Source of the DNA: a bacterium
GTDB taxonomy: Bacteria > Cyanobacteriota > Vampirovibrionia > Gastranaerophilales > Gastranaerophilaceae
DNA length: 64,000 nt
NCBI GenBank assembly: GCA_017559905.1
Contig: JAFYQF010000019.1
Coordinates: forward strand, 1-64,000
Direction: 5' to 3'
Both the position numbers and the translations under genes were made by a program. Positions 1 to 64,000 of this stretch are shown here, piece after piece. The notes under the pieces are model-generated. The model was given only the letters and a program-made list of their open reading frames with translations. It did no database searches and was not told where the DNA came from. The stretch's first letter is position 1. Every line of letters starts with the position of its first letter.

Positions 1-795
1 CCATAATGACTCCTCTTTTTCGATATCCGCTGATTCTTCCTCAATTTTTTGGATAATTCTCTCTGTTTCTTTCTTTTGTTCAGAGAAGAATGTTTCCATT
101 GAGTTTTGAAACTCGTAGTGAGTCATTAATAATTGTTTTGGGTTTTGTCCTGTGATGTAGATAACTTCACGCAAAACTTCAGGTTTTAATGGCGAAACTA
201 CCCCTATCATCAAGGTTCTTCCGTCTGATGATAAAGGTACAACTTTATTTGCCTTAATGAAGTCTTCAGGCAAAAGTCCAATAAATTTATCTTGTTTTGC
301 CAAATGTTCGTTAGTTACGATTTCGTAACCAGTTTGCTCATGCAAAATATCTTTCAATTGTTGCAAACTAATAAAGCCCAACTTGAACAACGTTGAACCA
401 ATAGGCATTTTTAGACGTTTACTTTCTGCCAACGCTTGTAATAATTGCAAATCAGTGATATGACCTTGTTTAATTAATAATTCACCAAGTTTTGCCTGAC
501 CAGCAGCAGAATTAACAGGAGCACCCTCTGCACCCATCATTGGTTTTACACTGATAATTAATTGTTCCAAATCAGAATCTGAAACCTGAATGAACTTAAT
601 TTGGAAAGGATAAATTTCTTTCAACTTTAAATTAAGTTTTTCTTTATCAGTGATAGATGAACCAATAGCGACAAACAAAAACTTTTCTTTAACACTAATT
701 GGAACAAACTTTAATTGCTCCAATTGTGCAGTTTTCACTTTATTAAGTATCTGTCTGTCGATACTGTTTTTTAACCTGTTTAATATCTCGTTCAT
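1..795 (-). CDS. pilB: Type IV pilus assembly ATPase, N-terminal part (PilB/GspE family), cut by window edge
   Basis: Reading from ATG at 795 the frame stays open to base 1, giving 265 residues without a stop. Residues about 105-165 (LGELLIKQGHITDLQLLQAL and following) match the MshEN/GspE N-terminal fold. About residue 185 onward (FIGLLPEDFIKANKVVPLSS) matches the T2SSE N-domain that precedes the ATPase core. The Walker motifs would lie beyond the window. The family powers pilus extension or pseudopilus assembly at the inner membrane. An N-terminal region of about 100 residues with no recognised domain precedes MshEN. The secretin gene lies 64 bases upstream on the same strand, so the three genes from 3550 to 1 look like one operon. 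No strong ribosome binding site is visible at this start. GspE of a type II secretion system is the alternative name. Confidence 0.85.
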   Translation of the reverse strand, partial: MNEILNRLKNSIDRQILNKVKTAQLEQLKFVPISVKEKFLFVAIGSSITDKEKLNLKLKEIYPFQIKFIQVSDSDLEQLIISVKPMMGAEGAPVNSAAGQAKLGELLIKQGHITDLQLLQALAESKRLKMPIGSTLFKLGFISLQQLKDILHEQTGYEIVTNEHLAKQDKFIGLLPEDFIKANKVVPLSSDGRTLMIGVVSPLKPEVLREVIYITGQNPKQLLMTHYEFQNSMETFFSEQKKETERIIQKIEEESADIEKEESLW

Positions 796-859
796 AACTT
801 GTTGTTATTGTAATTGCCTATTTTGTGTTATTTACGTTTTATGATTATAATGAAATTTC

Positions 860-2737
860 CTACAAGACTTCTTGTTCACTAACTGCGTCTTCGTTGTCGG
901 TAATGATTTTTGGTGTAATCATAATAATCATTTCTTCTTTAGTTTTCATAGTTGAAGTACTTCTGAACACTGAACCAATGAATGGTAAATCACCTAGGAA
1001 TGGGATTTTAGAAACGTTTTTAGTTTCTTCTTCTCTTAACATACCACCAATGATTAATGTTTCACCATCTTTGATACGAACTTTCTTCAATTCCAAATTA
1101 CGTCTTTGAAGTAATGTTGCTACAAGCTCTTGTTCACCAGCATCATTTGTCGCATATTCACGGTCTTTGATAGTTGAGTAATCAGGGTTGATATCCAATG
1201 TTACATAACCGTCTGGGCTTATAAATGGAGTGATTGTAACTTTAATACCGTTATCATCACCAATTTCATAGTCTTTTTGAGAAGTTGCTTGTTGAACACC
1301 TTGTACAACTTGAGATGTAACTGTTTTTACATAGTCAGATGTCAAGTCAATTGTTGATTCTTCGCTGTTTGTAATCAAAATACGAGGGTTAGCAACAACT
1401 CTACCTTTTTTGTTATCAATTAAGTAGTTCAAAGTCCACATCAAACCTGTTGGCATACTATATTGGTCTTTGTAACCACCCTTATCTACGAAGTAAATTG
1501 GGTCAACCATTGTACCAGCACCTTTTGTAAAACCAACGTTGAAGTTTTTGCTTACGAACGCCCAAGTATTATCGAAAGTTCTACTACCTTCTTCGTTCAA
1601 TTCGATAATAGAAATTTCAAGATATGCTTGAGGAGATTTTTTATCGTTACGTCTGATAAACTCTTCAATCATTGCAAACTGGTGAGGAGTAGCACCCATA
1701 ACGTTGATAGTACCTAATCCTGGAGAATACGCAACTTCCAAAGCCATCAATGGCAAAGATTCAAAGTCTATTACACTTCTACCTTTACCTGTGTTTTTTG
1801 CTTTCATAGTTGAAGTATAACCACAAGCGATTTCGCCACCACCAATTGACATATCACTGGCAGCACCTGTAATTTGACCAATTGAAGATTTTTTAGCAGA
1901 ATCAGCATCTACAATTGTAGGTAACAATTGTGTACAAATCATATCCGCCATAACATCAGGTGTTACGTGGTTAACTTTGTAAGTTTTATATTCAGGTTTT
2001 GTATCAAATTGCGCAATAACTCTGCGAGCCATCTCTGCATCATTTTCAGTTCCAAAGATTAAAACCTCATTTTTACGAGGGTTTGTAGTTGCAACCATAA
2101 CACCAGATAAGCCAGGTTTTTTCAAGCCGTAGATATTTTTGTTTAAGAAAGCAGCCATTGGCATTGCGTCAATGTATTTTACAGGAATAGCAATAAGTTC
2201 TTTCATGTTTACAGCGTTGCTAGCATCGCCTGTATAAACAATCAAAGTATTATTTTCGTCAATCAGATAGAATAAGCCGTTCAATTCCATAATCAAATCA
2301 AAAGCATCATTGATTGGAACATCAACCAAGTCCATTGTTACTGAACCTGATACGTCTTTATCGAAAATAATATTCAAACCTGCCTTGTCTGCAAACATTC
2401 TCAAAACTTGTTGCAAATCTGAATCACGCAAGCTCAATGTTACAGGAATTTTCTTTTCAGTCAAAGATTTTGCCGCACGTAATTGAATTCTTTCAGTAGG
2501 TTTTACATTAGATGAATAATAATCTGTTTCAGAATATACACCTGAATAAACATCAGGTACGTCTGAAGAAGAATTAAAACCTCTAATACCTTCTAAATTT
2601 TGTGAAATTAACGACTCTTTGGCATTCTTCTTGAAGTTAAAACCCCCAAATGCCATAACCGGTACAGCAGAGTTTGACAATGCGAACGCTGTCAACAATG
2701 CTCCCGTTAAGATTTTCTTTGAAACTGTATTCTTCAT
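860..2737 (-). CDS. pilQ: Type IV pilus / type II secretion secretin
   Basis: This is a 625-residue outer-membrane secretin, the pore through which the pilus fibre or secreted substrate passes. Residues 1-29 form a signal peptide (basic start, hydrophobic core, VMA cleavage). An STN (secretin/TonB short N-terminal) domain starts near residue 99 (VTLSLRDSDLQQVLRMF). One or two N-type repeats follow (IPVKYIDAMPMAAFL, near 190; YKVNHVTPDVMADMI, near 255). The secretin core fills about 380-615, including the conserved ISISE-like EISIIELNE stretch and the C-terminal KIPFLGDLPFIGSVFR motif. No AMIN peptidoglycan-binding domain is evident, unlike classical PilQ. The start has a good AGGAG six bases upstream. 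It is flanked by the PilP-like gene upstream and the ATPase gene downstream, which supports PilQ over GspD. Confidence 0.93.
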   Translation of the reverse strand: MKNTVSKKILTGALLTAFALSNSAVPVMAFGGFNFKKNAKESLISQNLEGIRGFNSSSDVPDVYSGVYSETDYYSSNVKPTERIQLRAAKSLTEKKIPVTLSLRDSDLQQVLRMFADKAGLNIIFDKDVSGSVTMDLVDVPINDAFDLIMELNGLFYLIDENNTLIVYTGDASNAVNMKELIAIPVKYIDAMPMAAFLNKNIYGLKKPGLSGVMVATTNPRKNEVLIFGTENDAEMARRVIAQFDTKPEYKTYKVNHVTPDVMADMICTQLLPTIVDADSAKKSSIGQITGAASDMSIGGGEIACGYTSTMKAKNTGKGRSVIDFESLPLMALEVAYSPGLGTINVMGATPHQFAMIEEFIRRNDKKSPQAYLEISIIELNEEGSRTFDNTWAFVSKNFNVGFTKGAGTMVDPIYFVDKGGYKDQYSMPTGLMWTLNYLIDNKKGRVVANPRILITNSEESTIDLTSDYVKTVTSQVVQGVQQATSQKDYEIGDDNGIKVTITPFISPDGYVTLDINPDYSTIKDREYATNDAGEQELVATLLQRRNLELKKVRIKDGETLIIGGMLREEETKNVSKIPFLGDLPFIGSVFRSTSTMKTKEEMIIMITPKIITDNEDAVSEQEVL

Positions 2738-2758
2738 ATCTGCTCCTGCTTATCTTTC

Positions 2759-3550
2759 TTATTGTCTTCCACTGCCACCAAATTTATTTTCTAAATTTGA
2801 AATAGTGTTATATTGAATTCCATCTGTTACTAACAATTCGCCTACACCAGCTTTGTAAATATTAGCTCCTAGTTGAACTGTTACTAGCGTTTTATTAATT
2901 GCCAAAACTTTGTATCCGTTTACAACATCACCTGATCTAACTAAATAATCAGACCCCTCTATATTTAATATTGCTGACGGACTTGTTTCATCGTATATAA
3001 TACCTGAAATCTTTGTAGTCATTACTCTTTCTGCATCAGGGTCAGCAGATGCTCCTGTTGGTGGATCTACTAATTCATATTTCAATTTAGCGTTCTGAAC
3101 AGCCATTTCTTGAGCAGCCCTAGCTAAAGATTCTTCTGAAGTTCCGTCATCTTTCGCTTCATGCGCAGGCTCGAACGGATTTGGGCGACCGGTATCAGGA
3201 ATAACCATCGTTACCATTGTGTCATCTTCTAGTATAATAGAAGAGGTTTCATCTACACCAGCTTTTTTCTTCTTTGAAGCTTTTCCTCTAGGTGCACCCT
3301 CATCGTCAGCACCTTTGTCGCCTTTTGTCTTCACTACACCCTTAACCGCACCTGGGATTCCGTCTTCTACAGCAACATCACCTTTTGCTCCACCTGAAGA
3401 TGGCGGTTCAATTCCAACCAAAGGTTCTGGTGCGCTAGGAGCCATACCTCCAGTACAACCAGTTCCAGCAAAGACTAAAAAGCCTAAAAATAGGGATACA
3501 ACAACTAACCCCACCCTTTTAAAGCCAGTTTGTTCCCTTTTATTCCCCAT
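2759..3550 (-). CDS. PilP-like pilus lipoprotein
   Basis: A protein of 263 residues if started at the ATG at 3550, which has GGAAG about seven bases upstream. A longer reading from GTG at 3586 would add 12 residues before the signal peptide and is less likely. After a basic start comes a hydrophobic segment ending FAGTGC, a plausible but suboptimal lipobox. Residues about 30-170 are low-complexity, rich in G, K, D and E, and probably disordered. The last 80 residues (ISGIIYDETSPSAILNIEGS, then VRSGDVVNGYKVLAINKTLV) look like the beta-rich PilP/GspC homology region, which contacts the secretin N-domains. It sits directly before the secretin gene, as pilP does elsewhere. Function is inferred from position and this C-terminal similarity. 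Confidence 0.7.
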   Translation of the reverse strand: MGNKREQTGFKRVGLVVVSLFLGFLVFAGTGCTGGMAPSAPEPLVGIEPPSSGGAKGDVAVEDGIPGAVKGVVKTKGDKGADDEGAPRGKASKKKKAGVDETSSIILEDDTMVTMVIPDTGRPNPFEPAHEAKDDGTSEESLARAAQEMAVQNAKLKYELVDPPTGASADPDAERVMTTKISGIIYDETSPSAILNIEGSDYLVRSGDVVNGYKVLAINKTLVTVQLGANIYKAGVGELLVTDGIQYNTISNLENKFGGSGRQ

Positions 3551-3788
3551 TTTATCTTCCAGTGTATCTATAAAATTTTCTACCACTTGTCACCTATTTA
3601 CTTATTTTTGAACTAGTACATTCTGATTATAGTCAAATTAATTTAATTAGGTATCAACTATTGGGTGTATTTAATTCAAAAATTCTCTTCTTGTTTAAAC
3701 AAATTTTACTTACAATTTATCATTGTAAGTCTAACATATTTCAGAGATTAATGCAAAAAAGGCAAAAAGTGTTAAGTTTTCTTAAAAT

Positions 3789-4679
3789 TTATTGAAAGTT
3801 GTTTGTAATCGCGTGAAGATATTCCAGAATTTTATCAAAATATTTCAAATCAACATTACCATCTAACACAAAGTCTGCAGAACTTCTTGCAGGAAGAACA
3901 TATTTTTCTCCAGCTTCAACAATGTAATCCCATTGTTTTTGGGCATTATCATCTGTTTGATTTCTTTCAGAAATCGCTCGTTTCATAAATCTTTCACGGC
4001 GAATATCTTCTTCCGTTTCAATATAAACTTTAATATCAAAAACGTCCTGAACTTCTTCATACATCGTTGCGATACCTTCAACAACAATAACTTTATCTGA
4101 AGAAACATCCATAGATTCAGGAACAGAAACACCTGTACCATTAGGAATATATCTAGGAGCTTTAATATCTAAACCTTCTGAAAGTTTAATTAAGTCTTTA
4201 CGCAAAAGCTCCATCTGAAAACTTTCAGGAGCATCTACATCATATCCATTATCACGCAACTCATCAAAACCGCCATACTTCTTAATCAATTCAGAAATAT
4301 CATTAAAATAATTATCTGTACTCAACACAGATACAGGCATCGACAATTGTTCTATCAAATTTTTCAATTCTCTACAAATAGTAGACTTACCACAAGCAGA
4401 TTCCCCTGTAATACCGATTAGCATACGTTTATGCGGATTAGTAATCAATCTTTTAGAAAAACGTTGAATAAAAGTAGGACTTACTACTTTAAAAAGTGGA
4501 GATTCACAACGTCTATCGTAAGCGAACACTTGCTTAAATTTAGTTTGCAGATAAAACGCGAGTAATTCTCTTCCTGTTTTTGAATTGAAATCAGGTTTTA
4601 AGATTTTGTCGCTTGAATTTAATTCTTTGTCAATGAGTAATTGCATATAATAAATACCAATAGAAATATTAATATGCAT
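3789..4679 (-). CDS. Uridine kinase / phosphoribulokinase-family P-loop kinase
   Basis: A 296-residue protein with a Walker A motif GESACGKST at residues 92-100. It also has a TDNYFND stretch typical of the uridine kinase/PRK family near residue 120, and a Walker B-like VIVVEGIATMY near 195. These predict phosphorylation of uridine/cytidine or a related small hydroxyl substrate with ATP. The first about 80 residues are an extra N-terminal region not found in Udk and carry no motif I recognise. An internal ATG at 4646 is an alternative start, and neither start has a clear Shine-Dalgarno sequence. It is transcribed alone, divergently from the riboswitch operon. The substrate cannot be fixed from sequence alone. 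Confidence 0.8.
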   Translation of the reverse strand: MHINISIGIYYMQLLIDKELNSSDKILKPDFNSKTGRELLAFYLQTKFKQVFAYDRRCESPLFKVVSPTFIQRFSKRLITNPHKRMLIGITGESACGKSTICRELKNLIEQLSMPVSVLSTDNYFNDISELIKKYGGFDELRDNGYDVDAPESFQMELLRKDLIKLSEGLDIKAPRYIPNGTGVSVPESMDVSSDKVIVVEGIATMYEEVQDVFDIKVYIETEEDIRRERFMKRAISERNQTDDNAQKQWDYIVEAGEKYVLPARSSADFVLDGNVDLKYFDKILEYLHAITNNFQ

Positions 4680-4755
4680 TATATAATAACCGAGAATATT
4701 TTTTTTTGCTAGTGTTTTGTAAAAAATTTTACAATTTACATAAATTTAAAATAAA

Positions 4756-4784
4756 TTGACATTACATTATTGTTATCCTACTCT
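4756..4784 (+). promoter_or_regulatory. Promoter of the riboswitch-controlled cluster
   Basis: A perfect -35 box TTGACA (4756-4761) is separated by 17 bases from TACTCT (4779-4784), a weak -10. Transcription would begin near 4791, just ahead of the conserved riboswitch core. The -10 assignment is the weaker half of this call. Confidence 0.6.
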
Positions 4785-4787
4785 AAA

Positions 4788-4931
4788 AACAAGAGGAAAT
4801 GGAGTGAACATCTCCAGCTGTAGCCGCAGCCGTAAGAGCCGGAACACTCGAGAAAACAACTTTCTTTACGTGCTGTTTAAAGAGGTTAAAACTTTTCTCA
4901 GTGTCCTCACGTAAATACGAGAGGATTTTTT
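4788..4931 (+). promoter_or_regulatory. Cobalamin-type riboswitch with RBS-sequestering hairpin
   Basis: The core reads GAGGAAAT, then a GGAG/CTCC stem with loop TGAACAT, then AGCTG, then GCCGCAGCCGTAAGAG, then GCCGGAACACTC. This follows the order of the B12-box core of cobalamin riboswitches (as in the E. coli btuB leader: AGGGAAT, stem, AGCTG, GCGCAGCGGTAAGG, AAGCCCGAAGACC). The peripheral P7-P11 arms of the long class are absent, which suggests the compact Cbl-II-like class. Downstream, TCCTC (4904-4908) pairs with GAGGA (4921-4925) around CGT/ACG and an AAAT loop, followed by six T. This hairpin can hide the ribosome binding site or terminate. An alternative pairing of ACACT (near 4843) with AGTGT (4900-4904) would disrupt it. 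Ligand binding is inferred. Confidence 0.75.
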
Positions 4932-4932
4932 A

Positions 4933-5631
4933 ATGCAATTAGCAACAATTCAAACAAACAGTGCTCGTGTCGGCACATGCCCGCACGGACTACCGCTCGG
5001 AGCCTGCCCTATTTGTAACGGAATGGGTGGAGGCGGAGGAATGAGAAAAGCCGATTTTTCCGCAAAGCCAGGTGAAATGAGCTGGAACGAATGCGCAGCT
5101 ATAGGAGCATTTTTAAAAGCTCAAGCCAACGCAAAAGCCCAAAGGCAACAAGATATTCAAAATTATGCTCTTCAACTACAGGCATTTCAGACCGCAATGG
5201 ATTCTGCAAAAGCTCGAATTGCACAATTAACTCAACTAATATCTAACTCAATGCCAACAGTTATTGCAAAACCTATTAATTTAATAATAAACACAATAGC
5301 TATCGGCACACTTAACTTAATAAGAAGTATTCCTACTGCAATTTCAAACACTTTGCAAACTATCCAACAAAAACTCACTGATATTTCTGACAAACTAACC
5401 GCTATAATGGGTGAGTTAAAAACCGCAGTAGAAAAGAAGATTTCTGAAACTTTCAACGAAATCAAGAAAAAAGTAAAATCTCTATTCGCAATTTTCAGTC
5501 CACTTGACGCCGAAAATGAAGACAAACAAATTGATGAAACAAAAAGAGCCTTTGAATTGAAAACTTTTATACACGACTTGTATAGAAAATTAACCGAAGG
5601 TGAAAAGGATTTAGAAAACAATGCATGTTAG
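4933..5631 (+). CDS. Uncharacterised protein with CPHG/CPIC N-terminal motif, riboswitch-controlled
   Basis: I do not recognise this 232-residue protein. The N-terminus holds CPHGLPLGACPICNG (residues 15-29), a C-x-H-x6-C-x2-C arrangement able to bind a metal such as zinc. A glycine-rich GMGGGGG and a MSWNECAAIGAFL stretch follow. The middle and C-terminal parts are Ala/Gln- and Lys-rich helices. A hydrophobic stretch (about residues 110-145) could be a membrane-associated segment, and an amphipathic helix follows. The ribosome binding site GAGGA lies inside the riboswitch hairpin, so expression should depend on that RNA. Its stop overlaps the next start by 11 bases, implying translational coupling. 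No B12-related domain (transporter, ligase, mutase) is visible. Confidence 0.8.
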   Translation: MQLATIQTNSARVGTCPHGLPLGACPICNGMGGGGGMRKADFSAKPGEMSWNECAAIGAFLKAQANAKAQRQQDIQNYALQLQAFQTAMDSAKARIAQLTQLISNSMPTVIAKPINLIINTIAIGTLNLIRSIPTAISNTLQTIQQKLTDISDKLTAIMGELKTAVEKKISETFNEIKKKVKSLFAIFSPLDAENEDKQIDETKRAFELKTFIHDLYRKLTEGEKDLENNAC

Positions 5632-7114
5632 TACTTTCAACGACAACGAAACATTAAGGCAACAGAAAAACCTTACACGTGCGCAACGCAAGGCTAATTT
5701 AGACACAAAAGAAGGCGTATTGGTTAATTCTTTTATCAAGGAAAACCAACCCCCATACAATGTCAGTCTTAACGACACAATGGACACGCTTATTATTTCT
5801 AAAAATACAAATATGCCCGAAAAGTTGTACGAAAGAGAATCCACCAAAGAAAAAAGCTTAATTCCAATCAGTGGTATTGCGCTAGGAGTTATGGGTGCAA
5901 TCGCAGGCATCACAGCTTTTATCAGATACAGTTCAAAAGCTAACCTCAACATTGATGCCCTAAAACGAGTTCCACCAACAGTAAGAAACGTTGCAATTAA
6001 CGATGAAATTACTCAAGCAATCTACAGAATAGTAGAATGTCCGACTAAAAAAACAATTCTTGCAGGAACTGGCGTTTTTGCACTAACAGCGATGGCATTT
6101 ATGGGCAAAACATTCTTTGACGGCTTCAGAGATGTCTGGATTAAGAAAAAAGAAGCTGACATACAAAAAAATCTTCAAGAAAAGCTTATAGGCATTGAAA
6201 CTCAATCTTTTGCTGGCAAAATTCAAATAACCAGAAGTATGCTTTCAAAAAGAGCATTGGAATTAAGCAGATATCTTAAAACCACTCCAGAAACAAAAAA
6301 TTCTTATGACGAAACCTTTAAAGCCCTTATGTTTAAAGGAACAGAAGACAAAAAGCCCAACAAAAAGAATAATAATGACAATATATATTATATATTAATG
6401 GGACTTGGCACAATCGCAGGAATTGTTGGATTAGGATTTTTAGCACTTCAAAACCTTACAAAGAGCAAAGGTGACCTTAATAAATTTATAAAAGATATTA
6501 ATAACGAGATTACAGAAATAGTAAAAGCCTCAACTCCAGCCACAAAAAAACAAGATATGGCCAACTTGGAAAACTTATTCAAATCAATTGAGCCAAGCAA
6601 AGAGCAGATAGAAAAACATCTAGCATCACTTAACTGGGAAGATAAAGAGGAATTTATAAATAAATTAACAACCCACTTTAAAAAATCCACAGTTGACGCA
6701 AACCCTTACTGTGGCGGAGGGTCTGTACCAAAACCAACATTCTATTCTCACGTAGACGATTATAGAGCCTTTTTATACAACTATTTACTTGATACGGACA
6801 ACAAACAATTCAAAGCACTTTTCCTTGGCACAACAGGGTTAGCGGCCATTGGATACGGCGGGAAGCTCATAGGTGAAGCCATTAAGGATGTCCAAGTTAA
6901 AAAGATTAACGCAGACACAGAAGCTGAACTTCAACAACGACTTGTCTCTACCGAATTAAAGAACTTCAAATCTAAAAAAGACGCAGCAATTCAACCGCTT
7001 ATGGACGAATTTTACAAACAAGCACGTGCTGGAAAACCAAAAGAAGAATTAAAAATAATGGCGGACAACATATTATTCGAAATCAAAAACGGACCTCCAT
7101 TCGTTTATTCATAA
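5621..7114 (+). CDS. Uncharacterised membrane protein with internal duplication
   Basis: A 497-residue protein of unknown function. Four hydrophobic segments are visible near residues 80-101, 144-163, 256-277 and 398-419. The segment near 144-200 (TGVFALTAMAFMGKTFFDGF, then DVWIKKKEADIQKNLQEKL) aligns with 398-452 (TTGLAAIGYGGKLIGEAI, then KDVQVKKINADTEAELQQRL). The protein therefore seems to be two copies of a unit of about 250 residues, each with two hydrophobic segments followed by a charged helix. The start overlaps the previous gene by 11 bases and has AAGGAT 11 bases upstream. Its position second behind the cobalamin-type riboswitch suggests co-regulation. Confidence 0.82.
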   Translation: MHVSTFNDNETLRQQKNLTRAQRKANLDTKEGVLVNSFIKENQPPYNVSLNDTMDTLIISKNTNMPEKLYERESTKEKSLIPISGIALGVMGAIAGITAFIRYSSKANLNIDALKRVPPTVRNVAINDEITQAIYRIVECPTKKTILAGTGVFALTAMAFMGKTFFDGFRDVWIKKKEADIQKNLQEKLIGIETQSFAGKIQITRSMLSKRALELSRYLKTTPETKNSYDETFKALMFKGTEDKKPNKKNNNDNIYYILMGLGTIAGIVGLGFLALQNLTKSKGDLNKFIKDINNEITEIVKASTPATKKQDMANLENLFKSIEPSKEQIEKHLASLNWEDKEEFINKLTTHFKKSTVDANPYCGGGSVPKPTFYSHVDDYRAFLYNYLLDTDNKQFKALFLGTTGLAAIGYGGKLIGEAIKDVQVKKINADTEAELQQRLVSTELKNFKSKKDAAIQPLMDEFYKQARAGKPKEELKIMADNILFEIKNGPPFVYS

Positions 7115-7150
7115 GGTTTTTAGCACAAAAAGGATTTACAAGGAGAAAAT

Positions 7151-7636
7151 ATGCAAATACAACCTCTATATAATAATATATATATGCAACCTAATTACCA
7201 ACTTTCACAACCAACAATTCAAATGCCAACAGGGCAACGAAATTACGTAATTGTAGACAAACAAAAAGTTGATTATTTCGTAAAGCAAAAAGAAGAAGCA
7301 CTTCCACAGCTTTCAAATATCCTTGCTCATTCCAACAACGAAGCCGAAATCACAGAGAATTTATATATTTTAGACCGTCTAATAGATAATGGAACTAAAG
7401 GCGTCGATAAAATGTACCCGGTATTATCAAGATTTAACAACACAAATTCACCCAATATACAAACTTTTTTAGCAGGAATTTATAGAAAAACACAAATTCC
7501 TGACGCATTTGGTCCTCTTGTAGCCATGCTTTTCAGGAATTCTGTTAACCCACCACAAGCAAATTTTGATCCTAACGAAGAAGTCGGAGGAGCAATACTA
7601 GCTTATATTTCAGACCGTTTCAGAAATAACCCTTAA
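7151..7636 (+). CDS. Uncharacterised 161-residue protein
   Basis: A soluble-looking protein with a Gln/Asn/Pro-rich N-terminus (residues 1-35) and then mostly helical sequence. That region, residues about 50-150, could be a small HEAT/ARM-like helical repeat (NNEAEITENLYILDRLIDNG, TFLAGIYRKTQIPDAFGPLV). AAGGAG lies six bases before ATG. It follows the membrane protein by 36 bases on the same strand with no terminator between, so it probably belongs to the same transcript. Function unknown. Confidence 0.75.
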   Translation: MQIQPLYNNIYMQPNYQLSQPTIQMPTGQRNYVIVDKQKVDYFVKQKEEALPQLSNILAHSNNEAEITENLYILDRLIDNGTKGVDKMYPVLSRFNNTNSPNIQTFLAGIYRKTQIPDAFGPLVAMLFRNSVNPPQANFDPNEEVGGAILAYISDRFRNNP

Positions 7637-7747
7637 GTACTAATTGTTACAAAAACTTAACATAACTGAACAGAAAATTAAAGTTCTTTTCAAGATATGT
7701 CGTATATAAGGTTACGAGATACAAAAAGAAAGGAAAGGCAGACAGTT

Positions 7748-8776
7748 ATGGGAATGGCAGCATCACAAGCTAGATTTTTAGGCTTGACAGCTCGCAGAAA
7801 TAATGTAGAGTTCGAGGGCCAACAAATCAACCAACAACGCACAGCATTGTCAAATCAATCTGCAAATTACTATAATGACCTTTTAGGTATGTCTGTTCCG
7901 GTTCCTCCGTCAGTAGACAACTTCACTAAAACGGTTTACACATTTAAAGACGGCGTTATGACTAACGAAATTACAGCAATGATTGCTCAACAAGATGGAA
8001 GCTATACAGTAAGCTACTTATCAAAATGGCAAGACGACTATGTTCCAGTAGCAGCATCAACTAACGTAGTTAACGTTCAAGTAGATCCTGCAACAGGTGC
8101 TCCAGCTTACAACGTAGGTTCAAAAACATTGAGAGCATTAGGCGAATTAGATCCAGATTTAGCAGATGATCCTGCAGCACAAACAGCTAGACAAGAAGAA
8201 GAACTAGCTTGGGGTCAACAATTACTAGAAAAATATGGCGTAGCTGCTGGTGACTGGATGATTAGATATGTGAAAAACTCATCAACAGGCGAAGATGTTC
8301 CATACTTCTATAAGAGAGCTGAAATCGAAAACGCAGCACAACAAATAGATGAAAATGGAAATATCTTGAGCAACATTGGTTGCTACACAATCGGAAGCGA
8401 TTCAAAAACAAGAGAAGTTAAAGCAGTAACCGGTTGTTTAGTAGAAAGAGATTCTTCTGGAAGATTTGTATCAATCAATATTCCAAACCAAGATGGCTCT
8501 GGCACTTTTGCAGAATACGCATTAACAACAAGTACAATTACTGATCAAGATGCATTCGACGACGCGATGAACAAGTACGAACACGAAAAATATTTGTACG
8601 ATAAAGCAATCCAAGATATCAATGCTAAAATCGAAATCGTTCAAGCTGAAGACAAAAACCTTGAACTTCGTTTGAAACAACTTGATACAGAACACAATGC
8701 AATTCAAACTGAAATGGATGCAGTATCAAAAGTTATCGAAAAGAACTCTGAATCTTCATTCAAAACATTCGGTTAA
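7748..8776 (+). CDS. Uncharacterised protein with MGMAASQARFL N-terminus and C-terminal coiled coil
   Basis: The start at 7748 (342 residues) is preferred over an upstream in-frame ATG at 7697, because AAGGAAAGG lies nine bases before it and the upstream start would add only a charged tail. The N-terminus MGMAASQARFLGLTARRNN is a type that I recall recurring in this bacterial group, usually with a short helix and a QQINQQRTALSNQSANYY stretch. The central part (about 60-270) looks beta-rich and surface-like. Residues 285-335 form a charged coiled coil. There is no signal peptide. The arrangement of helical ends around a variable middle resembles filament or flagellar-axial proteins in general form only. 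It may be a separate transcript or the last gene of the riboswitch operon. Confidence 0.78.
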   Translation: MGMAASQARFLGLTARRNNVEFEGQQINQQRTALSNQSANYYNDLLGMSVPVPPSVDNFTKTVYTFKDGVMTNEITAMIAQQDGSYTVSYLSKWQDDYVPVAASTNVVNVQVDPATGAPAYNVGSKTLRALGELDPDLADDPAAQTARQEEELAWGQQLLEKYGVAAGDWMIRYVKNSSTGEDVPYFYKRAEIENAAQQIDENGNILSNIGCYTIGSDSKTREVKAVTGCLVERDSSGRFVSINIPNQDGSGTFAEYALTTSTITDQDAFDDAMNKYEHEKYLYDKAIQDINAKIEIVQAEDKNLELRLKQLDTEHNAIQTEMDAVSKVIEKNSESSFKTFG

Positions 8777-8800
8777 TCCTTAATTGCAACAAACCACTAA

Positions 8801-8836
8801 AACTTTGTAAATACTTAATTAAGTAACCACAAAGTT
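8801..8836. repeat. Nested palindrome (cruciform-like)
   Basis: Outer arms AACTTTGT (8801-8808) and ACAAAGTT (8829-8836) enclose the perfect 14-bp palindrome TACTTAATTAAGTA (8812-8825) with three bases on each side. A further imperfect hairpin, AATGGATTGTT / AACAATTCATT, follows at 8871-8901. Both lie in the untranslated 3' region before the terminator at 8953. Confidence 0.7.
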
Positions 8837-8952
8837 GAAGTATTAAAATACCTTAATTAAACAAATACCAAATGGATTGTTGAATATAAAAACAATTCAT
8901 TTAGACATAAAATTTTCGACAAATTTCCTTTCCCTTTTTCCTATTAATTTTC

Positions 8953-8980
8953 AACGACTGTCCAAGTCGTTTTTTTTTTT
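8953..8980 (+). terminator. Intrinsic terminator
   Basis: AACGACT / AGTCGTT stem (seven pairs, five-base loop) followed by ten T. It closes the 4.9-8.8 kb gene cluster. Confidence 0.92.
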
Positions 8981-9013
8981 GCAAAAATTGAATATATTTA
9001 TTTCAATCTTTCG

Positions 9014-9022
9014 TGATATAAT
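9014..9022 (+). promoter_or_regulatory. Extended -10 promoter directly before a start codon
   Basis: TGATATAAT is a perfect extended -10 (TG-n-TATAAT). TATAAT ends at 9022 and the ATG begins at 9029, six bases later. Transcription would start at or next to the start codon, giving a leaderless mRNA. No -35 at correct spacing and no Shine-Dalgarno are seen. Confidence 0.7.
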
Positions 9023-9028
9023 TCAGCT

Positions 9029-9913
9029 ATGAGCTTTACAGAAAAATACAATAAAATTACGGAACTAGTCAGGGATGATATAAAAAAAATAGATGAGCGA
9101 ATTTCAGACCACATCAAACTTTCACCTGATATAAATGATTTATTAAAAACTTTTTTAACTAAAAACGCAAAAAGAATTCGCCCTATTTTAGCGATATTAT
9201 ATTTGAGAGCAAATTCAATTCCGCTCACCGAAGTTCATTATGATTTTTTAACTGCTATCGAGATAATCCACAACGCATCTCTAATTCACGATGATGTAGT
9301 TGATGAAAGCGACACAAGACGAGGTCTGGAAACTTTAAATAGCAAATTCAACAACAAAATTGCAATCCTCACAGGTGATTATTTATTATCAAAAGCTTTA
9401 GTATATTTAAACAAAATTAATTCACCTGAAACTATCTCTATATGCACAGATACACTATCTGACATGTGTCAAGGTGAAGTAGAACAATATTTCAACAAAT
9501 TTAAAATAACATCGATTGAAAATTACCTAAATAAAACAAAAAAGAAAACGGCAAAACTATTTCAAACTACCACAGAAGGGGTTATTTTATTAAGCCAAAA
9601 TTCCGACAGAAAATTAGCAAAAGATTTTGGACACAATTTCGGTATGGCATTCCAAATCAGAGATGACTTAATTAACATAAAAAATAATGACAAATTAAAA
9701 CCATCTCAAAATGACATCGAAAGTGGAATCTTCAATGCGCCAGTAATTTTTGCAGGTCAAACAACAGACTTAACTGACGGATTTGCAAAAACTGAAACTT
9801 TGTTAAATAATTATATAGAAAAAGCAAGAGAGACTATCTCAAACTTAAAAGAGAGCACTTATAAACAAGCACTTTACGAACTTTTGGGAATATTGAACAA
9901 TGGAAAAATTTAA
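9029..9913 (+). CDS. Polyprenyl (E)-diphosphate synthase family protein, divergent
   Basis: A 294-residue trans-prenyltransferase that would condense isopentenyl diphosphate onto allylic diphosphates to make quinone or lipid-carrier precursors. The first Asp-rich motif is intact (SLIHDDVVDESDTRRG, about residue 88-103), as are GDYLLSKAL and KTAKLFQTT. The second Asp-rich motif reads QIRDDLINI, so DDxxD has become DDxxN. The usual downstream G-x-D-x-x-E-G-K-x-T-L-P block is replaced by QNDIESGIFNAPVIF. The enzyme may therefore have changed chain length, be a non-catalytic partner subunit, or work with weaker metal binding. It overlaps lepB by 14 bases. The start codon lies six bases after TATAAT with no ribosome binding site. 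Confidence 0.82.
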   Translation: MSFTEKYNKITELVRDDIKKIDERISDHIKLSPDINDLLKTFLTKNAKRIRPILAILYLRANSIPLTEVHYDFLTAIEIIHNASLIHDDVVDESDTRRGLETLNSKFNNKIAILTGDYLLSKALVYLNKINSPETISICTDTLSDMCQGEVEQYFNKFKITSIENYLNKTKKKTAKLFQTTTEGVILLSQNSDRKLAKDFGHNFGMAFQIRDDLINIKNNDKLKPSQNDIESGIFNAPVIFAGQTTDLTDGFAKTETLLNNYIEKARETISNLKESTYKQALYELLGILNNGKI

Positions 9914-10580
9914 AACTATTTGCAAACAAATTGTAGACAAATATAATTCTCTAAAACCTTTAACCAGAGAGATTATTGAAACAATAGTCTTTGTATTGGT
10001 AATGGTAATAATTATACGTTTTTGCGTAGGCGAAATCCGTTGGATACCATCAGCATCAATGCGCCCAACCCTAATCGAAGGCGACAGAATTATAGTTGAA
10101 AGATATTCCAGATTTTACAGAACTCCAGAACGTGGCGACATAATCGTATTCTACCCACCATTCGTAACACTAAAATACACACCAGGTAGAGTTTTTTCAC
10201 GCCTTACAGGATTTTTTGTAAAAGACATCGCATACATCAAACGTATCGTTGGATTACCTGAAGAAAAAGTAGAAATCAAACCTGACAAAGATGGTAAATA
10301 CACTGTCTACATTAATGGCAAACCTCTAGATGAACCTTACATAAGAAGCCCTTACGATTATCCACCTTGTTCAGAATCAGTAACGTGTACATTCGAAATT
10401 CCAAAAGATCAATACTTAATGCTAGGCGATAATAGAGGAAACTCACAAGATGGCAGATACTGGGGATTAGTTCACAAAGACCGTTTCATAGGTCGTGCGA
10501 TAACAATATTTTGGCCACCTAAAAGAATGCGCAAACTTCAACTTAAACAATTCGAAACAAAAATTCCACAAACTGAATAA
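9900..10580 (+). CDS. lepB: Signal peptidase I
   Basis: This 226-residue membrane enzyme cleaves signal peptides from exported proteins. One transmembrane segment spans about residues 26-44. The catalytic serine is S53 in IPSASMRPTL and the general-base lysine is K114 in AYIKRIVGLP. The conserved GDNRGNSQDGRYWG box is present near 176-189. The length is typical for a single-spanning type. Its start lies inside the end of the prenyl synthase gene (14-base overlap), so the two are probably co-translated. A strong bidirectional terminator follows at once. Confidence 0.95.
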   Translation: MEKFKTICKQIVDKYNSLKPLTREIIETIVFVLVMVIIIRFCVGEIRWIPSASMRPTLIEGDRIIVERYSRFYRTPERGDIIVFYPPFVTLKYTPGRVFSRLTGFFVKDIAYIKRIVGLPEEKVEIKPDKDGKYTVYINGKPLDEPYIRSPYDYPPCSESVTCTFEIPKDQYLMLGDNRGNSQDGRYWGLVHKDRFIGRAITIFWPPKRMRKLQLKQFETKIPQTE

Positions 10581-10582
10581 CA

Positions 10583-10622
10583 AAAAAATGATTATAGCAG
10601 AATTTAGCTATAATCATTTTTT
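10583..10622. terminator. Bidirectional terminator
   Basis: Sixteen-pair stem AAAAAATGATTATAGC / GCTATAATCATTTTTT with an eight-base loop. It serves lepB on the plus strand and the convergent gene ending at 10642 on the minus strand. Confidence 0.92.
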
Positions 10623-10641
10623 ATATATCAAAAACCATTAA

Positions 10642-11010
10642 TTACGGCAACAAATGATAAATTTTCATATAATCTGCCATTAATTGAGAACTTGTAGCAT
10701 TAGCAACGTTAGCCTTAACAGTTTGCTCACTATCTCTTTCAGGAAGCTCTTTTACTCTTTGATCTTCCTTTTTAGCTTCGGTAGCAGCCTGTTCTACTTG
10801 CATCTGCTTGATGTAATCCTCTACAGCCTGTTCTACTTCTTTTAATCTGGCTTTATCACCGTCATAAGAACCTGTAGACTCAAGCCCAAGCTCCTCAAGC
10901 TCTAACATTATCTGATTCCATTCGTTATAATTTGGAACGCTGACACCTTGCGCCGCCGCAGCCGCCCTGACTTCTTCCAAATCTTCAATACCGTTAATTT
11001 TATCAGCCAT
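10642..11010 (-). CDS. Uncharacterised 122-residue acidic helical protein
   Basis: A small, soluble, highly charged protein (many E, K, Q, A) predicted to be mostly helical. A coiled-coil-like region spans about residues 60-100 (RLKEVEQAVEDYIKQMQVEQ). It has AGGAG nine bases before ATG, supporting a real gene. It is monocistronic and convergent with lepB. I see no domain and propose no function. Confidence 0.72.
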   Translation of the reverse strand: MADKINGIEDLEEVRAAAAAQGVSVPNYNEWNQIMLELEELGLESTGSYDGDKARLKEVEQAVEDYIKQMQVEQAATEAKKEDQRVKELPERDSEQTVKANVANATSSQLMADYMKIYHLLP

Positions 11011-11421
11011 AAAACAATCTCCTGTTATACCGCTTACACTTCATTAAAAAAAGCAGTAAACTCTCTTGTTTATATAAAGTAAAATATTCCCTTGTAATTT
11101 CAAGCAAAAACATTTTTGTTAAAAAACTTAACATGCTATAGTAATAATATTACGATTATTTTATTAAAAATACACACATATAATTTATTAAGAAAAATTT
11201 ACATTACATTCCAAAACTTGCATTACAAGGGAGTCTTGCTTATTCAAGCATTTATTGATTGTGTGCCGTTATTAGATAAACAATCATTAAAAAGTTTAAA
11301 GAAATATGACTAAAAAGCTATACAATGACTTGCATTCAAATATTTAGCACGTAATATTATATTATGTCCTTAATAGGGACATCTATGCACATGTGAAAAT
11401 TTAGCCGAAAAAGAGGAACGA
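11011..11421. other. Intergenic region with a TIR-like pair and the infA promoter
   Basis: This AT-rich gap of 411 bases holds three things. (i) An inverted pair CCCTTGTAAT (11089-11098) and ATTACAAGGG (11222-11231), each with a CAAG/CTTG extension on the inner side, encloses about 140 bases. (ii) A promoter TTGCAT (11330-11335), 16 bases, TAATAT (11352-11357) points at infA. (iii) A small hairpin ATGTCC / GGACAT follows at 11364-11382 in the infA leader. A possible 25-codon frame (TTG at 11236 to TAA at 11313) follows AAGGGAG but is too weak to call. Confidence 0.5.
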
Positions 11422-11637
11422 ATGGCAAAAGACGTAATTGAAATAGAAGGAACAATCATTGAATCCATGCCGAACGCAATGTTTCGCGTGAAGCTTGAAA
11501 ATGATCACGAAATTCTTGCACATATTTCAGGGAAGATTAGAAAAAACTTCATCAGAATCTTACCTGGAGACAAAGTTAAAGTTGAGATGACACCATACGA
11601 CTTAACTAGAGGCAGAATTACCTTCAGACTAAAATAA
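11422..11637 (+). CDS. infA: Translation initiation factor IF-1
   Basis: This 71-residue OB-fold protein binds the 30S A site during initiation. The family signature is complete ([20 protein letters not shown], then [20 protein letters not shown], then [10 protein letters not shown]). AGAGGA precedes ATG. It opens the ribosomal cluster. The genes that commonly sit just before it (secY, adk, map) are not in the 10 kb upstream, so this is a detached alpha-operon segment. Confidence 0.98.
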
Positions 11638-11675
11638 AATATCTCACGAACACATAAATATAAAGGAAAAACAAA

Positions 11676-11789
11676 ATGAAAGTAAGATCATCAGTTAAGA
11701 AAATTTGCGACAAATGCAAATGTATCAAAAGAAAAGGAAGAATCGCTGTAATTTGCGAAAACCCTAAACACAAACAAAGACAAGGTTAA
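11676..11789 (+). CDS. rpmJ: 50S ribosomal protein L36
   Basis: ATG at 11676 opens a 37-codon frame ending TAA at 11789. It has the L36 signature [20 protein letters not shown], the zinc-binding pattern C-x2-C, then C and H ([12 protein letters not shown]). This is the zinc-containing (C+) form. AAAGGAAA precedes the start. It sits between infA and rpsM, the usual order. Confidence 0.97.
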
Positions 11790-11911
11790 TTTTTAAATTA
11801 ACAAAACACAGTAGAAAGCCGAACTCACGGGCAAAAACAGTGAGTGGTGAGGAAGTATTTAAGCCTCATACACAAAAAAATCTAACAACAAGAAAAGGAG
11901 AAATTAAAACA

Positions 11912-12277
11912 ATGGCAAGACTAGCTGGGGTTGATTTACCCCGTAACAAAAGAATGATAATTGCATTAACTTATATCTTCGGTATCGGACCAAAAAGAAG
12001 TGAAAAAATTCTTGCAGCTACAGGAATTTCACCAGACTTAAGAACAGACGATTTAACAGAAGAAGATATTAAAAACCTACGTAACGAACTAGCAAACTAC
12101 AACATCGAAGGTGACTTAAGACGTGAAATCACAATGAACATCAAACGTCTTCAAGAAATCGGTTCTTACAGAGGTATGAGACACAAACGTAAACTTCCAT
12201 GCCGTGGTCAAAGAACAAAAACAAACGCAAGAACACGTCGTGGCAAGAAAACAGGACCAGTTTCTAAAAAGAAATAA
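11912..12277 (+). CDS. rpsM: 30S ribosomal protein S13
   Basis: A 121-residue protein of the 30S head contacting the P-site tRNA. The start at 11912 ([15 protein letters not shown]) is the family start. A longer in-frame reading from 11840 would add 24 unrelated residues. AAGGAG lies 11 bases upstream of 11912. The [20 protein letters not shown] signature is intact. Confidence 0.97.
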
Positions 12278-12381
12278 TTAAATTTTGCATAGAGTAAACG
12301 AGCATTAGCAAACGAAACTCAAGAAACGCAAAGAAAAAGAACAAATAAAAATAAAAGTAATAAAAGATAAAGGATAAAGAA

Positions 12382-12768
12382 ATGGCAAGACCAGTAAAAA
12401 CTAAGAAAAAAGAAAAGAAAAACGTATTGCAAGGTGTTGTACACATTCAATCAACATTCAACAATACAATTGTAACTTCTACAGATACACAAGGTAATGC
12501 TATTGCTTGGGCAACAGCAGGAGCTACAGGCTTCAAAGGCGCAAGAAAAGGTACTCCATTTGCAGCTCAATCAGCAGCAGAATTGGTTGCTAAAAAATCA
12601 ATCGACCAAGGTATGAAAAAAGTTGAAGTACACATCAAAGGACCTGGTTCAGGTCGTGAAACTGCTATCAGAGCAATCCAAGCAGCAGGACTTGAAATCA
12701 CTTTGATTAAGGACGTAACTCCAATCCCACACAACGGATGCCGTCCACCTAAAAAACGTAGAGTTTAA
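12382..12768 (+). CDS. rpsK: 30S ribosomal protein S11
   Basis: A 128-residue platform protein of the small subunit. [20 protein letters not shown] and the C-terminal [18 protein letters not shown] are characteristic. It follows rpsM after a purine-rich gap of 104 bases, within the conserved rpsM-rpsK-rpsD-rpoA-rplQ order. Confidence 0.98.
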
Positions 12769-12855
12769 TATTTAAAAATACTAATCGCAGGGGCTTGCTT
12801 TTAAGCCAAAAAGTAAACCATAGACGCCCTGCACAAGAAAAAGGAGAAAATTAAA

Positions 12856-13458
12856 ATGGCTAGATATACAGGACCATCAAATAAATTATTCAGAAATAAA
12901 AAAGTTAAAGACCTATCAAACGGTAAATTAACTTCATCAATGAGACAAACAGCATCAGGTCAACACGGTGCAGTAAGAAAGAAACCATCTGAATACGCAC
13001 TACACCTTGCTGAAAAACAAAAAATCAGATTTACATATTTAGTAAGCGAAAAACAATTCGCAAAATACTACACAGAAGCAGCTAGAAGAAAAGGCGTTAC
13101 TGGTACAATCTTGCTACAATTATTAGAAAGAAGATTAGACAACGTATTATTCAGAGCTGGTTTGGGTATCACAAGAAAACAAACAAGACAAATCGTTAGC
13201 CACGGTCACGTTCTTGTAAACGGCAAAAAAGTAGATATCCCTTCTTATTTAGTAAAAGCTGGCGATACAATCACAATTAAAGCAAACAGCGAATCATTCT
13301 TGAAAACTGTAACAGAAGCTATCGATATGGCTTGTGCTCCAGCTTGGATGACAATCGACAAAGCTGCTTTGAAAATTGTATTCGACAGAATTCCCGAAAG
13401 AGAAGAATTAGATCCAGAAATCAAAGAACAACTCGTAATCGAGTTCTATTCTAAATAA
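12856..13458 (+). CDS. rpsD: 30S ribosomal protein S4
   Basis: A 200-residue primary 16S rRNA binder and, in many bacteria, a translational autoregulator of this operon. The S4 RNA-binding domain is evident (LERRLDNVLFRAGLGITRKQ, then VSHGHVLVNGKKVDIPSYLV). AAAGGAGAA precedes ATG. The N-terminus lacks the zinc-binding cysteines, so it is the C-minus type. Confidence 0.98.
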   Translation: MARYTGPSNKLFRNKKVKDLSNGKLTSSMRQTASGQHGAVRKKPSEYALHLAEKQKIRFTYLVSEKQFAKYYTEAARRKGVTGTILLQLLERRLDNVLFRAGLGITRKQTRQIVSHGHVLVNGKKVDIPSYLVKAGDTITIKANSESFLKTVTEAIDMACAPAWMTIDKAALKIVFDRIPEREELDPEIKEQLVIEFYSK

Positions 13459-13529
13459 CGGGTGAAACAATAATCCAAGGATTTATGAGGAATCCACAAT
13501 AGTTAATCAACAAACTAGGAGATTAGAAA

Positions 13530-14498
13530 ATGGAATTAAAAATCAAATGTGTTAATACCACAACAAGTTCAGACGGATCACAATACGGTAAATTTGTAAT
13601 TGAACCGTTGGAAAAAGGTTTTGGAACAACAATCGGTAACTCATTAAGAAGAGTATTGCTTTCAAGCTTGGAAGGTACAGCAGTAACTTCAGCAAGAATT
13701 GAAGGTATCACTCACGAATACACAGCAATCCCTGGCGTATTAGAAGATGTTATCGACGTTATGCTAAACCTAAAAGGATTAGTGGTAAAAACAGATTCTA
13801 AAGAAGCTCAACATTTAAGAATAGATATCGATCGTCCTGGCGCAGTATTAGCTAGCGACATTCAACTACCTGCTGGTGTAAAAGTGGTTAACCCAGACTG
13901 GTTAATCTGTACAGTAGCAGAAGGCGGCAGCTTCCACGCTGACGTTATCGTTGAATCAGGCAAAGGCTACGTAGCAAACGATGTACCAAGAGAATCAAAA
14001 GGTGTTTCAATCGATGTATTACCTATCGATGCAACATTTATGCCAATCAAACGCGTTAGCTACACTGTAGAAAATACTCGTGTAGGCGATTCAATCGACT
14101 TTGATAAATTGACTCTAGAAATTTGGTCAAACGGTTCAATTGAAGTAACAACAGCATTAAGCCAAGCTTCAAACTTGTTAATTGACCACTTTATGCAAAT
14201 ATCAGCAATCACAGGTCAACCTGTAATTGCGCCATCAATTAGCGTTGAAGAAGAAGTTGAAGAGGATTCAAATGTTCCTACAATGACTATTGAAGAGCTT
14301 GAACTTTCAGTTAGAGCATACAACTGCTTGAAACGTGCAAGTATCAACTCTATGGCAGAACTACTTAAAAAGTCAGAACACGATTTGTTGAACATTAAAA
14401 ACTTCGGCAAAAAATCTTCTGACGAAGTAATCGAAAGACTTCATCACTTTGGTTTAGACCTAGCTCCAAACCCAGAAATCGAAGAAGAAATCGGTTAA
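13530..14498 (+). CDS. rpoA: RNA polymerase alpha subunit
   Basis: A 322-residue alpha subunit. The N-terminal dimerisation domain (FGTTIGNSLRRVLLSSLEGT, then IPGVLEDVIDVMLNLKGL) is followed by an acidic linker (VEEEVEEDSNVPT). The C-terminal domain (IEELELSVRAYNCLKRASIN, then NFGKKSSDEVIERL) binds UP elements and activators. The length is standard. AGGAGA lies before ATG. Confidence 0.99.
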   Translation: MELKIKCVNTTTSSDGSQYGKFVIEPLEKGFGTTIGNSLRRVLLSSLEGTAVTSARIEGITHEYTAIPGVLEDVIDVMLNLKGLVVKTDSKEAQHLRIDIDRPGAVLASDIQLPAGVKVVNPDWLICTVAEGGSFHADVIVESGKGYVANDVPRESKGVSIDVLPIDATFMPIKRVSYTVENTRVGDSIDFDKLTLEIWSNGSIEVTTALSQASNLLIDHFMQISAITGQPVIAPSISVEEEVEEDSNVPTMTIEELELSVRAYNCLKRASINSMAELLKKSEHDLLNIKNFGKKSSDEVIERLHHFGLDLAPNPEIEEEIG

Positions 14499-14540
14499 TA
14501 ATAAAAAATAATACACAAATAAAATAAAAGGAAAAAGACA

Positions 14541-14969
14541 ATGAGACACCAAACTAAAAAACATACGCTTGGAAAGGCAAAAGACCAAAGAGACGCTCTT
14601 TTGCGCTCTTTAGCTACTGAGCTTTTTGTACATGGTGAAATCAAAACAACTATGGCTCGTGCAAAAGCATTAAGACCATACGCTGAAGAAATTATCACCC
14701 TTGCAAAAAGAGGCGATCTTCATGCTATCCGCCAAGCAGCAAGACACATCTACAACAAAGAAACTGGTAAGTTCATGGATATGACTACTGGTGAAGTATT
14801 TGAAGCACCAGTTGCAGACAAAAAATTAACATCTCAAACAGTATTGAGAAAATTGTTTGTAATCATCGGTAAACAATATTCAGACCGCAAAGGCGGATAC
14901 ACTAGAATTTTCCGTTTACCACCAAGACGTGGTGATGCTTCAGAAATGGCTTTAATCCAATTGGTATAA
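14541..14969 (+). CDS. rplQ: 50S ribosomal protein L17
   Basis: A 142-residue large-subunit protein at the polypeptide exit tunnel rim. The signatures RDALLRSLATELFVHGEIKT and GGYTRIFRLPPRRGD are intact. It directly follows rpoA as in most bacteria and is followed by truA after seven bases. Confidence 0.98.
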   Translation: MRHQTKKHTLGKAKDQRDALLRSLATELFVHGEIKTTMARAKALRPYAEEIITLAKRGDLHAIRQAARHIYNKETGKFMDMTTGEVFEAPVADKKLTSQTVLRKLFVIIGKQYSDRKGGYTRIFRLPPRRGDASEMALIQLV

Positions 14970-14976
14970 GCCAAAT

Positions 14977-15747
14977 ATGAAATACGCTTTGAAAATCCGC
15001 TATATCGGGAAAAACTACAACGGAAGCCAAATTCAATTTGAAAATGGCGAAGAAAGGGAATCCCCGACTATACAAGGGATTTTAGAAAAAGCAATTTGCA
15101 CAGTGACAGGTGATAAAATCACTGAAACGAATAAAAGACCGATAAAAACAGTCTTTTCTGGAAGAACTGACAAAGGTGTCAACTCAAAAGGACAGGTATT
15201 TCATTTCATAACAGACAAACCTATTGTTGCTTCAAAGTTTGTTTATTCCCTGAATGAAATCCTTCCCGATGACATCTCCGTCAGGGATTTGAAAGAAGTT
15301 GATGAACGATTTCACGCTCAAAAATCAGCAAAAAGACGTCATTACCGTTTTGAATTTTTCAACAGAAAAAACAAAGATGCATTTGACGGCGATTTGATGA
15401 GAATAAAGTATGATATAGACATCAACAGAATGCAAAAATCATTAAGTTATCTAATAGGCGAACATGATTTTTCAAGTTTCAAAAGTTCTGGAACGCTAAA
15501 CCCAAGCACAGTCTGTATTATCGAAAAAGCAGAGTGTAAAAAACTCGACGACAAAGTTATTATCGACATTGTAGGAAATAGATTTTTATACAACATGGTA
15601 AGAACGATTGTCGGGACTATTCTAGAAATAGAAGGTCACAATTTGACTCCAGAGCATATGAAAAATGTTTTGGAAGCAAAGGATCGCCGAAAGGCTGGTC
15701 CAACAGTTAATCCATACGGATTGACACTAATGGAAGTAACATATTAA
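14977..15747 (+). CDS. truA: tRNA pseudouridine synthase A
   Basis: A 256-residue enzyme that converts uridines 38-40 of the tRNA anticodon stem-loop to pseudouridine. The catalytic aspartate is in SGRTDKGVNSKGQ (near residue 67). KSAKRRHYRFEFF and NRFLYNMVRTIVGTILEIE are family motifs. It starts seven bases after rplQ, so it is probably translated by readthrough of ribosomes, and it is followed by rplM. The rplQ-truA-rplM-rpsI order is conserved widely. Confidence 0.96.
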   Translation: MKYALKIRYIGKNYNGSQIQFENGEERESPTIQGILEKAICTVTGDKITETNKRPIKTVFSGRTDKGVNSKGQVFHFITDKPIVASKFVYSLNEILPDDISVRDLKEVDERFHAQKSAKRRHYRFEFFNRKNKDAFDGDLMRIKYDIDINRMQKSLSYLIGEHDFSSFKSSGTLNPSTVCIIEKAECKKLDDKVIIDIVGNRFLYNMVRTIVGTILEIEGHNLTPEHMKNVLEAKDRRKAGPTVNPYGLTLMEVTY

Positions 15748-15783
15748 GCGCAATAAGCGCAAAAGATAAAATGGAGACAAAGC

Positions 15784-16221
15784 ATGAAAACTTATTCAGC
15801 AAAACCTCTAGAAGTTGAAAGAAAATGGTATTTAATCGATGCTGAAGGTGAAATCCTTGGTCGTTTAGCTACTAGAATTGCTAACATCTTAAGAGGCAAA
15901 AACAAACCTGAATACACTCCAAACGTTGACACTGGCGATTTTGTAGTAGTAATCAACGCGGATAAAATTCGTGTAACAGGTAATAAAGAAACAGATAAAA
16001 TATACTACCACCACACAGGTTATCCAGGTGGTTTGAAAAGCGCAAGCTTCAAACAATTAATGGAAAAAGATGCTACAATGGCATTAGAAAAAGCAGTTAA
16101 AGGTATGCTTCCACACAACACATTGGGTGCACAACAATTAACTAAATTAAAAATCTATGCTGGTAGCGAACACCCACACGCAGCTCAAAAACCAATTGCG
16201 TTGGAAAAGGAGGCTAAATAA
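15784..16221 (+). CDS. rplM: 50S ribosomal protein L13
   Basis: A 145-residue early-assembly protein of the large subunit. The motifs [30 protein letters not shown] and [20 protein letters not shown] are present. The final A of its TAA stop is the first base of the rpsI ATG (TAATG), so the pair is translationally coupled. Confidence 0.98.
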
Positions 16222-16616
16222 TGGCAACTCAAGAAATTATGGCAACAGGCCGCAGAAAAACCTCTATCGCAGTAGTTAAACTTGTTAAAGGTAAAGGTAG
16301 AATCTTTGTTAACGGCAAAACTTTGAAAAACTATATCGGTAACAGACCTGCTATCGAAATGTTAGTTTACAGACCATTAGTTTTGACTGACAACCAAGAA
16401 AAATATGACGTTAAAGTTAAAGCAGTAGGTGGCGGTATTGTAGCACAATGTGGTGCAATCAGACACGGTATTGCAAGAGCTCTTGTAAAATCTAACGAAG
16501 AATACAGAACAGTACTTCGTTTAGAAGGTTTGCTAACTCGTGACCCACGTGTTAAAGAACGTAAGAAATACGGTCGCAAACGTGCAAGAAAACGTTTCCA
16601 ATTCTCAAAACGTTAA
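16221..16616 (+). CDS. rpsI: 30S ribosomal protein S9
   Basis: A 131-residue protein whose basic C-terminal tail (KYGRKRARKRFQFSKR) reaches the P-site tRNA. GGGIVAQCGAIRHGIARAL is the family core. AGGAGG lies inside the end of rplM, a few bases before this ATG. It ends the ribosomal operon before a strong terminator. Confidence 0.98.
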   Translation: MATQEIMATGRRKTSIAVVKLVKGKGRIFVNGKTLKNYIGNRPAIEMLVYRPLVLTDNQEKYDVKVKAVGGGIVAQCGAIRHGIARALVKSNEEYRTVLRLEGLLTRDPRVKERKKYGRKRARKRFQFSKR

Positions 16617-16627
16617 TCAAAGCATTC

Positions 16628-16656
16628 AAAAAAGCCACCTATCAGGTGGCTTTTTT
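16628..16656. terminator. Bidirectional terminator
   Basis: AAAAAAGCCACC / GGTGGCTTTTTT stem with loop TATCA. It ends the ribosomal operon (plus) and the gcv operon (minus). Confidence 0.94.
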
Positions 16657-16685
16657 ATTATACATATAAACTTATTTTAACTTAA

Positions 16686-17930
16686 CTACACATTACAAAC
16701 GTAATTATTTATATCTTCATCAGAAATCATTTCAGTTGTGGCAACCAAAATTCTTTGAGAATCTAGTTTTATACCTCCCAAAATGCCATTAGATTTCAAT
16801 TTATCCAATGTTTTTTGAGCATCAGCAACTTCTATGACAAATTCATTAAAGAAATTTTTATTTAAGGTTTTGATACCTTTAGCGTTCAATTTTTGTGCCA
16901 ACAAATGAGCTTGTTTAGAACTTAAATATCCTGCTTGACTAAAACCTTTTTCGCCCATCAAACTTAAGTACACAGTGGCACACAAAGCAATCAAGGCTTG
17001 GTTTGAACAGATATTACTTGTAGCTTTTTCTCGTTTAATATGTTGTTCTCTTGTTTGAATAGTCAAACAAAATGCTTGGTTACCGTCTTTATCAACAGTA
17101 CGACCAGCCAAACGTCCTGGCAATTGGCGCATATATTTCTCACGACAAGAAATAAATCCAGCGTGAGGTCCGCCGAATTCTTGAGGGATACCCAAAGTTT
17201 GAATATCGCCGACAACAATATCCGCACCGAATTCAGATGGTGGTTTTAGGATTGATAAAGTAGAAATATCAGTACAAACCACAAGCAAAGTATCAACTGG
17301 TTTAACATCAAGTATTTCACCATAATAATCTGGAGTTTGTACCAAAACACAAGCATATCCTGCGGTATCAGACGGCAGAACATCAAAGTATTTTATTTCA
17401 ATATCGTTTGACCAAGCATAAGTATCAATGACTTTTTTGTATTCAGGATTTAGGCTATTTGCAACCAAAGCTTTTGATTTTTTAGAAATTCTTCTTGCCA
17501 TCAAAATAGCTTCAGCACAAGCCGTACCGCCATCATAAACAGTCGCATTTGAGATATCCATTCCTGTCAAACGTGAAATCATCGATTGGAATTCGTACAT
17601 AATTTGCAAAGTACCTTGAGAAATCTCTGCTTGATAAGGCGTATACGCAGTCAAAAACTCAAATCTTTGAGCGATTTGTGAAATACAGGCAGGTATAAAT
17701 TTATTATAAACACCACCACCTAAAAAGCTAACATAATCAACATTGTTTTTTGATGCTAGTTTTTTTACACTTTTTTGAGTTTCCAATTCACTCAAAGCGC
17801 TTGGCAAATCCAAAATTGACATTCTTGCCTCTTGAGGAATTTGAGAGAACAAATCCTCAATTGATGTCATACCAATACTTTCAAGCATTTCTTTTTTTAC
17901 ATTATCATTATGTACTAAAAAATTTTTCAT
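16686..17930 (-). CDS. gcvPA: Glycine decarboxylase P-protein subunit 1
   Basis: A 414-residue N-terminal-half subunit of the two-subunit P-protein of the glycine cleavage system. It acts with GcvPB, the PLP-bearing half. The family stretches FLGGGVYNKFIPACISQIAQ, YTPYQAEISQGTLQIMYEFQ and EFGGPHAGFI are present. It is somewhat shorter than typical subunits of about 440-450. ATG overlaps the gcvH stop by one base (TAATG). No gcvPB follows: the next feature is a terminator and a convergent operon. The partner subunit must lie elsewhere or be absent. Confidence 0.95.
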   Translation of the reverse strand: MKNFLVHNDNVKKEMLESIGMTSIEDLFSQIPQEARMSILDLPSALSELETQKSVKKLASKNNVDYVSFLGGGVYNKFIPACISQIAQRFEFLTAYTPYQAEISQGTLQIMYEFQSMISRLTGMDISNATVYDGGTACAEAILMARRISKKSKALVANSLNPEYKKVIDTYAWSNDIEIKYFDVLPSDTAGYACVLVQTPDYYGEILDVKPVDTLLVVCTDISTLSILKPPSEFGADIVVGDIQTLGIPQEFGGPHAGFISCREKYMRQLPGRLAGRTVDKDGNQAFCLTIQTREQHIKREKATSNICSNQALIALCATVYLSLMGEKGFSQAGYLSSKQAHLLAQKLNAKGIKTLNKNFFNEFVIEVADAQKTLDKLKSNGILGGIKLDSQRILVATTEMISDEDINNYVCNV

Positions 17931-18313
17931 TATTCCAATTCTTCTTTATAATCTGCGTAATCCATTAAATCTGAAAATTCAATATCAGTGCCTGTTTTTT
18001 CAATTTTTACAAGCCAGCCTTTTTCGTAAGAATCTTCATTCAAAGTTTCAGGAGCTTCAGTAACAGCTTCATTAACTTCAACAATAGTTCCACTAATTGG
18101 CATATAAATTTCACTTGCAGCTTTTACAGATTCAACTGTTGCGAAAGTTTCAGTTTTTTGGAATTCAGTGCCAACTTCAGGCAACTCTAAAAACACGATA
18201 TCACCTAACTGTTCTACTGCATAATCAGTTAAACCAACAGTAAAAGTTCCATCATTATTTTCAAGAATATATTCGTGAGTTTTTGAACATAATATTTTTT
18301 CTGTGATACTCAT
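17930..18313 (-). CDS. gcvH: Glycine cleavage system H protein
   Basis: The 127-residue lipoyl carrier shuttling the aminomethyl group between P, T and L proteins. The lipoylated lysine is in TFATVESVKAASEIYMPISG (VESVKA, about residue 64). AAGGAG precedes the ATG. It is the middle gene of gcvT-gcvH-gcvPA. Confidence 0.97.
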   Translation of the reverse strand: MSITEKILCSKTHEYILENNDGTFTVGLTDYAVEQLGDIVFLELPEVGTEFQKTETFATVESVKAASEIYMPISGTIVEVNEAVTEAPETLNEDSYEKGWLVKIEKTGTDIEFSDLMDYADYKEELE

Positions 18314-18333
18314 TTTTATCTCCTTAATTATAT

Positions 18334-19437
18334 TTATATTTTTACTATATTTCTTTTAGTTACAAACGGTTTTTTAACTATTTTAGCATCGTGTAATTTT
18401 TCTCTAATCATAACCTGAACTACAGAATCAATGCAAATATTTTCAAGATTTTTTACATAAGCAAGCGCTATATTAACACCCAATGTAGGTGATACAGCAC
18501 CACTTGTTACGACACCAATTTTTTCGCCATTGTAATAAACGTCATACCCGTGCCTTGCAATGTTTTTGTCCAACATTTGCAATGCAACAAGCTTTTTCTC
18601 AACACCATTTTTCACCTGATTCATAATAACATCTTTGCCATTATAATCAGCATCTTTATCTTTCGGTACTGACCAACTCAAGCCAGCTTCTATCGGCGTT
18701 GTATTTTCATCCAAATCGTTTCCATACAAATGCAAAGCTGCCTCTAATCTCAAAGTATCTCTTGCACCCAAACCAATTGGTTTGATTCCAAAAGCTTTGC
18801 CTGCATCCATAATTTTGTCAAACAATTCTTCTACGTAATCATTTTCAACCATTAATTCAAAGCCATCTTCACCAGTATAACCAGTTCTAGAAGCATAAAG
18901 CTTAATTCCTGCAACAATAGCTGGTTTTATAGAGAAAGAATTTTGGTTAACATTCAAACCTAAAGTTGCTAAAAATTCCGCAGCCTTTGGACCTTGAATT
19001 GCTAATAGTGAATAATTATGAGATTGATTATCTATTTTTACATCAAGTCCTTTTGCGTTCAAAGACATCCAATTAACATCTTCGTCCACCCTTGATGCGT
19101 TACAAATAATCAAATAATCTTCCAACCCCAATTTATAAATAATCAAATCATCAATCAACCCACCATTTTTGTTTGGTAATTGACAATAAACAGCTTTTTC
19201 ATACTGCAATTTAGAAATATCTTGAGGCACAATTTTGTTTAAAAATTTCAACGAATCTTTCCCCGACACAAAAACTTCACCCATATGGGAAACATCAAAA
19301 ATCCCAACTGCTTCTCTTACAGTTTTGTGTTCTTCAATGATTGACGTATATTGAACAGGCATATGCCACCCTGCAAAATCAACCATTCTAGCACCCAATG
19401 CGACATGCTTATCGTGTAAAAAAGTCTGTTTTGTCAT
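18334..19437 (-). CDS. gcvT: Aminomethyltransferase (glycine cleavage T protein)
   Basis: A 367-residue tetrahydrofolate-dependent enzyme that releases ammonia and forms 5,10-methylene-THF from the H-protein intermediate. GIFDVSHMGEVFVSGKDSLK, LLAIQGPKA, ASRTGYTGEDGFELM and GLGARDTLRLEAALHLYGND are family motifs. AAGGGGG lies eight bases before ATG. It is first in the operon. The leader upstream (19438-19560) shows no glycine riboswitch that I can recognise. Confidence 0.97.
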   Translation of the reverse strand: MTKQTFLHDKHVALGARMVDFAGWHMPVQYTSIIEEHKTVREAVGIFDVSHMGEVFVSGKDSLKFLNKIVPQDISKLQYEKAVYCQLPNKNGGLIDDLIIYKLGLEDYLIICNASRVDEDVNWMSLNAKGLDVKIDNQSHNYSLLAIQGPKAAEFLATLGLNVNQNSFSIKPAIVAGIKLYASRTGYTGEDGFELMVENDYVEELFDKIMDAGKAFGIKPIGLGARDTLRLEAALHLYGNDLDENTTPIEAGLSWSVPKDKDADYNGKDVIMNQVKNGVEKKLVALQMLDKNIARHGYDVYYNGEKIGVVTSGAVSPTLGVNIALAYVKNLENICIDSVVQVMIREKLHDAKIVKKPFVTKRNIVKI

Positions 19438-19625
19438 AAAATTCCCCCTTGACTTTATGCTAGTCTTAAGAGGTTAAAATGTCAATGTTTTTAAGCATTT
19501 TCGTTATATTTAATTACAAAAAATACGTTAGTTGACTTTATAAAAAAAATAACTAAAATAATATTATAGATAAATTCACATCCGATTTCGGGGAAGGTTA
19601 TATATTAGGTTTTTAAGGAATTTTT

Positions 19626-19883
19626 ATGCGTTTAATAGAGAAATTAAAAGAATTTGAACAGAAATATATGTTTATCCGTTGGGCAACAGGCGGAGAATAC
19701 GGCAAGCTAGTCTACGCCGGAGATGATTTCATTGAATTTGACATCATAAACGTTGACACAATGGAATATTCTGAAACTGTATTAATTCATAGTCCGCTAA
19801 TACTAGAAGTTTCGATTGGCGGAGCTGATGTTTCCAGAATCGTTGCGGAAATATCTTCAAAAGTTTCATTAGACGAAAGATAG
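19626..19883 (+). CDS. Small conserved-type protein, function unknown
   Basis: An 85-residue soluble protein (FIRWATGGEYGKLVYAGDDF, then EFDIINVDTMEYSETVLIHS) that looks like a small beta-barrel, possibly SH3- or Sm-like. AAGGAATTTTTATG gives a good ribosome binding site and a -10-like TATTATAGAT lies about 65 bases upstream. It stands alone between gcvT (divergent) and a convergent gene, and a bidirectional terminator follows. The fold guess is from pattern only. Confidence 0.75.
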   Translation: MRLIEKLKEFEQKYMFIRWATGGEYGKLVYAGDDFIEFDIINVDTMEYSETVLIHSPLILEVSIGGADVSRIVAEISSKVSLDER

Positions 19884-19889
19884 ACACTA

Positions 19890-19916
19890 AAAAAGTTACC
19901 GAAATGGTAACTTTTT
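19890..19916. terminator. Bidirectional terminator
   Basis: AAAAAGTTACC / GGTAACTTTTT with loop GAAAT, between two convergent genes. Confidence 0.92.
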
Positions 19917-19917
19917 C

Positions 19918-20562
19918 TTATATATTGAAACTTTTTCTTGCCCCTTCTTCGTGATAAAAACCTCCACCACAGATTGTTTCAACCACTTTCAAGACAAATT
20001 CTCTAGGTGCATCGACTTGACTCAAACTAAATTCTCTGTTTGCAAGGTGTTTAATTTTCATAATTGAGTTTTGGTTTGTTTCTGCAGGAATAAACAATGA
20101 AGCGACTTCATTATCAAGCAATTTAACCATTTCTTCGTCGTGGTTTCTAACACCGTTCATTGTTTCGTAATAATTACCTCTTATCGCCATTATTCTGCCT
20201 GAAAACATATGCAAACCGTTTTCTCTATATAATGCTTGAGGTTGAAAATTACAACGAGTAGTAAAGCTTATCTTGTGCCACAAAATGTTTACAATAATAA
20301 CTGATTTTTGCGGATCTATGTCTAAATAAATATTTTGAGTAGTAACGTTTCTCGAAGAAAATGCTTCTTTTAATGTATCAACTACATCTTGAAGATTTGC
20401 TGCCATACCCAAAAAGATTTCATTCGTATTAACAGTGGCATGCTGATAATCCAAGAACTGCTTGTACATATGAGTTGACACAAGTCCTACTCGCTCCTGA
20501 ATTAATGCGGATTTTCTTGCTGAAGTTTCTGAATTGTCAAAGCTTTCGTAATTATTAAGCAA
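19918..20562 (-). CDS. Uncharacterised 214-residue protein
   Basis: A soluble protein without a recognised domain. Residues 70-135 look beta-rich (IYLDIDPQKSVIIVNILWHK, then GLHMFSGRIMAIRGNYYETM) between helical ends. The start is a TTG at 20562 preceded by AAGGGG seven bases upstream. The ATG at 20578 is out of frame and stops quickly. It is monocistronic, with AT-rich promoter-like DNA upstream. I propose no function. Confidence 0.7.
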   Translation of the reverse strand: MLNNYESFDNSETSARKSALIQERVGLVSTHMYKQFLDYQHATVNTNEIFLGMAANLQDVVDTLKEAFSSRNVTTQNIYLDIDPQKSVIIVNILWHKISFTTRCNFQPQALYRENGLHMFSGRIMAIRGNYYETMNGVRNHDEEMVKLLDNEVASLFIPAETNQNSIMKIKHLANREFSLSQVDAPREFVLKVVETICGGGFYHEEGARKSFNI

Positions 20563-20696
20563 TTTTTTGCCCCTTCATTTATCCTATTTATATCATATTT
20601 TACTCTTAAACATGACTTTCTGTAAAGATTATATTTTTTTTCGTTACAATTTTGAATACATAAAAATATCTATTTATTTTTATTAAAATTTTAACA

Positions 20697-21437
20697 TTAA
20701 TTTGTTTTTCTTGCTATTACCAAAATGGGGGCGTAAGCCAAAGTAACCTGTGGGTAAACTTCTGAATATTTCTTACAAAAATCTTTAACTTGAGCAAATG
20801 TCCAAGATGAAGAATTTAAGGAATTAACACCAGTGTTTTTCATATGATACAACAACTCCAATGGGGTATTAAACTCCAAAACTTTTTTATATGATTTAAA
20901 AACTAATATTTCATAATTTTTTGAAAGAATATTTTTCAAATCATCTTCAGTTTTGTAATCGAGCGACAAACCTGTAACTTGTTTCAACTCACAAAAATTT
21001 TCAGGAGAAAAAGTTGTAAAAGCTAATATCCCATTTTTATTTAACAATTTTCTATATTTTTCAACAACTTCATCCAAGTTTTTAAACCATTGAAATACTG
21101 CATTAGAAATAATCAAATCAAAAGTTGAATTAGGGTTTATTCTTTGAGCATTCCCGCACAAAAAATTATATTCAAACAAGATTTTATCCAAGTATTTTTT
21201 AGATTTTTCACTCAAATCATTAGCCGTATATTGAGAAAAAGTCAAATTATTTTTAACCTGACAAGTTAACAACCCTGTACCTGCACCAAGTTCAAGAATT
21301 TTTTTGAAATTCTTATTAATCAAAGAAACTTCTTTAACCAAATCTTCAGCCATAAGTTTCTGAACAAGCGCATTTTCGTCATACTTGTCCATACTTTTTT
21401 CAAAACATTTTTTTACTGATTTGGGATTTAATTGCAT
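20697..21437 (-). CDS. bioC: Malonyl-ACP O-methyltransferase
   Basis: A 246-residue SAM-dependent methyltransferase. The motif I stretch LELGAGTGLLTCQVK is near residue 48, and IISNAVFQWF is typical of BioC. It methylates malonyl-ACP so that fatty acid synthase can build the pimeloyl chain of biotin. It lies three bases downstream of bioG on the same strand, and that pairing fixes the assignment better than the methyltransferase fold alone. ATG has no strong ribosome binding site and is probably coupled to bioG. Confidence 0.9.
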   Translation of the reverse strand: MQLNPKSVKKCFEKSMDKYDENALVQKLMAEDLVKEVSLINKNFKKILELGAGTGLLTCQVKNNLTFSQYTANDLSEKSKKYLDKILFEYNFLCGNAQRINPNSTFDLIISNAVFQWFKNLDEVVEKYRKLLNKNGILAFTTFSPENFCELKQVTGLSLDYKTEDDLKNILSKNYEILVFKSYKKVLEFNTPLELLYHMKNTGVNSLNSSSWTFAQVKDFCKKYSEVYPQVTLAYAPILVIARKTN

Positions 21438-21440
21438 AAT

Positions 21441-22100
21441 CTATTCGGCTAATTTTATTATATCGTTCCACTTTTCAAAATTATAAAACGGAAAGTGTCC
21501 ACTTTCAATAGTTAAATATTTTGCATTTTTTTGCCAAAAATTAATTTGGTTTTTAGCAGGAATTATCTTATCATCCAAACTTATCAAGGCATAATCATAA
21601 AATTTTTCATATACATCGCTGGTGGATTTAATTTTTTCATACAAGACTTTTAATTCCTTCTCTCGATTATCAATCGTTCTAGCAACAGGATTTTTCAAAT
21701 ATCTTTCATATTCAAAATCATTAGAAAAAATATTTTGGTAAAACTTACCTTCTAAACCAGTCCTTGCATGTCGTAAAGTCAACAAAAATGGTTTAAAAGG
21801 AATTCCAAATTCATCATCCACAGGATACGGTGTCCCATTTATTGAAATCTTTTTATCGAATCTTTTAAACAAATCCTTCAACAAATATGCAACAAACGTT
21901 CCCATTGACCAAGTAATGAGATATTTTTTCTCATACTTTTCAAAATCTTCAGCAAAATTCAACTCATTGTAATCATACACAAACAAAACATCATTATCTT
22001 CGCACTCTAGAAACTCAAACGGTTTAAAATCAAAGCTCCAACCCGCAAAAAATACGATTAAGTTTTTATTATTTTGTTTGTTTAACCAAATATGTTGCAT
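21441..22100 (-). CDS. bioG: Pimeloyl-ACP methyl ester carboxylesterase
   Basis: A 219-residue alpha/beta hydrolase of the BioG (DUF452) family, which removes the methyl cap from pimeloyl-ACP methyl ester. FFAGWSFDFKPF begins the family core. The nucleophile elbow is ITWSMGTFVAYLL (Ser near residue 90). The C-terminal histidine is in ESGHFPFY. BioG takes the place of BioH in this organism. The start codon lies exactly six bases after TATAAT (22107-22112, minus strand) with no Shine-Dalgarno, suggesting a leaderless bioG-bioC mRNA. Confidence 0.9.
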   Translation of the reverse strand: MQHIWLNKQNNKNLIVFFAGWSFDFKPFEFLECEDNDVLFVYDYNELNFAEDFEKYEKKYLITWSMGTFVAYLLKDLFKRFDKKISINGTPYPVDDEFGIPFKPFLLTLRHARTGLEGKFYQNIFSNDFEYERYLKNPVARTIDNREKELKVLYEKIKSTSDVYEKFYDYALISLDDKIIPAKNQINFWQKNAKYLTIESGHFPFYNFEKWNDIIKLAE

Positions 22101-22213
22101 AATTTGATTATACTCGCTGATAGATTGTTGTAAAATGTAAAGATTTTAAAATTAACTAGCAAAAAAATATATATTTAGGTTTAGAATTAGTAGTGAAAAA
22201 GAAGGTTAAAAAT

Positions 22214-22828
22214 ATGGCAATCAGAAACATCAGAAATTTTGAAAACAATAACAACACAAAAAGAAACACTTTAATCGGAGCTGGCGTTGCAGGTTTAAGT
22301 AGTGCATACGCATCTCACATATTGACTAATCCGATTAAAAACAAAAAATTCGACGACAAATTTGTACATAACGTTTTAAAAAATTGTACAACTGATGTTG
22401 AATCTGCAAAATATTTTGACTTTGCATCTAAAGTAAACAATATGGGCGCTCACCCACAAGCTAAAGATGTAAAATTTGTTGAAGACTATATGATGAACAA
22501 CGCAAAATCATTAGGTTTATTGGAATTGTATTCTCCAAAAACATCAGAACCTAAAACAATCTATCAACATATAGAAGATATCCAAACAGGCTACAGAGAA
22601 ACAATGGCAGATATCGAAGATTCGCTAAAATCCGTTTATGACATCTCAAAAAAATCATTTAAAAAACTAGCTGAAGACGCTGACGAAGACTTAAAAGTTT
22701 TCGCAGAAATTGCTAAAGAAACTCTTGGCGATATTAAAGTTAAAAAAGCTCTAAAATACGGTGGTATCGGAACTCTTGCAGGTGGCGCTATCGCTTGGGC
22801 AGCGACTAAACTTTCAAACAAGCAATAA
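22214..22828 (+). CDS. Uncharacterised protein with glycine-rich hydrophobic ends
   Basis: The start at 22214 (204 residues) is chosen because AGAAGG lies eight bases upstream. A GTG at 22193 would place that site inside the gene. A short polar N-terminus is followed by GAGVAGLSSAYASHIL (about residues 22-37), a possible membrane insertion. The C-terminal GGIGTLAGGAIAWAA (about 183-197) is a glycine-zipper-like segment. Between them lies a long charged helix region. The last 23 bases overlap the end of bioF on the other strand. It separates bioF from bioGC. Function unknown. Confidence 0.72.
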   Translation: MAIRNIRNFENNNNTKRNTLIGAGVAGLSSAYASHILTNPIKNKKFDDKFVHNVLKNCTTDVESAKYFDFASKVNNMGAHPQAKDVKFVEDYMMNNAKSLGLLELYSPKTSEPKTIYQHIEDIQTGYRETMADIEDSLKSVYDISKKSFKKLAEDADEDLKVFAEIAKETLGDIKVKKALKYGGIGTLAGGAIAWAATKLSNKQ

Positions 22829-23933
22829 TATCCTTTAGCGTTTTTAAATCTTTTTCTTGGATTTCTGTAGTTAAAGAAATTCTCAATCTTGATGTGCCTT
22901 CTGGTACAGTCGGAGGTCTTATTGGTAGAGTAAAATAACCAGCATCAAATAATCTCTTACAAACGATTTCAGTATCGGCATTTGTGCCAATAACCACTGG
23001 TATTATATGACTTTCACTACCGAAACCTCTACCGATTTCTAACATCTTTTGTCTTTTTTCAAGTGTTAGAGGAAGCTTATTTTCAATAATCCACTTTGAA
23101 AAAGCGATATTTATCGGAGGCAATACTGTTGAAAAAATAAACGACCTAGCTTTATTGGTTAAATATTCTATCAACGTTTTATTCCCAACCACAAAAGCGC
23201 CCATTGAACCAATTGCTTTTCCGAAAGTACCAACAATTAGGTCTACCTTTTCTATCAAGTTTAACTGTTCACAAACTCCTAAACCCTTTGCTCCAAAAAC
23301 GCCAAAAGCGTGAGCCTCATCAACCATTAATATACAATTATATTTTTCTTTTAATTCTACTATTTTACTTAAACTAGCAATGTCGCCATCCATTGAAAAG
23401 ACACTTTCCGTCACAATAATCGCATTCTCAAAATTATTTCTTTCTCGGATTAAAAGTTTTTCAAGACTTTCCATATTATTGTGCTGATAACGGAAAAACT
23501 TTGATTGAGAAAGTTGCATCCCATCAATAATGCTTGCATGATTTAACTTGTCAGAAAAAATAACATCATTTTTACCAGCAATAGAACTTGTTATCCCAAC
23601 GTTTGCATGATAGCCACTATTAAACAACAACGTTTTATCTTTATTAAATAAATCACACAAAAGCGTTTCCAATTCATTATAAACAGGAAGATTTCCAGTC
23701 AACAGACGGGCAGAAGCACTACCAAACGAATATTTATTTCCAACTTCGTCTAAAAATTCTTCCGTAATCTTTTTATTATCAGCAAATCCTAAATAATTAT
23801 TTGATGACAAATTAAGAAGATTTTTGCCATTAAAAACAATAAACTTCTCATCTTTGCTTTCAATATTCCTAATCTCACGAAAATGCGAGTTCTGTTTTAA
23901 GATATCTAACGTGTCTTCAAAGTTTTTGAACAT
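22806..23933 (-). CDS. bioF: 8-amino-7-oxononanoate synthase
   Basis: A 375-residue PLP-dependent alpha-oxoamine synthase. It condenses pimeloyl-ACP/CoA with alanine in biotin synthesis. The motifs LLNLSSNNYLGFA, FNSGYHANVGI, MVDEAHAFGVFGAKG and the PLP lysine in VGTFGKAIGSMGAF are present. 2-amino-3-ketobutyrate CoA ligase is the close paralogue, but nearby bioC and bioG favour BioF. The start codon lies six bases after TAAAAT (23940-23945, minus strand) with no Shine-Dalgarno sequence. The 3' end overlaps a convergent gene. Confidence 0.9.
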   Translation of the reverse strand: MFKNFEDTLDILKQNSHFREIRNIESKDEKFIVFNGKNLLNLSSNNYLGFADNKKITEEFLDEVGNKYSFGSASARLLTGNLPVYNELETLLCDLFNKDKTLLFNSGYHANVGITSSIAGKNDVIFSDKLNHASIIDGMQLSQSKFFRYQHNNMESLEKLLIRERNNFENAIIVTESVFSMDGDIASLSKIVELKEKYNCILMVDEAHAFGVFGAKGLGVCEQLNLIEKVDLIVGTFGKAIGSMGAFVVGNKTLIEYLTNKARSFIFSTVLPPINIAFSKWIIENKLPLTLEKRQKMLEIGRGFGSESHIIPVVIGTNADTEIVCKRLFDAGYFTLPIRPPTVPEGTSRLRISLTTEIQEKDLKTLKDIIACLKV

Positions 23934-24058
23934 ACAAAAATTTTATTGCAAACAGAAAAAAATGTCGAATAAAATAAAGCATTTGATTTATTGATAAGAT
24001 GTTTAAAATAGTTTAAAATAGGGTATGAATAAGTTAGAACTATAATAGGAGAAGTGGC

Positions 24059-24745
24059 TTGTTCAGTGTACCTAAACGCGAAAAAAAGAATAAATTTTTT
24101 GCAGGGATTTCATTGCTCGAATTTATCCTAACAATGGGTATTATAGGTGTAATTGCATCTCTCACTTATACTGGACTTCAAAGACACGCTGAAGAACAAA
24201 AGAATGCTGTTGCAATCAAAAAAATATATTCAGTACTATCTCAAGTAACTTTATTTGTAATTAAGGATAGAGATTCTTCTGTCCATTGGGATTTAGAAGG
24301 TTATTCTCACAACGCATCAGAACTTGCATTTCATTATTACGAACCTTATTTTAGAACAGTAAGGATTTGTGCAAACGATGAAGGTTGCTGGCGTTATCCG
24401 TCGTGGTATTTAAGCGGACACCAATATTTATCAGAAACTGAATACTACAATTATATGTTTACTTTAGCTGATGGAATGAATGTTATTATCAACGTTTATC
24501 CACCTGAAGTTGTCGTCAGGGACTTTGGAGTTAATGTCGACCGTCCAACAGTAGTTTTTCTAGCTGATATTAACGGCGACAACCCTCCAAACACTATCGG
24601 TAAAGATATTTTCCCATTTGTATTAAGAGAAGACGTAATTGTTCCAAGCGGGATTGACAACTCATATTCTTGTAACGTCCGAAGTACAGGACTAACTTGC
24701 ACATCAAGAATTATAAATGACAATTACGAATTTAAATATTTCTAA
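24059..24745 (+). CDS. Type IV pilin-like / pseudopilin protein
   Basis: A 228-residue protein. The prepilin-type N-terminus has a basic leader, then FFAGISLLEFILTMGIIGVI: cleavage would fall before the hydrophobic helix, with the +5 glutamate present in LLEF. The C-terminal domain has four or more cysteines (CANDEGC, SCNVRSTGLTC) that can form disulfides. TTG at 24059 is used, with AGGAG eight bases upstream. It is a solitary gene, not next to the pilus machinery. It may be a minor pilin or a pseudopilin of a secretion system. Confidence 0.82.
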   Translation: MFSVPKREKKNKFFAGISLLEFILTMGIIGVIASLTYTGLQRHAEEQKNAVAIKKIYSVLSQVTLFVIKDRDSSVHWDLEGYSHNASELAFHYYEPYFRTVRICANDEGCWRYPSWYLSGHQYLSETEYYNYMFTLADGMNVIINVYPPEVVVRDFGVNVDRPTVVFLADINGDNPPNTIGKDIFPFVLREDVIVPSGIDNSYSCNVRSTGLTCTSRIINDNYEFKYF

Positions 24746-24757
24746 ATTTATATATTT

Positions 24758-24788
24758 AAAAAGCCTCCTAAAAATAGGAGGCTTTTTT
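24758..24788. terminator. Bidirectional terminator
   Basis: AAAAAGCCTCCTA / TAGGAGGCTTTTTT between the pseudopilin gene and convergent lysS. Confidence 0.93.
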
Positions 24789-24804
24789 GTTGTTAGTTAT
24801 TTTA

Positions 24805-26304
24805 TTAACTTCTTTTTTTCAATGTTGGAAATGCGATTACGTCCCTAATTGATGGAGAGTTTGTTAAAAGCATTACCAGACGGTCAATACCCATACCCAT
24901 ACCTCCAGTTGGAGGCATACCGTATTCAAGAGCACAGATAAAGTCTTCATCAATATCCATAGCTTCTTCATCGCCTTCTGCTTTTGCTTTTGCCTGAGCT
25001 TCAAATCTCATTCTTTGGTCTATCGGATCTGTAAGTTCAGAGAAAGCATTTGCAATTTCCCAACCATTAACACGAGTTTCGAAACGTTCTGTCAATCTTT
25101 CATTATCTCTGTGAACTTTCGCAAGTGGTGAAATTTCTCTTGGGTAATCAATAATGTGACAAGGTTGAATTAAACCAGGTTCGATTTTTTCTTCAAATAC
25201 AGCTTCTACAACCTGACCCCAGTTCATAGTGTCTTCTACGTGAACATGAAGTTTTCTAGCAGCCTCAATAGCTTGAGCAGCACTGTAAATTTCCAAGAAA
25301 TCAACACCAGTAGCTTCTTTAATAGAACCTAGCATAGTTTTTCTATCCCAAGGAGGAGTCAAATCGATTTCGTGTTCACCATATTGAATTTTCATAGTCC
25401 CAAGAACTTCTTGCGCAACATATGCAACCATATTTTCAGTCAAAGTCATCATATCGTTGTAATCAGCATAAGCCTGATAAAGTTCAATCATTGTAAATTC
25501 TGGGTTGTGACGAGTATCAATACCTTCGTTACGGAAACATTTACCGATTTCGTAAACTCTTTCTGAAACACCACCAACAATTAAACGTTTCAGATATAAC
25601 TCAAGCGCAATTCTTAATGTCAAATCCATTTCCAAAGCATTGTGATGAGTATTGAATGGTCTTGCGTTAGCGCCTGAAGCCATTGTTTGAAGTGTTGGAG
25701 TTTCAACTTCCAAAAATTCATGTTTTGTTAGATATTCTCTAATTTTTTGGATAATCAAACTTCTTGCCTTAAAAGTTTTTCTAACGTCTTCGTTAACAAT
25801 CATATCAACATAGCGTTGACGGTAACGGGTTTCAACGTCAGTCAAACCATGATGTTTTTCAGGAAGTGGCAAAAGTGATTTTGACAACAATTCTAATGAA
25901 GTAGTCTTAATAGAAAGTTCTCCTCTTGGAGTTCTTCTAATAGTACCTGTAAAACCAACGATATCACCGATATCAATCAATTTTAAAACTTTCATTTGAT
26001 CTTCTGAAAGATTTTCCTTGTGTGAAAAGATTTGAATTTTTCCTGTTGAATCCATCAAATCAATAAACATACCAGTATTTCTAATAGCCATTACTCTACC
26101 AGCTACTGAATATTTATCTTCAGTTTCCACACCAGCTTCCAAATCTTTGTATTTATCTTGCAATTCAGATGCATTAATATCCTTTGCGAATGTATAAGGG
26201 TACGGATTAACCCCTCTGTCAGCCAAATCAGTCAACTTTTGAATACGTGTTTGTCTGATTTGTTCTTTAGCCGAATTTGGCTCTGTTGTTACTTGTTGTG
26301 TCAT
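24805..26304 (-). CDS. lysS: Lysyl-tRNA synthetase, class II
   Basis: A 499-residue enzyme that charges tRNA-Lys. An N-terminal OB-fold anticodon domain (about 60-165) precedes the class II catalytic core. Motif 2 is FRNEGIDTRHNPEFTMIELY. Motif 3 lies in the C-terminal GMPPTGGMGMGIDRLVML. The length is typical. It follows pilT on the same strand but a terminator separates them. Confidence 0.98.
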   Translation of the reverse strand: MTQQVTTEPNSAKEQIRQTRIQKLTDLADRGVNPYPYTFAKDINASELQDKYKDLEAGVETEDKYSVAGRVMAIRNTGMFIDLMDSTGKIQIFSHKENLSEDQMKVLKLIDIGDIVGFTGTIRRTPRGELSIKTTSLELLSKSLLPLPEKHHGLTDVETRYRQRYVDMIVNEDVRKTFKARSLIIQKIREYLTKHEFLEVETPTLQTMASGANARPFNTHHNALEMDLTLRIALELYLKRLIVGGVSERVYEIGKCFRNEGIDTRHNPEFTMIELYQAYADYNDMMTLTENMVAYVAQEVLGTMKIQYGEHEIDLTPPWDRKTMLGSIKEATGVDFLEIYSAAQAIEAARKLHVHVEDTMNWGQVVEAVFEEKIEPGLIQPCHIIDYPREISPLAKVHRDNERLTERFETRVNGWEIANAFSELTDPIDQRMRFEAQAKAKAEGDEEAMDIDEDFICALEYGMPPTGGMGMGIDRLVMLLTNSPSIRDVIAFPTLKKRS

Positions 26305-26373
26305 AAGTTATTTTCCTTTTCAGTTATGTAACTCTATACTTAAATATTAACACAAACACTTGCGTTTACAAAC

Positions 26374-26404
26374 AAAAGACCTGTAAAAATAACAGGTCTT
26401 TTTT
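26374..26404. terminator. Terminator after pilT
   Basis: AAAAGACCTGT / ACAGGTCTTTT stem with a seven-base AT loop. T-runs occur on both strands; the relevant direction is minus, after pilT. Confidence 0.85.
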
Positions 26405-26424
26405 GTTTATTGTATATACAAATT

Positions 26425-27510
26425 TTATTCAGCTTGTCCTGGGCTATAGTTAACCATACGTTTGAACTCTTCTGGTCTTGAAGTTTTAGAAAGAGCATCT
26501 TCCAACGTAATAGAACCAGCTTTGTAGTGTTTTGCAAGCGCCATTTCAAGAGTTTGCATACCCATACCAACGTTCATCTGAATTGTAGAATAGATTTGAG
26601 CAGCTTTTGCTTCACGAATCAAGTTGGCAATCGCAGGAGTTACAAGCATGATTTCTTGTGCCATTACACGACCTTTTTTCTGTCCGTTAGGCAATGTTTT
26701 TGGAACAAGAGTTTGTGAGAATACAGCAACAAGAGAGTTTGCTAACTGTACACGGATTTGAGCTTGTTGACCTTCAGGGAATACGTCGATGATACGGTCA
26801 ATAGTTTGAGAAGCAGAAGAGGTGTGAAGGGTACCGAACACCAAGTGACCTGTTTCTGCGGCTGTTAGCGCCAATGAAATCGTTTCGTGGTCACGCATCT
26901 CACCTACAAGAATGATATCTGGGTCTTCACGAAGTGCTGATTTCAAAGCGTTTGCAAATGATCTTGTATCCATACCTAATTCACGCTGGTGAACAATACA
27001 TTTTTTCGAAGGGTGAACGAACTCTATCGGGTCCTCAATTGTCAAAATGTGTTCAGATTTTGAATCGTTAATATAGTCAATCATCGCAGCTAGAGTTGTA
27101 GATTTACCGGAACCGGTAGGACCTGTTACAAGAATCAATCCACGAGGTTTTTCTGCAACAACCCTTACTGTTTCTGGAAGACCTAACTGGTCAAAAGATG
27201 GAACTTTATCTGTAATTGTACGGAAAGCTGCCGCATAATTACCCTTGTCTTTGTAGATATTAACCCTGAAACGGCTTAAACCTTCAATACCGTAAGAAAA
27301 GTCTAACTCCCAAACTTGTTCAAGAGTTCTTCTTTGTTCATTCGAAAGCATTGGGAACAACAATGTTTCTACTTCATCTGGTGATAACGGTTCCATATCC
27401 AGACGAACCAACTTACCGTCAACACGGATAGCTGGAGGCAAATTACTTGACACGTGCAAGTCGGAGCCACCTTCTTTAACTAACGTTTCTAATAAATCTT
27501 CGATTACCAT
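26425..27510 (-). CDS. pilT: Type IV pilus retraction ATPase PilT
   Basis: A 361-residue hexameric ATPase that depolymerises pili. Walker A is VTGPTGSGKSTTLA (near residue 128) and the Walker B region is DPDIILVGEMRDHETI. The PilT-specific AIRVDGKLVRLD N-terminus and the C-terminal RNPRE-like RPEEFKRMV end are seen. It is distant from the other pilus blocks. The next gene upstream (to 27798) is 36 bases away and may be cotranscribed. Confidence 0.96.
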   Translation of the reverse strand: MVIEDLLETLVKEGGSDLHVSSNLPPAIRVDGKLVRLDMEPLSPDEVETLLFPMLSNEQRRTLEQVWELDFSYGIEGLSRFRVNIYKDKGNYAAAFRTITDKVPSFDQLGLPETVRVVAEKPRGLILVTGPTGSGKSTTLAAMIDYINDSKSEHILTIEDPIEFVHPSKKCIVHQRELGMDTRSFANALKSALREDPDIILVGEMRDHETISLALTAAETGHLVFGTLHTSSASQTIDRIIDVFPEGQQAQIRVQLANSLVAVFSQTLVPKTLPNGQKKGRVMAQEIMLVTPAIANLIREAKAAQIYSTIQMNVGMGMQTLEMALAKHYKAGSITLEDALSKTSRPEEFKRMVNYSPGQAE

Positions 27511-27546
27511 CTTCTTTTCCTTATATTTTTAATTTGTATTATTTAT

Positions 27547-27798
27547 CTATTCATTGTACGCGATCATTGCGTCATCTTCTTTCATTGCGATTTCAATCAA
27601 TGAATATGTCATATAAGCCCCCAACGCTACAGCTTTTGGGTCAAGTTCTGTTTTGTTAGCAGCTTCTATAATCGCAGTATTTATTTCAGGATTTTCTTCT
27701 TTCAAATAATGAATCATTTTTTTACGCCAAGCGGGCATATCTTGAAAAATTTCACCAAAAACTTTTGAAGCTGTCTCTTCGGATATAATTGGAAGCAT
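27547..27798 (-). CDS. Small conserved-type helical protein
   Basis: Eighty-three residues starting MLPIISEETASKVFGEIFQD. The start at 27798 is chosen because AGAGGT lies five to seven bases upstream. A longer frame to 27855 would run over the divergent recF promoter region. It is helical with one weakly hydrophobic stretch (ALGAYMTYSLIEIAM, about residues 59-73). It precedes pilT by 36 bases, so a link to pilus function is possible but unproven. Confidence 0.7.
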   Translation of the reverse strand: MLPIISEETASKVFGEIFQDMPAWRKKMIHYLKEENPEINTAIIEAANKTELDPKAVALGAYMTYSLIEIAMKEDDAMIAYNE

Positions 27799-27881
27799 AT
27801 AGTACCTCTTTCTATGACACAATTGTACGTTAGTTATCACTTTTTTACAATACATAATACAAAAAAATCCTTTGTTTTATG

Positions 27882-27887
27882 TATAAT
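27882..27887 (+). promoter_or_regulatory. -10 box six bases before recF start
   Basis: TATAAT at 27882-27887, TTTGCT, then ATG at 27894. The spacing equals that at 9029. No ribosome binding site precedes the ATG. Confidence 0.65.
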
Positions 27888-27893
27888 TTTGCT

Positions 27894-29003
27894 ATGAGAT
27901 TAGAATCTTTAAAACTTACTGATTACAGAAATTGCAAAAAATTGGAATTAAATTTAAATTTCAATAAGATTTTGATTATAGGAAAAAACGCACAAGGCAA
28001 AACAAATATCCTTGAGAGCATATACTTTTTATCAACTTTAAAAAGTCCTAGAACATCAAACAACATTGAGATAATAAACTTTGATGCAGATTTTGCGCAA
28101 ATTGAATCTGACTTAATTAAAGCAAACACATCAGTAAGTTTGGATTACACATACACCAAAGAAAAATCTCGAAGCCTAAAAATTAACGGAGTAAAAACAA
28201 CGCCAAAAAACTTCAAACAAGTATTAAAAACAGTATTATTTTCAACAAACGATTTAATGTTGCTACGAGGAAACCCGTCAGACCGAAGGGATTGGTTAGA
28301 CAGGGCAATTTCACAAATATACCCTGCTTATGACGAACGACTTTCAAAATATGACAAAATCAGAATTCAAAAAAATAATTTTCTTAAAGAATTGGTAAAA
28401 GGTGCATCGTTAGATGAAACTCTTTTAGACGTATTAAACGAGCAATTAACAATTACGGGAAGCAACATAATTTATTTGAGGATAAAATTTCTTGCAGAAA
28501 TTGAAAAAATTGCTCAACAAAAACACAAAACAATTAGCGAAACTGAAGACTTGAAACTTGTTTATGATTGTTCATTTTTAGACGGTGAAACCGAACTGGA
28601 AGCCATCGCGGAGAAATTCAAAGATGCATTAACTGAAAGAAGAACTGAAGAAATCCGCAGAGCGCAAGCCTGTGTTGGCCCACACAGAGACGACATTTTG
28701 TTTTACATAAACAAAAATGAAGCAACAAAATTTGCATCTCAAGGACAACAACGCACAGTTGTCTTGGCATTAAAACTTTCAGAGTTAGATATAATCACTG
28801 ACAAAACTGGAGATGAGCCTATTTTACTTTTAGATGACGTATTAGCTGAATTAGACGACATCAGACAAAATTATCTACTTAAATCAATTTCATCAACAAC
28901 CCAAGTAGTAATAACATCAGTAGATACAATTTTATTTGAAGAAGAATTTTTGCAAGACGTAAAAATCTATAACATTTCAAACGGGGGATTAATTTTGCAG
29001 TAA
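27894..29003 (+). CDS. recF: DNA replication/repair protein RecF
   Basis: A 369-residue SMC-like ATPase that loads RecA at gaps. Walker A is IIGKNAQGKTNILE. The ABC-type signature is FASQGQQRTVVLALKLSE. Walker B is PILLLDDVLAELD. MRLESLKLTDYRN is the family start, so the ATG at 27894 is used. It is not beside dnaA/dnaN/gyrB here. TATAAT lies six bases before the start, suggesting a leaderless mRNA. Confidence 0.95.
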   Translation: MRLESLKLTDYRNCKKLELNLNFNKILIIGKNAQGKTNILESIYFLSTLKSPRTSNNIEIINFDADFAQIESDLIKANTSVSLDYTYTKEKSRSLKINGVKTTPKNFKQVLKTVLFSTNDLMLLRGNPSDRRDWLDRAISQIYPAYDERLSKYDKIRIQKNNFLKELVKGASLDETLLDVLNEQLTITGSNIIYLRIKFLAEIEKIAQQKHKTISETEDLKLVYDCSFLDGETELEAIAEKFKDALTERRTEEIRRAQACVGPHRDDILFYINKNEATKFASQGQQRTVVLALKLSELDIITDKTGDEPILLLDDVLAELDDIRQNYLLKSISSTTQVVITSVDTILFEEEFLQDVKIYNISNGGLILQ

Positions 29004-29012
29004 CTTATATAA

Positions 29013-29036
29013 AAAAGAGGGCTTCTGCCCTCTTTT
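29013..29036. terminator. Bidirectional terminator
   Basis: AAAAGAGGGC / GCCCTCTTTT with loop TTCT. It serves recF on the plus strand and tRNA-Val on the minus strand. Confidence 0.93.
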
Positions 29037-29039
29037 ATT

Positions 29040-29112
29040 TGGGCGATACGTGACTCGAACACGTGACCCCCACAATGTCGATGTGGTGCGCTACCAACTG
29101 CGCCAATCGCCC
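29040..29112 (-). tRNA. tRNA-Val (anticodon GAC), C at position 33
   Basis: Reading the minus strand, the acceptor GGGCGAT pairs with ATCGCCC and the D arm is GCGC-AGTTGGTA-GCGC. The anticodon arm is CCACA-TCGACAT-TGTGG, the variable loop GGGTC, the T arm ACGTG-TTCGAGT-CACGT, and the discriminator A. The CCA end is not encoded. The loop gives anticodon GAC (valine). The universally conserved U33 is replaced by C, which is unusual for an elongator tRNA. The acceptor and T-arm sequence is close to what I recall of cyanobacterial tRNA-Val. Confidence 0.9.
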
Positions 29113-29152
29113 GAAAATATTCAATTATAAAATAAAAATTCCATTTTATTTT

Positions 29153-29216
29153 GGGTGCGCTACCCCTCTCCTCGGAAGATACTTAATCTTCCTCGTCGGC
29201 AGAGTGCCAATCGCCC
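29153..29216 (-). pseudogene. tRNA-derived relic interrupted by a hairpin
   Basis: Just upstream of tRNA-Val on the same strand is a second copy of its 5' part. GGGCGATTGGC (29206-29216) and GGTAGCGCACC (29154-29164) are both identical to the tRNA. The six bases normally between them are replaced by 41 others. The insert contains the perfect hairpin GGAAGAT-TAAGT-ATCTTCC. The anticodon, T arm and 3' acceptor are missing. It may be a degenerate tRNA duplicate or an integration scar. Confidence 0.7.
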
Positions 29217-29228
29217 ATAGACATTCAA

Positions 29229-29462
29229 TTAAACTTTATTGTTTACTTTACTAAAATGAGACATCAATTTACCTATTCCATTTCTCATTTTAACAAAAGC
29301 ATTACTTTTTGGTTGTACTTTAGTTGAGACAAATTTATCTTCCGATAATACTGATTGTGTAGGTAGAAGATCTTTTACTACAGGTTTTGGAACTTCAACC
29401 TGTCTTGGCACGATATCAAATGACACTGGTGTACTACCTAAAAATTTAAATATTCGACCCAT
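29229..29462 (-). CDS. Small basic protein, unknown
   Basis: Seventy-seven residues, basic, with proline/valine-rich sequence in the middle (VPRQVEVPKPVVKDLLPTQS). AGGAGA eight bases before ATG supports translation. There is no signal peptide or membrane segment. It lies just upstream of the tRNA relic. Function unknown. Confidence 0.62.
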   Translation of the reverse strand: MGRIFKFLGSTPVSFDIVPRQVEVPKPVVKDLLPTQSVLSEDKFVSTKVQPKSNAFVKMRNGIGKLMSHFSKVNNKV

Positions 29463-29513
29463 CTAAAGTTATCTCCTAATTACATTTAAAAACTAAATTT
29501 ACAAAGCAAAAAA

Positions 29514-30143
29514 TTAATCTTTTGAATTTGATTTGTTAGCCCAGAAATACCATCCGCAAGCCCCAAAAAGAACTGGGAATAGCAACAGCCACCACAAATT
29601 AGTTCCTTTTTTTTCTTTAATTGGTTGGCTTAACGATGCATTAATTACGACATCATAATGATTAAACTTTTCACCAATATCAACAAGCATCAAAGCCCCA
29701 CGAACCAAGCCTTCATCAATTTTTCCATTCTTCAAATCTGGAACTATTTCAGACTGCAACATTGCACCCACCTGTTCAGAAGTAACGGCGTTTACAAACA
29801 TTTTACCAAGAACTATATGGAACAATTTTTCCTCATCAGTTAACAAGAAAAGAATTCCATCACCACGATTTTGGTTGCCGATATTATAGTCTTCTAAAAT
29901 TTTGTTTCCAAGTGCTTCTAAATCCTTACCCTCGGCATTTTTCAAAGTTACAACAGCTACAGTCACATTTTTTTTCTTTTGTAAATCATAAAACTGCGCA
30001 TTCATATTTTTGATAGAAGCAGGCTTAAACAATCCAGCTTCATCAGCAATAAAACCGTCAAACTTCAAATTGTCGACAGATGCAAAAGCCACACTACAAG
30101 TTATAGTCAAAATCAACAACGTAGTTAATAAAAACTTTCTCAT
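29514..30143 (-). CDS. TPM-domain protein (secreted, C-terminal membrane anchor)
   Basis: A protein of 209 residues from the ATG at 30143, chosen over 30158 and 30146 because GGAG then lies seven bases upstream. It has a signal peptide (MRKFLLTTLLILTITCSVAF). The TPM/YgcG-like domain follows (GFIADEAGLFKPASIKNMNA, then NQNRGDGILFLLTDEEKLFH). A C-terminal membrane helix WWLLLFPVLFGACGWYFWA is followed by a polar tail. The family includes periplasmic proteins tied to photosystem repair or phosphatase activity in other groups. The role here is unknown. Confidence 0.82.
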   Translation of the reverse strand: MRKFLLTTLLILTITCSVAFASVDNLKFDGFIADEAGLFKPASIKNMNAQFYDLQKKKNVTVAVVTLKNAEGKDLEALGNKILEDYNIGNQNRGDGILFLLTDEEKLFHIVLGKMFVNAVTSEQVGAMLQSEIVPDLKNGKIDEGLVRGALMLVDIGEKFNHYDVVINASLSQPIKEKKGTNLWWLLLFPVLFGACGWYFWANKSNSKD

Positions 30144-30200
30144 CATAACTCTCCACATCTACCGAAAACTCCAAAGGTTCAAATATACTAAATTTAAAAA

Positions 30201-30271
30201 GGCGACACCCAGATTCGAACTGGGGGATAAGAGCTTTGCAGGCTCCTGCCTTACCACTTGGCCATGTCGCC
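30201..30271 (-). tRNA. tRNA-Cys (anticodon GCA)
   Basis: On the minus strand the acceptor GGCGACA pairs with TGTCGCC. The D arm is GGCC/GGC-type, and the anticodon loop CTGCAAA gives GCA. The T arm is CCCAG-TTCGAAT-CTGGG and the discriminator is U, as expected for cysteine. The CCA is not encoded. U33 is normal here. Confidence 0.95.
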
Positions 30272-30316
30272 TCACCTCGTTCCTCTATAATAAATAAGAC
30301 ATAAACCAATGTCAAG

Positions 30317-30547
30317 TTAAACATCTAAACTATCAAAATCAAAAAATTCCTTTATTGGAATTTCTAAAGCGTTTGCAAGCCTAAAAATAGTTTTTAACCC
30401 TGGTTTATTAATGCATACTTCAATTTTGCCAAGATAATCCAAACTAATTCCACATTTTTCAGCAAGTTTTTCTTGTGTTAGGTGTGCATTCTCTCGCAAC
30501 ACTTTAACTCTTTTACCTAACATTTTGTAGAATTTGATTTCGTCCAT
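30317..30547 (-). CDS. Small XRE-family helix-turn-helix regulator
   Basis: Seventy-six residues forming little more than one Cro/C1-type HTH domain (LGKRVKVLRENAHLTQEKLA, then ISLDYLGKIEVC). There is no effector domain. The ATG at 30547 has no ribosome binding site. Six bases upstream is TAAGAT, a -10-like box that forms part of a repeated element, TCCAGTAAGATT on the minus strand. The gene is therefore probably autoregulated and its mRNA leaderless. A divergent 24-codon frame shares the control region. Confidence 0.88.
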   Translation of the reverse strand: MDEIKFYKMLGKRVKVLRENAHLTQEKLAEKCGISLDYLGKIEVCINKPGLKTIFRLANALEIPIKEFFDFDSLDV

Positions 30548-30552
30548 TTGAC

Positions 30553-30614
30553 AATCTTACTGGAAATGCTAACATAATCTTACTGGATTATATCCATTAA
30601 ACAATAGTACTGGA
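30553..30614. promoter_or_regulatory. Repeated operator between XRE gene and small divergent frame
   Basis: AATCTTACTGGA occurs at 30553-30564 and 30576-30587, and AATAGTACTGGA at 30603-30614, spaced 23 and 27 bases. The first copy covers the presumed -10 of the regulator gene. The third overlaps the ribosome binding site (CTGGAG) of the divergent frame. This suggests binding by the XRE protein. Confidence 0.65.
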
Positions 30615-30622
30615 GTAAAAAA

Positions 30623-30697
30623 ATGAGAAAAACTAAAGAAAAATACCTAAAAAAAGCAAACACTACTCAAATCATTCTTGATAATCTTAAATATTAA
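30623..30697 (+). CDS. Possible 24-residue peptide
   Basis: ATG at 30623 to TAA at 30697 encodes a short Lys-rich peptide (MRKTKEKYLKK start, ILDNLKY end). GGAG lies eight bases upstream and an intrinsic terminator follows eight bases after the stop. The promoter-operator-RBS-ORF-terminator order looks like a deliberate transcript. No family is recognised. It could equally be a regulatory RNA. Confidence 0.45.
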   Translation: MRKTKEKYLKKANTTQIILDNLKY

Positions 30698-30704
30698 AAA
30701 AAAC

Positions 30705-30730
30705 AGGACCGTCTGAAAGGACGGTCCTTT
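30705..30730. terminator. Bidirectional terminator
   Basis: AGGACCGTC / GACGGTCCT stem with loop TGAAAG, A-run before and TTT after. It lies between the 24-codon frame and the convergent hendecad-repeat gene. Confidence 0.85.
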
Positions 30731-30744
30731 AACAGAATTATAGT

Positions 30745-31758
30745 CTATTCATCCTCATCAATCTTACGTCCTAGTACAGCTCCAGGCGCTCCAAATAATA
30801 GTCCGCCCAGTACTGTTGCAGGATTATCTCGCAAAGCTTTTTTAGTCTTGTAGATTGCTCGTTTTGTTCCTGTTGGGTCATCGATTTCAATACCTTCTTG
30901 AACTTTGGCTCTAGTCTTTTCGCCTTCTTTTTTAACAGTATTTTCAACTTGTTGAGCGTTTTCATTTGAGTTTTCTCTTGTTTTTTCAGCTTCATCTTTT
31001 ACAACCTGTTGAGTATCTTCAGCAGATTGTCTAACTTGTTCTCTTGTGCGCGCATGTTCGTCTTCGTTTTGAACCCTTGTAATCGCACCATCAATAAACA
31101 CAGCATCTCTGGTTTTCTTACCTTCTTCTTCTGTTTTTGCTTGGTTTGCTTCGGATTCTTTTTTCACGGTCGCCCTTGTATTTGCACCATCTTTTTTAAT
31201 CGCTTCTTTTACTTCTTCAGTATTTTGCTCTTGTTCATTCAACACAATTGCAGTATTAGCATCATCGTTTGCAATCACAGTTGCTGCCGCCGCACCAACT
31301 GCAAATCTAGTTTTTGCACCTTCTTCTTCAAGTACTTCGACTGTTGATTTTTCACGCTCATTCTCAATCTTCTTCAAGGATAGGTCTTTCCACTCTGATA
31401 AATATTGTTGATATGTGAAAAATCCTTCTCGACCTTTTCCACAAGTTTTTGGGTCTGGCATATCATCAAACTCTAAATGAACTTCTGGAAATTCGTGTTG
31501 CAATTGCAAATACGCTTTTTTCACATCACCTGCATAAGCATTTGTCATACGCATTGCATCGTGCTTGTCGTTACCTTTGAATTTAGAAAAGTTTTCAAAA
31601 TCTTTGCCATACAAATTGAACTCTTTTTCTTTTGCAGGTTTTGAATTGCCACCTTGATTTACAAACACAACAATCTTTTCTTTAGTATTGTTTGTGCCAT
31701 TAGTAGCAGAGTTCTGCGCAACTGGTGTCGCACCTGTAGCTGGGGTAATTTTTGTCAT
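30745..31758 (-). CDS. Hendecad-repeat protein with C-terminal glycine zipper
   Basis: An uncharacterised protein of 337 residues. The first 30 residues are Thr/Asn/Ala-rich. Residues 45-135 form a mixed domain (YAGDVKKAYLQLQHEFPEVH). Residues 144-286 are thirteen consecutive 11-residue repeats with no insertions or deletions. Typical units are EEEGAKTRFAV, KKDGANTRATV, EEEGKKTRDAV and KKEGEKTRAKV. A TR pair recurs at repeat positions 7-8, mostly in alternate units, giving a 22-residue superperiod. The C-terminus (TVLGGLLFGAPGAVLGRKID) is a short glycine-zipper membrane-type segment. A good ribosome binding site (AAGGAG) precedes ATG. The gene is monocistronic. Repeat geometry suggests a long straight or right-handed coiled coil, or a surface-binding amphipathic helix. 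Confidence 0.82.
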   Translation of the reverse strand: MTKITPATGATPVAQNSATNGTNNTKEKIVVFVNQGGNSKPAKEKEFNLYGKDFENFSKFKGNDKHDAMRMTNAYAGDVKKAYLQLQHEFPEVHLEFDDMPDPKTCGKGREGFFTYQQYLSEWKDLSLKKIENEREKSTVEVLEEEGAKTRFAVGAAAATVIANDDANTAIVLNEQEQNTEEVKEAIKKDGANTRATVKKESEANQAKTEEEGKKTRDAVFIDGAITRVQNEDEHARTREQVRQSAEDTQQVVKDEAEKTRENSNENAQQVENTVKKEGEKTRAKVQEGIEIDDPTGTKRAIYKTKKALRDNPATVLGGLLFGAPGAVLGRKIDEDE

Positions 31759-31913
31759 AGTTTCTCCTTTTTGTTTTAATACACTATATCCATTTTAGGA
31801 TTTCACTTCACTTTAACTACCTATCGTCTGGTAAAATAAGTTTCGGAATCAATTTTGAAAACTTTAATCTATTTATGCACGCAGTATATACGAATTTCAC
31901 AATTTGTTACAAA

Positions 31914-31945
31914 ACAAAAAAGAACCGCCATTTCTGACGGTTCTT
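31914..31945 (-). terminator. Terminator after adhE
   Basis: AGAACCG / CGGTTCT stem with a ten-base loop. On the minus strand it is followed by a run of T, and it lies 23 bases after the adhE stop. Confidence 0.88.
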
Positions 31946-31967
31946 AAATTTATATTATTTACGCTGA

Positions 31968-34634
31968 CTATTTTGCAGGATAGTAATCTCTTACAATACC
32001 TTCAAAAGCATCTTTGTAAATAGCTTTGATGTCTTCCATCAACGGATAAGCCGGGTTAGCACCAGTACATTGGTCGTCGAATGCTAATTCAACCATTTCG
32101 TCTAATTTAGCATTGAATTCTGCTTCTGTTACACCAAAATCTTTGATAGAGTTTGGCAAGTTGATAGATTTCATCAATCTGTCGATTGCTTCGATTAACA
32201 ATGCAACTTTTTCATCATCAGTTTTTCCACCAAGGTTTAATTCATCAGCAATTTGAGCATATTTAGCTTTTGCGTTAGGGAATTTGTATTGAGGGAAAAT
32301 ACATTGTTTTTTAGGACAATCAACTGCGTTGTATTTAATTACTTGTCTAATTAATAATGCGTTAGCTACACCGTGAGGTACATTAAACATAGCACCCAAT
32401 TTGTGAGCCATTGAGTGACACAATCCCAAGAATGAGTTAGCAAATGCCATACCTGCAATTGTTGCAGCATAGTGCATTTTTTCTCTTGCGATAGGATCGT
32501 TTGCACCTTGTGACCAAGATCTTTCTAAATATTTGAATACCAATTTTGTAGCTTCTAAAGCATTTGAGTTTGTAAAGTTTGTAGCTAAAGCAGATACATA
32601 AGCTTCAATTGAGTGAACTAAAGCGTCAACACCTGATGCAGCTGTCAAACCTTTTGGCATTCCATCTACAAAGTTTGGATCGATAATTGCCATATTTGGA
32701 GTTAGAGCGTAATCAGCAATTGCATATTTTACGTGAGTTTCATCATCTGTAATAATAGCAAATGGAGTTACTTCTGAACCTGTACCTGAAGTTGTTGGAA
32801 TAGCAACCATAGTAGCTTTTTGACCCAATTCAGGGATACGGCAAATTCTTTTTCTGATATCCATAAATCTCATAGAGATATCTTCGAATACTGTGTCTGG
32901 TTGTTCATACATTAACCACATAATTTTAGCTGCGTCCATTGGAGAACCGCCACCAAGTGAAATGATAACATCAGGTTCATAAGGTCTGATAATTTCCATA
33001 GCTTGGTTAATTGTAGATAATGTTGGGTCTGGTTTAACGTCGAAGAAGATTTGGTGATCAATACCAACTTCGTCTAATATTTTTGTAATGCTATCAACAG
33101 CACCTGAATTGAACAAGAATCTATCAGTTACGATGAAAGCACGTTTTTTACCTTGAAGTTCACGAAGAGCCAAGTCAATAGCACCTCTTTTGAAGTAAAC
33201 TTTTGGTGGAACTTTGAACCAAAGCATATTTTCTCTCCTTTCAGCAACTGTTTTGTAGTTCAATAAGTGTTCTACGCCTACGTTACCTGAAACAGCATTA
33301 CCGCCCCAAGAACCGCAACCTAGAGTTAATGATGGTTCTAACTTGAAGTTGAATAAATCACCGATACCACCTTGTGATGATGGAGAATTCACTAACAATC
33401 TGCAAGTTGGAAGTTTTTCTGCAAAATAGTTAATTCTATCTTGAGTTCTAGCATCAGTATACAATACAGATGTGTGGCCTGCACCACCCAAAATAACTAG
33501 GTCGTGAGCCATATCAATTGCATTGTCAAAATCTTTTGCTTTGTATAATGCCAATACTGGAGATAATTTTTCGTGAGCAAATGGGTTAGCTACATTTACT
33601 TCTAACTCTTCACCAACGATAACTTTAGCTGATTGAGGAACTGTTACGCCAGCTAATTCTGCAATTTTGTAAGCAGGTTGACCAACGATTTTTGGGTTAA
33701 CAGTACCAGCTTCTGTCAAAATGATTTTAGAAACTTTTTCAGCTTCTTTTTCATTCAAGATGTATGCACCTCTGTATTGTAATTCTTTTTTAACTTCTTC
33801 ATAAACATCTTTTACTGCAACGATAGCTTGTTCAGAAGCACAAATCATACCGTTATCAAATGTTTTTGACATAAGAATATATGAAACTGCCATTTTAATA
33901 TCAGCTGTTTCGTCAATAACTGCAGGAGTGTTACCAGGGCCTACACCTAATGCTGGTTTACCTGATGAGTAAGCTGCCTTAACCATACCAGGACCACCTG
34001 TAGCCAAGATACAATCAACGTGTGGGTGTTTCATCAATTGGTTTGACAAATCAATTGAAGGAACATCAATCCAACCGATAATATCTTCTGGAGCACCAGC
34101 TTCAACTGCTGCGTCTAAAACTAATTTAGCTGCTGCAATTGTACAATTTTTAGCTCTTGGGTGTGGAGAGAAGATGATTGCGTTTCTTGTTTTTAATGCG
34201 ATTAACGCTTTGAAAATAGCTGTAGAAGTTGGGTTTGTAGTTGGAACTACACCTGCAATAACCCCTAGAGGTTCTGCAACAACTTTTATACCATTAGCTT
34301 TATCTTCTTTTACGATACCACAAGTTTTTGCACCTTTGTGTTTGTTGTAAATGTATTCAGAAGCAAAGTGGTTTTTAATGATTTTGTCTTCAACAACACC
34401 CATTCCTGTTTCTTCAACAGCCATTTTTGCTAGAGGAATACGCGCTTTGTCTGCTGCTGTAGCTGCAGCTTTGAAGATTGCATCAACTTGTTCTTGAGTA
34501 AATGTTGCAAAAATCTTTTGAGCTTTCTTAACTCTTTCGATAAGCAATTCCAATTGTTCAGCGTTGTCAACCAATGTAGACTTGTTTAAAGCCTTTTCTA
34601 AGGTTTCAACGGTCTTTTTGCTTTTTGTTGTCAT
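31968..34634 (-). CDS. adhE: Bifunctional acetaldehyde-CoA / alcohol dehydrogenase
   Basis: An 888-residue fermentative enzyme reducing acetyl-CoA to ethanol with two NADH. The N-terminal aldehyde dehydrogenase domain (about 1-440) has the catalytic cysteine in FDNGMICASEQAIV. The C-terminal iron alcohol dehydrogenase domain (about 455-880) has GGGSPMDAAK, the iron ligands in HSIEAY, and HSMAHKLGAMFNVPHGVANA. The gene is monocistronic. A promoter with a Rex-like operator at its start point lies about 80 bases upstream, which would link expression to the NADH/NAD ratio. Confidence 0.98.
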   Translation of the reverse strand: MTTKSKKTVETLEKALNKSTLVDNAEQLELLIERVKKAQKIFATFTQEQVDAIFKAAATAADKARIPLAKMAVEETGMGVVEDKIIKNHFASEYIYNKHKGAKTCGIVKEDKANGIKVVAEPLGVIAGVVPTTNPTSTAIFKALIALKTRNAIIFSPHPRAKNCTIAAAKLVLDAAVEAGAPEDIIGWIDVPSIDLSNQLMKHPHVDCILATGGPGMVKAAYSSGKPALGVGPGNTPAVIDETADIKMAVSYILMSKTFDNGMICASEQAIVAVKDVYEEVKKELQYRGAYILNEKEAEKVSKIILTEAGTVNPKIVGQPAYKIAELAGVTVPQSAKVIVGEELEVNVANPFAHEKLSPVLALYKAKDFDNAIDMAHDLVILGGAGHTSVLYTDARTQDRINYFAEKLPTCRLLVNSPSSQGGIGDLFNFKLEPSLTLGCGSWGGNAVSGNVGVEHLLNYKTVAERRENMLWFKVPPKVYFKRGAIDLALRELQGKKRAFIVTDRFLFNSGAVDSITKILDEVGIDHQIFFDVKPDPTLSTINQAMEIIRPYEPDVIISLGGGSPMDAAKIMWLMYEQPDTVFEDISMRFMDIRKRICRIPELGQKATMVAIPTTSGTGSEVTPFAIITDDETHVKYAIADYALTPNMAIIDPNFVDGMPKGLTAASGVDALVHSIEAYVSALATNFTNSNALEATKLVFKYLERSWSQGANDPIAREKMHYAATIAGMAFANSFLGLCHSMAHKLGAMFNVPHGVANALLIRQVIKYNAVDCPKKQCIFPQYKFPNAKAKYAQIADELNLGGKTDDEKVALLIEAIDRLMKSINLPNSIKDFGVTEAEFNAKLDEMVELAFDDQCTGANPAYPLMEDIKAIYKDAFEGIVRDYYPAK

Positions 34635-34698
34635 ATTTTACCTTCTCCTATTTATGCGAAATTACTTCCGCTAACTGTAAATAAATTCAAAAATCCTA

Positions 34699-34718
34699 TT
34701 CGTGAATTATTTCACAGT
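34699..34718 (-). promoter_or_regulatory. Rex-like operator at adhE promoter
   Basis: GTGAA-TTAT-TTCAC (34702-34715) is a perfect five-base dyad matching the core of the Rex site TTGTGAA-N4-TTCACAA. It overlaps the predicted transcription start of adhE. No rex gene is in the window. Confidence 0.7.
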
Positions 34719-34721
34719 TAC

Positions 34722-34750
34722 ATTATATGACAAACATTTTTACAAATCAA
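34722..34750 (-). promoter_or_regulatory. adhE promoter
   Basis: On the minus strand TTGATT (34745-34750), 17 bases, TATAAT (34722-34727). Predicted start is near 34715, inside the Rex-like dyad. Confidence 0.8.
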
Positions 34751-34959
34751 GTGTATTTTTTACAATCTTTATATAAACTTTATCTGCTCAAATACACCCA
34801 TAAAGTTTGTAAATTCTAGCTTTTGGCCAGTTATACTTAAACAAAAGCACCAACTCTTTTCATAAGATTTGTAACTTATTTTATAAATTTAACCAAATAT
34901 TAACAAAATCAACCACACAGAGGAAACTAAATTCAAATTTGTATTGTACAATTCTTCGT

Positions 34960-35664
34960 ATGAATATTTTTAAAAACATAGTTTATTTACTACTCAAAAA
35001 CAAAGAGCGAAAGCTTGAAACAAAGTTAATAAAAGACTTGAGAAATTCTGCATCAACTAAAACTTCTAAAACAGTTTTAGGCGAAAATGTAACTATGACA
35101 TTTTCCGCAGAAACAGAAAAAAACAAAGAACTAGTTCTTAAATCCGTAACAGAATTAGTTAACGAAACAAAAGCTAAACCTGAATTGTTAATAGAATTCA
35201 TTAAAGCTCACAAAACAAGAGTAATAAAACTACCAAAAGCCGACAAAATATTAGCATTAATCAAAGAAGAAGAAGGGTTAATTTGTGAAAAACAAGGCTT
35301 TGAAGCACTTTTCATAAACCTTTTAATAGATGGTAAAATTTCGTTCAAAAGCAACCCTATAATTATCCTAAACGAAGTTGGAACTGATGCTTATATAGTT
35401 CTACATCAATTTTACAAGTGGTTTTCATTATTTCAAGGATTGCCAGGTTTTGACGTAAAATCTCAAAAACTATTTAAAAAATATTTGAATGCCCCTGACA
35501 ACATCAACTTCAACAAACTTTCACTTGAAGAAATGACTGGGCTAAAAGAAGCAATCGCAAGAGATCAAGAAGCTACGTCTTTTACGCTAGATTTTGCAAA
35601 ACTAATTGAAGGTAGCAAAAAAGTGCTTGAGAAAATCGAAAACGAAGGCGGAGCAAATATTTAA
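34960..35664 (+). CDS. Uncharacterised 234-residue protein
   Basis: Starts at ATG 34960 (MNIFKNIVYLLLKNKERKLE). An upstream in-frame TTG at 34939 would add residues encoded by the -10 box and is rejected. The protein is soluble and helical, with a Lys-rich N-terminus that may associate with membranes. A conserved-looking core is GTDAYIVLHQFYKWFSLFQG. No family is recognised. TACAAT lies seven bases before ATG with no ribosome binding site. It is convergent with the small gene ending at 35937 across a G-tract repeat field. Confidence 0.75.
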   Translation: MNIFKNIVYLLLKNKERKLETKLIKDLRNSASTKTSKTVLGENVTMTFSAETEKNKELVLKSVTELVNETKAKPELLIEFIKAHKTRVIKLPKADKILALIKEEEGLICEKQGFEALFINLLIDGKISFKSNPIIILNEVGTDAYIVLHQFYKWFSLFQGLPGFDVKSQKLFKKYLNAPDNINFNKLSLEEMTGLKEAIARDQEATSFTLDFAKLIEGSKKVLEKIENEGGANI

Positions 35665-35748
35665 CCCCCTTATATAAAACAAAACCCCTACCCTTTCACA
35701 ACCCGATAACCTTTCGGTTTATCAAGTTATGAAAATAAGTATGGTTCG

Positions 35749-35905
35749 TGGGGTAAATAATTAGTAAGATTGGTAAATGTATTTATTTTTTGGGGTAAAT
35801 TCTTTTGGGGTAAATTTTATTATATGTTTTGTATTAATTTCTTGGGGTAATTTCTGGGGTAAACTTTGGGGTAATATGTATTTGGGGTAAATTGTTTGGT
35901 AAATG
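35749..35905. repeat. Field of TGGGGTAA(A/T) repeats
   Basis: TGGGGTAA occurs seven times in 142 bases: at 35749, 35791, 35806, 35843, 35855, 35867 and 35883. Two degenerate TGGTAAATGTAT copies lie at 35771 and 35897. All have the same orientation, with spacings from 12 to 42 bases. Five G4 tracts fall within 50 bases (35843-35890). It lies between two convergent genes. Confidence 0.85.
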
Positions 35906-35936
35906 TATATTTATTATCTTGTCTGACTTTAATCAC

Positions 35937-36233
35937 TTAAGCAGAATAGCTGATGTGATTGTAAATATCCGGATGGATATTCGCATTTCTATCATTTCTT
36001 GTAAACTCATTAACCGCTCTTGAAACTTTGTTAACGAATGCTACTACAAAGTTTGGGTTTTGAACCATATCAGCTCTTTTTGAACGGTTTAAATCGTTTT
36101 CGAAGTTGATTTTTGCGTTAGGATTTTGCAATGCCAAGATTGCAACACTTGGGGTAATGTTATTCATATTACCTTCTCCAAAAGAGATGTATTTTTTATT
36201 AAAGTTATTTACGTTAATTGCGTTTACTTTCAT
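35937..36233 (-). CDS. Small lineage-type protein with N-terminal YISFGEG motif
   Basis: Ninety-eight residues. The N-terminus MKVNAINVNNFNKKYISFGE is of a type that I associate with many small proteins in this bacterial group: a short Asn-rich stretch ending in aromatic-x-x-F-G. The remainder (NEFTRNDRNANIHPDIYNHI) is polar. There is no signal peptide or membrane helix. GAGGAGG precedes ATG strongly, and CCTC-ACGA-GAGG just upstream could partly hide it. A clear promoter lies at 36298-36326 and a 19-bp dyad sits in the leader. Function unknown. Confidence 0.72.
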   Translation of the reverse strand: MKVNAINVNNFNKKYISFGEGNMNNITPSVAILALQNPNAKINFENDLNRSKRADMVQNPNFVVAFVNKVSRAVNEFTRNDRNANIHPDIYNHISYSA

Positions 36234-36262
36234 TTCTTTCCTCCTCTCGTGAGGTTTTTATT

Positions 36263-36281
36263 AAGTGTTGTTTTAACACTT
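36263..36281. promoter_or_regulatory. 19-bp dyad AAGTG-N9-CACTT (copy 1)
   Basis: AAGTGTTGTTTTAACACTT, a seven-base dyad in the 5' untranslated leader of the 35937-36233 gene. It could act as a DNA operator or fold as an RNA hairpin. Confidence 0.65.
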
Positions 36282-36297
36282 CATCCTTACAGTTCTT

Positions 36298-36326
36298 ACT
36301 ATAAACTAATATATTTCATTTGTCAA
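36298..36326 (-). promoter_or_regulatory. Promoter of the small gene at 36233
   Basis: On the minus strand TTGACA (36321-36326), 17 bases, TATAGT (36298-36303). This is the best consensus promoter in this intergenic region. Confidence 0.85.
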
Positions 36327-36387
36327 CCCCTACTGTGAACTTTTATTAAGCAGGTTAAACCCTCAATTAGTCAGCATTAGAGGCATA

Positions 36388-36432
36388 AAGTGATATTTTT
36401 ACACTTATTAATCAAGTGTTTTTATTACACTT
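36388..36432. promoter_or_regulatory. 19-bp dyads AAGTG-N9-CACTT (copies 2 and 3)
   Basis: AAGTGATATTTTTACACTT (36388-36406) and AAGTGTTTTTATTACACTT (36414-36432), 26 bases apart. Both have exactly the same arms and nine-base spacer as copy 1 at 36263. The recognising protein is unknown. Confidence 0.65.
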
Positions 36433-36439
36433 TACTTTA

Positions 36440-36611
36440 AAATACACCCATGTTAATCAAAAATCTATTAGCCAGTTAGGCATAATATTAGCCTGTAAGC
36501 ATTCCCCTACAGGCTAATTGGCAAATATTCATGATTTTTATTAAATATAATTAAATCTTTTTCATACTTCCAGCTATTCTTAATTCCTTGGAGCGATTAT
36601 CGCTCCTTTTT
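36440..36611 (+). ncRNA. Candidate small RNA
   Basis: An AAATACACCCA element (36440-36450) precedes CATAAT (36481-36486), a -10-like box. Then comes a perfect ten-pair hairpin TTAGCCTGTA / TACAGGCTAA (36488-36517), AT-rich sequence, and GGAGCG / CGCTCC followed by TTTTTATTT. The terminator points plus, although no plus-strand gene ends here, so it must belong to something non-coding or be fortuitous. Confidence 0.4.
36590..36611 (+). terminator. Orphan plus-strand terminator
   Basis: GGAGCGAT / ATCGCTCC with TTTTTATTT after it on the plus strand. murG ends at 36621 on the opposite strand, where no T-run follows the stem. Confidence 0.7.
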
Positions 36612-36620
36612 ATTTGGGAA

Positions 36621-37733
36621 TTACAAAGTTGAAAGTTTATCTGCAATTTCACTAACCGCATCATATTTAGCTAATAAAAGCGCATTGTTTTGCAATGTTT
36701 TCAATGTTTCAACCTCATTTAGCAATGGAGTTAACAACGTCATCAAAGCATCCCCATTAACATCATCGTCTTCAATGTACAATGAAGCATTTTTTTCTTG
36801 CATATACTTTGCGTTTTTACGTTGATGATCAGCCGCAGCGAATGGATACGGAACCAAAATCGAAGCAATTCCTGATGCACAAAGTTCTGACAAGCTCAAA
36901 GAACCAGCTCTAGAAATAGCAATATCAGAAGCTTTTAATACAGTTACCATGTCATCAAAATAAGGTTTCACTAATAAGTTTTTATCTTCAGAATATTCTG
37001 GATAAACCTTTATCAATTGTTCAATAACACGCTGGAAATTCTTTTTGCCAGATTGGAAAATAACTTGCCCCCCGAAATCTTTTGATAATTTCTTTAAGAT
37101 TTCAACAACTCCACTATTTATAGAACGAGCACCTTGCGAACCACCCATGACACATATTGTTATTTTATCTTCTAAACTCAATGCAGTTCTTGCTTCTTGC
37201 TTTGTTAAAGTTTTAAAAGTTTTTCTAATAGGGTTACCACAAATCAAGCAATTATCATTTTTTATTTTTGATTTAGCACCTTCAAACGCCAATGATACAC
37301 ACTTTGCCCAAGGTGCAAGCTTTCTTGTAACAAGCCCTGGATTAGCATCACAATCATGGAGCATGTAAGGAATTCCGACTATTTTACCAGCCATTAACGC
37401 TGGAGCTGAAACATATCCACCTGTCCCAAATATCACATCTGGTTTATGTTTTTTTATATAACCAATACTTTTAATAACAGCTAAACCAAGTTCAAACATC
37501 CATTTTATTAACGCAAGACTAGCTTTTCTGGGCATGCCATGTACATTTACCGGTAAAAATTTATAAGGTTTTCCACTTGTAATTTCAAACTCTAAATTTG
37601 AAGGATTTCCAACATAAAAAACATCATTTCCACGTTCTACCAATTCGTCCGCTATCGCAATAGCAGGATAAATATGCCCTCCTGTACCACCACCTGTTAT
37701 AAAATAAGTACGCTTTTTATCGGATAATGTCAT
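36621..37733 (-). CDS. murG: UDP-GlcNAc--MurNAc-pentapeptide-lipid GlcNAc transferase
   Basis: A 370-residue peripheral membrane glycosyltransferase that turns lipid I into lipid II. The N-terminal TGGGTGGHIYPAIAIAD is diagnostic. CVMGGSQGARSIN and the C-terminal RAGSLSLSELCASGIASILV follow. Its start overlaps the end of ftsW by 17 bases. It is the last gene of the murF-mraY-murD-ftsW-murG run. Confidence 0.97.
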   Translation of the reverse strand: MTLSDKKRTYFITGGGTGGHIYPAIAIADELVERGNDVFYVGNPSNLEFEITSGKPYKFLPVNVHGMPRKASLALIKWMFELGLAVIKSIGYIKKHKPDVIFGTGGYVSAPALMAGKIVGIPYMLHDCDANPGLVTRKLAPWAKCVSLAFEGAKSKIKNDNCLICGNPIRKTFKTLTKQEARTALSLEDKITICVMGGSQGARSINSGVVEILKKLSKDFGGQVIFQSGKKNFQRVIEQLIKVYPEYSEDKNLLVKPYFDDMVTVLKASDIAISRAGSLSLSELCASGIASILVPYPFAAADHQRKNAKYMQEKNASLYIEDDDVNGDALMTLLTPLLNEVETLKTLQNNALLLAKYDAVSEIADKLSTL

Positions 37734-38904
37734 TTTCTTGATTCCTTATTTTCTTAATTCTTTTTTTAGAAATATTTAACAAAATACCAATCATCCACAA
37801 CGATACAATTAACGAAGAACCGCCATAACTAATAAATGGAAGCGGAACACCTGTTGTTGGGAAGAAAGAACTTGCTACACTAATATTTAAAAATGCTTGA
37901 AACCCTATTGAGAAAGTAATACCGACAGCCAAAAGTCTACCATACATATCAGGACATCTTGAAGCCACAATAAAACCTCTATGGATTAAAGTCCAGAACA
38001 GACCAATAATTAGCACACAACCAACCCATCCCAATTCTTCTGCGATAATAGCAAAGATAAAATCGGTATGGCATTCTGGCAAATACGCCAACTTTTGAAT
38101 TGAACCACCATATCCAACACCATTAAAACCACCTGAAGCAAAGGCAATTAATGATTGGATAATATTATATCCAGCACCTTGAGGGTCAGATTCAGGATGT
38201 CGCCAAATTCTTAAACGTTGCAACTGATATGGTTTAATAATTGTTGTTAACGCTAACACAATAGTTGTTACACCAGCAGCTAAACAACTAAAGAACAGTT
38301 TTAAAGAACCGCCTCCGCATAAAAACATAACAACAGAAACTGACAACAACAAAATTACCATACTCAAGTTTGGTTGCATAAAAATGAAAGCAAGCATTAT
38401 TAAAATTGGAATAAATGCTCTCAACCATTTTGATTCATCGAAAAGATTTGCGTTATCTTTAAACGCAGCAGCTAACAACAGTACAACTGCAGGTTTTGCG
38501 AACTCTGACGGTTGCAATTGAAACCCGAAAAGGTTTATCCAACGTTTTGCACCATTTACAGTAACACCGAGTGGTGTAAAATCAACCAAAAGTAACAAGA
38601 TTATTATTATTGCCGCAAGCAATGTATTCCACTGCGCAAGCTTTTTGTAATCATAGTTTGTGAAAAATTTAAGCCCAATAAAACCTACAATAAAACAAAT
38701 TACTTGTTTTATTAAGAATTGAGCTGGATTCACACCCTCATCCAAACACTTTGGAGCTGACGCCGAAAAAATCGCCATAAAACCAATCATAACCAAAAAA
38801 GTTACAACAACTAAAAGCGTTCTATCCGGAGAAGAAATAATCACGCTCTGGATAGCCTGCCTACGTTTTGGCGCTCTTGCTCTATCCGATTCGCGATAAG
38901 ACAT
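37717..38904 (-). CDS. ftsW: Lipid II polymerase of the SEDS family (FtsW)
   Basis: A 395-residue polytopic membrane protein polymerising glycan strands at the septum. The ATG at 38904 (MSYRESDRARAPKRRQ) is used. It has AAGGAAT directly upstream, while a longer frame to 38982 runs entirely inside murD. About ten membrane helices are visible. SEDS motifs include FQLQPSEFAKPAVVLLLAA and the C-terminal TTGVPLPFISYGGSSLIVSL. The position between murD and murG favours FtsW over RodA. Confidence 0.95.
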   Translation of the reverse strand: MSYRESDRARAPKRRQAIQSVIISSPDRTLLVVVTFLVMIGFMAIFSASAPKCLDEGVNPAQFLIKQVICFIVGFIGLKFFTNYDYKKLAQWNTLLAAIIIILLLLVDFTPLGVTVNGAKRWINLFGFQLQPSEFAKPAVVLLLAAAFKDNANLFDESKWLRAFIPILIMLAFIFMQPNLSMVILLLSVSVVMFLCGGGSLKLFFSCLAAGVTTIVLALTTIIKPYQLQRLRIWRHPESDPQGAGYNIIQSLIAFASGGFNGVGYGGSIQKLAYLPECHTDFIFAIIAEELGWVGCVLIIGLFWTLIHRGFIVASRCPDMYGRLLAVGITFSIGFQAFLNISVASSFFPTTGVPLPFISYGGSSLIVSLWMIGILLNISKKRIKKIRNQENDIIR

Positions 38905-40231
38905 ATTCCTTAAAGACCTTTCCTCTTTCTTCATATCCGCTAAACATATCAAAACTAGCACACGCTGGCGATAACAACACAACTTCAGGATTTAACTGAA
39001 TTGATTTATCAATTGCATCTTCCATAGTGTCGGCTCTCAAAATATTATTGAACCCATCAGCTTTCAGATTTTCTTCAAATCTATCAGCCGCTTCTCCAAT
39101 CAATACAACAGTTTTAATATGTTTTTTACAAGCTTCATCAAACTCTTTCAACCCTGTATTTTTATCTCTACCGCCAGCAATTAATACAACATCCTGATCA
39201 ACAAATGAACGTATTGCAACCAAAGATGCTTCAGGATTTGTAGCTTTTGAATCATTATAAAAAACAGTGTTTTTAGTTTGTGCAAATTTTTCTAACCTAT
39301 GTTCAGGAACTTTAAAAGTCATAATAGAATTTCTTATTTTATCATTAGAAAGCCCTTTTAGTTTAGCGACAATAACAGAACACTCTACATTTTGATAATT
39401 ATGTTCACCTATCAAAGGACAATCGTCTAACTTGATTATAAGTTCTTCCACACCATTTGATTTGAAGTATATAGCGTCATTTTTTACATAACAACAATTT
39501 TCACCAACTTCATCCCCAAACATATAAACAACGCCTTCGCACACATTTGCAAATTCGTTTAACTTTTCATCTTTTGCATTTAAAACAGAATATGTTGGCG
39601 CCATTGGTGATTTGAAAATTTTTGCTTTTGCTTCAAAATAATTTTCCATATTTCCATGCCAGTTGATATGATCTGGTGTAAAATTTGTCCACACAGAAAT
39701 CTCTGGAGCAAAAGAATGGCTATATTCCAACTGGAATGAACTGCATTCACAGACATAAACTTCCACATCACCATCAATCAAATCGCAAGGTGGTACTCCA
39801 TAATTTCCACAAGGATAAGCCTTAAATTCCTCATCTAAAATATGCGCTGTCAAAGCTGTAGTCGTAGTCTTTCCATTCGTTCCAGTAATTGCAACGAAAG
39901 GTTTTTCTGTATTCAAATACGCAAGCTCAATCTCTGAAATAACTTTTATATTTCTTTCTTTAAGCATATTCATTATAGAAGATGTCGGCGGGATTCCAGG
40001 ACTTGTCACTGCAAACTCCGAATTCGACAAGAATTCATCACTGTGTCCACCCATTTCTACTTTAATCCCTAGAGATTCTAATTCAGAAATAGTTTTCACA
40101 TCTTTTTCATTTTTTTCTCTGCTTTCAGTAATGTATACTTTAGCACCGTGCGCATTTAAATATTTTGCAGCAGCAATTCCACTTTTTGACAAACCCAATA
40201 CAAGAACTTTTTTATCGGAGAACTTATTCAT
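38882..40231 (-). CDS. murD: UDP-N-acetylmuramoylalanine--D-glutamate ligase
   Basis: A 449-residue cytoplasmic ligase adding D-glutamate to UDP-MurNAc-L-Ala. The Mur-ligase P-loop is FVAITGTNGKTTTTALT. VLGLSKSGIAAAKYLNAHGA is the N-terminal nucleotide fold. FYNDSKATNPEASLVAIRSF is the C-terminal signature. It follows mraY by three bases and overlaps ftsW. Confidence 0.97.
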   Translation of the reverse strand: MNKFSDKKVLVLGLSKSGIAAAKYLNAHGAKVYITESREKNEKDVKTISELESLGIKVEMGGHSDEFLSNSEFAVTSPGIPPTSSIMNMLKERNIKVISEIELAYLNTEKPFVAITGTNGKTTTTALTAHILDEEFKAYPCGNYGVPPCDLIDGDVEVYVCECSSFQLEYSHSFAPEISVWTNFTPDHINWHGNMENYFEAKAKIFKSPMAPTYSVLNAKDEKLNEFANVCEGVVYMFGDEVGENCCYVKNDAIYFKSNGVEELIIKLDDCPLIGEHNYQNVECSVIVAKLKGLSNDKIRNSIMTFKVPEHRLEKFAQTKNTVFYNDSKATNPEASLVAIRSFVDQDVVLIAGGRDKNTGLKEFDEACKKHIKTVVLIGEAADRFEENLKADGFNNILRADTMEDAIDKSIQLNPEVVLLSPACASFDMFSGYEERGKVFKEYVLSRIG

Positions 40232-40234
40232 AAC

Positions 40235-41215
40235 CTAAATAACTCCTCTTTGTGTCAAATAAAATAAACCTAGTGCAAACGCACTTAACAAAGCAGAAAC
40301 AAGTGCAAATACAACAACTATTTTCTTTTCACTCCATCCACAAAGCTCAAAATGGTGGTGAATAGGTGACATTTTGAAAACTCTTTTGCCTGTCAACTTA
40401 AAGCTTGTAACCTGAATAATTACTGACAAAGTTTCCATTACAAATACTCCGCCAATAAATATCAACAAGAACTCAAACTTTCCAATGACAGCAAGAGTAC
40501 CTAACAATCCGCCGATTGCCAACGAACCTGTATCACCCATAAAAACTTGTGCTTTTGGTTTGTTATATTTCAAGAACCCGAACAATGAACCCGCAACTGT
40601 TGCCGCCACAATTGCAGCCCCATGGTGCCCTGTAAAGAACAACAATAAAGTACACGCAATAAACGAAAACACACCTGTAGAAGATGCTAAACCGTCTAAT
40701 CCATCAGTTAAGTTGTATGCATTTGACGCACCTGTAATAACAAAAATTGCTAATAATGGATAGAACCAACCTAAATCAAAAGAAAGACTTCCTATTGAAA
40801 AAACAGTTCCACTTTCACTTGCCAACATTACATACAAAGTAGGTAATAACGCAATCGCAATCTGTCTTAACAGTTTGCCTTTTGCACTCAACCCATCATT
40901 ATGTTTTCCTTTAAGCTTAAGATAATCATCTTGAAAGCCTGCAAGAGTATAAAATAACAAAGCCAAAAGGATAATAAAAATTTCATCAGAAAGTTTTTGC
41001 GCCAATGCTAGAGTAATTATTGACGCTATAAAAACTGCAGTTATAATAAATACGCCACCCGTAGTTGGAGTACCTTCTTTTTGCTGATGTGCTTCCGGAG
41101 CTAAATCTTTAATATATTGCCCTATCATTTTCTTTTTCAAAAAAGCAATATACGGAACTCCTAACAACAGGCATAAAATCATACCCAGCAAAAATGCAAC
41201 TGCTATCATTATCAT
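40235..41215 (-). CDS. mraY: Phospho-N-acetylmuramoyl-pentapeptide transferase
   Basis: A 326-residue integral membrane enzyme making lipid I from undecaprenyl phosphate. About ten helices are predicted. The active-site stretches are GFQDDYLK (Asp pair), NAYNLTDGLDGLA and FMGDTGSLAIGG. The C-terminal MSPIHHHFELCGWSE is the family signature. It sits two bases after murF. Confidence 0.97.
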   Translation of the reverse strand: MIMIAVAFLLGMILCLLLGVPYIAFLKKKMIGQYIKDLAPEAHQQKEGTPTTGGVFIITAVFIASIITLALAQKLSDEIFIILLALLFYTLAGFQDDYLKLKGKHNDGLSAKGKLLRQIAIALLPTLYVMLASESGTVFSIGSLSFDLGWFYPLLAIFVITGASNAYNLTDGLDGLASSTGVFSFIACTLLLFFTGHHGAAIVAATVAGSLFGFLKYNKPKAQVFMGDTGSLAIGGLLGTLAVIGKFEFLLIFIGGVFVMETLSVIIQVTSFKLTGKRVFKMSPIHHHFELCGWSEKKIVVVFALVSALLSAFALGLFYLTQRGVI

Positions 41216-41217
41216 AA

Positions 41218-42549
41218 TTAATTTCTCTCCCTAATACTTTCAATTATTTGCTCAAATTTCATTGAGCGTGAAGCTTTTAAAAATATTGTACAACCGACAT
41301 CCACGTTATCAAGAATGTAACGAGAAACATCCTCATTATTTTCAAATTTCTTTACAAACAAACCTTTTTCAATAAGTTTGTCCCCAAGTTCTCCTGCTAA
41401 ATTTCCTACAGTCAAAAACTTTACTTTAGCATTAGTTTTTTCAGCAAGAAAAACTCCAACTTCTCTATGCAAAGCGACTTCATTCTCTCCCAGTTCGCCC
41501 ATATTACCAAGCACAACTACAGGATCTTCATACAAGTCAATAAATGTAGAAACAGAAGCCTTCATAGATTCAGGATTTGCATTATAACTGTCATTAATAA
41601 ATTTAAAACCTTTAATATCTTCGACTTCCCAACGTTTTTCTATCGGTTTGTAAGCCAATAATCCTGCACAAATTTCAGAATATGACATTCCTAATTTGTA
41701 CCCTACCTCAATCGCAGATAATGAATTTTCGATATTATAAATACCTTCAACGTTTAATTCATAAACGTTATCCTTGTATAAAAATTTTGAATAACCTTGT
41801 TTCTGCTCCAAAACTTCTACATTATCAGCCGAATACCAAATTTTTTCACCGCTAAATTTTGCAAACTTTTGTAATCTAGGATTGTTATGAGAAACCAGAA
41901 CTCCGTTTTCTTTTAGGTGAGAAACTATTTCAGATTTCGCAATGGCAATATTATCTAAACTTCCTAACCTGCCAATATGCGCAGAACCAGCATTCGTAAT
42001 AATAGCATAATCAGGCTGCGCAAACTTCGACAACAATTCAATTTCACCTAACCCTCTCATACCCATTTCAACAATCAAAACTTCAGTATCTTCTGCCATA
42101 CCCAAAACAGTCTGACATAAACCAACCTCATTATTATGATTTGAAAAAGTCTTATGCGTTTTGAATTTTTGCGACATTACAGAATAAACAAGTTCTTTTG
42201 TTGTCGTTTTCCCTGAACTTCCAGTAATAGCAATGGTTACAGGATTAAGCTTGGTTCTATAAAATCGTGCAAGCTTCAAATAAGCTTCCAAAGTATCATC
42301 GACCTTGTAAACTATTTTAGCGCCATCAAAAACTTTTCCAGTCCTTGTGAAATAACCAACAGCACCTTTTTCAATGGCCTGTTCAATAAACTTTTCACCA
42401 TCAAAAGATTCTCCTCTTAACGGCAAATAAATGTCACCCTCACCGATTGTTCTAGTATCTGTCGATATAGCGTATTCGCTATCACTACCTAGTGTTTTTA
42501 ACGCAACAGCTTCTGTTGCTATCCCTAATTCTTTCTCTCTAAACTTCAT
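41218..42549 (-). CDS. murF: UDP-N-acetylmuramoyl-tripeptide--D-alanyl-D-alanine ligase
   Basis: A protein of 443 residues from the ATG at 42549 (MKFREKELGIATEAV), the start that fits the family. A longer frame to 42585 is not needed. The P-loop is IAITGSSGKTTTKELV. FINDSYNANPESMKASV and VLGNMGELGENE are MurF motifs. It is first in the operon. TATCAT lies six bases before this ATG and there is no ribosome binding site, so a leaderless start is possible. Confidence 0.96.
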   Translation of the reverse strand: MKFREKELGIATEAVALKTLGSDSEYAISTDTRTIGEGDIYLPLRGESFDGEKFIEQAIEKGAVGYFTRTGKVFDGAKIVYKVDDTLEAYLKLARFYRTKLNPVTIAITGSSGKTTTKELVYSVMSQKFKTHKTFSNHNNEVGLCQTVLGMAEDTEVLIVEMGMRGLGEIELLSKFAQPDYAIITNAGSAHIGRLGSLDNIAIAKSEIVSHLKENGVLVSHNNPRLQKFAKFSGEKIWYSADNVEVLEQKQGYSKFLYKDNVYELNVEGIYNIENSLSAIEVGYKLGMSYSEICAGLLAYKPIEKRWEVEDIKGFKFINDSYNANPESMKASVSTFIDLYEDPVVVLGNMGELGENEVALHREVGVFLAEKTNAKVKFLTVGNLAGELGDKLIEKGLFVKKFENNEDVSRYILDNVDVGCTIFLKASRSMKFEQIIESIRERN

Positions 42550-42609
42550 AATATAATGATACTTCAAAAAAACAGGCTGAAACATAAAGTTAATAAATAT
42601 TAATACTAC

Positions 42610-42638
42610 TTGACAAGCAGTTTTGAGTATCTGATAAT
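42610..42638 (+). promoter_or_regulatory. rplU promoter
   Basis: TTGACA (42610-42615), 17 bases, GATAAT (42633-42638). A leader of about 85 bases follows, containing the palindrome TATACGTGTATA, which could fold or bind a protein. Confidence 0.8.
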
Positions 42639-42730
42639 GACTATACGTGTATACTCAAGGTAAATCGTCTTATAAAACCCCAAGCACTAGCCGAAAGGGT
42701 TACGAAACCTAAAATAGAAAGGACAAAGAA

Positions 42731-43084
42731 ATGTACGCAATTGTAGAAACAGGCGGAAAACAATACCAAGTTGAAGAAGGCCGCTATGTAGACGTAGAAC
42801 TTCTTAACCAAGAAGCTGATTCAAAAGTTGTTTTCGAAAATATTGTTATGATCGTTAACGGCAAAAAATCAAAAGTAGGTCAACCATACGTTACTGGCGC
42901 TTCTGTAGAAGGCGTTGTTGTTAAAGAAGATAAATCTAAAAAGATTATTGTTTTCAAACAAAGACCTAAAAAAGGCTACAGAAAAAAACAAGGTCACAGA
43001 CAAGGCTTCACTAGAGTTATGATTAACAAAATCAGAACTTCAGCTCAAAAGAAAGCAGAAGTTGCAACTGAAGAAGAAGCATAG
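42731..43084 (+). CDS. rplU: 50S ribosomal protein L21
   Basis: A 117-residue large-subunit protein. MYAIVETGGKQYQVEEGRYV and the C-terminal FKQRPKKGYRKKQGHRQGFT are diagnostic. The C-terminal tail (KKAEVATEEEA) is a short acidic extension. AAAGGA precedes ATG. It is paired with rpmA as usual, but no obgE follows. Confidence 0.98.
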   Translation: MYAIVETGGKQYQVEEGRYVDVELLNQEADSKVVFENIVMIVNGKKSKVGQPYVTGASVEGVVVKEDKSKKIIVFKQRPKKGYRKKQGHRQGFTRVMINKIRTSAQKKAEVATEEEA

Positions 43085-43167
43085 AACTTATAAGATTCTG
43101 AACAGACTGCAGAATGACTAGAGTTCAAAACAAAACGTAGTACTAATTACAAAACGGAGATATAACA

Positions 43168-43422
43168 ATGGCACATAAGAAAGGTATGGGATCTACCCGT
43201 AACGGACGCGATTCAGAAGCGAAGCGATTAGGCGTTAAAAAATTCGGTGGCGAAATCGTTAAAGCTGGTAATATCATCGTTCGCCAACGTGGAACTAAAT
43301 TCCACCCAGGCAACAACGTTGGTATTGGTTCTGATGACACTTTGTTCGCTTTGATTGACGGTCAAGTTAAATTCGAAGCTCACAGACGTGACAGAAGACA
43401 AGTTAGCGTTTACGCAGTGTAA
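43168..43422 (+). CDS. rpmA: 50S ribosomal protein L27
   Basis: An 84-residue protein whose N-terminus reaches the peptidyl transferase centre. It begins [20 protein letters not shown] directly. It lacks the cleavable Firmicutes-type N-terminal extension and so has the standard processed form. [20 protein letters not shown] is the family core. A terminator follows. Confidence 0.98.
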
Positions 43423-43443
43423 GATCTAAAATTAAAGGACACG

Positions 43444-43474
43444 AAAAAACGACTCTTATAAAGGGTCGTTTTTT
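43444..43474 (+). terminator. Terminator after rpmA
   Basis: AAAAAACGAC / GTCGTTTTTT stem closing rplU-rpmA. Confidence 0.92.
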
Positions 43475-43504
43475 ATATTGTTTTTTACTAAAAAATGGAC
43501 AAAA

Positions 43505-43536
43505 AAAAAGACTCAAATATAAATTTGAGTCTTTTT
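43505..43536. terminator. Terminator after lysC
   Basis: AAAAAGACTCAAAT / ATTTGAGTCTTTTT with a four-base loop. It can work in both directions and lies 17 bases after the lysC stop. Confidence 0.9.
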
Positions 43537-43552
43537 CTATTTCTTATACCTA

Positions 43553-44818
43553 CTAAACGTTTGGCAAATCACCTTTTACATCAGCAATTTCAGAACCTTC
43601 AAGTTCAAAAACTTTGTGTAAGGCTTGAAGTGCTTTGTGTGCATCTTCTTTATCAACAAGACAACTAATTTTAATTTCACTTGTTGAAATCATTCTGATG
43701 TTAACTCCTAAATCCGCCAAAGTTTCAAACATTGCTGATGCAATACCTGGACGATCAATCATACCTGCACCTACAATAGAAACTTTAGCAATATTATCGT
43801 TAATTTGAATATCACCACATTGAAGATCTTTTTTCATTTCTTCTAACGTTTTTATTGTTTTATCCAAATCTGCACTATCAATTGTAAATGCAATATCGTT
43901 TGTATTTGAAATTTTTCTTGCATAAGATTGGATAATCATATCAACTGAAATATGTTCTTGAGCTAATTTACCAAACAACTTGGCAGCTTGTCCTGGAACA
44001 TCTGGAACATCACAAACTACAATTCTTGCTTGAGATAAATCGGCAGCTACGCCTGTAACTGGTTTATAAATTTCCATTTTATCAACTCCTAAAATTAATG
44101 TACCTAAATTATCCAATTTAAAACTACTTCTTACACGAAGCGGAACGTTGAATTGTTTTGCAGTTTCAACACTTCTTGGGTGTAAAACATTTGCACCAGC
44201 ATGCGCTAGCTCCAACATTTCTTCATAAGAAATTTCATCCAATCTTGTTGCTTTTGGAACAATTCTTGGGTCTGTTGTATAAACACCTTCAACATCAGTA
44301 TAAATATCGCATCTGTCAGCATTTAAAGCCGCAGCCAAAGCAACCGCAGATGTATCAGAGCCACCTCTACCTAAAGTTGTAATCTCACCATCTTCAGTAA
44401 CACCTTGGAAACCTGCAACTACAATTATCTTGCCTTCTTGCAAATTCTTTTTCAACTTTTCTGTTTTGATGTTAACAATTCTAGCTTTTGAGTGAACGTT
44501 TTCTGTAATAATTCCAATCTGCATAGCATTGAAGCTTACGGCATCATACCCTTGCGCCTGAATAGCCATTGCTAAAAGCGCAATCGAAACACCTTCACCT
44601 GTAGACAAAAGCATATCCATTTCTCGACTAGATGGATTTGTACTTAAATCTTTTGCCATTTTAACTAAATAGTCTGTAGTATGTCCCATCGCTGAAACAA
44701 CAACTACTACATCGTTACCGTTATTTTTCTCTCTTATTACAGTTTTTGCTACATTTTTTATTTTTTCGGTATCTGCTACTGAAGTACCACCGAATTTTTG
44801 AACAATTACTTTTCTCAA
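43553..44818 (-). CDS. lysC: Aspartate kinase
   Basis: A 421-residue enzyme for the first step of the aspartate amino-acid pathway. The N-terminal KFGGTSVADTEKIKNVA and FQGVTEDGEITTLGRGGSDT are the kinase motifs. Two C-terminal ACT domains (about 265-410) suggest feedback control by lysine and/or threonine. It is monofunctional. It follows the TPR gene by two bases, so the KdsC-like, TPR and lysC genes form one transcription unit. Confidence 0.97.
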   Translation of the reverse strand: MRKVIVQKFGGTSVADTEKIKNVAKTVIREKNNGNDVVVVVSAMGHTTDYLVKMAKDLSTNPSSREMDMLLSTGEGVSIALLAMAIQAQGYDAVSFNAMQIGIITENVHSKARIVNIKTEKLKKNLQEGKIIVVAGFQGVTEDGEITTLGRGGSDTSAVALAAALNADRCDIYTDVEGVYTTDPRIVPKATRLDEISYEEMLELAHAGANVLHPRSVETAKQFNVPLRVRSSFKLDNLGTLILGVDKMEIYKPVTGVAADLSQARIVVCDVPDVPGQAAKLFGKLAQEHISVDMIIQSYARKISNTNDIAFTIDSADLDKTIKTLEEMKKDLQCGDIQINDNIAKVSIVGAGMIDRPGIASAMFETLADLGVNIRMISTSEIKISCLVDKEDAHKALQALHKVFELEGSEIADVKGDLPNV

Positions 44819-44820
44819 TT

Positions 44821-46326
44821 TTATTCCTTTTTCCGTAATTCTTTTAACATCTCGGCAAGTTCTGCCAATTTGTCAGGGTATTCAAATGCTTCTTCATTTA
44901 TAGTCTGAATTTTTTCTCCAAACCCAAGAGTTTCTTTTATATTATATTCACAAATACTATCTTTGACAAGATTATAATTTACGAAAAATAACATATTTAA
45001 AATTTCGACATTATTTTCATCCAATTTCAAGGCTTTTCGAAGTTTTCTATTTGCATCAGCATAGTCTTCCAACTGTATCAAAAATTTTGAATAATCAAGA
45101 TATGAAACTAAATGATTTGGATTTGTCTTAAGTGATGTTTCAAAATATTCTTTTGCATTGGATTTATCACCTGATTGCAAATACGCTTTGGCAATATAAT
45201 AATTATTCACAACTTCCATTGGTTCAGATTTTAACGCTGATTTAAACAAAGTAATTGCTTTTTTATAATCACCTTCCTCACAAGCAATTACACCCAAAGC
45301 TCTCAATGCTAAATAGTTTTGCTCATCAACCGCTAACAATTTTTGAACTTCATTTTTATAATTTTCCTCAATATTACCTGTTGATACCGCACAAAAAGCA
45401 CGCAAAAATTTAACATCACAACTGTCTGGCACTAATTCTTCAACCTTGTTCAATTTTTCAATAGCTTCTGAATATTTTTCAAACTTAATTAAAGAAACCG
45501 CCCATTCCAAATACAAACTTTCTGATATCAACTCTAATTCTTCTGCCATTTTATAATATTCAAGTGAAACAATATCATTTTTCATCCTACGTACTTTACC
45601 CAACAACAAATAGCAAGGCAACATATTTTTATTGAAATCCAAAGCTTTTTTCGCAAATAATTCTGCGCCATCCAAATCTTTTTTTATAAATTTTAACTTT
45701 GCAAATTCATAAGAATTTCCCTCATTTGGCGAAACATTTGCTAAAAATTGCAATTTATTTTCAGCTTCATCATACATTTTTAATTTGATTTCCATAACCG
45801 CAGCAAGAAAAAATGCGTTAGAATTATACCTGTTATATTTGCATGATAAAACAAATTTTTCTCTGGCTTCTGAAATCTTTTCCTGCTTCATCAAAGCCAT
45901 ACCCCAACCCATCAAAACTTCAGAATTTGTCGGTGTAATTTTATCAGCATTTTCAAAAGCTTCTTCAGCCTCATCATATAATTTGATACTCAAAAGAGAA
46001 AAACCTAAATTTTTCCAAATAATTTTGTCATGACAATTCAAGTTTGCAGATTTTTTATACGCCTTAACAGCTTCTTCAAACCTGAAAAGTTTATCGTAAA
46101 TAATACCTTGATATTTATATACAAGGGCATCTTCTTGAGGCAAACTTTCAGCTTCTATTAATATATCTAAAGCATCTTTGTATTGACCATTATCCAAACA
46201 TTTTTTTGCACGGTTAACATAAGCTACAGACGGCAAAGACTGTATTACAGAATCCTCTTTGTAATGCTCTACCGTATTATTTAATTTTCTTATTTTAGTT
46301 AAAACATTTTCTAGCCAATCAAACAC
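44821..46326 (-). CDS. Tetratricopeptide-repeat protein
   Basis: A 501-residue protein made of about 12 TPR-like helix pairs (for example YKYQGIIYDKLFRFEEAVKA, ALRALGVIACEEGDYKKAIT). It has no signal peptide. TPR arrays serve as protein-binding scaffolds; the partner is unknown. The start is GTG at 46326 with AGAGAGG seven bases upstream, overlapping the end of the phosphatase gene by 16 bases. Confidence 0.88.
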   Translation of the reverse strand: MFDWLENVLTKIRKLNNTVEHYKEDSVIQSLPSVAYVNRAKKCLDNGQYKDALDILIEAESLPQEDALVYKYQGIIYDKLFRFEEAVKAYKKSANLNCHDKIIWKNLGFSLLSIKLYDEAEEAFENADKITPTNSEVLMGWGMALMKQEKISEAREKFVLSCKYNRYNSNAFFLAAVMEIKLKMYDEAENKLQFLANVSPNEGNSYEFAKLKFIKKDLDGAELFAKKALDFNKNMLPCYLLLGKVRRMKNDIVSLEYYKMAEELELISESLYLEWAVSLIKFEKYSEAIEKLNKVEELVPDSCDVKFLRAFCAVSTGNIEENYKNEVQKLLAVDEQNYLALRALGVIACEEGDYKKAITLFKSALKSEPMEVVNNYYIAKAYLQSGDKSNAKEYFETSLKTNPNHLVSYLDYSKFLIQLEDYADANRKLRKALKLDENNVEILNMLFFVNYNLVKDSICEYNIKETLGFGEKIQTINEEAFEYPDKLAELAEMLKELRKKE

Positions 46327-46790
46327 TCTACAACCTCTCTAAAAGCACCGTCACCACCATCGGCTTCCGTAATTTGAATACCATCAACATCTTTTAATTT
46401 TTGAAGCGCATGCGGAACAGTAACTCTATATTTTGCAAACTCTAAACTTTCCAAATCATTCACATCATCACCGATATAAACATATTCTTCTTGAGTCAAT
46501 GAATATTTTTCTACAATTGATTTTAAGACATCAATTTTTTTTCTTATTTGCATGTGCACTTCTTTTATATCAAATTTATCTGCCAAAAGTTCAATTGCAT
46601 GATTTTTTTCACCTGAAATTATTGCAATATCAAACCCGTTTTTTTTCAAAAGATGTATACCCATAACATCTTTAAAATTAATTTTTCGTGAGCAGTCACC
46701 ACTATCAGAAATATACATACAATTATCTGTCATAATCCCGTCAAAATCAGTTATAACCATTTTTATAGTTTTGGGCAAAATCATTGCCAT
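46311..46790 (-). CDS. KdsC-like HAD phosphatase
   Basis: A 159-residue HAD-superfamily enzyme of the C0 class without a cap. The nucleophile motif is ITDFDGIMTDN, with IISGEKN (motif II) and YIGDDVNDLESL (motif IV). The family includes KDO-8-phosphate phosphatase (KdsC), which makes lipopolysaccharide precursors, and related acylneuraminate-type phosphatases. No other kds or lpx gene is in the window, so the substrate is uncertain. ATG has GGGA close upstream. Confidence 0.82.
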   Translation of the reverse strand: MAMILPKTIKMVITDFDGIMTDNCMYISDSGDCSRKINFKDVMGIHLLKKNGFDIAIISGEKNHAIELLADKFDIKEVHMQIRKKIDVLKSIVEKYSLTQEEYVYIGDDVNDLESLEFAKYRVTVPHALQKLKDVDGIQITEADGGDGAFREVVECLIG

Positions 46791-46892
46791 AAAATCCCGA
46801 AGTCCTCATTTTATACTATTAACATCACACTAAATATCTGATATAATTATACCATAAAAGGTTATTATTAAGCTAAAGGTTAAAAAAGATTA

Positions 46893-48164
46893 ATGCTCTG
46901 GTATCTAATTAATGCAAGTATTATTGTAGTTTTCATCGCACTATTTTTAGTAACAAGACAAATGAACAAGCGATGGTCAAAAATTAATGATTATTTAGGA
47001 ATGGTTACAAATACAGTTAACTCTGTGCGTTACGGTAACCTATCAACGAAAATCGAAAAAATCGAACACCCGACATACCAAAACGTTACGGATAGTATCA
47101 ACCGAATGGTAGAAACTCTAAACGACCGTGAAAAAATGATTGTTGAATACCAAGCCGAACTTATTCGCCAAAACAAATTATTAGAAAGCGTAATCAACTC
47201 TCTATCTGATGGGATTTTAATCGTCAACGAACAAGGCAATATCTTAAGAGCAACACCCAAAATCATTAAATGGTTTGGAGTTAAAGGTAACGATATTTTA
47301 GGAAAAAATGTTTTCGACTATTTGGAAATTGTTGACGGAAACACAATTGAAAAACTTGCAGATGCAGATGTTTTTATCAAGCACACACCTACAAACAATT
47401 TCATTATCAATTCTGTTAAACTTTCACTTGATGATAAAAAACGTTATGTTCTTCTGCTAAAAGACGTAACAACCCAAAGAGAAATTGAGACCTTAAAAGA
47501 AGATTTTGTTGCCACACTTACTCACGATTTGAAAGTTCCAATTGTTGCAGAAGCAAATATCTTGAACTTCTTAATTGACGGGAAATTTGGGGAAATTAAC
47601 GACAAGCAAAAAGTTGCACTTTTAAACATGAAATCTTCTAACGAAGAATTAATTGATTTGGTACAAATAGTTTTAGAAACATACAAAATCAAAGAAACTG
47701 GTATTCAATTACTTAAAGAAAATATCAAACTCAACGAATATATTCAAAACATTGTTGAATCAGTTCAACCAATAGCAACAAACGCAGGTTTAGTGATAAA
47801 TTTCAAAGCTCCAAAAAACAACATTACTTTATCTGCTGACCCTATGCAACTTGAAAGGGTTATCAAAAACCTTATATCAAATGCGATTTCTCACAGCAAC
47901 ACAAAACAAGATATCGACATTATGGTGGAAGAAACACAAGGTTATGCAGTGATTTCTGTAATAGACTACGGTCAAGGCATACCGCAAGAAGAATTGAATA
48001 TGGTTTTCAACAAATATTATTCAGCAGTAAAAAAATTCCGCAAAATCGGGACTGGTTTAGGATTATACCTTTCTCAAAAGATAGTAGAATCTCACGGCGG
48101 AGAAATTACTGTAAAAAGTGAAGAAGGCGTTGGTTCAGACTTTTCAATAAAAATACCATTGTAA
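46893..48164 (+). CDS. Membrane sensor histidine kinase with PAS domain
   Basis: A protein of 423 residues. One N-terminal membrane helix (residues 4-20) lacks a large periplasmic domain. A HAMP-like linker (about 25-85), a PAS domain (about 95-200), HisKA with phosphorylated H211 (ATLTHDLKVPIV) and a HATPase domain (NLISNAISHSN; DYGQGIP; GTGLGLYLSQKI) follow. Sensing is probably intracellular or intramembrane. No response regulator is adjacent. The following comF gene is 13 bases downstream. TGATATAAT near 46840 is a likely extended -10. Confidence 0.93.
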   Translation: MLWYLINASIIVVFIALFLVTRQMNKRWSKINDYLGMVTNTVNSVRYGNLSTKIEKIEHPTYQNVTDSINRMVETLNDREKMIVEYQAELIRQNKLLESVINSLSDGILIVNEQGNILRATPKIIKWFGVKGNDILGKNVFDYLEIVDGNTIEKLADADVFIKHTPTNNFIINSVKLSLDDKKRYVLLLKDVTTQREIETLKEDFVATLTHDLKVPIVAEANILNFLIDGKFGEINDKQKVALLNMKSSNEELIDLVQIVLETYKIKETGIQLLKENIKLNEYIQNIVESVQPIATNAGLVINFKAPKNNITLSADPMQLERVIKNLISNAISHSNTKQDIDIMVEETQGYAVISVIDYGQGIPQEELNMVFNKYYSAVKKFRKIGTGLGLYLSQKIVESHGGEITVKSEEGVGSDFSIKIPL

Positions 48165-48177
48165 AATTGAGGAACTA

Positions 48178-48825
48178 ATGAAAGACTTTTTCTATAATCT
48201 ACTTGATTGGATTTACAAGAAAAAATGTTACTTTTGCGGGCAGTCAAAAGAATGCGTAAAAATGTGTTCAAAATGTTATGACACAATAGACTTTTTGCCA
48301 GTCAAAGTCAATCGGGTTTTACAAAGCAAAAATGTTTATTGCGCAGGAGTTTACAACAAAAATCTTCAAAAGCTAATACGAGGACTCAAGTATCACAACC
48401 AAAAAGAACTTGCAAAATATCTAGCTAAATTCATGTATGAATATTGGCAAAACATTGAAGATAAAAACAACTTTCAAGTTGTACCTGTTCCTATCTATCC
48501 AAAACGAGAAAAGCAACGAAAATACAATCACATGAATCTTGTTGCTGAAGAATTTTGCAGATTATCAGGTTGCACTTTAAATACAGAATTAATAAAAAGA
48601 ATTAAAGACACAAAACCCCAATATAAACTCAAAAAAAACGAAAGAGAAGTTAATCTAAATAATGCTTTTAGAGTGAGTAAAGAAAACTTTTTACCAATGA
48701 AAATTCTGTTAATCGATGATATCTGCACAACAGGTTCAACATTCGAAGCAATGATAAAAGAGTTTGAAAAAAATGACATTTTTGATATAACATGTTTAGC
48801 TGCAACAACCCCATTTGAGGAATAA
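48178..48825 (+). CDS. comF: ComF-family phosphoribosyltransferase-like competence protein
   Basis: A 215-residue protein. An N-terminal zinc-finger-like four-cysteine module (CYFCGQSKECVKMCSKCYDT) precedes a PRTase fold. The PRPP-binding loop is ILLIDDICTTGSTFEAM. ComF/GntX proteins take part in DNA uptake in competent bacteria. With the type IV pilus genes in the window it hints at natural transformation, though no comEA or comEC is present here. It overlaps no gene and is followed immediately by the next ATG. Confidence 0.9.
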   Translation: MKDFFYNLLDWIYKKKCYFCGQSKECVKMCSKCYDTIDFLPVKVNRVLQSKNVYCAGVYNKNLQKLIRGLKYHNQKELAKYLAKFMYEYWQNIEDKNNFQVVPVPIYPKREKQRKYNHMNLVAEEFCRLSGCTLNTELIKRIKDTKPQYKLKKNEREVNLNNAFRVSKENFLPMKILLIDDICTTGSTFEAMIKEFEKNDIFDITCLAATTPFEE

Positions 48826-49137
48826 ATGATACTAAAAGAATTTTCAACCTACATCCAAAGCCGAAAAGAAGAAATCACGAATGGCACAACCACAGCCACA
48901 AAAATCCTCTGTGACTGGATTAAATTTGTGATAACAAAAAACCCAAAAGGACACGTTGATAAAATAGTTCACACGGAAATTATGCTAGCAGAAAACGAAC
49001 TAGGAGATTTTTTCATAGTTGGCAAATCAGAAAGCGGAAGAACTCTAGTTAATGCCTTACACAACTTTGCATTGAGCTATGAACACTACATAATGCAACA
49101 ATGGATTAACAACACAAAAGCAAACGATTTTAAATAA
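48826..49137 (+). CDS. Uncharacterised 103-residue protein
   Basis: ATG follows the comF stop directly (TAAATG), with GAGGA five bases upstream, so it is translationally coupled to comF. The protein is soluble and mixed alpha/beta (NELGDFFIVGKSESGRTLVN, then LSYEHYIMQQWI). No family is recognised. It may be cotranscribed with the histidine kinase and comF. Confidence 0.75.
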   Translation: MILKEFSTYIQSRKEEITNGTTTATKILCDWIKFVITKNPKGHVDKIVHTEIMLAENELGDFFIVGKSESGRTLVNALHNFALSYEHYIMQQWINNTKANDFK

Positions 49138-49249
49138 AATTTTTAATAAATTTTCTCTCATCTCAAATATACCCACAAGACGGATTTATTTTTATATTTA
49201 AATTTTAAAATTACCATGAAATATAAAAACTAAAACGGAGAGAAAGTCT

Positions 49250-50098
49250 ATGAACCCAATATACAAACCTCAAATCTGCAACCTCAAAAATTTGAACAAT
49301 CTATTTATTGAATTAACTGCAAAAAGCTGTAACAGAAGATGTAAACACTGTTATATAGATTTCCCTTACTCAAAAAATGTAAAAGATTTTATTTCCATAG
49401 ACACCATAAAAGAAGCCCTAATTGATACAAAAAGTGAAAACATTCAATGTATATACCTCACTGGTGCAGAGCCAATGACACACCCAGAATTCAACGCAAT
49501 ATTGAGACTTTGCCTAAAAAGAACTAACGTTTGCATTTGCACAAATGGAAGCTTTATCAACGAAAAGAAAGCAAGATTTTTGAAAAGAGTAGAAGATGAA
49601 AGTATTTACGAAATAATTTTTCAGTTAAGCATCGACCATTACGATGAAATAAAAAGTGACGATTTGAGAGGTCGAGGCACATACAGACAAACCCTTAATG
49701 CAATAAAAAGTTTAATCAAGTACAATTTCAATCCAATATTATGTATCACAGATTACTACGATGAAGGAAAAGAAAATTTACTTAACGGGTTTAAAACAGT
49801 TTGCGAAAAAATTAATTTCCCAGCAAGCGGAAATAATTTTAAAATCAATAAATTCCACAACAAAACAAATAACGAAATAGATTTTGAAGAAAACTGGCAA
49901 AAATTAGATTGCGAAAACAGCAGGATTTTAACAACCAAAGGCGTTTACACCTGCCCTTTTTTAGCGAATGATCATAGAGGACGTTCAGGTTGCGATTTTA
50001 AAAATTATACCCATAAAACAATTCTTGAGACAGATTTCTGTGCGACCTGTCTCAAGAATAAAACTCAAATATTTTCTATTGATTTTAATGAATTTTAA
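49250..50098 (+). CDS. Radical SAM protein with C-terminal cysteine cluster
   Basis: A 282-residue radical S-adenosylmethionine enzyme. The [4Fe-4S] motif C27-x3-C31-x2-C34 (CNRRCKHC) is complete. The GGE-like motif is YLTGAEPMTHPE. The C-terminal part holds further cysteines (YTCPFLANDHRGRSGCDF, then DFCATCLKN), which may ligate an auxiliary cluster, as in SPASM/Twitch-type enzymes. It is short for a full SPASM protein. GGAGAG precedes ATG. No peptide precursor gene is obvious next to it. The substrate is unknown. Confidence 0.88.
   Translation: MNPIYKPQICNLKNLNNLFIELTAKSCNRRCKHCYIDFPYSKNVKDFISIDTIKEALIDTKSENIQCIYLTGAEPMTHPEFNAILRLCLKRTNVCICTNGSFINEKKARFLKRVEDESIYEIIFQLSIDHYDEIKSDDLRGRGTYRQTLNAIKSLIKYNFNPILCITDYYDEGKENLLNGFKTVCEKINFPASGNNFKINKFHNKTNNEIDFEENWQKLDCENSRILTTKGVYTCPFLANDHRGRSGCDFKNYTHKTILETDFCATCLKNKTQIFSIDFNEF
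50021..50059. repeat. Perfect 13-bp inverted repeat inside a coding 3' end
   Basis: ATTCTTGAGACAG (50021-50033) and CTGTCTCAAGAAT (50047-50059) with a 13-base loop. It lies inside the last codons of the radical SAM gene, encoding the second cysteine pair. It is not followed by a T-run. Confidence 0.8.
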
Positions 50099-50101
50099 AA
50101 A

Positions 50102-50695
50102 CTATTTTTTAGCATACAATTTCATTTCGTAATTAATTAACAAAATAGTTTTATCTTTTTCATAAGGTTCAATCTGAACTTTTGAAATTTCAAGGAAATG
50201 TTCGTGTTTATACAAATCTTTCAAGAAGTTTTCAAAGTTCTTGTAAGTACCAATCATTTCCATCTTCAAAGCTGCAACATTAAACTTTTCAGGAGCACCT
50301 TGAACAAAAACATCTCCTCTTGGGTTCATATCAAAATTAATTGAGCGCATTTTGATAGTATTCGAACGGATAATTTCAAGAATTTCTTCAAACTCACCTG
50401 CAATCATATCATCATCAGGCAAACCTTTTTCTTCTGGCACAAAAAATTCTTTTTCAAGAGTTGACTCATCTTGTTGTTTTTTCAATTGAAGCCTAGCGTC
50501 ATCTAATTTACGTTGTTTTTCAGCCAAAACACCAGCTTGAGTTTCAACTTGCACTTTCAACTCCTGTATTGCAGTAATCACTGGATATACATTTGCATAA
50601 ATCAAGTAACCACATAAGAAAATACCACCAAGTAATATTGGAACCGTTAATTTTAATTTCTTAACTATATCAAGAAAGCTTTCTTCTTCTGGCAT
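50102..50695 (-). CDS. pilO: PilO-like inner-membrane pilus assembly protein
   Basis: A 197-residue protein. A short cytoplasmic N-terminus is followed by one membrane helix (about residues 17-35), then a coiled coil (about 40-75, VQVETQAGVLAEKQRKLDDA). A ferredoxin-like periplasmic domain (KFNVAALKMEMIGTYKNFEN) completes the PilO architecture. It lies 34 bases downstream of the PilM-PilN fusion gene. It would bridge the cytoplasmic PilM/PilN ring to PilP and the secretin. Confidence 0.85.
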   Translation of the reverse strand: MPEEESFLDIVKKLKLTVPILLGGIFLCGYLIYANVYPVITAIQELKVQVETQAGVLAEKQRKLDDARLQLKKQQDESTLEKEFFVPEEKGLPDDDMIAGEFEEILEIIRSNTIKMRSINFDMNPRGDVFVQGAPEKFNVAALKMEMIGTYKNFENFLKDLYKHEHFLEISKVQIEPYEKDKTILLINYEMKLYAKK

Positions 50696-50729
50696 AATTT
50701 ATAAAATTCTCCATTTAATCATTGTAATA

Positions 50730-52469
50730 CTAGTTAAGTGGTGTATCACTCAACAATTTCTCTGGAGCATCTCCAGATTTAATATTTGCAGCTTTTCCAG
50801 TTGCTTTACCTTTTTTCTTCTTATTTTTCCCACTACTAGCGCTATTTTTACCTTTTTTACCAGTAGTGTCTTCTTCCACTACTGGTTTTGGAGCAGCAAC
50901 AGCATTTGAGATTTCAAAATCATAAGTTACAGGCATATTAGCCATAAAATCATCTACATTATCAGCTTGCATTTCTAATTGTTTTAATTGCAAACCGCCA
51001 GCATTTGTAGATTCTTTTAAGTTTCTATAGAATGTATAAACATCCTCAACGGTAGCTGCACCACCTTTTACAGTGATAGAACCTTTGCCTGTAGTTTCAA
51101 AGAAAGTTAACCACAAGTTATTAGGAACAGCTTCACCGATAGCAGAATATGCAATAAGTTTTGCACGGTTGTCCTTTAAAACATCACCCATTGCTTTTTT
51201 AACACTGAACTTGTCAGCCATTTGCATTTCTTCTTCAATCTTTTTAATTTCTTTATCTATTTTTGCAATTTCAGTATTCATTGTATCCAATTCAGTTTGC
51301 AAATCGTTTCTTATTGGAGGGAATACCAGACAAAGAACACCTGCAATAGCTATTAATATAACAGCAATTACACCAGCTACTATTTGAGCAGTTTTAGGAG
51401 AAACTTCAATAACGTCTTCACCTATAGGAATAGCAACAGTTGCTTCTGCAGTACGGATTTCCACATTTGAAGTAGCAAGGAAATCGCAACGTATTGGATA
51501 ATCAGATGATTTTGCAATCGCACAACCAATAGCCTGCAAAGAAGCTTTCGATGCGTTCTCTGGCAATACATTCAAGCTTGCATTAATAAACCCTTTACGT
51601 TTAAACTGATTGTTTTCAACATATTCGATTGTATAATCAACATTCAAATTTTTTGCTAACATTTCTGCACTTACTGAAGAAGTATCTGAAATTACCATCA
51701 AATAATTTGCTGGCAAACTCATCAAAGAAATTTGCGCAGAAGCACTAATCGCATTATAAATTTCATCACCTTGGTAAGAGTTCACTGGCAATGGTTCTTC
51801 ATAGTAATCAATAATATTTTTGCCAGAAAGAGAAAGGATTGTATAACCTGTAGCGTTAACTGTCAAAACGTTCCAAGTCACACCATTTTTCATCTCCTCA
51901 GCAGCTAATCCAGTAAAATCCAACGCTCTCAATGTTGATAGCAAAGACATTTCAACACTAACAAGTTGAGCACCCAATTCACCTAGCGCAGCACCGATAT
52001 TTTCAACAACCAACTGTTGAACGGCAGAATAAAAAATCTTTCTATTTTCAGTAGAACCAGTATTTGAATCAAACCACTTTACCATTGGGTCGTGACGTTT
52101 AAACACATAAGACTGTTCAACTTCAGACATTGCAGCCCCTGTGATATTTTCTTCACCCAACATCAAGTTTATGTCCATTGAACCAAACAAAACAGTAGGC
52201 AAGTTCAATGTTATATTACATTTTGGATTTATATTTAACTCTGTAAACATTTCAGATACAGCCGTTTTAAAACCTTCCATATCTGACAATTCTCTTAATG
52301 ACTCATTATATTGAATAGGTCTTAAAGCATAGCTTTGCAACTCTCCAGCATTATAGTCGATTTGAATCATTTCAAGCCCAACGCCAGGGGTCACAGACAA
52401 AAACACATCAGGACGCTTGCCTGCGGTTAAACTACTCAATAAATCCGAAATACTCATATTTGCAGCCAT
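50730..52469 (-). CDS. PilM-PilN fusion protein
   Basis: A protein of 579 residues. Residues 1-350 have an actin-like PilM-type organisation (VFLSVTPGVGLEMIQIDYN; LVSVEMSLLSTLRAL; NVLTVNATGYTILSLSGKN). One membrane helix follows at about 361-383, then a coiled coil (385-425) and a PilN-like periplasmic ferredoxin fold (NNLWLTFFETTGKGSITVKG). A Lys-rich tail (about 540-565) ends the protein. In most bacteria PilM and PilN are separate; here they are joined, with pilO next. PilM lacks an obvious complete nucleotide-binding motif set, so ATP binding is uncertain. Confidence 0.82.
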   Translation of the reverse strand: MAANMSISDLLSSLTAGKRPDVFLSVTPGVGLEMIQIDYNAGELQSYALRPIQYNESLRELSDMEGFKTAVSEMFTELNINPKCNITLNLPTVLFGSMDINLMLGEENITGAAMSEVEQSYVFKRHDPMVKWFDSNTGSTENRKIFYSAVQQLVVENIGAALGELGAQLVSVEMSLLSTLRALDFTGLAAEEMKNGVTWNVLTVNATGYTILSLSGKNIIDYYEEPLPVNSYQGDEIYNAISASAQISLMSLPANYLMVISDTSSVSAEMLAKNLNVDYTIEYVENNQFKRKGFINASLNVLPENASKASLQAIGCAIAKSSDYPIRCDFLATSNVEIRTAEATVAIPIGEDVIEVSPKTAQIVAGVIAVILIAIAGVLCLVFPPIRNDLQTELDTMNTEIAKIDKEIKKIEEEMQMADKFSVKKAMGDVLKDNRAKLIAYSAIGEAVPNNLWLTFFETTGKGSITVKGGAATVEDVYTFYRNLKESTNAGGLQLKQLEMQADNVDDFMANMPVTYDFEISNAVAAPKPVVEEDTTGKKGKNSASSGKNKKKKGKATGKAANIKSGDAPEKLLSDTPLN

Positions 52470-52581
52470 AATTATAAATTTCTTTTTCCCTCTATACTTA
52501 AATCTTATTTTTATTATACAATATATTTTGTAAAGGTTGCGAATTTAACATAAATTTACACTAAATGGAGGACAACCCCAA

Positions 52582-53490
52582 ATGAATTATGTAGAAGAAA
52601 TAAAAAATTTGAAGAGAGAAAAAAATGCAGTTATCCTTGCACACTGTTACCAAAATATTGAAATTGATGAAGTAGCAGATTACGTTGGGGACTCATTATA
52701 TTTAAGCCAAATGGCAGAAAAAACTAACGCAGATATCATAATTTTTGCAGGAGTATATTTTATGGCACAAACTGCAAAAATATTAAACCCAAACAAAAAG
52801 GTTATCCTACCAAACCTAAATGCAGGTTGCGAAATGGCAGATATGATTAATTTGCAACAATTAAGAGAATTCAAAAGAAAACACCCGGACATCCCTACAG
52901 TTTGCTACATCAATTCAACAGCAGAAGTCAAATCAGAATGTGATATTTGCTGTACAAGTTCTAACGCAATCAAAATTGTGGACAGCTTAAAAGCAAAAAA
53001 AGTTTTATTCTTGCCTGACCGAAATTTAGGCAAATGGGTTGAAAAACAATTAGGCAATGTTGAAGTTATTACCTACAACGGATGCTGTCCAATACACGAC
53101 GAACTTGACCCTCAAGGTATTAAAGAAACAAAAGCGAAATATCCACGAGCATTTGTTCTTGCACACCCAGAATGCAAAGAAGAATTTTCATCTCAAGCAG
53201 ACTATGTAGGTAGCACAACTGGCATAATTAATTTTGTAAAAAATAGCAACGAAAAGGAATTTATTATCGCAACAGAAAAAGGGGTAATCGACAGATTGAA
53301 ACGAGATTACCCAGAAAAAGAATTCTATTCAATCTACGACAAACCTTCAATCTGCAATAACATGAAACTTAACAGCTTGCTAGATATTTATTATGCATTA
53401 AAAAATGAAACACCTGAAATTAATGTAGAACCAGAACTAGCAAAAAAAGCAATAAAATGTATCAATAGAATGCTCGAAGTATCAAAATAG
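52582..53490 (+). CDS. nadA: Quinolinate synthase A
   Basis: A 302-residue [4Fe-4S] enzyme that condenses iminoaspartate with dihydroxyacetone phosphate in NAD synthesis. The motifs AVILAHCYQNIEIDEVADYV, LNAGCEMADM, NGCCPIHDEL and HPECKEEF are family-typical and supply the cluster cysteines. TGGAGGAC lies nine bases before ATG. nadB and nadC are not in the window. rlmB follows after 11 bases. Confidence 0.97.
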   Translation: MNYVEEIKNLKREKNAVILAHCYQNIEIDEVADYVGDSLYLSQMAEKTNADIIIFAGVYFMAQTAKILNPNKKVILPNLNAGCEMADMINLQQLREFKRKHPDIPTVCYINSTAEVKSECDICCTSSNAIKIVDSLKAKKVLFLPDRNLGKWVEKQLGNVEVITYNGCCPIHDELDPQGIKETKAKYPRAFVLAHPECKEEFSSQADYVGSTTGIINFVKNSNEKEFIIATEKGVIDRLKRDYPEKEFYSIYDKPSICNNMKLNSLLDIYYALKNETPEINVEPELAKKAIKCINRMLEVSK

Positions 53491-53501
53491 GAATAAAAAA
53501 A

Positions 53502-54242
53502 ATGGATGATATAATTTATGGTAAAAATTCAGTAACAGAAGCCCTTATTAGTGGAACAAGAGAAATAAACAAAATTTTAATCTCTAAAAACATCCACTCG
53601 GACGCAAAATTAGAAAAAATAAAAACTCTTGCAAAAGAAAGAGGCGTAATTTTTCAATTTGTAGCAAAAGAAAAATTTCAACCTTACGCTGAATTTAACC
53701 ATCAAGGCATTATCGCACAAATTTCACCATTAAAATACGCAGATTTAGACGAATTTTTAGAACAAAAACACGAAAATTCATCATTAGTAATTCTTGACGG
53801 AATCGAAGACCCACACAACTTTGGCGCAATAATAAGAACCTGTGTTTGCGCAGGAGTTGATGGAATAATAATTCCTTCAAGAAGAAACGTCCAAGTAAAT
53901 TCTGTTGTAGAAAAAACAAGCGCTGGCGCTATCAATCACATTCCTATCATAAAAGTAAATAGCCTAACTAACGCAGTCCAACAGTTGAAAGAAAGCAACT
54001 GGTGGGTAATTGCAACAGACGCTCACGCAAAAGATAATTATTTTGACATAAAATACAACGATATGAATTTTGCACTAATTATGGGCGCAGAGCACGCAGG
54101 AGTGTCAAAATCGTTGTTAAAGATGTCGGATTTTACAGTAAAAATCCCTATGCTAAAAGACTTTAACTCTCTCAATGTTTCTGCAGCGATGAGCGCAATA
54201 ATTTTTGAAAGTGTACGTCAAAAGATTAAGCAAAGTAAATAA
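53502..54242 (+). CDS. rlmB: 23S rRNA (guanosine-2'-O)-methyltransferase RlmB (TrmH/SpoU family)
   Basis: A 246-residue SPOUT methyltransferase. The N-terminal substrate-binding domain (YGKNSVTEALISGTREINKI) precedes the knotted core. Motif 1 is LDGIEDPHNFGAIIRTC, motif 2 IMGAEHAGVSKSL, and motif 3 IPMLKDFNSLNVSAAMS. AGGA precedes ATG. It lies between nadA and the sigma factor gene. Confidence 0.93.
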   Translation: MDDIIYGKNSVTEALISGTREINKILISKNIHSDAKLEKIKTLAKERGVIFQFVAKEKFQPYAEFNHQGIIAQISPLKYADLDEFLEQKHENSSLVILDGIEDPHNFGAIIRTCVCAGVDGIIIPSRRNVQVNSVVEKTSAGAINHIPIIKVNSLTNAVQQLKESNWWVIATDAHAKDNYFDIKYNDMNFALIMGAEHAGVSKSLLKMSDFTVKIPMLKDFNSLNVSAAMSAIIFESVRQKIKQSK

Positions 54243-54301
54243 TTAGTTTTATTGTAAAATCCATATTATAATAATTTTGAAGATGGAGAGCTTTACAACA
54301 A

Positions 54302-55303
54302 ATGAAAAAAGACATTGAAAAATTAGGATTAATATCTGATGATATTTCAGATGAAAACGTTGATTTTCACGGGCTTGAACCAATGGATGATGATGACGAA
54401 ATAATTCATTCAGTGGAAGATCCAAAAGTTCAAGAGAGTTTATCATCAGTAAACTCTGACGATAGCGTGAAAATTTACTTACAACAAATCGGGAAAATTC
54501 CGCTTTTATCAAGCGAACAAGAACTTGAACTTGCAAAGAAAATATACGATTCTCAAGATGAATTTTCAAAAAATCTTCTTGTTAATGCAAACTTAAGACT
54601 TGTTGTAAGTATCGCAAAAAAATACATCGGACGTGGACTTTCATTCCTTGATTTGATACAAGAAGGCAATCTAGGGCTAATGAAAGCTGCAGGAAGATTT
54701 GATTACACAAAAGGTTACAAATTCTCAACCTATGCGACTTGGTGGATTCAACAATCTATAACACGTGCGATTGCCGACAAAGCTAGAATTATTCGTCTTC
54801 CAATCCACATGATTGAATCTTTAGGCAAAATTCGCCGTGCAACAATTGATTTAACAACAGAACTTGGTCACACTCCATCAAAACAAGAAATAGCATACAG
54901 GCTTGGTATTTCAGTTAACAAATTAACTTCAATTATCAAGTCTGCACAAAGCACTATTTCGATGGAAACACCAGCAAGCAGTTCAGAAGACAGCTCAAAA
55001 ATCGCAGACTTCATTGTAGATGATTCCACAATAACACCTGATAGCAGAGTTTCTCAAGAAAACCTATTCGATGATATCAGAAAAATGTTAAGTCAATTAA
55101 GTCCAAAAGAAAGAGATGTCCTAATCTTGCGTTACGGGCTAGATAGTAACGGCACAAAGAAAACGCTTGACGAAATCGGCTCTCAATACGGAGTTTCAAG
55201 AGAAAGAATTCGACAAATCGAAAACAGAGCAATCGCAAAACTCAAAAAGCTTTGCAAAAACAAACACTTAACAGTAGGATTAAAAAACTACTTTGGAGAA
55301 TAA
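54302..55303 (+). CDS. rpoD: RNA polymerase sigma factor, RpoD/SigA type
   Basis: A 333-residue sigma-70 factor. It has an acidic N-terminus of about 55 residues but no full region 1.1. Region 1.2 is [20 protein letters not shown]. Region 2 carries [20 protein letters not shown] and [17 protein letters not shown]. Regions 3 and 4 include [18 protein letters not shown]. It could be the primary sigma or a group 2 paralogue; cyanobacterial relatives have several. GGAG lies 12 bases before ATG. A terminator follows. Confidence 0.93.
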
Positions 55304-55305
55304 AC

Positions 55306-55335
55306 AAAAAAGACTGCTATAAAGCAGTCTTTTTT
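55306..55335. terminator. Bidirectional terminator
   Basis: AAAAAAGACTGC / GCAGTCTTTTTT with loop TATAAA, between the sigma gene and the convergent pseudopilin gene. Confidence 0.94.
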
Positions 55336-55346
55336 CATTTTGAAAT

Positions 55347-56129
55347 TTAATAAGAATATTTTATTTGCCAACCATCATCAATAACTTTTTGAGTACATTG
55401 TGTGAAATTTTGTTTTTCTTTGCTACAACCATTTTCGATATCACCAGAACAATAATATCCCCAAGAATCAGGAATACCTTTGCAACTTGAACTACCTGCA
55501 GGAGTTATCCTTTTAGAATTCATAACATAAACATCAAACATATTTTTACCCATTTGAGGGAAACGTACACTTGCATCTACGGGTTCAGTCCCAATAACGA
55601 CTTCAGCTCGTTTAGTTTTGCCTACATCAGTAATTATTGAAATCTTCAATCGAAAAGTATCGCCATTTCTCAAATGGTAATAATCATCATTCATAAAATC
55701 TTGAATATACAAAGCATACCCTACTCTTGAACGCAAATACGATGAACCATAAGAAAGATCATTCCAACGACATTGCCCCATATTAACAGACCTTGAACCA
55801 CCATAAGGCAAATAACGAACCCACTGTCCACGAGGACAGATATTAACAAACCCTTGTTCTTCAACCAAATATTTTGCAAAATCTTTTTTAAATTGATATT
55901 GTGGAGAACAATCAGTTAACTTGCTATAACATTCATACTTATAAGAAAAAGCATCAATATATTTATGTAAATCAGAGTACGCGCGTTTTAATATTGTAGC
56001 ATTACGACTTCTTTCCAAACGCACCATTAAACCTGGCAAAGTCATTGCCATAACAACCCCGAGAACGCCTAACGCTACTAAAACTTCTGCCATTGTAAAT
56101 CCAAACACCTTTTCTATTTCAAATTTCAT
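55347..56129 (-). CDS. Type IV pilin-like / pseudopilin protein
   Basis: A protein of 260 residues. The prepilin signal is a short leader followed by G-FTMAEVLVALGVLGVVMAM, with cleavage after G10 and E at mature position 5. The C-terminal domain has about ten cysteines (CYSKLTDC, SSSCKGIPDSWGYYC, GCSKEKQNFTQC) able to stabilise an extracellular domain. It is unlinked to the pilus machinery. A dyad-rich intergenic region separates it from a divergent small HTH gene. Confidence 0.85.
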   Translation of the reverse strand: MKFEIEKVFGFTMAEVLVALGVLGVVMAMTLPGLMVRLERSRNATILKRAYSDLHKYIDAFSYKYECYSKLTDCSPQYQFKKDFAKYLVEEQGFVNICPRGQWVRYLPYGGSRSVNMGQCRWNDLSYGSSYLRSRVGYALYIQDFMNDDYYHLRNGDTFRLKISIITDVGKTKRAEVVIGTEPVDASVRFPQMGKNMFDVYVMNSKRITPAGSSSCKGIPDSWGYYCSGDIENGCSKEKQNFTQCTQKVIDDGWQIKYSY

Positions 56130-56171
56130 TTCAAACTCCTATGATAATTTTATAAATGGATTAATTTAATA

Positions 56172-56217
56172 TAAACATATTAGTTTAATATTGTCAAACT
56201 TAATAAACGAGTTTATT
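56172..56217. promoter_or_regulatory. Dyad operators between pseudopilin and HTH genes
   Basis: TAAAC-N6-GTTTA at 56172-56187 and the perfect AATAAAC-GA-GTTTATT at 56202-56217 share AAAC/GTTT half-sites. They lie in a divergent promoter region of 120 bases. Confidence 0.6.
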
Positions 56218-56249
56218 GAAATTAAATTAATGTATGACATCATATTCTT

Positions 56250-56456
56250 ATGAGAATAATTACAGAACTCAAAGAGATACTTTATCACAAGGGATTGAGC
56301 TTAAAATTTGTAGCAGAAGAATTATCTAAAAAATTAGATAAACCTTATTCTCTTGCAAACCTATCAAACAAACTACGAAATGAAACAATAACTTATAAAG
56401 AAATGAAATTGATAGCAGAAATCATTGATTGCAAATTGGAATTAGTAAATAACTAA
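56250..56456 (+). CDS. Small helix-turn-helix protein
   Basis: Sixty-eight residues (ITELKEILYHKGLSLKFVAE, then YSLANLSNKLRNETITYKEM). This resembles the small phage-repressor-like HTH type with a long second helix. No other domain is present. No Shine-Dalgarno is visible before ATG. It is divergent from the pseudopilin gene with the dyads between, so it may regulate that gene and itself. A terminator follows. Confidence 0.75.
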   Translation: MRIITELKEILYHKGLSLKFVAEELSKKLDKPYSLANLSNKLRNETITYKEMKLIAEIIDCKLELVNN

Positions 56457-56487
56457 AAAAGACCTAACTTATAAAGTTAGGTCTTTT
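56457..56487. terminator. Bidirectional terminator
   Basis: AAAAGACCTAACTT / AAGTTAGGTCTTTT with a three-base loop, between the HTH gene and convergent rpsA. Confidence 0.94.
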
Positions 56488-56504
56488 GTTTATGAATAAA
56501 TTAA

Positions 56505-57581
56505 TTATTCAGCATCTTTGTTGATGTCTTTTACGCTCAAAGCGATTCTGTGTTCTTGTGGAGTGAATTTTTTAATCAACACTTCAACACTGTCACCAAC
56601 TTTGTATCTGTTGAATGGGTTAACATTTTCTTCAGCCATTTCAGAAACTGGTAATAAAGCTTCTACGCCTGGGAAAATATTAATGAAAGCACCGAAACCA
56701 GTAACTTTGTTAACTGTACCAGTGATTACTTGACCTTCTTCGAATTGACCTTCGATTTGTTGCCATGGATCTTCGCCCATTCTTTTTAGAGAAAGTGAAA
56801 TTCTCTTCAATTCGCTGTCAATTTTAATAATTTTAACTTCGATAGTTTCACCCAAAGAAATAACGTCAGATGGGTGTTTAATTCTTGACCAAGAAATTTC
56901 AGAGATTGGAAGTAAACCGTCGATACCGTTGATGTCAACGAAAGCACCAAAATCAGCAATTCTTACAACTTCGCCTTTAACAACCATATCTTCTTCCAAA
57001 GTTGAAAGAATGTTGTCAACAACTTGGTCACGTTGTTCTGCAACAGCTTGTCTTTGAGAAAGGATAAGTTTGTTTTTCTTTGGATCAGCTTCAAGAACTT
57101 TAACTTCAATTTTAGTATCAATTAAACCATCAAATGGAGTTCCAGTTCTCAATTGAGAAGATGGGATGAAACCTTTCAAATCAGCAACATCAACCAACAC
57201 GCCACCTTTAACGATAGAAACAACTTTTGCAAGAATTGTATCGCCTTGGATTTTAGCATCGTTTAATTGAGCCCAAGCTTGAGCAAATGCTAGACGTTTC
57301 AATGAAAGAACCATTCCTTCATCATCATTTTCTTCTTTTAATACGTAAAATTCTTTTACATCGCCTAAATCAACAGTTTCAGCACCTTCCATTGAAGAAA
57401 TTTCTTTTGAAGGCAAGAAAGCTTCAGTTTTTGCGCCACGAACGCTTACCAAGAAACCATCTTGTTCTTTTCTGATGATTGTACCTTCTACGATGTCAGC
57501 AACAGCGTTGCTTTTTGAGAAAGATTCTTCTAACAATCTTTCAAATTCATCCATGTTTGTTTTTTCAATTGTAGTTGTCAT
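56505..57581 (-). CDS. rpsA: 30S ribosomal protein S1 (four S1 domains)
   Basis: A 358-residue RNA-binding protein. Four S1 OB-fold repeats are visible (start points near residues 30, 112, 200 and 286; for example EGTIIRKEQDGFLVSVRGAK and VKGEVVRIADFGAFVDINGI). The four-domain form resembles Firmicutes/cyanobacterial S1 more than the six-domain proteobacterial one. AGGAGA precedes ATG. It follows ispH by 32 bases on the same strand, a frequent neighbourhood. Confidence 0.94.
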   Translation of the reverse strand: MTTTIEKTNMDEFERLLEESFSKSNAVADIVEGTIIRKEQDGFLVSVRGAKTEAFLPSKEISSMEGAETVDLGDVKEFYVLKEENDDEGMVLSLKRLAFAQAWAQLNDAKIQGDTILAKVVSIVKGGVLVDVADLKGFIPSSQLRTGTPFDGLIDTKIEVKVLEADPKKNKLILSQRQAVAEQRDQVVDNILSTLEEDMVVKGEVVRIADFGAFVDINGIDGLLPISEISWSRIKHPSDVISLGETIEVKIIKIDSELKRISLSLKRMGEDPWQQIEGQFEEGQVITGTVNKVTGFGAFINIFPGVEALLPVSEMAEENVNPFNRYKVGDSVEVLIKKFTPQEHRIALSVKDINKDAE

Positions 57582-57613
57582 TTTTAAAATGTCTCCTTTT
57601 CTATTATTTATTT

Positions 57614-58480
57614 TTATTTATTTTCAAGTTTTTCAACGACTTCATCTATCAAGTTTTGCGGAGTAGAAGCTCCTGCAGTAACTGAAATTGAAGCACTTTT
57701 AATAACATTTTCATCATTCATATCCAACTCCGAAGCATTTTCGATATGAATAGTTTTTGTAATATTATTCAAAATTTCTGCAAGATGTGTTGTATTGGCG
57801 CTATTCTTTGAACCAACAACAACCATCAAATCACTATTTAAAGCCATTTCTCTAGCTTCATTTTGGCGTTTTGAAGTACTAGCACAAATAGTATTCGCAA
57901 CGTGAACTTCTTTTGCAACAGAAAGCAAATGCGAAACAATTTCATTCAACGTAGCGATTCTTTGAGTTGTTTGAACAACAACACCAACTTTTTTATGCGC
58001 TTTAATTTCTGCCTCAAACGCTTTCAACTGTTCAACGGTAGCTGCAACTGCAACTTTATCACTCCAAAGACTTGCATTAGCTCTAATCGCAACAACTTCT
58101 GGATGTTCTGCTTTACCAACAATAACAACAAAGTATCCATCTTTAGCAAATTCAATAGCCCTTTCCTGAACTTTTTTGACGTCAGGACAAGTCAAATCAA
58201 CAAGAGTAAAGCCTGCCTGTTTAATTTTTTCAATAACTTCAGGGCTTTCACCGTGAGTTCTCACGATACAAATTCCTTCACCTTTTTCAGGCACTGATGT
58301 CAAAGTTTTAATACCCAAAGATTCTAACTCTCGGATAACATCAGCGTTATGAATAAGCTCACCCAAAACAGACACTGGAGTGTCAGGGTTTTCGGCTTTC
58401 AATCTTTTTGCAGTTTCAACGGCTCTTTTTACTCCGTAACAAAAACCTGCATATTTCGCTAATTCAATTGTTTTCGGCAA
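57614..58480 (-). CDS. ispH: 4-hydroxy-3-methylbut-2-enyl diphosphate reductase
   Basis: A 288-residue [4Fe-4S] enzyme, last step of the MEP pathway, giving IPP and DMAPP. The cluster cysteines are in YAGFCYGVKRAVE, LTCPDVKK and NTICASTSKRQNEA. GELIHNADVI and IVRTHGESPEV are family motifs. The start is TTG at 58480, with AGAAGA about 13 bases upstream. It lies upstream of rpsA on the same strand. It supplies substrate for the prenyl synthase at 9 kb. Confidence 0.96.
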   Translation of the reverse strand: MPKTIELAKYAGFCYGVKRAVETAKRLKAENPDTPVSVLGELIHNADVIRELESLGIKTLTSVPEKGEGICIVRTHGESPEVIEKIKQAGFTLVDLTCPDVKKVQERAIEFAKDGYFVVIVGKAEHPEVVAIRANASLWSDKVAVAATVEQLKAFEAEIKAHKKVGVVVQTTQRIATLNEIVSHLLSVAKEVHVANTICASTSKRQNEAREMALNSDLMVVVGSKNSANTTHLAEILNNITKTIHIENASELDMNDENVIKSASISVTAGASTPQNLIDEVVEKLENK

Positions 58481-58572
58481 TTTTAAATTGTCTTCTTTCT
58501 ATTGGACTTGCAGTTTTACAACCGCTGTAACTATATTGAATTACAAAAACACCGAAATTGCAAGCAAAAAAA

Positions 58573-58595
58573 TACCTTCTATTCTCAAGAAGGTA
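58573..58595 (-). terminator. Terminator after the 934-residue gene
   Basis: TACCTTCT / AGAAGGTA stem. On the minus strand it is followed by seven T. Confidence 0.85.
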
Positions 58596-58633
58596 AATTT
58601 TTCTACAAATTTTGTACCTGAAATTTATATTAA

Positions 58634-61438
58634 TTAAGATTTAATAAACATTGTAGATTTATTTTTAATTAACTCTGCCCTAGTTTTAGAGTCTATCATT
58701 GGAGTAAGAGAACCTTTGATAAAATCACCATTCATAGGAGTTGCATATTTCTTTTCATTAGCCTTTTGAGTAACAACTTCTTCTTCAAAATACTTTCTAA
58801 AAGTACTATCTTTTGCCAACTCTTTGCGCTGTTCAATAACAGTACCATTAGTTGAAAATTTCATTGCATTAATAACTTTATTTGTGGCATCAACTGGTAA
58901 ACCAGCTTCCAGCATCAATTTACCCATACCGCTTTCAACCATATCTTTTAGATAAGAAGAACGTGCAATCATAGTATAAATAACTTTTTTCTGTATTGCA
59001 CCAATCATATTTGATGTTGCAAAATTTTGCATCATTTGTAACTTTTGCGCTGGAGTAGCTTTTATAAACAAACCAATGAAATACTTTTGTTTTTGCCTTG
59101 GTGTTAACTGCGCAATCTCTTTGACAGTCAACATTCCAGACATCATTTTTAAATCTAAATTGCCTGTTGAAACCTCTGCATCCAAAACAGTTCCAGAAAT
59201 TGCATTAACGATAATTTCATTTTGGATACTTGGTTGAAAACTAGAAATATTATTATAGATAGCTTCTATAGCATCTTTGTTGCCTGATGAATAAACTTCA
59301 TCAATGGCTTCTAATTGAGCAGATGCATCATAAGTTTTAATGTTTTCAGCAGCTCTAACTTGAACTTCTTCAAATTTAGAACTCATAACTTGTTTATGCA
59401 ATTCTGCTTGGTTTTTAGGCGCACAAGATGCTACTTGGTCACTAAAACCTTTTTGAAGTTTTATCGCAGTTTCATCATCAAATGAATAAGATGAATCCAT
59501 CAAAGTCTTCATTACGTTAGTTTGGTTTTTATCTGCGTATGCGCTCAAACCTTCGCCTAAAGAAGATAACAATTCTGAATTTTTGTTATTAACCGCAAAT
59601 TCACTATATTGTTTTGATAATTCAACTTCTATAGAATCATCAGTATGACCAATACCTTTAGCCAATTCATTTAAGGCTTCTTGGTTTTTAACTTCTCCAA
59701 GAGATCTGCCATAAATTTGTTCTTGCAATTCTATTGAATATTTACCATCTTTAGTTGCATTATTAATTCCTGTTGCAGAAGGCTTACCAAAAGCTTCTAA
59801 ATAACTTCTTGCAACTTCTCCTGCAATTGTGGAATCTTCTTTACCTATTACTTCAGCTGTACCTGCAGTAATGTCAGCAATACATTCATCAGAAATAGGA
59901 GCGCCAGCTTCTCTTGCAGCTTTAAGTTGTTCTAAATTATGTATTTGAGCATCTTTATTGAATGTACCATCAGGATTTTTCTTTAAGGCAAGAGCACTTG
60001 ATACTCCAGCACCATAATCGTCACAGTAATCAATATTAGGCATTTCTTGAATTTCTTTACATAATTCAGCTAATTCTGCCTGTTCTTCTAGCGAATGACA
60101 GTTGTTTCTTAATTCTACAAGTTTTCTTAAAACAGCCCTTTTATTAGTTTTATCAACATCTTCAAACTGATGTTTTATCCAGTCCAACTTGGCATCTTTT
60201 TCTGCCAACTCAAGAGCTTTTGTTGCGTCATTTGTGTTTTGGTAGTACTGTGCTTTACGTTTTGCAACAAGTTCTTGATAATGCTCATCCTTGCTCATTA
60301 ACGCAAAAGTTGAAGTTTCATAGTCGGCATTCAAGTTATCACTAAATTTTCTTTGCCAATCTTTACCAAATTGAGCCTTAGCGTTAGATAATAACTCTAA
60401 TCTGCCTTCTTCAAATTCATTCAATTCAGCTCCACTCATTTTCTTTTCAAGTAGATAATTCAACTGATTTGAATAGTAATTCTTTTTAGCTTCACGATTC
60501 TTGCCAAATTTTTCCAATATAGTTTCGTTAAAAATTTGTTCTTGTTCTTTAGTATCTGCAGCTCTAGTTTCAACAAGACTTTTTGCTACGATTTCAACTT
60601 GTTCATTAAATGATTTTTTATATGCAGCAGAAATATTGTCATAATTGTCACAATCGCCATCATAACGTAAATGCCTTGTTTCTTCGTCATCAGATGCAGC
60701 AAAAAATGCAAGAGCTAATTTACCTTTATCTTCGGCATTCATTTTTTTCCAAGAAGGAATATTTTCTGCCAAATTTGACTCAACAGCCTTTAACGCTTGA
60801 GCTTTTTCTTCTGGGCTCATAGACTCCCACTGTTCGCCAAACATTCTCTTTGCTAATGCATTTATAAAATAATTTTCACGTTCTTCTGCTGGCAAATTGT
60901 AAAAATCACAAGCATCTACGCCATCATCAGGCATAATAACAAATTCTCTCATATCTTCAGAATCATAATCTATTTTTACTTCTGTTACAGAAGACTTATT
61001 GTTAGATTTCATTTCTGTATTTACAGGAGAATTATTAGCTTGCGCTTGAACTTGCGCTGTTTCTTGTGGTTGTGGTTGTGGTTGAGTTTGAGCTTTTTGA
61101 GCGACTGTTTCAGCCTGTGTAGCTTGAGAAGTTTCTGCACTGTTTGTTGTTTCTGTTGTTGCTTGAGTTTCTGTTTGTTGTGCAGGAACGGTTTCCTTTG
61201 CTTGCATTTGTTCATAATATACAATCAAGGCATTCTGAATATCAGCATCAGACATTGTTGCTATATCATAACCTTGAGATTTTAAATACTTAATTTCATT
61301 TTCTGTTAAATTTTTTGCATTTTTGTTTGCGATAGGAAATAGATTAACCCTGCTAGCTTCAGTACTCTTTACTGTAGAAGGTGTAACACTAACACTTGCA
61401 CTATTCACTTTTTTTTCAAAATTGTTATTTAGTTCCAT
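58634..61438 (-). CDS. Large uncharacterised protein with Q/T-rich linker
   Basis: A protein of 934 residues without signal peptide or membrane helices. Residues 35-80 hold a small helical unit (LTENEIKYLKSQGYDIATMS). Residues 80-150 are a low-complexity Gln/Thr/Ala/Pro linker including a repeated QPQPQPQ. The rest is charged, helical sequence, possibly with weak helical repeats (about 500-760, for example SSLGEGLSAYADKNQTNVMK). It resembles a modular scaffold or substrate of a lineage-specific system. No known domain is recognised. It is monocistronic, bounded by hairpin terminators on both sides. Confidence 0.78.
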   Translation of the reverse strand: MELNNNFEKKVNSASVSVTPSTVKSTEASRVNLFPIANKNAKNLTENEIKYLKSQGYDIATMSDADIQNALIVYYEQMQAKETVPAQQTETQATTETTNSAETSQATQAETVAQKAQTQPQPQPQETAQVQAQANNSPVNTEMKSNNKSSVTEVKIDYDSEDMREFVIMPDDGVDACDFYNLPAEERENYFINALAKRMFGEQWESMSPEEKAQALKAVESNLAENIPSWKKMNAEDKGKLALAFFAASDDEETRHLRYDGDCDNYDNISAAYKKSFNEQVEIVAKSLVETRAADTKEQEQIFNETILEKFGKNREAKKNYYSNQLNYLLEKKMSGAELNEFEEGRLELLSNAKAQFGKDWQRKFSDNLNADYETSTFALMSKDEHYQELVAKRKAQYYQNTNDATKALELAEKDAKLDWIKHQFEDVDKTNKRAVLRKLVELRNNCHSLEEQAELAELCKEIQEMPNIDYCDDYGAGVSSALALKKNPDGTFNKDAQIHNLEQLKAAREAGAPISDECIADITAGTAEVIGKEDSTIAGEVARSYLEAFGKPSATGINNATKDGKYSIELQEQIYGRSLGEVKNQEALNELAKGIGHTDDSIEVELSKQYSEFAVNNKNSELLSSLGEGLSAYADKNQTNVMKTLMDSSYSFDDETAIKLQKGFSDQVASCAPKNQAELHKQVMSSKFEEVQVRAAENIKTYDASAQLEAIDEVYSSGNKDAIEAIYNNISSFQPSIQNEIIVNAISGTVLDAEVSTGNLDLKMMSGMLTVKEIAQLTPRQKQKYFIGLFIKATPAQKLQMMQNFATSNMIGAIQKKVIYTMIARSSYLKDMVESGMGKLMLEAGLPVDATNKVINAMKFSTNGTVIEQRKELAKDSTFRKYFEEEVVTQKANEKKYATPMNGDFIKGSLTPMIDSKTRAELIKNKSTMFIKS

Positions 61439-61474
61439 GACTATACTCTCTGTTCTTATACTCTAAACATGTAA

Positions 61475-61507
61475 AAACATGCTGAAAGCATGAATTTCAG
61501 CATGTTT
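61475..61507 (-). terminator. Terminator between two large minus-strand genes
   Basis: AAACATGCTGAAA / TTTCAGCATGTTT, 13 perfect pairs with a seven-base loop. On the minus strand it is followed by TTTTTAC. ACATG is repeated around it, allowing longer alternative pairings. Confidence 0.85.
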
Positions 61508-61532
61508 GAACATGTTTTACAAAAGTTTACAT

Positions 61533-62639
61533 TTATTGAGCCGTTACCATCAGTCCGTCGCCAGTTATTCTCATTTTAGCTTCTACCATTTCTGTAGAAA
61601 ACGCATTATTAAATCTTGGATCTTCTGTTACGCTCCATAAAGCATCAAACAATTTTTGATCTGTAATACGGACTTTTGCTTCACTATTGCGCTTATAAAG
61701 CTCAATTACACCCATATTAAAATCACCTATTTTGGCACGATCTTCAAGATTTATATGAGATAACTTTACTCCGGCAACTTTGAACTCGCCTTCACCATCT
61801 TTTTTTATAATAACAGATTCAAAATCATCATTATTTCTATCTGTACTTACAGCAAATAATCTATATTTACCTTGAGAAGTTTCTATATCAACTGAAGTTA
61901 GAGTACGACCCCAATCTTCCGATACTGCACGCCCTTCGTCTAACCATTTAGTATTTATAGCTCCATTTACAAAATTTCCACGTGTACCCATACGAATCTT
62001 AAGATCAAGTGGAGCGCCATATTTTACAGCACCATCGTTTTTCATCCCTTCGATTTTCCCATTTATAAAATCTTCTAGAAAATCTGCTAGTTTGTCTGAA
62101 GAATATCCAACTGGCGACTCTTTAGTCCTAACTTGCTTGAATGAAAAATTAATATCACTTGTACCGTCATCACCCATTAACGTATACTTTAATGGTCTAA
62201 TTTCAGTTATTGTTCTTGTTACAGACTCTGCACGTTTAGTTTTTTTGTTATATTCCTTGTTAAACGGCATATCAACCGTTACTGACTGGTATTTTCCGTC
62301 AGCATTTTTACTTTGAAAATCAAGATAAAAACTATCGTTATTTTCATCCACTAACTGAACTAACATCCCGTGTCCATCTTTACTTTTAACAAATGTTATC
62401 TCATCTGTAGGTGAAGCTTGTTCAACCATTTCAGTTGCATAGTCATCCTCACCAAAAACACTATTGCGTTCAGCTAACACTGGATTAAGAGGACTCATTG
62501 CCAACAATACAGTCAATGGTACAGCCATTGCAGTATTTCTTATAGAATGAGATTCCCTGTTATCCCTATTTCTTGCTTCAAAATAAATATTTTTTGTGTA
62601 CCCTCTGTGCCCTATAGAGCTAATCGGTGTTATTGTCAT
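61533..62639 (-). CDS. Uncharacterised 368-residue protein
   Basis: The N-terminus (MTITPISSIGHRGYTKNIYF) is of the short lineage-type pattern. A hydrophobic stretch (MAVPLTVLLAMSPLNPVLAE, about residues 38-57) follows, which could be a late signal peptide or membrane anchor. The remainder is polar and beta-rich (DEITFVKSKDGHGMLVQLVD, then YRLFAVSTDRNNDDFESVII). This suits an exported or surface-exposed domain. Function unknown. It is monocistronic. Confidence 0.75.
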   Translation of the reverse strand: MTITPISSIGHRGYTKNIYFEARNRDNRESHSIRNTAMAVPLTVLLAMSPLNPVLAERNSVFGEDDYATEMVEQASPTDEITFVKSKDGHGMLVQLVDENNDSFYLDFQSKNADGKYQSVTVDMPFNKEYNKKTKRAESVTRTITEIRPLKYTLMGDDGTSDINFSFKQVRTKESPVGYSSDKLADFLEDFINGKIEGMKNDGAVKYGAPLDLKIRMGTRGNFVNGAINTKWLDEGRAVSEDWGRTLTSVDIETSQGKYRLFAVSTDRNNDDFESVIIKKDGEGEFKVAGVKLSHINLEDRAKIGDFNMGVIELYKRNSEAKVRITDQKLFDALWSVTEDPRFNNAFSTEMVEAKMRITGDGLMVTAQ

Positions 62640-62780
62640 TGTATTTTACCCCATTATTACCATTAATACTTTGACATGCTAAAATCCCTAAATTATTTTT
62701 TTTGCTAGACCCTAGCATACTCTCAAATACATTTACCCGTCGTTTTTAGCATTATATTACACTTTTAGCAGTTTTGTAAA

Positions 62781-62794
62781 ATCATATATATGAT
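62781..62794. repeat. Perfect 14-bp palindrome upstream of fba
   Basis: ATCATATATATGAT lies about 90 bases before the fba start, upstream of a possible promoter TTGCGC (62813), 17 bases, TATTTT. It may be an operator or only AT-rich chance. Confidence 0.4.
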
Positions 62795-62881
62795 ATTAAC
62801 ATATCTTAACACTTGCGCCACCTTTATTTTTGTAGTATTTTCATGGTGTAGAGAGTTACAAAAAGAAGGAGAACTCAAATT

Positions 62882-63838
62882 ATGACAAGAAAATTAGTTG
62901 GAACTAATGAAATGTTCAAAAAAGCGCTAGAAGGCGGATATGCTATTGGTGCTTACAACGTAAACAACATGGAAATTCTTCAAGGTATCGCTGAAGCGGC
63001 TGAAGAAACTCAATCACCTATCATCTTGCAAGTTTCTGCAGGTGCTAGAAAATACGCTAACCAAACTTACTTAATCAAATTAGTTGAAGCAGCTCTTGCT
63101 ACAACTACTGTACCTATCGCTCTTCACTTGGATCACGGTGCAGATTTTGAAATTTGTAAAGCATGTATCGACGGTGGTTTCTCTTCAGTTATGATCGACG
63201 GTTCAAGATTCCCATTGGAAGAAAACATCAAATTAACTAAACAAGTTGTTGACTACGCTCACCCACGTGGAGTTTCTGTTGAAGCTGAACTTGGTAAACT
63301 AGCTGGTGTTGAAGATGATGTTAAAGTTTCTGCAGCAGATTCAACTTACACAGACCCACAAGAAGCTGCTAGATTCGTTAAAGAAACAGGCTGTGACTCT
63401 TTAGCTGTTGCTATCGGTACTTCTCACGGCGCTTACAAATTCTCTGGTGAAGCTAAACTTGACTTCAAACGTCTTGAAGAAATTAAAAAAGCTGTTAATG
63501 AAGCTGTTGGATATGATTTCCCACTTGTTCTTCACGGATCTTCTTCAGTTCCTGCTGAATTCGTTGCTAAATGTAACCAATACGGTGGTAAATTACCTAA
63601 CGCTCAAGGTGTTCCAGAAGATATGCTTTCATACGCTTCTAAACACGGTGTAGCAAAAATTAACATCGATACAGACTTAAGACTTGCAATGACTTCTACT
63701 ATCAGAGAATTCTTCACAGAACATCCTGAAAAATTCGACCCACGTGAATATATGGGTCCTGGTAGAACTGCTGTTAAAGAAATGGTTATCCACAAAATGA
63801 GAGACGTTCTTGGTACAGCTGGTCACGCTCAAGACTAA
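62882..63838 (+). CDS. fba: Fructose-1,6-bisphosphate aldolase, class II
   Basis: A 318-residue zinc enzyme of glycolysis/gluconeogenesis. The zinc-binding motif is IALHLDHGAD. SVMIDGSRFPLEENI, GTSHGAYKF and VLHGSSSVPAEF are active-site stretches. The sequence is well conserved and codon use is typical of highly expressed genes. AAGGAG lies ten bases before ATG. It is monocistronic, with a strong terminator. Confidence 0.97.
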   Translation: MTRKLVGTNEMFKKALEGGYAIGAYNVNNMEILQGIAEAAEETQSPIILQVSAGARKYANQTYLIKLVEAALATTTVPIALHLDHGADFEICKACIDGGFSSVMIDGSRFPLEENIKLTKQVVDYAHPRGVSVEAELGKLAGVEDDVKVSAADSTYTDPQEAARFVKETGCDSLAVAIGTSHGAYKFSGEAKLDFKRLEEIKKAVNEAVGYDFPLVLHGSSSVPAEFVAKCNQYGGKLPNAQGVPEDMLSYASKHGVAKINIDTDLRLAMTSTIREFFTEHPEKFDPREYMGPGRTAVKEMVIHKMRDVLGTAGHAQD

Positions 63839-63859
63839 TTTCGAAGTTTCGAATTACAA

Positions 63860-63893
63860 AAATACCGTTAGATTATTCTAACGGTATTTTTTT
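63860..63893 (+). terminator. Terminator after fba
   Basis: TACCGTTAGA / TCTAACGGTA stem with loop TTAT followed by seven T. Confidence 0.94.
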
Positions 63894-63922
63894 GCACTTA
63901 ATCTTTTATTATTCATAAAAGA

Positions 63923-63947
63923 ATGGTGACCGCTTAACGGTCACCAT
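63923..63947 (-). terminator. Hairpin, probable terminator of a gene entering from the right
   Basis: ATGGTGACCG / CGGTCACCAT with loop CTTAA. On the minus strand it is followed by TCTTTTAT. Confidence 0.7.
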
Positions 63948-63961
63948 CATCATACTTCCAT

Positions 63962-64000
63962 CTATTTTAAGTTATATGCGTTAGACGCATTACTTAAACT
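63962..64000 (-). CDS. Possible C-terminal end of a gene beyond the window
   Basis: Reading minus from 64000, one frame stays open for 12 codons (SLSNASNAYNLK) and stops at TAG (63962-63964). The hairpin terminator lies just downstream. Too little is present to identify it. Confidence 0.35.
   Translation of the reverse strand, partial: SLSNASNAYNLK

Follow-up and report, generated by a model that had tools for sequence, protein, structure and literature searches.

A species-specific field of seven TTACCCCA motifs following a small gene in Gastranaerophilales, a candidate for multivalent RNA binding

The window, i.e., the whole stretch of 64,000 nucleotides that was analyzed, originates from a 1.84-Mb genome of the order Gastranaerophilales. 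A dense field of short repeats lies in it between two convergent genes, 34963–35664 on the plus strand and 35937–36233 on the minus strand, as the first-pass annotation had placed it. The field and its surroundings comprise the following features:

34963–35664, plus strand: conserved convergent gene of 233 aa that stops short of the field, with homologues in 55 of 59 genomes and no Pfam match.
35697–35731, minus strand: hairpin CATAACTTGATAAACC-GAAA-GGTTATCGGGTTGTG, a remnant of the leader stem of a rhodanese gene, recognized by sequence comparison and folding.
35749–35890, minus strand: field of seven TTACCCCA (TGGGGTAA on the plus strand), defined by a pattern search against shuffles and by core and spacer identity.
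35770–35782, minus strand: left copy of TTGGTAAATGTAT, a degenerate second motif (TTTACC on the minus strand) of an ancestral two-copy element, recognized from direct repeat D4 and the congener alignment.
35783–35908, no strand assigned: insert of 126 bp that is missing in all 13 congeners and contains six of the seven exact motifs, found by comparison of the syntenic sites in G001–G013.
35910–35923, minus strand: −10-like block GACAAGATAATA preceding the motifs in the genus, with GACAAGAnTTATAAT in the congeners, from the alignment.
35937–36233, minus strand: gene of 98 aa (MKVNAINVNNFNKKYISFGEGN...) whose predicted 3′ UTR holds the field, based on the open reading frame, family scans, and 53 relatives.
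36298–36326, minus strand: promoter-like TTGACA-17-TATAGT (11 of 12 positions) upstream of the 98-aa gene, from a consensus scan in which a match is no proof of function.

The plus strand of the field carries seven exact copies of TGGGGTAA in one orientation, starting at 35749, 35791, 35806, 35843, 35855, 35867, and 35883 and covering 142 bp from the first to the last base, which confirms the number and arrangement first reported. The distances between consecutive copies are irregular (42, 15, 37, 12, 12, and 16), and two degenerate copies, TTGGTAAAT, are present at 35770 and 35896. The entire window contains ten TGGGGTAA, against 1.04 (sd 1.06) in its shuffled versions; at this rate about 0.0012 copies would be expected on one strand of 142 bp, and therefore the cluster cannot be ascribed to chance. 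The core is 100% identical among the seven copies, whereas the adjoining bases are 42–48% identical, against 43% expected from their composition. With a fixed core and spacers at the random level, the field is a cluster of sites and not a plain tandem repeat. Such a pattern would be produced by selection on the core, or by a spreading process seeded by the core, but not by the aging of a neutral tandem repeat.

The field is also the only one of its kind in the 1.84-Mb genome, since five of the six close GGGGTAA pairs (2–30 bp apart) found genome-wide are located inside it. Counting the motif throughout the genome, a check proposed in the first-pass annotation, yielded 65 occurrences of TTTACCCC versus 43 of a reversed control, a number near the background outside the field; the context of the motif was inspected in about 440 kb of the genome. 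This uniqueness, together with the attachment of the motif to the 3′ end of a single gene, speaks against the replication or segregation element that had been suggested.

At the same place, all 13 congeners (G001–G013) possess a near-invariant element of approximately 70 bp, while the surrounding matches are about 72–77% identical. In each of the 13 the element comprises exactly two motif copies on the minus strand, TTTACCC and TTTACCCC, located 23–24 bp apart. The insert splits this ancestral element. It is bounded by the two copies of the direct repeat D4, TTGGTAAATGTAT, which lie 126 bp apart; the right copy (35896–35908) forms the right end of the insert, and the left copy aligns with GGGTAAATGTC of the congeners. 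Thus, in the species of the window the motif rose from two to seven exact copies, and the spacers were randomized. Other related Gastranaerophilales have one to three copies directly after the same small gene, seven being found only here. The motif, whose absence from all relatives would have spoken against the earlier proposal, is kept at their corresponding site. A coding role of the element was rejected, as an ATG frame running across it is closed by stop codons in several congeners.

The small gene that precedes the motif has no match in Pfam, NCBIfam, or PHROG, and its relatives were found in metagenome-assembled genomes named Candidatus Gastranaerophilales. Among 53 loci, each with a relative of this gene, TTACCCC occurs within 110 nt after the stop codon on the sense strand in 44 and on the antisense strand in none, although the 53 loci are related to one another and 44/53 overstates their independence. 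In shuffled versions of the loci a mean of 0.23 and a maximum of 2 contained TTACCCC. Because of this kinship, which makes the counts dependent, the case rests on the contrast between a conserved core and its diverged flanks, which, apart from a T preceding and an A following the motif, hold little information. Additionally, the motif is retained in loci lacking a rhodanese gene on that strand (L222, L227, L229, L235, L269, L271, and L272). Being restricted to the sense strand, held in its core, and present without rhodanese, the motif belongs to the 3′ UTR that follows the 98-aa gene.

In most congeners the next gene on the minus strand encodes a rhodanese, and a strong hairpin covers its ribosome-binding site and start. 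This gene is missing from the genome of the window and from G006 and G009, all three of which keep the motifs, and the view of the motif as a part of the rhodanese leader was consequently dropped. The hairpin at 35697–35731 in the window is what remains of that leader: its pairing is kept, and the reading frame is lost (GTG AAA GGG TAG). As a separate observation, strong hairpins that cover the rhodanese start codon and the ribosome-binding site ahead of it recur across genera in the leaders L079–L098 and L181–L183, with z-scores from −3.5 to −8.1; on the basis of the predicted folds, an RNA switch is possible.

On the RNA of the minus strand the CCCC of the motif has a predicted probability of being unpaired that is mostly above 0.9, a value of limited weight since a C-rich RNA devoid of G is unpaired almost by default. 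In four loci (L268–L271) an intrinsic terminator, TAGCAATTT-ACCCC-AAATTGCTAAG-TTTTTTT, has the second copy of the motif as its loop, and L272 is similar; no copy in the field of the window occupies such a loop. Two strong hairpins come after the element in G006 and G009, the second of them with a run of T (z about −4); the first has retained its pairing despite changes on both sides. According to these predictions, only in these two genomes do the element and its hairpins resemble a free-standing small RNA gene.

The explanation favored here, tentatively and with a probability of about 0.42, is that in this species alone a conserved, predicted-unpaired UUUACCCCA of the 98-aa gene's 3′ UTR was amplified to form the field, with a putative function in multivalent RNA binding. 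The tail of the minus-strand transcript, either as a part of the mRNA or as an RNA processed from the 3′ UTR, would present many identical short sites; these might bind a partner in trans, such as G-rich stretches of mRNAs (GGGGUAA) or an RNA-binding protein, and the extra copies would turn the RNA into a multivalent regulator or a sponge. No target or partner of the motif was found in this analysis. GGGGTAA precedes genes twice in this genome, against 0.29 expected in 375 genes, where the canonical sites are AAGGAG; with no clear enrichment, a genome-wide role in occluding ribosome-binding sites was set aside. The previously suggested protein-binding sites thus survive in part: the field is best read as a set of clustered binding sites, which would, however, probably lie on the C-rich RNA of the other strand.

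The closest known counterpart is the LhrC family of small RNAs of Listeria monocytogenes, whose UCCC motifs occupy one loop, a single-stranded region, and the loop of the terminator; having several motifs, one RNA can bind several mRNAs (PMC8079631). Shared traits are the presence of several identical, single-stranded C-rich motifs per RNA, whose number can be considered a valency, and the placement of a motif in the terminator loop, seen here in five loci (L268–L272). The two differ in the motif itself (UUUACCCCA here, UCCC in LhrC), in its position after a coding gene, in copy number (seven as opposed to two or three), and in that the ribosome-binding sequences in the genome of the window are not usually GGGGTAA. 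A search of 34700–36700 against Rfam gave no match above chance, so the two share no sequence homology; by analogy, the anatomy of the field appears close to that of LhrC, an example from another bacterium in which this kind of arrangement is functional.

According to one alternative, a rather unlikely one, only one or two copies are functional and the others arose by an expansion, neutral or self-propagating, for which the core was the seed. Precedents are provided by sister genera of the same family, g40, g45, g50, and g56, in which TTTACCCC is strongly enriched, and by G020 (g8), where it occurs mostly as single sites; the counts against the control are 451 versus 87 in G163, 374 versus 71 in G191, and 185 versus 35 in G020. 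In dozens of arrays the core is fixed, and the spacer hardly varies inside one array and differs from one array to the next (G059, G191, G163, G205, G143, and G149; e.g., L099–L148), with spacers of 0–12 bp or modules of about 45–55 bp. Many of them are located between genes and some within reading frames, which suits self-propagation, as does the duplication-like boundary of 126 bp at the field. Ordinary slippage, however, copies the spacers as well, whereas here the spacers are at the random level and the seven cores intact, and the genome of the window contains neither another array nor a Y1 transposase. As for the arrays themselves, a Y1/RAYT transposase as their sole cause was rejected, being present in all five g40 genomes searched and in neither of two g45 genomes, both with arrays. 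A special status of the arrays in viruses was likewise dismissed, as TTTACCCC arrays in viral contigs numbered 42 versus 28 for the reversed control, which is not much more. Short C-rich repeats between genes are known in the wider phylum as the short tandemly repeated repetitive sequences (STRR) of cyanobacteria. Unlike these, the units of the field are not arranged head to tail, they have random spacers and spacings of 12–42, and the motif occupies one homologous site across genera.

The main rival is an operator cluster on the DNA, in which a protein would bind the TTTACCCC duplex and control a promoter situated between rhodanese and the 98-aa gene, with sites piled up in this species. It owes this rank to the −10-like block that immediately precedes the motifs in the genus: upstream of rhodanese, a near-invariant GACAAGA-TATAAT-like block stands ahead of the two copies 23–24 bp apart. 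The exact short core, variable spacing, and single orientation are also those of homotypic operator clusters. The field differs from such clusters in its location after a stop codon and in the persistence of the motif without the downstream gene, and no candidate regulator was found. The −10-like block is absent from most other genera in which the motif persists, inspection of the genus alignment by eye revealed no −35 consistent with it, the motif outlives the loss of rhodanese, in the genome of the window too, and in L268–L272 it sits in a terminator loop. An operator of CstR/CsoR ahead of rhodanese was considered and rejected, since PF02583 is missing from all 14 genomes of the genus, which thus lacks a repressor of this type. 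Taken together, these points make the operator doubtful.

A plus-strand G-quadruplex acting as a polymerase block or as the end of transcription between the convergent genes is very improbable. The five G4 tracts previously counted within 50 bases are in fact four GGGG within 44 bases (35844–35887), five requiring 81; the four tracts and a G4Hunter score of 1.36 at 35844 are in favor of such a structure, but it would be weak, as there is no arrangement of tracts of at least three G with loops of up to 7 and just one with loops of 8–12. Moreover, the congeners have only two G tracts, which precludes a conserved role, and conservation follows the 3′ end of the 98-aa gene. A quadruplex, if any, would have to be an accident of the window's genome alone.

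The termination zone envisaged earlier, in the form of a Rho utilization (rut) site ending the minus-strand transcript, has practically no chance: a C-rich, G-poor, unstructured RNA following a stop codon resembles such sites, but they would not keep an exact 7-mer, and PF07497, the RNA-binding domain of Rho, was found in none of the 23 genomes of the lineage searched (the window's and 22 related ones; 9 of 14 controls were positive), which excludes such a site, barring a Rho that lacks this domain. The cyanobacterium Synechocystis likewise lacks Rho (PMC6037674). In this lineage, transcription may be terminated entirely without Rho.

With a known ancestral state of one to three copies and a natural seven-copy variant, the field is a candidate regulatory motif, and under the favored RNA-level reading it would be a candidate for post-transcriptional control in Gastranaerophilales; the literature searched contained no paper on regulatory small RNAs of their own. 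A broader version, that in a Rho-less and poorly studied gut lineage neighboring the cyanobacteria a conserved multivalent C-rich RNA borne by a 3′ UTR tunes its strength through motif number, and that the octamer spread as arrays in sister genera with copy number as an evolving trait of the family, is unlikely. The dispersed arrays of the sister genera pose a separate question of how such octamers spread.

Two further observations concern the region upstream of the 98-aa gene. Between its promoter-like sequence and a putative small RNA, at 36380–36450, repeated AAGTGT/ACACTT half-sites, present also in the congeners, constitute a possible operator. The putative small RNA, at about 36520–36607 on the plus strand and divergent from the 98-aa gene, consists of a AATCTTTTTCATACTTCCAGCTATTCTTAATTCC block followed by an intrinsic terminator whose stem varies in sequence; the block has no match in Rfam. 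About 45 loci across the order have it in near-invariant form, and more copies occur in the same genome (C14:11484–11530 and C21:66606–66699); it has the appearance of a small RNA that is ultraconserved in Gastranaerophilales.
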